Assembly (NCBI GenBank): GCA_013331575.1
Contig: DUGD01000008.1
Coordinates: 1-14,855, forward strand
DNA length: 14,855 nt
Direction: 5' to 3'
DNA from: Candidatus Woesearchaeota archaeon
Lineage (GTDB): Archaea > Nanobdellota > Nanobdellia > Woesearchaeales > UBA525
Part shown: piece by piece, positions 1-14,855 of the stretch
How the letters are laid out: each line of letters begins with the position of its first letter
Numbering within the stretch: position 1 is the first letter of the stretch
Position numbers and translations under genes: made by a program
Notes under the pieces: generated by a model
Databases searched by the model: none
Seen by the model: only the letters and a program-made list of their open reading frames with translations
What the model was told of the DNA's origin: nothing

Positions 1-2438
1 CCGGCGGGGATCTGCTTGCCCGATATGTACGACGTGAAACGGTACGCGGTCCCTTGCATACCGCGCATCGTCGCGCTCCAGTATCTCGCCGCAGGCCTCA
101 CATCCTCAATCGGCTCATCCGTCTCTTCGTCGAGTGACATCTCGCTGAACAGGCTCGTTCCCGCATGGTGATACACCGGCATATTGCGCGATGACAGTAG
201 GCTGAGCAACGCTTCCACACCATAGAGCTTGCTGCGATCGGCGAGAGATGCGTTGAAAAGCGCTGTGACCGAGATATTGAGCTCTGAGAGCGCCGTTGCA
301 CGGGCCGAATACTGCTCCGGTGTCAGTTCCTGATACTTTCCGCCAACGATAGGCGGTTCCACATACACGCCATCGTACGCAATGGGTCGTGTCAGGATCG
401 TCTGTGTGTAAGCGCTACGTTGCGCATCATCGGCCGGGAGACCGTGAAGTATTACTGCATTTGTTCCGAGCGCGTTCTCGATACCTTGCTTGCACGCGCC
501 GTAGATAGCGTTATAGTCGGCAGGGGATATGTTCGCGGCATACGGATCGCCGATCGCGATGAAACGGTTGATCTTAGGAGATGATCCTGCGCCCGGAAGC
601 GACTCCCAGTGCCCTGCGAGTCCTTTCGCTGCGGTGAAACAATACGCTCGTGTACGGCGCAGCTCCTGCGGCGAGTACCCATCGCGTTTCGTCGGGAGCT
701 TGCCGGTTGTCTTCCACTCAGCAGGTGCGTCAGGAGCGAAACCGAACGGTCCGCAAAGGTTGTTCGCGCAAGCGCCGAGCGTTATCCTGATGATAGGTGC
801 GACGCTTTGTGCTTTGAGACGCTCAAGGAGGAATGTATAATTCCCTTCGATGTCTATCGCGCTCGGTGAGTAACCGTCGGGGCAGACCATCTTGTCTTCC
901 ATGAATACGCAGGCTCTCGCCACAGGGAACGGTTTGAGCACCGATTCGAGAAGGACCGCCATCGCGGGGTTGAAAGTAGCGTCTTTGGAGAATGACGCGT
1001 TCTCGCACAGCGCCTTGTCTTCCGGCGTGGCGGATGTACCTCCTTTGCCCGCGACGCACGTGTTGTACTCCGCTTCGGCGTTACTCACTGCGAGATCGAA
1101 GACCTCTTCTGCGCGTGTGCCCGGACGGAATGCGATATCGTAATTGATAGGGATGATTTCGTACGTGATACCGAGATCACGCTTGCGGGCCGCTAAAAGA
1201 GTGTTGAATGTCTCGTCGGCGGGACCGTACGGTTGCGCCATGCCGAGCTTTGCATCGCTTCCGATGACACGCAACGCGCCCGACGCGCCATTTCCGCCGT
1301 AGTAATTATCGCCGTCGTTGTCCTCGCAGCTCACGCAAGCGCTTGTGTCGTACGTGCAACCTCGCGTCGCGTCGCTTGCAGGGAAGCATTTGAGAGCGCC
1401 GTCCTTGTAGGATACTGGATCGTATCGCGCGCACGTGAGGGGCGGAGCGTTAGGGATACCTGCGGCGGTCGGCTCGCACTGCTCATCGAAACCGACATTG
1501 CCATCGCCGCATACATCGCCTTGTATCGGCGTTCCTCCGATCGCTGTGATGCGCAGGCCGCTCGTGTACTTGCGCCAGAGCGACACCGCCGCTGGCGATG
1601 TCTCATCGAAATTGAAGCTGCCTTCGGATGTGAAACGCAATACCTGTTTGTGGTCGTGACCGAGGAAATACTCGGCTTGCTCAGGCCGCTGTCTGTTGAA
1701 ATCGGTGACGAAATTCTTGAAGACGATAACACCGGTATCATCGTTCCATTGCGCGTTCACCGTGCGCACACCGGATTTCGCGAAATAACCGTGATGGAAC
1801 TCGTCGGCGGTCGCCAGGATAGCGGTACTGTCGGTGCCGATGCCGAAGAGGTCCTTGAAGAAGTCGACTATTCCTGAGAAGAAACCGCCGCTCGCGAACG
1901 CATCGACTTTCGTCGTGCTCACGATAACGTACATGATATCGTCGCTCGAGACGTAGACGTAGGTGTACATTCCTTTGACGGCACCTAAGCATTCCTGAAA
2001 GCGCTGGACCGCGGGATCGAAATCCCTGCAGGCGCGCGGATTGATGTCGCTCGCGCCGATGTGCGCTGCATAGAGCGTGTCTTCGAGCGCGCCGAGAAGC
2101 GCCTCGCTAGCTTCCTCATCATCGCCATCTGTCGTCGTGAACGTGCCGAACATCGTGGTGGTTCCCTTACGCATGATGCAGAGATAATCCCCTGCGAGCG
2201 TGGAATCCTTGGGCGGTGTGACCACCATCTCCGGGCTCGGACCGCACTCTATAGTGTAATCACTCGATCCGACAGTGGTCATCATGTTCGCCGCGAGCGT
2301 CGCCAGAACGGATTCCGGCGCCGGTTCATCGGCAGCGTAGGCCTGACCGATGGCTGTGAGCGAGAGGAGAAGCGCGGCTATGACAAAGAGCGCTGAAACC
2401 GCATACCGCGCCCACGATCCCGTCATCCGCCCCACCAT
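1..2438 (-). CDS. Large secreted Cys-rich surface protein (C-terminus beyond window)
   Basis: One uninterrupted minus-strand frame runs from ATG 2438 to the window edge: 812 codons, with no stop seen. The N-terminus is a Sec-type signal (basic MVGRMTGSWARYA, hydrophobic core about residues 13-30, then AYAADEP). About residues 310-371 hold a cysteine cluster beginning CGDGNVGFDEQC, resembling the CGDG...C repeats of secreted bacterial and DPANN proteins, so disulfides are likely. Beyond about residue 400, alternating hydrophobic strands (APIIRITLG, RFIAIGDPY, NAVILHGLP, YDGVYVEPP, MPVYHHAG) suggest a beta/alpha barrel such as a glycoside-hydrolase-like fold; that is inference, and I recognise no catalytic signature. 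A TATTTAAA box 26 nt upstream predicts a leaderless or near-leaderless message starting at 2438. M5 (ATG 2426) is an alternative start. Function unknown; cell surface or secreted. Confidence 0.8.
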   Translation of the reverse strand, partial: MVGRMTGSWARYAVSALFVIAALLLSLTAIGQAYAADEPAPESVLATLAANMMTTVGSSDYTIECGPSPEMVVTPPKDSTLAGDYLCIMRKGTTTMFGTFTTTDGDDEEASEALLGALEDTLYAAHIGASDINPRACRDFDPAVQRFQECLGAVKGMYTYVYVSSDDIMYVIVSTTKVDAFASGGFFSGIVDFFKDLFGIGTDSTAILATADEFHHGYFAKSGVRTVNAQWNDDTGVIVFKNFVTDFNRQRPEQAEYFLGHDHKQVLRFTSEGSFNFDETSPAAVSLWRKYTSGLRITAIGGTPIQGDVCGDGNVGFDEQCEPTAAGIPNAPPLTCARYDPVSYKDGALKCFPASDATRGCTYDTSACVSCEDNDGDNYYGGNGASGALRVIGSDAKLGMAQPYGPADETFNTLLAARKRDLGITYEIIPINYDIAFRPGTRAEEVFDLAVSNAEAEYNTCVAGKGGTSATPEDKALCENASFSKDATFNPAMAVLLESVLKPFPVARACVFMEDKMVCPDGYSPSAIDIEGNYTFLLERLKAQSVAPIIRITLGACANNLCGPFGFAPDAPAEWKTTGKLPTKRDGYSPQELRRTRAYCFTAAKGLAGHWESLPGAGSSPKINRFIAIGDPYAANISPADYNAIYGACKQGIENALGTNAVILHGLPADDAQRSAYTQTILTRPIAYDGVYVEPPIVGGKYQELTPEQYSARATALSELNISVTALFNASLADRSKLYGVEALLSLLSSRNMPVYHHAGTSLFSEMSLDEETDEPIEDVRPAARYWSATMRGMQGTAYRFTSYISGKQIPA

Positions 2439-2460
2439 CCATCAGACTCCCGTCTTTGCG

Positions 2461-2468
2461 TTTAAATA
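2461..2468 (-). promoter_or_regulatory. TATA box of the large secreted-protein gene
   Basis: TATTTAAA on the minus strand, centred about 26.5 nt before ATG 2438. That is the usual archaeal TATA-to-start distance, so transcription should begin at or next to the start codon. Confidence 0.6.
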
Positions 2469-2542
2469 GTTTTTGAGAGACGACTACAGCCCAACAGAAG
2501 AACTTCAGAAAAAGAACTCTGCCGCCTTGGCATGTAATCCGA

Positions 2543-2596
2543 GGGCGCCGTGTCGGGTCCGGCGATGCCGGGGGACCCGGCGGCAACACGGCGCCC
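2543..2596. other. Long GC-rich hairpin (possible structured RNA or terminator)
   Basis: Three stacked stems close on themselves. GGGCGCCGTGT (2543-2553) pairs with ACACGGCGCCC (2586-2596), 11 bp. CGGGT (2554-2558) pairs with ACCCG (2575-2579). CCGGC (2559-2563) pairs with GCCGG (2567-2571) around a three-base loop. Two one-sided bulges (2572-2574 and 2580-2585) interrupt the 21 base pairs. It lies about 150 nt beyond the ThiS-like stop and is followed on the minus strand by a T-rich stretch, so it could end that transcript. An element-derived palindrome or small RNA is equally possible. No wobble pair reveals the strand. Confidence 0.5.
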
Positions 2597-2718
2597 GAGA
2601 CCGGTTCGAGAGTGTATCCGCCGCGGCAGAAACAATCTGAAATAGACAGTGATTATCCGTGCAGAAAAGCGATTGAGAAACGCAACCATCCACAGTATAC
2701 AATCATTGACAATAATTA

Positions 2719-2744
2719 GCAGTAACTACAGTTGCAGTAACTAC
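2719..2744. repeat. Short direct repeat GCAGTAACTAC x2
   Basis: An exact 11-base unit occurs at 2719-2729 and 2734-2744 (15-base period), directly after the stop of the ThiS-like gene. Function unknown; it could be chance in an AT-richer spacer. Confidence 0.35.
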
Positions 2745-2749
2745 GCTCA

Positions 2750-2944
2750 TCATCCGCCGCTGACGACCGAAAGAAGCTCTATCTCCTTCGCGTCGCTGAT
2801 ATCATCATCGATCGTGATGAGCCTGCCATCTTTCACTATCAGCACGACCTCGGGGTTGATGCCGAGCTCGCCCAGGAGCCCGCGCGCCGCGCCGTTCCAC
2901 TCGCGCTCGACGGTTTTTTGTTCTTTTTGAAGAAAAATCCTCAT
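2750..2944 (-). CDS. ThiS/MoaD/SAMP-like ubiquitin-fold sulfur carrier or modifier
   Basis: This 64-residue protein is the usual size for the ThiS/MoaD/Urm1/SAMP family. It starts MRIFL, has a central GINPEVVLIVKDGRLI strand-turn-strand resembling archaeal ThiS/SAMP proteins, and ends in VVSGG. In this family the C-terminal Gly-Gly is adenylated by an E1-like enzyme and then carries a thiocarboxylate for sulfur transfer (thiamine, molybdopterin or tRNA thiolation) or is conjugated to protein lysines. Which role applies cannot be told: no E1-like, ThiF/MoeB, ThiG or MoaE gene is in the window. A TATTTAAA box 30 nt upstream predicts a leader of only a few bases, so it is probably monocistronic. 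Confidence 0.88.
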   Translation of the reverse strand: MRIFLQKEQKTVEREWNGAARGLLGELGINPEVVLIVKDGRLITIDDDISDAKEIELLSVVSGG

Positions 2945-2970
2945 GATACTTACAGGAAATGTGGAATAGC

Positions 2971-2978
2971 TTTAAATA
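2971..2978 (-). promoter_or_regulatory. TATA box of the ThiS-like gene
   Basis: TATTTAAA (minus strand) centred about 30 nt before ATG 2944. The same bases read TTTAAATA on the plus strand and could also serve rightward transcription towards the 3185 gene, but that would give a leader of about 180 nt. Confidence 0.55.
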
Positions 2979-3184
2979 TGAAACGGGCGCTTCAGGAACC
3001 TATGCAGCAGCTACAGACGATGATGTATAATAGTATGCGTCATGTAGCTGGCACGCTCTTCTTTGATGCCATGTGCATTAAGGTCGACGTGCTGACTGCC
3101 TAGGACCGCGAACGACAGCGGGACGGGCAGGACAGCACAACAAACACAGCAGTTCTAGCACCGTCCCACAACAGAGGTGGACAA

Positions 3185-3523
3185 ATGACGACATGCGTGA
3201 TGTGCGAAGAGGCCATCACCAACCCAGTATGCCCCGCGTGCCTGCACAAAGGCGTGCGACAATGGCTGCTGGAACAGAGCGAGACACGCCTCGCGGACGA
3301 CGTGCTGGACACGACCGTGCGCGACATCATCGGCGGCTCGACGGACTGCATCAAGTGCCATAGCCCGATGGGAGTGTGCGCTTATTGCTACACCAAGGAC
3401 GTCTTCGACGTCATCAAGCGGCGCCCGTCGCTCGTCAACGACTACCTTGTGTACTTCAACTTCGACCTCGAGCACATGGGCTGGGAGCAATCGGCGCGAT
3501 TGATCACCGACGACCATTACTAG
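3185..3523 (+). CDS. Small zinc-binding protein with two four-Cys knuckles
   Basis: 112 residues. Four CxxC pairs are visible: C4/C7 and C16/C19 (MTTCVMCEEA...NPVCPACL), then C55/C58 and C65/C68 (DCIKCHSPMGVCAYC). They could form two treble-clef or ribbon-like zinc sites. The region between is helical, and the C-terminal part (about 71-112) is acidic and ends ITDDHY. The first knuckle, with the I(T)NPVCPACL string, reminds me of uncharacterised archaeal zinc proteins, but I cannot assign a function; nucleic-acid or protein binding is the usual guess for such knuckles. The start is fixed by GAGGTGG four bases before ATG 3185. A plausible TATA element (TATAATAG near 3025) is only moderate. It is followed by a small ORF on the same strand. 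Confidence 0.85.
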   Translation: MTTCVMCEEAITNPVCPACLHKGVRQWLLEQSETRLADDVLDTTVRDIIGGSTDCIKCHSPMGVCAYCYTKDVFDVIKRRPSLVNDYLVYFNFDLEHMGWEQSARLITDDHY

Positions 3524-3624
3524 AGCGAGGAGAGCATCACTGAAGAAAATACACGACAGAGACGATACAACATCAGAACACGATGAACAAGAAAACACAA
3601 CATGACAACACACAGGTGAATACC

Positions 3625-3768
3625 ATGGAACAGACTTTGATGAATCCCGAGACGACACAACGCCAGGAATACAAGGAGTGGCTCGCGAGCCTCCGCGCCA
3701 ACACGAGGAGAGTAGAGGAAGAGGAGAGCGAAGCGGCCGCGTGGAGCGCAAGAAGAGGGCAAGGCTAA
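3625..3768 (+). CDS. 47-residue charged hypothetical protein
   Basis: ATG 3625 is preceded by a perfect AGGTGA (3614-3619) at five bases, so I prefer it to the in-frame ATG at 3583, which lacks a ribosome site. The product (MEQTLMNPETTQRQEYKEWL...) is hydrophilic, with a helical middle (about residues 11-30) and a Glu-rich run followed by a basic tail (ARRGQG). No domain recognised. It lies about 100 nt after the zinc-protein gene and is probably in the same transcript. The long opposite-strand frame over this region is only its antisense shadow. The ribosome site is the main argument that it is real. Confidence 0.5.
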   Translation: MEQTLMNPETTQRQEYKEWLASLRANTRRVEEEESEAAAWSARRGQG

Positions 3769-3803
3769 GACTTCGCCTAACACATAACAAGAATATCGAT
3801 TAG

Positions 3804-4057
3804 GACCGCCTTGGGGCGAAACCCGAGGGGCGAGTTTGCGAGGCAGTGGCCGAAGCAACCACGAGTCCCGAGACTATGCCGGAACGGATCGGCTTCGAAG
3901 AAGACGATCACCGGGAGCGAAGCGACCGGGGAGTGAGGCAATTCCCCGCGGTCCCGAGCCGTCCTTTTCTCCGGGCTGCCGCATTTTACGGTCGCGGACC
4001 GTATCACCGCGACCGCGCGCCGTGCATGGCGCATAACGCGGCAGCCCACTCTTTTTC
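3804..4057 (+). ncRNA. Highly structured GC-rich RNA candidate (about 250 nt), class unknown
   Basis: The 3769-4113 interval has no convincing gene but nested complementarity. (1) A three-way junction at 3842-3880: GGCA/TGCC closes GTGG/CCAC and AGTC/GACT hairpins. (2) A 5-bp stem GATCG/CGATC (3887-3891 with 3905-3909), then 3911-3929, CCGG/CCGG with tandem GA/GA mismatches around GCGAAGC. (3) A 75-nt three-way junction, GGGCTGCCGC (3973-3982) with GCGGCAGCCC (4038-4047), enclosing a 9-bp hairpin (3989-3997 with 4007-4015) and a 5-bp hairpin (4017-4021 with 4028-4032). An oligo-T (4052-4056) follows the last helix. G-U-type pairs and the GA tandem favour the plus strand. I see no SRP helix-8, RNase P conserved-region or tRNA signature. 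It may be a free RNA or the 3' region of the 3185 transcript. A T-rich patch at 4085-4095 could alternatively drive the minus strand. Confidence 0.55.
4051..4057 (+). terminator. Oligo-T terminator after the structured region
   Basis: CTTTTTC on the plus strand, four bases after a 10-bp helix. Archaeal RNA polymerase terminates at T-runs. It suits the end of the rightward transcript that meets the leftward gene at 4114. Confidence 0.45.
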
Positions 4058-4088
4058 TATGAGATGATGACGAGATAATAAGAAATTT

Positions 4089-4095
4089 AAAAAAA
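4089..4095 (-). terminator. T7 terminator of the two-TM protein gene
   Basis: Seven T residues on the minus strand, about 20 nt beyond the stop of the 4114-4656 gene and inside a broader AT-rich patch. The same patch contains a TTTAAAT core that could act as a leftward TATA element. Confidence 0.5.
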
Positions 4096-4113
4096 GAATT
4101 TGTTAGAAGAAGA

Positions 4114-4656
4114 TTATTTCCGCTTCCTGCGCGTGAGCACTGCGGCACCGATAGCACCGACGAGACCGCCCGCCGCGGCACCTGCTCCCGCCATCTTCCA
4201 TGTGCTGTCGTCAGTGATCGCCGCCTTGCCGAAGTTGGCGCGGAACGCACCATACGCGACGCCCGGGTGCGCAGCGACACTGTATGCGATCGGCTTGCTG
4301 CCGTTCAAGACCGCCGTGGCCTCTTGCGTGTACTCTGCGCCGCGCGCCTTGTGCTCCCGATAGAGGTCTTTGATCTGCGGGTCGAGCTTTTTGTCATTAA
4401 GAAGCGCGTTCTCTTTGCCGCCCTTGAAGATGGCGGTTATCCCTGTGTACTTCTCGAGGATGGAGTCGCAGACGTACTGCTGGACGGTCGCTTCGCGCTT
4501 GAGCTCTGCGACGTAATCCGATGTCCGCGGCGCGCTCGCACCGACGAGACCGCCGGCGACGATGCCGACGAGTCCGGTTGTCTTGATGAAGAAACCCCTG
4601 ATCTTTCTCCGTCGGAGCTCCTTATCGACTGCAATGCTGACATCATCTCTTGCCAT
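4114..4656 (-). CDS. Small membrane protein with N- and C-terminal TM helices
   Basis: 180 residues from ATG 4656, chosen because AGGTGATT lies five bases upstream; the longer frame back to 4728 has no ribosome site. A basic amphipathic N-terminus (KELRRRKIR) precedes TM1 (about 21-41, FFIKTTGLVGIVAGGLVGA). A charged helical loop of about 110 residues follows, then a glycine/alanine-rich TM2 (about 155-174) and a strongly basic tail, TRRKRK. By the positive-inside rule both ends are probably cytoplasmic and the loop external. The loop has a single Cys (C63). No known family. A 7-bp inverted repeat lies in its upstream region, and T-runs separate it from the TBP gene, so it probably has its own promoter (weak CATATC near 4744). 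Function unknown. Confidence 0.75.
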   Translation of the reverse strand: MARDDVSIAVDKELRRRKIRGFFIKTTGLVGIVAGGLVGASAPRTSDYVAELKREATVQQYVCDSILEKYTGITAIFKGGKENALLNDKKLDPQIKDLYREHKARGAEYTQEATAVLNGSKPIAYSVAAHPGVAYGAFRANFGKAAITDDSTWKMAGAGAAAGGLVGAIGAAVLTRRKRK

Positions 4657-4714
4657 GTGAATCACCTGTGTGTTGTATGAGGATAGCCTGTGTCTCCTCA
4701 CCTCCACCCGAAGA

Positions 4715-4736
4715 TGCGCACAATGCAACGTGCGCA
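4715..4736. promoter_or_regulatory. Inverted repeat TGCGCAC-N8-GTGCGCA upstream of the two-TM gene
   Basis: A perfect 7-bp inverted repeat (4715-4721 and 4730-4736) with an 8-base spacer, about 60-80 nt before ATG 4656 and close to where transcription would begin from the weak minus-strand TATA-like CATATC at 4742-4747. It could be an operator or a leader hairpin. Confidence 0.35.
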
Positions 4737-4747
4737 GACAAGATATG

Positions 4748-4764
4748 AAAGAGAAAAAACAAAG
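4748..4764 (-). terminator. T-rich terminator after TBP
   Basis: The minus strand reads CTTTGTTTTTTCTCTTT just beyond the TBP stop codon: a typical archaeal oligo-T termination tract without an obvious hairpin. Confidence 0.55.
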
Positions 4765-4767
4765 GAT

Positions 4768-5364
4768 TTACTTGACCTTCTTGAGCACTTCGATCAGCTT
4801 GTTGATCGCGAGGAACACCTGCTCCTTGCTCTTCGTGCCGGTGCAGACGATCTTGCCGTTCGAGAACAGCAGGAAAGTCGCTTTGGCTTCGGCGAGCTTG
4901 AACACGAGTCCGGGGAACTGCTCCGGTTCGTACTCTGTGTTGTCCAGCTTCATGGCGAGCTTGTTCAGGTTCAAGTCCATGCCGATCGAGCCGGAGGCGA
5001 CGACGTTCTGCACCGCTATCTTCGGCTTGATCTTGATGTCGATGTTGATCTTCTTGAGGCTCTCGATGATCTTGGCGATCGACTCATCTACCTTCTCGAG
5101 GGTTCTCGCTCCTGTGCACACCACCTTGCCGGAGCTGAAGATCAGAGCAGAGGTCTTGGGCTCCTTGATGCGGATGACCAGACCTGGGAACTGCTCAGGG
5201 TTGTATTCGGTGTTCGGCAGGACTGCTGCCATCTTCTCGAGCGGGATATCGTGCTCGAGGCTCGTGGACACGACGATGTTGACGATTCTTATCGTGGTGT
5301 CATCGACGACGCCCGGCTTGTCGGTGGCGACATCGAGCTTTGCAGTCTTCTTCTTCGTAGCCAT
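4768..5364 (-). CDS. tbp: TATA-binding protein (TBP)
   Basis: 198 residues, slightly longer than most archaeal TBPs because of a Lys-rich N-terminal extension (about 20 residues). The saddle's two pseudo-repeats (about 24-105 and 115-196) are plain. Repeat 1 has NTEYNPEQFPGLVIR and LIFSSGKVVCTG; repeat 2 has NTEYEPEQFPGLVFK and LLFSNGKIVCTG. F59/F76 and F150/F167 correspond to the two phenylalanine pairs that wedge into the TATA minor groove. The protein recognises TATA boxes and recruits TFB and RNA polymerase. ATG 5364 gives the full-length fold. A TATTTAAA box 50 nt upstream implies a leader of about 23 nt. This gene is the main evidence that the window is archaeal. No anomaly seen. Confidence 0.98.
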   Translation of the reverse strand: MATKKKTAKLDVATDKPGVVDDTTIRIVNIVVSTSLEHDIPLEKMAAVLPNTEYNPEQFPGLVIRIKEPKTSALIFSSGKVVCTGARTLEKVDESIAKIIESLKKINIDIKIKPKIAVQNVVASGSIGMDLNLNKLAMKLDNTEYEPEQFPGLVFKLAEAKATFLLFSNGKIVCTGTKSKEQVFLAINKLIEVLKKVK

Positions 5365-5409
5365 AGTAGCTAACCCCCAATCGATGCGGCGTGTGGTGTA
5401 CGCCGTTCG

Positions 5410-5417
5410 TTTAAATA
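5410..5417 (-). promoter_or_regulatory. TATA box of the TBP gene
   Basis: TATTTAAA on the minus strand, centred about 50 nt before ATG 5364, giving a predicted leader of about 23 nt. It has the same sequence as the boxes before the two leftward genes at 2438 and 2944. Confidence 0.65.
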
Positions 5418-5618
5418 CCGAAGTCGCTTTCTATTTATAAATGCTTTTATGAACAAGCCTCTTTTGCCGAATTCGGGGCTTTCAGGCGTTATATCGTCGG
5501 AGAAGACGACTTTCATTCAAAAACCATTTCCATATAGAAAATATATTGCTCTCGTCGAGCGACACTACTCAAGAAAAGTGACGCATATAAGTGTATAAAA
5601 AGAAAGAATTGGTCGCAC

Positions 5619-5696
5619 ATGGCAGAAATAAGTAATCACTTTGCAGTGGTTAAACTACGAAAAGTTTATAAGTGCACGCGCACCAATAATAGCTGA
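5619..5696 (+). CDS. Possible leaderless 25-residue basic peptide
   Basis: ATG 5619 opens a 25-codon frame (MAEISNHFAVVKLRKVYKC...) ending TGA 5694-5696, just before the ribosome site of the 5711 gene. A TATAAAAA element (5594-5601) sits about 22 nt upstream, close to the spacing for a leaderless message. The peptide is basic in the middle and shows no domain. Such a short frame can easily arise by chance, and the TATA box of the next gene lies inside it. Confidence 0.18.
   Translation: MAEISNHFAVVKLRKVYKCTRTNNS
5634..5672 (+). promoter_or_regulatory. TATA box of the 5711 operon with upstream inverted repeat
   Basis: TTTATAAG (5665-5672) is centred 42 nt before ATG 5711, giving a leader of about 16 nt that includes AAGGTGA (5699-5705). 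An imperfect palindrome, AATCACT-TTGC-AGTGGTT, sits just upstream and could be an operator. Confidence 0.5.
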
Positions 5697-5710
5697 AAAG
5701 GTGACTCACA

Positions 5711-6130
5711 ATGACTGATAACAACTTCGACAGAGCTCTCGGCCGTATCGGATACGCGCTTGAATCGACTACTGATTTCATGGAGCGCATTGTCGGCCCG
5801 ATAGTATTCGCGGGCGTCATGTCGTGTGGAATCGCAGTAGGATACTACAAAGCCAGTGAAGCGATGGAAAAGCGCAACGACCCCGTCTTAGGAAAGCTCG
5901 AGATCTCGCTCACAGACATCGATGGAGACGGCAAGAAGGATCGCGTCGTGAAATACAACGGCCGCGCATACACGCTCAAGGACGTCGATGGCAAGCTCGT
6001 TCTGCAGGAGTACGCAATGAGACCGACGCTCGACAGACAGCCAGCCTCCAGTCTACAACTACTCCCCGCCCAACCGAACGTCGGGACCTTCACGCTCGTG
6101 AATGATGCTCCCGCTCCGGCCGAGAAGTAA
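5711..6130 (+). CDS. Single-TM protein with Asp-rich (EF-hand/dockerin-like) loop
   Basis: 139 residues; the start is supported by AAGGTGA seven bases upstream. A cytoplasmic N-terminus (about 1-26) leads to one TM helix (about 27-46, IVGPIVFAGVMSCGIAVGYY). The outside part contains DIDGDGKKDRV (69-79), the Asp-rich calcium-loop pattern of dockerin, VCBS and FG-GAP-type repeats, followed by a probable beta hairpin (RAYTLKDVDGKLVLQEY) and a Pro/Ala-rich tail. It could bind calcium outside the cell. No named family. It is first in a three-gene rightward cassette (49 nt to the next gene), so it may partner the membrane protease encoded there; that link is inference. Confidence 0.78.
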   Translation: MTDNNFDRALGRIGYALESTTDFMERIVGPIVFAGVMSCGIAVGYYKASEAMEKRNDPVLGKLEISLTDIDGDGKKDRVVKYNGRAYTLKDVDGKLVLQEYAMRPTLDRQPASSLQLLPAQPNVGTFTLVNDAPAPAEK

Positions 6131-6179
6131 ACTTATGCTTTCCGTTATTCTTTTGGAATGAAGAGAAAGAGACACCACA

Positions 6180-7484
6180 ATGAGACCATCAAAAAAGATA
6201 GCGGAAATCATTGCCGCGCAGCGCGCTGAAGAGGAGAGGCGACGAAAAGGTGACACGTCTATCTTTAGCGACAACCAAGAAGACACTATGGAACGTCCTC
6301 AACCGCCAGCAACTGCCCAACAATCCTCCATCATAACGCCTAACACCGACGAAGTCACTCGTCACATCAACCAAAAACCAATCTACTCGACAAGATCGTA
6401 CGAACAGGACCAACACGATAGGTGGACTCCGTTGAACGAGAGACCGACATATGCGAGCGAGTATCATAGACTACGAGCAGCAGAACGAGAAAAAAAACAA
6501 CGCATAGCGGAGGAGAGGGAACGAGCGATAGCGGAGCACATACGTGCTCAGAATAAACGCCAATTGAACAGGGGTTGCCTCACTATCGCAGGTTACATTC
6601 TCGCGCTCGCCACGTGGAATGGCTACACAAACAATCCTGTGAAATTCAACTCTGATAATATCAAACAGAAGACCGCGACGAGTGCACAGTGGGCAGGCGA
6701 CCTTGAATCGAAACTCAAGAGTGCACCGAACGTGCCTAAGCTCCCCGATGTCATCGAAACAAAATACGGTCCGCTCAAAACAAAAGACATCCCCTTCGAA
6801 GGCGATTTCGTAATCCACACGGAACGCTATAGCCTCATCAAGGATGAGGACAGCTGGCCCGAGCAGGCCATTGGCTTTGCCGGATCCATAAGCTCGCGTA
6901 TCTTCTTCTGGGATTCACGCATAGGCCATGGCACCGATAGCAGGGGCGCAAAACGCGTGCTCGCCATGCTCGAGAATGATAAGAGCATTGATGGACTCAC
7001 CGTCCGACTCAACCATAACCGTGCTCTCTATGACCTGTATCGCATCTTTAGCGATCCAGCACTTAAGGAACGCAACAATTGGCTCGCCCGTGCCGCAATA
7101 GGTATTCCGATGGCAGTAAAAGACGAGCTCTGGGCAGGTCTCTTCCGCGGCGCATACTACAATCCAATGAGTAAAACCGCGGTGAGCTACGCCGATATCG
7201 ACGCGATAACATTCCACGAAGTAGGACACGGCAAAGATTTCTCACGCTTCGACCAAGACTGGGTGTATAGTCTAAGCAGAATGATCCCGCCGGTCATGCT
7301 CTATCAAGAGGCGAAGGCGAGCATCTACGCAAAAGAGATGCTCGCGCCTGAAGAGAACTTCCAGTTCTATCGCTTCCTATTACCGGCATTCGGCACCTAT
7401 CTGCTCGTGACGTACGGTGCAACGAAACGCTTTGTGAAGCGACGCATCCTCGGCATTAGAGACGAGCAGGCGTCTGATATCTAG
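6180..7484 (+). CDS. Membrane-anchored HExxH zinc metalloprotease-like protein
   Basis: 434 residues. The N-terminal 130 are charged and partly coiled coil (RAAEREKKQRIAEERERAIA), followed by a TM helix (about 132-148, GCLTIAGYILALATW). The catalytic region carries ITFHEVGHGKDF: H346-E347-x-x-H350 is the zinc-protease motif. E377 in YQEAKAS, 27 residues later, is a good candidate for the third zinc ligand, as in gluzincins (compare ExxAD of M48). A second hydrophobic segment (about 397-411) near a basic C-terminus may re-anchor it. If the N-terminus is inside, the catalytic part faces outwards. The family is not recognised beyond the motif. It lies between a one-TM protein (49 nt before) and a Tat-like exported protein (23 nt after), probably one operon. 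An internal ATG at residue 37 is a possible alternative start. Confidence 0.82.
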   Translation: MRPSKKIAEIIAAQRAEEERRRKGDTSIFSDNQEDTMERPQPPATAQQSSIITPNTDEVTRHINQKPIYSTRSYEQDQHDRWTPLNERPTYASEYHRLRAAEREKKQRIAEERERAIAEHIRAQNKRQLNRGCLTIAGYILALATWNGYTNNPVKFNSDNIKQKTATSAQWAGDLESKLKSAPNVPKLPDVIETKYGPLKTKDIPFEGDFVIHTERYSLIKDEDSWPEQAIGFAGSISSRIFFWDSRIGHGTDSRGAKRVLAMLENDKSIDGLTVRLNHNRALYDLYRIFSDPALKERNNWLARAAIGIPMAVKDELWAGLFRGAYYNPMSKTAVSYADIDAITFHEVGHGKDFSRFDQDWVYSLSRMIPPVMLYQEAKASIYAKEMLAPEENFQFYRFLLPAFGTYLLVTYGATKRFVKRRILGIRDEQASDI

Positions 7485-7507
7485 CCAGAACAATAACGAG
7501 CGATACC

Positions 7508-8557
7508 ATGGACACGACCACCACGAGACGTGAGATGATCCGCATGCTAGGCTGCGGTATAGTGGGTATGCGTAGCGCGCGCGTGTTCCCAGGTCTGGAA
7601 TTCCCCATCACGCCGTCACGTACCCCGTATGATATCACCGAATATATGTGCACTGAACAGACGGCGAATGATCATCAGCACATAGCGTTCTCAGGCAGGA
7701 TGTTCGACGCCGATGCCCCTGTGCAGATCCTCCCGTACGGATACACCAAGACATATTGGACCGACGAGAGCAGAAAGCGCTTCGTCACGCTCAAGACCAA
7801 CCACGGCGGTCCGGTGGAGCTCATGGGTCTCGAGAACGGCCGCGTTCGTCTGTTCTACGAGGGCATGGACTGGAACGTCACGAAAAACAACGAATTCCGC
7901 GAGCATCACGATGAGAACGGAAATCCGAACTATGAACTCGCAAAGATCGTCACCAAACCGTACGAGTGGACATTCCCCAATATCAGCGACTTCAACTACA
8001 GGTACTGCGATGGAAGCGAGCCTGATCGCAGAGTGGAATTCCGCAGGTCAGGGCATTATATCACGCATGAGGTCGATCTGCTCAGAGACCTGAAAGGTGT
8101 CGAAGAGCTCTGCAGGACGTTCCAGACGACCATCGACGACTTTTGGGCGGGGCTGCCGAAACAGACCGGTCTCGGAGACGACCCGGTCATCATCGTGCGT
8201 GCGCATCATTGGAATCCGCTCAACTACAACCACCGGCCATTGCCGGAGGATTGGGGCGTCATCGAGACGTACTGGTACATGAAAGGCCACGGGCTCCTGC
8301 GCTGGCAATGGCTCGAGCACAAGAAGAGCGATGAACCGATGACGCTCAAGAAAGAGCTGACGCTCAACACACCGATCTTCGAGTTCGGCGATAATCGAGT
8401 GAAACACCTCGAACGATGTGAGCGTTATAACCCGCAAGGAACCGCGCAGACCGGCACGACAGAAGAGTCAGCTATCATCAGACCGTCATTCGGCCATATG
8501 CACCGGCTCACGTTGGAGCGGATGGCGCGAGAGCAAGGTCCGCGATCGCAGGAGTAG
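7508..8557 (+). CDS. Exported protein with Tat-like N-terminus, unknown function
   Basis: 349 residues. The N-terminus reads TRREMIRMLGCGIVGM: twin arginines R7-R8 with x-M-I-R resemble the Tat motif (S/T-R-R-x-F-L-K) and precede a weakly hydrophobic stretch, so export through Tat is plausible. No clear cleavage site follows. The body is soluble and rich in aromatic residues and histidine (VRAHHWNPLNYNHRPLP, YWYMKGHGLLRWQWLEHKK), with a beta-rich middle. The aromatic/His patch around 230-280 could be a ligand or metal site. I know no matching family. It is third in the cassette after the HEVGH protease (23-nt gap); the role may be as its substrate, partner or an independent surface enzyme. 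No terminator is obvious, and a structured RNA candidate follows about 180 nt later. Confidence 0.78.
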   Translation: MDTTTTRREMIRMLGCGIVGMRSARVFPGLEFPITPSRTPYDITEYMCTEQTANDHQHIAFSGRMFDADAPVQILPYGYTKTYWTDESRKRFVTLKTNHGGPVELMGLENGRVRLFYEGMDWNVTKNNEFREHHDENGNPNYELAKIVTKPYEWTFPNISDFNYRYCDGSEPDRRVEFRRSGHYITHEVDLLRDLKGVEELCRTFQTTIDDFWAGLPKQTGLGDDPVIIVRAHHWNPLNYNHRPLPEDWGVIETYWYMKGHGLLRWQWLEHKKSDEPMTLKKELTLNTPIFEFGDNRVKHLERCERYNPQGTAQTGTTEESAIIRPSFGHMHRLTLERMAREQGPRSQE

Positions 8558-8740
8558 ATTCTCAGCTAATCTCGTGCGTCAGGACACGCGAACTGCAAAA
8601 GGCTGCGAGGTGGATGATTGCCGCTTGTACGCACCACCGCTGTATGGTATGGTTCGGGGCTCTAGCGTTTCATTTCTCGTTTCACACTCTCCTGCCGTGG
8701 TGAAGTCGCTTGCGTATTAGTTAATCTCTTTTCAGATCGT
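8558..8740. other. Non-coding spacer before structured RNA candidate
   Basis: No protein-like frame is seen; the short plus-strand frame ending at 8720 is a shadow of the preceding gene. Small local stems occur (for example GGTGG near 8611 with CCACC near 8637). The AT-rich TATTAGTTAAT (8715-8725), about 26 nt before 8741, could be a weak promoter for the structured element that follows. Confidence 0.35.
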
Positions 8741-8894
8741 ATTTTTCGTTGCGGAGCCTCTATGCTCCCACATGTTCTACCTCGCACGAGGGCTGCTGCC
8801 ACGAGGGAGATGGTCTCCCTGTGCAAGGATTCGAGTAGTTAGCCGAATCCTTCGCATCTCGTGCTTCGGGTCGGACTCCAAGGCAGCGAAAAAT
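8741..8894 (+). ncRNA. Compact structured RNA candidate (154 nt), class unknown
   Basis: A 12-bp closing helix pairs ATTTTTCGTTGC (8741-8752) with GCAGCGAAAAAT (8883-8894); one pair is T8749-G8886, a G-U wobble only on the plus strand. It continues as GGAG (8753-8756) with CTCC (8876-8879), leaving an AAG bulge. GCACGAG (8784-8790) pairs with CTCGTGC (8858-8864) and encloses two hairpins. The first is CAC/GTG plus AGGGAGA/TCTCCCT around TGG (8800-8823). The second is AAGGATTCG/CGAATCCTT around a 10-base loop (8825-8852). The gene after it (8978) has its own TATA box and appears leaderless, so this is probably not a riboswitch for it. I find no SRP, RNase P, tRNA or guide-RNA signature. It may be a separate RNA or the 3' end of the 7508 transcript. 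Confidence 0.6.
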
Positions 8895-8948
8895 GCCGGT
8901 GTTGAAGAGATTGACAAGAGGTATTGTAGCGTTATCATGCGCAAAGCA

Positions 8949-8956
8949 ATTAAATA
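8949..8956 (+). promoter_or_regulatory. TATA box for leaderless 8978 operon
   Basis: ATTAAATA centred about 25.5 nt before ATG 8978, so transcription should begin at or next to the start codon. No Shine-Dalgarno sequence precedes that ATG, consistent with a leaderless message. Confidence 0.6.
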
Positions 8957-8977
8957 GGCGTCCTACGGCCTAGTATC

Positions 8978-9166
8978 ATGGGATTCGGCTACCAAGCACT
9001 GTTCTCCGCGATCATCGGCGTCGCGCTCATCACCGTCTCGGCATTCATACTGTTACCGAACCGGATGCGCATCCCTACATACCTGACCACGATAGCGGCG
9101 ATACTCTCGCTCGTCCTCGGGCTCTTCTTCATCTTCCTCGCAGTGCAACTGTACGCTGGCGGATGA
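8978..9166 (+). CDS. 62-residue membrane protein, two TM helices
   Basis: Nearly the whole protein is hydrophobic: TM1 about 5-27 (YQALFSAIIGVALITVSAFI), a short basic turn NRMRIP, and TM2 about 33-58 (YLTTIAAILSLVLGLFFIFL). The basic turn suggests the loop faces the cytoplasm. No conserved motif that I recognise. The message is probably leaderless. The next gene (HAD phosphatase) starts four bases after the stop, so the two are likely translated together. Its role is unknown; a small membrane partner for the downstream membrane-anchored hydrolase is possible but unproven. Confidence 0.75.
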   Translation: MGFGYQALFSAIIGVALITVSAFILLPNRMRIPTYLTTIAAILSLVLGLFFIFLAVQLYAGG

Positions 9167-9170
9167 TACC

Positions 9171-9908
9171 ATGACAGATAATATGACACGGCAGCCCATG
9201 CGACCGCTCGCCATCATCTTCGACATGGACGGCCTCATGATCGATAGCGAACGGCATTACCGCGAGGTCCAGATAGAGATGGGGCGGAAACGCGGCGTCA
9301 AGTTGTCTCCCGAGATCTTCGGCCATATGATGGGACGCACGCCGATAGAGAGCTTGCGAGTCCTCAAAGAGGAGCTCCATCTGGACGATAGCGCAGAGGA
9401 CCTTCTCGCTGAGCGCACCGCCCTCATGCGAGAGCATATGCGACACGATGTGGCCCTCATGCCCGGTCTCAGGGAATGCCTCGACGCGTTCCACGGCAGG
9501 ATACCGATGGCCGTAGCGACGGGCAGCCAGCGAGAGTTCCTGATGATAATAGCGGAGCGATTCGACCTCGCGCGATACTTCGCGACGACCGTCACCGCTG
9601 ACGACGTGGAACGCGGCAAACCCGGCCCGGAGGTCTACGATAACACGGCGCGAAGACTCGGCGTCCCGCAAGATCGGTGCGTCGTCCTTGAAGACGCGGA
9701 GAACGGCTGCATCGCCGCGAAGCGTGCCGGGTGCTACTGCATCGCTGTGCCGAGCCCGTGGACCGGAACGCAGGATTTCAGCGTCGCGGATTACGTCGCG
9801 GAAGATCTTCTCGATGCCAAAACGCATATCGAACGCATGATGAACCCGTCGGGCTCTCCGCCACAACCGAGACGGGATGACGAGAAAGAGGAGGGAAAGA
9901 GACCATGA
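9171..9908 (+). CDS. HAD-superfamily phosphatase (beta-phosphoglucomutase/YniC-like)
   Basis: 245 residues with all HAD motifs. Motif I is FDMDGLMIDSE (nucleophile D18, acid/base D20), motif II VATGS (117-119), motif III lysine K150 in ERGKPGPEVY, and motif IV VLEDAENG (E174, D175) for magnesium. A helical C1-type cap lies between about residues 26 and 92. This arrangement is typical of beta-PGM-like phosphatases acting on sugar phosphates or related small molecules; the substrate cannot be read. About 20 extra C-terminal residues (PQPRRDDEKEEGKRP) are charged and probably disordered. ATG 9171 follows GGATGAT; M5 is an alternative. The stop overlaps the next start as ATGA, so it is coupled to the NlpC/P60-like gene. 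The protein is cytoplasmic. Confidence 0.92.
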   Translation: MTDNMTRQPMRPLAIIFDMDGLMIDSERHYREVQIEMGRKRGVKLSPEIFGHMMGRTPIESLRVLKEELHLDDSAEDLLAERTALMREHMRHDVALMPGLRECLDAFHGRIPMAVATGSQREFLMIIAERFDLARYFATTVTADDVERGKPGPEVYDNTARRLGVPQDRCVVLEDAENGCIAAKRAGCYCIAVPSPWTGTQDFSVADYVAEDLLDAKTHIERMMNPSGSPPQPRRDDEKEEGKRP

Positions 9909-11371
9909 CCCTCACAGAGATTGCAGCCCGCCTGTACACGTTGGAGTCGGAGGCGAAGACGACTGGGAACAGCGCTGACGCTGCTGCACGAGTGCTCATC
10001 GATACTCAGGCCACATCTCGCAATAATAGCAATACTGACCACCAGAGCGACGCACGAATCGGCAGTCAGGACATAGACCCTGCGCTGGCGATAAAGCGCT
10101 ACGAGACATTCGCGCGGGCAATCGAGAATTCTATCGCTATAGAGACAAAGTTTCTGTCTATGATCAGCGATGCAATGCAGCAAGAACGCAGATCGATAGC
10201 GTCGATCGCGCGGACGTACCCAGACGTCGCCGATGCAGCGCGGGATATTGAAGCACGCGCCGAAGCAAGCATGAAAGAGAACCCGCATCCAGAGCGACCG
10301 ATCACAGAGATATTCGCGCAACGATACCCGAACGACGATGGATCGCCTGCGCGAAAGCTCGAAGAGTCGCTCTATGCCATCATCGCTTTGCTCATGGCGC
10401 GCCGCGATTCACAAGGGAGGATCGCGCGCCTCGCAGCGCTATCGCGTACCACACCGCGCGGGATGTCGAACATCAGATGGCATACAAAAAAGGCCACCGA
10501 CGCCGAGAGAGCGATCGACACCCGCTCGAAGGACATCACGGCACAAGTGTCGCGCGCGCAGCATCGTGCCGCAAGGGACGCGCGAGAAGGCGCCGCCAGC
10601 GCAGGGCAAGGCATCTTCAGTCGAACAAAACGGCTCATAGCAGGCATACTCCTCGGGGCATCGATGATCGGCGGAGCACAGCAAGCCGACGCGTCATCGA
10701 GAATGCTGCCCGGGATACGCCAGAATTTCACCGCCGCGATAAAGGGGGTCACTGTCGACGGCGAGTCGTGCGCGCGGTGGACCCGTGAGGCGCTCGACCG
10801 CGGCTTCAAGATGGGGACGGACCGCCTCGCATGGCAGTACGGGGTCACTGGCGACGCCTGGACCATGTTCGGCAATCTCACCATGGACGGGCCGATGTCG
10901 AAAGGAAACAACGTCCTGTACAACGCTTTCCAGAACCATCGTTTCAGCGTTCAATTGCGGGATGCGCTCCGACCGTTCGGATCCCACACGCAAGAGAGCA
11001 TCAAGGCGTACCCTGTGCTCAGCGCTTCGCTGCAAAAGGAGATGCCGCGCGGATTGTCGTTCTCCGAGTTGAGCGGTCTCCGGTCCAGGCTGCGCCCGGG
11101 GATGGTCGTCGGAATATACAATACAAAAAGCCGTCACCAAGTACGTGCCTTCAATGATTCTATCGCATGGGCTGAGCAGAACGAACGGCAAGATGCCGTA
11201 ACACCGACGACGCATGTGGCCATCATCACCGGTGTCGGGAAACAGGTGATGGTCTCCCATTGGGCCGGCGGGAAGGTCGTTATCGAATCGCTCGAGTCGA
11301 TGATCGCGAGCGGACGGTACAGGATCTGCTGGATAGTCGATGTCGCTTCCCAACGTGGCATGAGAGCGTGA
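9905..11371 (+). CDS. Membrane-anchored NlpC/P60- or CHAP-like cysteine hydrolase
   Basis: 488 residues. The N-terminal 240 are helical, Ala/Arg-rich and probably coiled coil. A TM or signal-anchor segment follows (about 243-259, RLIAGILLGASMIGGAQ) with AQQADASS after it. The C-terminal domain has GESCARWTREAL (C289 at a helix N-terminus), RPGMVVGIYN (about 397-406) and THVAIITGVGKQVMVSHW (H437, H452). That order, catalytic Cys then strand with His, is the pattern of NlpC/P60 and CHAP papain-fold amidases that cut peptide bonds in bacterial cell walls. The Cys-to-His distance (148) is longer than usual, implying an insertion. The ATG overlaps the HAD stop (ATGA), as in coupled genes. It converges on the amidase/transglycosylase pair. 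Family assignment is by pattern only; another papain-fold hydrolase is possible. Confidence 0.7.
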   Translation: MTLTEIAARLYTLESEAKTTGNSADAAARVLIDTQATSRNNSNTDHQSDARIGSQDIDPALAIKRYETFARAIENSIAIETKFLSMISDAMQQERRSIASIARTYPDVADAARDIEARAEASMKENPHPERPITEIFAQRYPNDDGSPARKLEESLYAIIALLMARRDSQGRIARLAALSRTTPRGMSNIRWHTKKATDAERAIDTRSKDITAQVSRAQHRAARDAREGAASAGQGIFSRTKRLIAGILLGASMIGGAQQADASSRMLPGIRQNFTAAIKGVTVDGESCARWTREALDRGFKMGTDRLAWQYGVTGDAWTMFGNLTMDGPMSKGNNVLYNAFQNHRFSVQLRDALRPFGSHTQESIKAYPVLSASLQKEMPRGLSFSELSGLRSRLRPGMVVGIYNTKSRHQVRAFNDSIAWAEQNERQDAVTPTTHVAIITGVGKQVMVSHWAGGKVVIESLESMIASGRYRICWIVDVASQRGMRA

Positions 11372-11405
11372 CTGTTTCGTTCATCGCGTATTCCTAGTAT
11401 TGCGC

Positions 11406-12338
11406 CTAACGATGTAGATACGCCAGCACTCCCTCGCGGATAGCGCCGGCGGTCATCATCCTCCGCGTTCCCAGGAGAGCCTCTTCATGCGGATTCGCAA
11501 TGTTGCCGCACTCGACGAGCACGGCAGGGACTCTCGCGTTCTCGAGCACGTAGAAATCGGACGCATAGACGCCGTTCTGCCTGTCGATCGACACCTTGTG
11601 CTGCGCTTGCGCTCCTTTCGTGTAGTAGAGCGATGGTTTGAGGCCGTATTCCCGCATCGCCCTGCCGATGGATCTGGCGAGGAGCGCGCTTTCGCTTGCG
11701 CATAACGAGTTCCCGCTGTAGAACACCGAGTAGCCGGAGAGTACGTCCCACGCCTTGCGGGCGACATCATTCGCGAACCCCGTGTCATGGTGCAGCTCCA
11801 CGTACACTTGCGCCCCGCGCTCCATCGGAAGCCCCGGTCGTCTGCGCAGAGAGAGATCGAGCGATGAAAGCAGATAGAGGGCGTTCGACTTTTCAGTCGC
11901 TCGCTTGATGGCCTCGAGAAGGAGATCGTTGTACACGTGCTCTCGGACGCCGGTCGCTGAGAAAGCGCCTTTGTTCTCAGTGTTCCGAGTGTGCCCTGCA
12001 ATGTAGAGGACGCGCGCATCGAGCGATCGCAGCACAGGGCGTGAAGATGCTGTCGCTGCCGGATGAGGGTCTGTGGCGGGCAAGCGATGCGATGGTGTCG
12101 GGCCCGCCGCATTGGTGCGACTGATAGGCATCGATGGTTGCGCGGAAGGTATATTTCTCGACGCGATCGGTCTTTTCAGTTCCGCAGTGAGCAACGATCC
12201 TGCAGCCGGTTGCGACACTCGTGGTTCTTGCCTCTCGCGTATGCGCAGTCTATCCGGGGAAGGATGCTGTTGTGGCGCGGTGGAGCAGGCGGCGAACAAC
12301 GCCGCCATTGCGATGCTCACCACCGCGTTGCGTCTCAT
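11406..12338 (-). CDS. N-acetylmuramoyl-L-alanine amidase (Amidase_3), lipoprotein-like
   Basis: 310 residues from ATG 12338, which overlaps the upstream stop as ATGA and follows GAGG. The N-terminus is a short signal with a lipobox-like LFAAC (C18), then about 80 Pro/Ser/Ala-rich residues as a wall-spanning linker. The catalytic domain (about 108-310) has H116 in IAGHT, E133 in GVREHVYND and H183 in YVELHHD as zinc ligands, and E276 in VLVECGNIAN as the catalytic glutamate. This is the full Amidase_3 set. Such zinc amidases cut the MurNAc-L-Ala bond of bacterial murein. It is the second gene of a two-gene leftward operon with the lytic transglycosylase. In an archaeon the likely target is another organism's wall. 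Bacterial origin by transfer is plausible, but base composition looks like its neighbours. Confidence 0.9.
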   Translation of the reverse strand: MRRNAVVSIAMAALFAACSTAPQQHPSPDRLRIRERQEPRVSQPAAGSLLTAELKRPIASRNIPSAQPSMPISRTNAAGPTPSHRLPATDPHPAATASSRPVLRSLDARVLYIAGHTRNTENKGAFSATGVREHVYNDLLLEAIKRATEKSNALYLLSSLDLSLRRRPGLPMERGAQVYVELHHDTGFANDVARKAWDVLSGYSVFYSGNSLCASESALLARSIGRAMREYGLKPSLYYTKGAQAQHKVSIDRQNGVYASDFYVLENARVPAVLVECGNIANPHEEALLGTRRMMTAGAIREGVLAYLHR

Positions 12339-13168
12339 GGCACACGCCTCGGTAGCGTCCTGTACTTCGAGATCCCGAACTGGCAAGCGTTCTGTTTGTG
12401 AGCGATATCCAGGTAACGGGCGTAGGTGAGCGGTTTGCCATCCACCACGAGCGATCTGTTGCGCGCGTCGAAGTCGGCTGCGAGTTCTGTGAGATAATCA
12501 TCATCCGACGACAATCTCGCGAAGCGGGTCACTTTCGAGGGGTATGATCTCCTTCCCGCATATCGGCGCAGCGCCGCGTCCCAGCTTCCTGTACGTTGGT
12601 AGTGGTCGGCGAGCATGCGCGCCGCTGCGTCGACGTTCTTCACCGGGTGCCAACGGTCGTCGTGCGCGGTCAGATCAACGAGGTCGTAGTTCATCTCGCG
12701 CAGTATGCGGTTGATCCTCTTGCCTTGGTTGAAGTCGCGCAGCTTGCGCGAGTTCGTTATCATCCTGAGGCCGTATGCGTTCGTGAGCAGAGGCTGCATG
12801 TGTATGAGCCCGAGGCCTGCGTCGCCTATCAAGTTGGGTAACGTGGGATCGCCCATGCTCTCTTGCGCGACCATACCAAGCAAGTAACCGTCAGGTATGC
12901 CGTATCGGTGCTCAACGGCGTCGGTGATATCTTCCCATCGCAGGGAACGCTCCATGCGTCCGCGGTCGCTGAACGAATTGTGCAGCCGTACGCCACGTAG
13001 GCTAGGGCTTTCGCACTCCTTGACGGGAAGATTCGGAGGGCTTAGCTTTGCGTAGTTTGTCCTGCGTTTCGACGGGTTGGAGTGTCTGCGTAGTGTCGTG
13101 TCATCGCTGCAGTCGTACGTCGATGCCGCGAGGAGCAGCGCCAACGCAAGGCTCTTTAGACTCTTCAT
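12335..13168 (-). CDS. Secreted SLT-type lytic transglycosylase
   Basis: 277 residues from ATG 13168, preferred because it gives a clean Sec signal (MKSLKSLALALLLAAS); in-frame GTG 13201 and ATG 13192 are alternatives. The lysozyme-like domain (about 78-207) shows the SLT order. A helix ITDAVEHRYGIPDGYLLGMV leads into AQES, with E103 as catalytic acid. GDAGLGLIHMQP (115-126) follows, matching the GxxGLMQ-P segment, then NVDAAARMLADHY and a YAG (203-205) resembling the family's YNaG. These enzymes cleave the MurNAc-GlcNAc glycan of murein, leaving 1,6-anhydroMurNAc. The C-terminal 70 residues have no recognised domain. The TGA overlaps the amidase ATG, so glycan- and peptide-cutting enzymes are co-translated. 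Confidence 0.88.
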   Translation of the reverse strand: MKSLKSLALALLLAASTYDCSDDTTLRRHSNPSKRRTNYAKLSPPNLPVKECESPSLRGVRLHNSFSDRGRMERSLRWEDITDAVEHRYGIPDGYLLGMVAQESMGDPTLPNLIGDAGLGLIHMQPLLTNAYGLRMITNSRKLRDFNQGKRINRILREMNYDLVDLTAHDDRWHPVKNVDAAARMLADHYQRTGSWDAALRRYAGRRSYPSKVTRFARLSSDDDYLTELAADFDARNRSLVVDGKPLTYARYLDIAHKQNACQFGISKYRTLPRRVP

Positions 13169-13229
13169 GGTGGATGGTTGTTGCTGTAGCATGGATATCA
13201 CGGTAGTGTTCGTTAGTAGGTATCGTCAT

Positions 13230-13272
13230 TCGAGGTATTTATGACTACTCGAAAGTAAGTAATATTTATAAA
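13230..13272. promoter_or_regulatory. Divergent promoter between transglycosylase and methyltransferase
   Basis: The palindromic TTTATAAA (13265-13272) can serve both directions. Rightward it predicts a start near 13295 and a leader of about 50 nt to ATG 13347. Leftward, a second box (ATAAATA, 13236-13242 on the minus strand) predicts a start near 13213. That box is flanked by an inverted TCGAG/CTCGA pair (13230-13234 and 13248-13252), a possible operator. Confidence 0.45.
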
Positions 13273-13346
13273 GGTTGTGCGGCCACTATCTTTCAAACAC
13301 AGCTCAGCACGCACAGGAAGAGCAGAGCGACACTACGAGGACCTGC

Positions 13347-14183
13347 ATGCCAAAAAGCGCCGATCTCCTACAAAGGATGGCCACATACGGGACTATGAAG
13401 ACGCCCACCCGTGCAGAGTACGAGGACGCGTGCAAACGCGGCGTGACGCTGCTGCGCACAGCATGCCTCCGCGCGCCAGGAGAGCAATCCGACGATATGC
13501 ATCGGCAGCTCTTCCTTCTCGAACGCGTTCGTCGCGTACACATCCTGAGGACGTTGCGCCATGAATTCGGATTCCGCACAGAGAACGTCCTTGAGTGCGG
13601 CGCCGCAGGGAACGTCACCGTGCCGATGGCATATGTGGACGCACGATGCATCGCTCTCGACATGAGTCTCGGCGTCTTCGCCAACGAGACCAACTATTTC
13701 GACGACCTGCCGGTCGGAAGCTTCGCGACAGGGATATCGACGGCGGGCAAACGCGCCATCGACGAACGTCTATCCAACCACCATAGGATCGTGGGCGACG
13801 CGAAGGCTATTCCGCTCAACAACGACTCCATTGATACGGTGATCGTGTTCAACGAACCGTTCCTCTTCAAGAAAGCCGCTCCGGAAGCGACGCGGGTGCT
13901 CAAAGCGGGCGGATACTTGATCAATATCATCGATAATCTCAAGCAGAGCGATAAGCGGTCGTTCTACACGGCGCGCTCGTACCGCACGAAGAACAAGTGC
14001 GACGCGTTCTCACCCACCAATGGACTGCGCGGCATGATGAAGATCGAGCTCCCGCCCTGGCTGCGCGCGTACGAGTTCTCGCCATATACCGATATCGACG
14101 GAACGCGATGGTACACGGGCGACCTCTTTGAAGTCTTCATGAAACCCGGACAAGCAGCCGCTACAGATCATAAGACGCTATAG
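13347..14183 (+). CDS. Divergent SAM-dependent methyltransferase-like protein
   Basis: 278 residues from ATG 13347, chosen because GAGG lies six bases after the site ACTAC and before ACCTGC-ATG; the frame extends to a TTG at 13275 without support. A helical N-terminus (1-75) precedes a Rossmann-type core. VLECGAAGNV (81-90) stands for motif I (normally D/ExGxGxG), D105 in CIALDMS is a candidate ribose ligand, GDAKAIPLNNDSIDTVIV (150-167) resembles the class I motif II region, and VLKAGGYLINI (184-194) the post-motif III strand. This is the layout of Methyltransf_11-like enzymes. The broken glycine pattern in motif I means cofactor binding is uncertain. Substrate unknown. The gene is transcribed away from the transglycosylase/amidase operon across a short shared promoter. 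Confidence 0.68.
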   Translation: MPKSADLLQRMATYGTMKTPTRAEYEDACKRGVTLLRTACLRAPGEQSDDMHRQLFLLERVRRVHILRTLRHEFGFRTENVLECGAAGNVTVPMAYVDARCIALDMSLGVFANETNYFDDLPVGSFATGISTAGKRAIDERLSNHHRIVGDAKAIPLNNDSIDTVIVFNEPFLFKKAAPEATRVLKAGGYLINIIDNLKQSDKRSFYTARSYRTKNKCDAFSPTNGLRGMMKIELPPWLRAYEFSPYTDIDGTRWYTGDLFEVFMKPGQAAATDHKTL

Positions 14184-14190
14184 GTGATGT

Positions 14191-14568
14191 ATGGAGATGC
14201 GACGCATGGAAAAAGTTGCTGAAGGAGTGAAAGAGTACTCCGGCGCGCTCGTCTTCAATCCGATGGTCTGGGGATTCAGCGCCGCACTGGGCGTGATGCT
14301 GGCGGCCGAACCCAAGATGTTGGATGAAACCCTGCTTCCATCCGTCGGCGCCGTCGCCATTGTCGGTGTGGGCGGACTGCTCCGTTACCGCCATCTCAAA
14401 GAAAAACTAGGCGATGATCCTCGCTGGTCGACCGATCTGTTCCGTCGACACCGCGCATGGACCGTCTACGCGTGGGCAGATGCACACGGACAACGGCCTG
14501 AATACCACCGCTGGAAGCAGATGTACGAGACACAATGCCATTATGGCGAACGCGGAGATGAGTTCTAA
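14191..14568 (+). CDS. Small membrane protein, two TM helices and soluble tail
   Basis: 125 residues; the start is ATG 14191 or 14197. AGGTGA (14182-14187) is only three bases before the first but nine before the second, so M3 may be the true start. A charged N-terminus precedes TM1 (about 24-39, PMVWGFSAALGVMLAA) and TM2 (about 48-64, LLPSVGAVAIVGVGGLL). The C-terminal 60 residues are soluble, charged and rich in Trp, Tyr and His (HRAWTVYAWADAHGQRPEYHRW). By the positive-inside rule (RYRHLKEK after TM2), the tail is cytoplasmic. No known family. It begins eight bases after the methyltransferase stop, so they form an operon. Confidence 0.75.
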   Translation: MEMRRMEKVAEGVKEYSGALVFNPMVWGFSAALGVMLAAEPKMLDETLLPSVGAVAIVGVGGLLRYRHLKEKLGDDPRWSTDLFRRHRAWTVYAWADAHGQRPEYHRWKQMYETQCHYGERGDEF

Positions 14569-14582
14569 GTCTGTTCCGTCGA

Positions 14583-14590
14583 TTTATTAT
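14583..14590 (+). promoter_or_regulatory. TATA box of the ribbon-helix-helix gene
   Basis: TTTATTAT centred about 37 nt before ATG 14624. A start near 14612 would leave a short leader containing the AGGTGA (14614-14619). Confidence 0.45.
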
Positions 14591-14623
14591 ACTCGAGGTC
14601 CACAAGTCATGCCAGGTGATTCT

Positions 14624-14788
14624 ATGGCAGCAACCCCGAAGGGACCGCAGAAAGTACGCATCGACTACAATATCGACAAACCGACATACGATCAATTCGT
14701 CAGGCTATGCAGCAGCAAATGCTACGCGCCGCAGGTCGCTGTCGAACGCATGATGAAGAAATTCGTCGAGAGCGGCGGACAATTCTGA
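14624..14788 (+). CDS. Ribbon-helix-helix DNA-binding protein
   Basis: 54 residues from ATG 14624, which follows AGGTGA at four bases; upstream in-frame ATGs (14414, 14543, 14609) overlap the preceding gene or lack a ribosome site. After a short basic tail, QKVRIDYNI (9-17) forms the beta strand, PTYDQFVRLCSSKC (20-33) helix 1 and APQVAVERMMKKFVE (35-49) helix 2: the compact ribbon-helix-helix fold that dimerises and places the strand in the major groove. The length is typical of CopG/Arc-like or stand-alone archaeal regulators. No toxin gene is adjacent, so it is more likely a small regulator than an antitoxin. It probably has its own promoter. Confidence 0.8.
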   Translation: MAATPKGPQKVRIDYNIDKPTYDQFVRLCSSKCYAPQVAVERMMKKFVESGGQF

Positions 14789-14808
14789 GATGACGCCTCG
14801 CTGCACCG

Positions 14809-14855
14809 TCACGAGAACCGGAATGTCGCGGTGATACTGTCTGCAAAGAGCTCCC
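14809..14855 (-). CDS. Possible C-terminal end of a leftward gene
   Basis: From the window edge a minus-strand frame reads ELFADSITATFRFS and stops at TGA (14811-14809). The composition is protein-like and the position suits a gene convergent with the ribbon-helix-helix gene. Only 14 residues are visible, so this is weak. Confidence 0.28.
   Translation of the reverse strand, partial: ELFADSITATFRFS

Follow-up and report, generated by a model that had tools for sequence, protein, structure and literature searches.

A probable murein-cutting transglycosylase-amidase gene pair in a Woesearchaeota archaeon

Archaeal murein transglycosylases and hydrolases, and their proposed use against bacteria, are already published. 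In Woesearchaeota and Pacearchaeota, Castelle et al. 2021 (PMC8204110) described large murein-like lytic transglycosylases whose target may be the bacterial wall. Vigneron et al. 2022 (PMC9723730) proposed predatory, 'vampiristic' Lake A Woesearchaeota with GH23 transglycosylases, a case for which a tlyC toxin gene is cited as well. In a survey by Strock et al. 2025 (PMC12352652), 175 of 3,706 archaeal genomes were reported to encode peptidoglycan hydrolases, prominently in Nanoarchaeota, and two hydrolases from a haloarchaeon were shown to kill a bacterium; the definition given for that survey is a catalytic domain plus a wall-binding domain. The idea of archaeal attack on bacterial walls is repeated in PMC10936187 and PMC11537232, the latter also suggesting that dead bacteria could supply amino acids through their murein.

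In this study, we analyzed a stretch of 14,855 bases (the window) at the start of a 32,693-base contig from a Woesearchaeota genome of 1.63 Mb and 74.6% completeness. Two overlapping genes encode an SLT-domain protein and an Amidase_3 protein. With moderate confidence, we read the pair as a secreted two-enzyme module by which the archaeon cuts bacterial murein.

The gene pair and its proteins

The SLT gene (12335-13168, minus strand) encodes 277 aa, and the Amidase_3 gene (11406-12338, minus strand) encodes 310 aa. The ATG of the amidase gene (12338-12336) and the TGA of the SLT gene (12337-12335) overlap, which is read from the sequence as ATGA at 12335..12338 on the minus strand. The coordinates, reading frame and ATGA overlap of an earlier note on this DNA were reproduced by a script check of the sequence, and scripted residue numbering found E103 of the SLT protein and H116, E133, H183 and E276 of the amidase all in place. 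ATGA overlaps are common, and this one only suggests translational coupling of the two genes; the fixed ratio of translation put forward in the earlier note goes beyond it.

A pattern scan found the palindromic, archaeal TATA-box-like TTTATAAA at 13265..13272 (no strand assigned), between the operon and a divergent methyltransferase-like gene and 97 bases upstream of the SLT start. The window contains just one further copy, located 70 bases upstream of TBP. The pattern TTTATAWA gave four strand matches at two window sites; shuffled sequences gave a mean of 0.16, and 1 of 200 shuffles reached four. TTTATAAA may be the TATA box of the operon. No sigma-70 promoter was found in a scan of 11300-13500, as expected because the host is an archaeon. 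An Rfam scan (gathering threshold) and a tRNA scan of the window returned nothing, and neither did a Padloc defence scan of five window proteins.

Both proteins passed the curated Pfam cut-offs, the SLT protein for PF01464 (E 3.8e-7, 30.1 bits against 21.3) and the amidase for PF01520 (E 1.7e-17, 64.5 bits against 27). Both matches are far above chance. In the Pfam scan (to E 0.1), each protein showed one catalytic domain and no wall-binding domain.

The catalytic Glu of the SLT protein is E103, in a QES that begins at residue 102, and GDAGLGLIHMQP begins at residue 115. GLMQ is the motif of SLT / GH23-type lytic transglycosylases. The SLT protein carries a variant, GLIHMQP, of which H123, M124 and Q125 are invariant in 27 sequences. 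The structure model had a pLDDT of 90.4. The best Foldseek match was MltE (E 4.6e-3), with none at or below 0.001; the best VIA-align matches were MltF, MltD and MltE, and chitinase and cellulase were also among the VIA-align fold matches. By a manual count on the alignment, E103 falls opposite position 64 of MltE chain 3t36_A. By model and alignment, the protein has a lysozyme-like fold with a catalytic Glu. A Phmmer search of the PDB with the single SLT sequence gave only two NusG matches, both at chance level.

The N-terminus of the SLT protein, described earlier as Sec-signalled, is hydrophobic and of secretion type; export itself is predicted. Among P0001-P0017, members of the archaeal SLT clade, a simple twin-arginine pattern was found in seven of the 17, and three (P0015-P0017) lack a hydrophobic N-terminus. 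These N-termini make export likely for most of the 17 proteins. P0017 has an SLT-like N-terminal half followed by a TsaD/Kae1 domain in one frame, either a fusion or an assembly error.

The amidase has three zinc ligands and a catalytic Glu among H116, E133, H183 and E276, roles which we presume from homology. All four residues are retained in P0031-P0033 in the alignment; in the bacterial P0034 the first His is out of register with the window amidase. The first-ligand motif is IAGHT. The amidase profile matched 7agm, 7agl and the Rv3717 amidases over the whole domain. With a lenient in-house pattern, a lipobox-like FAAC was found at residues 15-18, in keeping with the earlier description as lipoprotein-like; the corresponding residues of the three closest relatives are IAAC, LAGC and AASC.

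Relatives and linkage of the two genes

Protein searches yielded 29 SLT, 5 amidase and 3 third-protein sequences, those of the window among them. The third gene (9905..11371, plus strand, 488 aa) has no family match and is convergent with the pair. P0003 (SLT), P0032 (amidase) and P0037 (third protein) are each listed with a contig of 31,291 bases, and P0031 (amidase) and P0036 (third protein) are each listed with a contig of 2,942 bases. The equal sizes suggest, short of proof, that P0003, P0032 and P0037 share one contig, and likewise P0031 and P0036. From the ends and starts of the SLT and amidase relatives on the presumed 31,291-base contig, we infer that an ATGA overlap would fit there as well.

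Four arrangements of the SLT-Amidase_3 association were seen: overlapping in the window, divergent, fused and clustered. In a Woesearchaeota locus (L016), the SLT gene and an amidase relative are divergent neighbours; this relative is 41% identical to the window amidase over 130 aa and matches PF01520 (E 1.6e-21), and a lipobox-like signal lies just upstream in a different frame, at a run of A. In genome G020, both domains occur within one 2508-aa protein (L075:1535-9061, minus strand), a fused form of the pair's domains with SLT close to the N-terminus and Amidase_3 C-terminal. In genome G202, Amidase_3, M23 and SLT genes form one cluster. The recurrence that the earlier note had looked for is borne out by the shared 31,291-base contig entry and by the divergent neighbours in L016. 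A further Woesearchaeota locus shows a different partner for the same SLT family: the gene divergent to SLT there (L028:8001-9053, minus strand) encodes a beta-lactamase-like serine hydrolase whose N-terminus is of export type.

Within the phylum, the SLT domain was found in 124 of 261 genomes and Amidase_3 in 28 of 261. Per genome, co-occurrence was at chance level (15/28 vs 124/261, Fisher p 0.55, both counts taken as covering the same 261 genomes). Physical linkage of both domains was found in at least 3 of the 15 co-carrying genomes: G020, G202 and G000, which is the window's own. A scan of the open frames flanking SLT, at most two per side (21 loci, 77 proteins), showed no general partner family among the best 25 of 110 families. 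Relatives of the window SLT gave 19 matches in a search of 279 genomes, own included. No amidase relative was found in the other 57 genomes searched and no third-protein relative in the other 143, three other same-genus genomes being included in both searches. The SLT-amidase module is thus an accessory trait on top of a widespread habit. The surprise is smaller than the earlier note held, because SLT occurs in those 124 phylum genomes and because attack on bacterial walls has been proposed in print.

The third-protein relatives P0036 and P0037 showed 78% identity overall and 85% in residues 250-488. Cys289 and His437 are conserved in the C-terminal part, which may, as a weak suggestion, be a cysteine hydrolase. 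The model from three sequences had a pLDDT of 42.8, at which the fold was not resolved. The PDB profile search gave one match (E 1.4), taken as chance, and comparison with the SLT+DUF2272 protein of the same genome yielded nothing. No 19-residue window of the third protein has a mean hydropathy above 1.2.

A virus lysis or entry cassette, integrated or captured, was weighed as the origin of the pair. Phages often have SLT and amidase domains in their lysis, tail and internal virion proteins, the pair itself matches such PHROG families, and loose amidase relatives are encoded on 43 viral contigs. However, among ten window proteins compared with PHROGs only the pair matched below E 0.01, the other eight having no such match, and the phage-record matches span at most 45% of the SLT protein and at most 15% of the amidase. 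IMG/VR scans, which are pattern-based and can miss relatives, contained no relative of the SLT or third protein. The HAD, TBP and methyltransferase genes of the window have cellular Pfam matches. A viral cassette is considered highly improbable.

Several other genes of the contig were noted. The genes at 7508-8557 (plus strand) and L043:5178-6380 (minus strand) are same-contig paralogues of no known family, with 33% identity over 236 aa as measured on the copy cut off at the end of L036; the L043 product starts with a signal-like stretch. The genes at 6180-7484 (plus strand) and L043:17758-18693 (plus strand) have one HEVGH motif each and are possible metalloproteases; neither product has a Pfam match over cut-off. 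Positions 1-2700 hold only short or overlapping open frames, which were judged unconvincing, and have no Rfam match.

Archaeal host and probable bacterial substrate

The genome is archaeal, as the earlier note held: the pair's own contig encodes TBP, whose best match (90% identical) is in a same-genus genome, and an MCM helicase (PF00493, E 6.3e-94). These two genes also speak against a chimeric contig with a bacterial segment, which had been raised as a danger. A small SAMP2/ThiS-like protein is encoded on the contig as well.

The SLT tree was a quick one with 52 rows and a midpoint root only, so it gives no direction of transfer. The window's clade has 21 rows (SH-aLRT 95), 4 from archaeal bins and 17 unlabelled; the Bacteroidota-rich clade has 21 rows (SH-aLRT 99), 9 from bacterial bins (7 Bacteroidota) and 12 unlabelled. 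Ten further archaeal rows lie outside both clades, six of them on long branches. The question of how the SLT protein clusters is answered by its grouping with Woesearchaeota rows, beside the Bacteroidota-rich clade.

Codon use of the pair was the least like that of MCM+TBP among the contig genes compared, with a correlation of 0.57 for the SLT gene and 0.57 for the amidase gene against 0.62-0.76 for six other genes. This makes a later gain of the pair possible. It would also fit contaminating bacterial DNA or a chimeric contig, as would the bacterial nature of the best-named families and the three other same-genus genomes without relatives of the amidase or third gene. Contamination is nevertheless disfavoured by the TBP so close to that of a same-genus genome, the MCM gene that follows, the Woesearchaeota as nearest named SLT relatives in the tree, and the probable second contig, since relatives of the pair and the third gene are all listed with one other contig size. 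TTTATAAA upstream of both TBP and the operon points the same way. Contamination is very unlikely, with next to no weight left to it.

The own genome (74.6% complete) showed no match to Mur ligase, PBP transpeptidase or FtsW/RodA. Mur ligase was matched in 4 of 9 genomes, three of them over cut-off, and two control archaea also match that family. PBP transpeptidase and FtsW/RodA were each absent from all nine genomes searched, own included, and their absence holds in relatives up to 99% complete, the own genome being incomplete. Murein of its own is, by these searches, an unlikely substrate of the pair. Since the three murein-synthesis families were not found in the own genome, a bacterial substrate is the best explanation, which retains that part of the earlier proposal of a weapon or host-entry tool against bacteria; weapon, entry and feeding are inseparable by sequence.

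Another possibility is that the substrate is not murein but the envelope of the archaeon itself or a different glycan, such as an S-layer glycan or a chitin-like polymer. The altered GLIHMQP and IAGHT motifs, the chitinase and cellulase among the fold matches and the separate clade of archaeal SLT sequences would agree with this. However, the bonds attacked by the adjacent amidase and transglycosylase are neighbours, a combination known from murein. In 2 of 9 bacterial SLT loci, a gene for a bifunctional penicillin-binding protein adjoins the SLT gene, which favours murein as the substrate of the bacterial relatives. A non-murein target is therefore regarded as improbable, murein as the likely substrate and use against bacteria as probable.

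Two further wall hydrolases are encoded in the same genome. A 1335-aa protein with Amidase_2, M23 and SLT (contig C62, L045:4311-8318, plus strand) has long matches in three other same-genus genomes and was matched in 24 of 38 genomes searched, own included, many via short segments. By reading, its gene stands in a run of genes with pilin-like membrane segments at the product starts. A 1142-aa protein combines SLT and DUF2272 (contig C10, L044:1496-4924, minus strand). Its gene adjoins one for a 981-aa protein with seemingly several membrane segments, and the two genes may belong to a secretion-like apparatus.

Scavenging is the expected habit where a genome is small and its biosynthesis limited. 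The pair could accordingly do no more than release amino acids and sugars from the murein of dead bacteria or from shed fragments, living cells being spared, and the same enzyme set would be required. Against this, the large multi-domain hydrolases of the same genome look membrane-anchored, judged by their N-termini, and seem made for contact with intact walls, a point that is not decisive. Scavenging alone is unlikely, though it deserves serious weight.

In the preferred reading, a module against bacterial murein, the glycan strands would be cut by the transglycosylase between MurNAc and GlcNAc, with 1,6-anhydro ends left behind. The lipobox-like amidase would sit on the outer surface of the archaeon and cut the MurNAc-L-Ala bond, which would free the stem peptides. 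Acting together, the two would breach the bacterial wall locally, upon contact, and so allow the archaeon to feed on, attach to or antagonise the bacterium. That the proteins are exported and active, what they cut, whether contact is needed and what the module is for are all deduced. A local breach that serves feeding or attachment is rated a little above a diffusible weapon, on the weak argument that the amidase seems to be anchored in the membrane.

Tentatively, the lineage may live on bacteria, with at least four wall-digesting proteins (the pair, the Amidase_2+M23+SLT protein and the SLT+DUF2272 protein), partly surface-anchored, that would open the wall of host or prey on contact. If true, a DPANN-type archaeon would be partnered with a bacterium and not with an archaeon. 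The field has yet to settle whether bacteria serve as hosts or prey for some DPANN-type archaea. Expression and assay are much less demanding for a short overlapping two-gene unit with defined catalytic residues than for giant multi-domain proteins, which makes the question directly testable.

Comparison with known systems

The window SLT protein resembles the MltE, MltD and MltF transglycosylases in fold and in the position of the catalytic Glu; it differs in its low identity (about 15%), its GLIHMQP motif and its archaeal host. The amidase resembles the Rv3717-type Amidase_3 in the whole-domain profile match, and no wall-binding domain was found in it. Unlike that type, it has an IAGHT first-ligand motif, a lipobox-like N-terminus and an archaeal host, and its score of 34.9 bits falls far short of the 335 bits set as the Rv3717 NCBIfam cut-off.

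Among the archaeal systems, fam00969 (PMC8204110) shares the SLT-type domain, the archaeal groups and the proposed binding or degradation of bacterial walls. Its members reach 3,000 aa, whereas the window SLT protein has 277 aa, is single-domain and overlaps an amidase; by description only, the two are set apart. The Lake A Woesearchaeota (PMC9723730) are likewise proposed to degrade murein of bacteria; 'Amidase' occurs 0 times in the main text of that paper, and the window pair includes one. The survey definition as given in PMC12352652 would miss the pair, since neither protein has a Pfam wall-binding domain, and surveys requiring such a domain would miss enzymes of this kind in general. No overlapping transglycosylase-amidase pair in an archaeon was recognised in searches of the open PMC library. 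What is new here is that the two enzymes are short and paired, that the amidase is lipobox-like and that a third, conserved gene goes with them.
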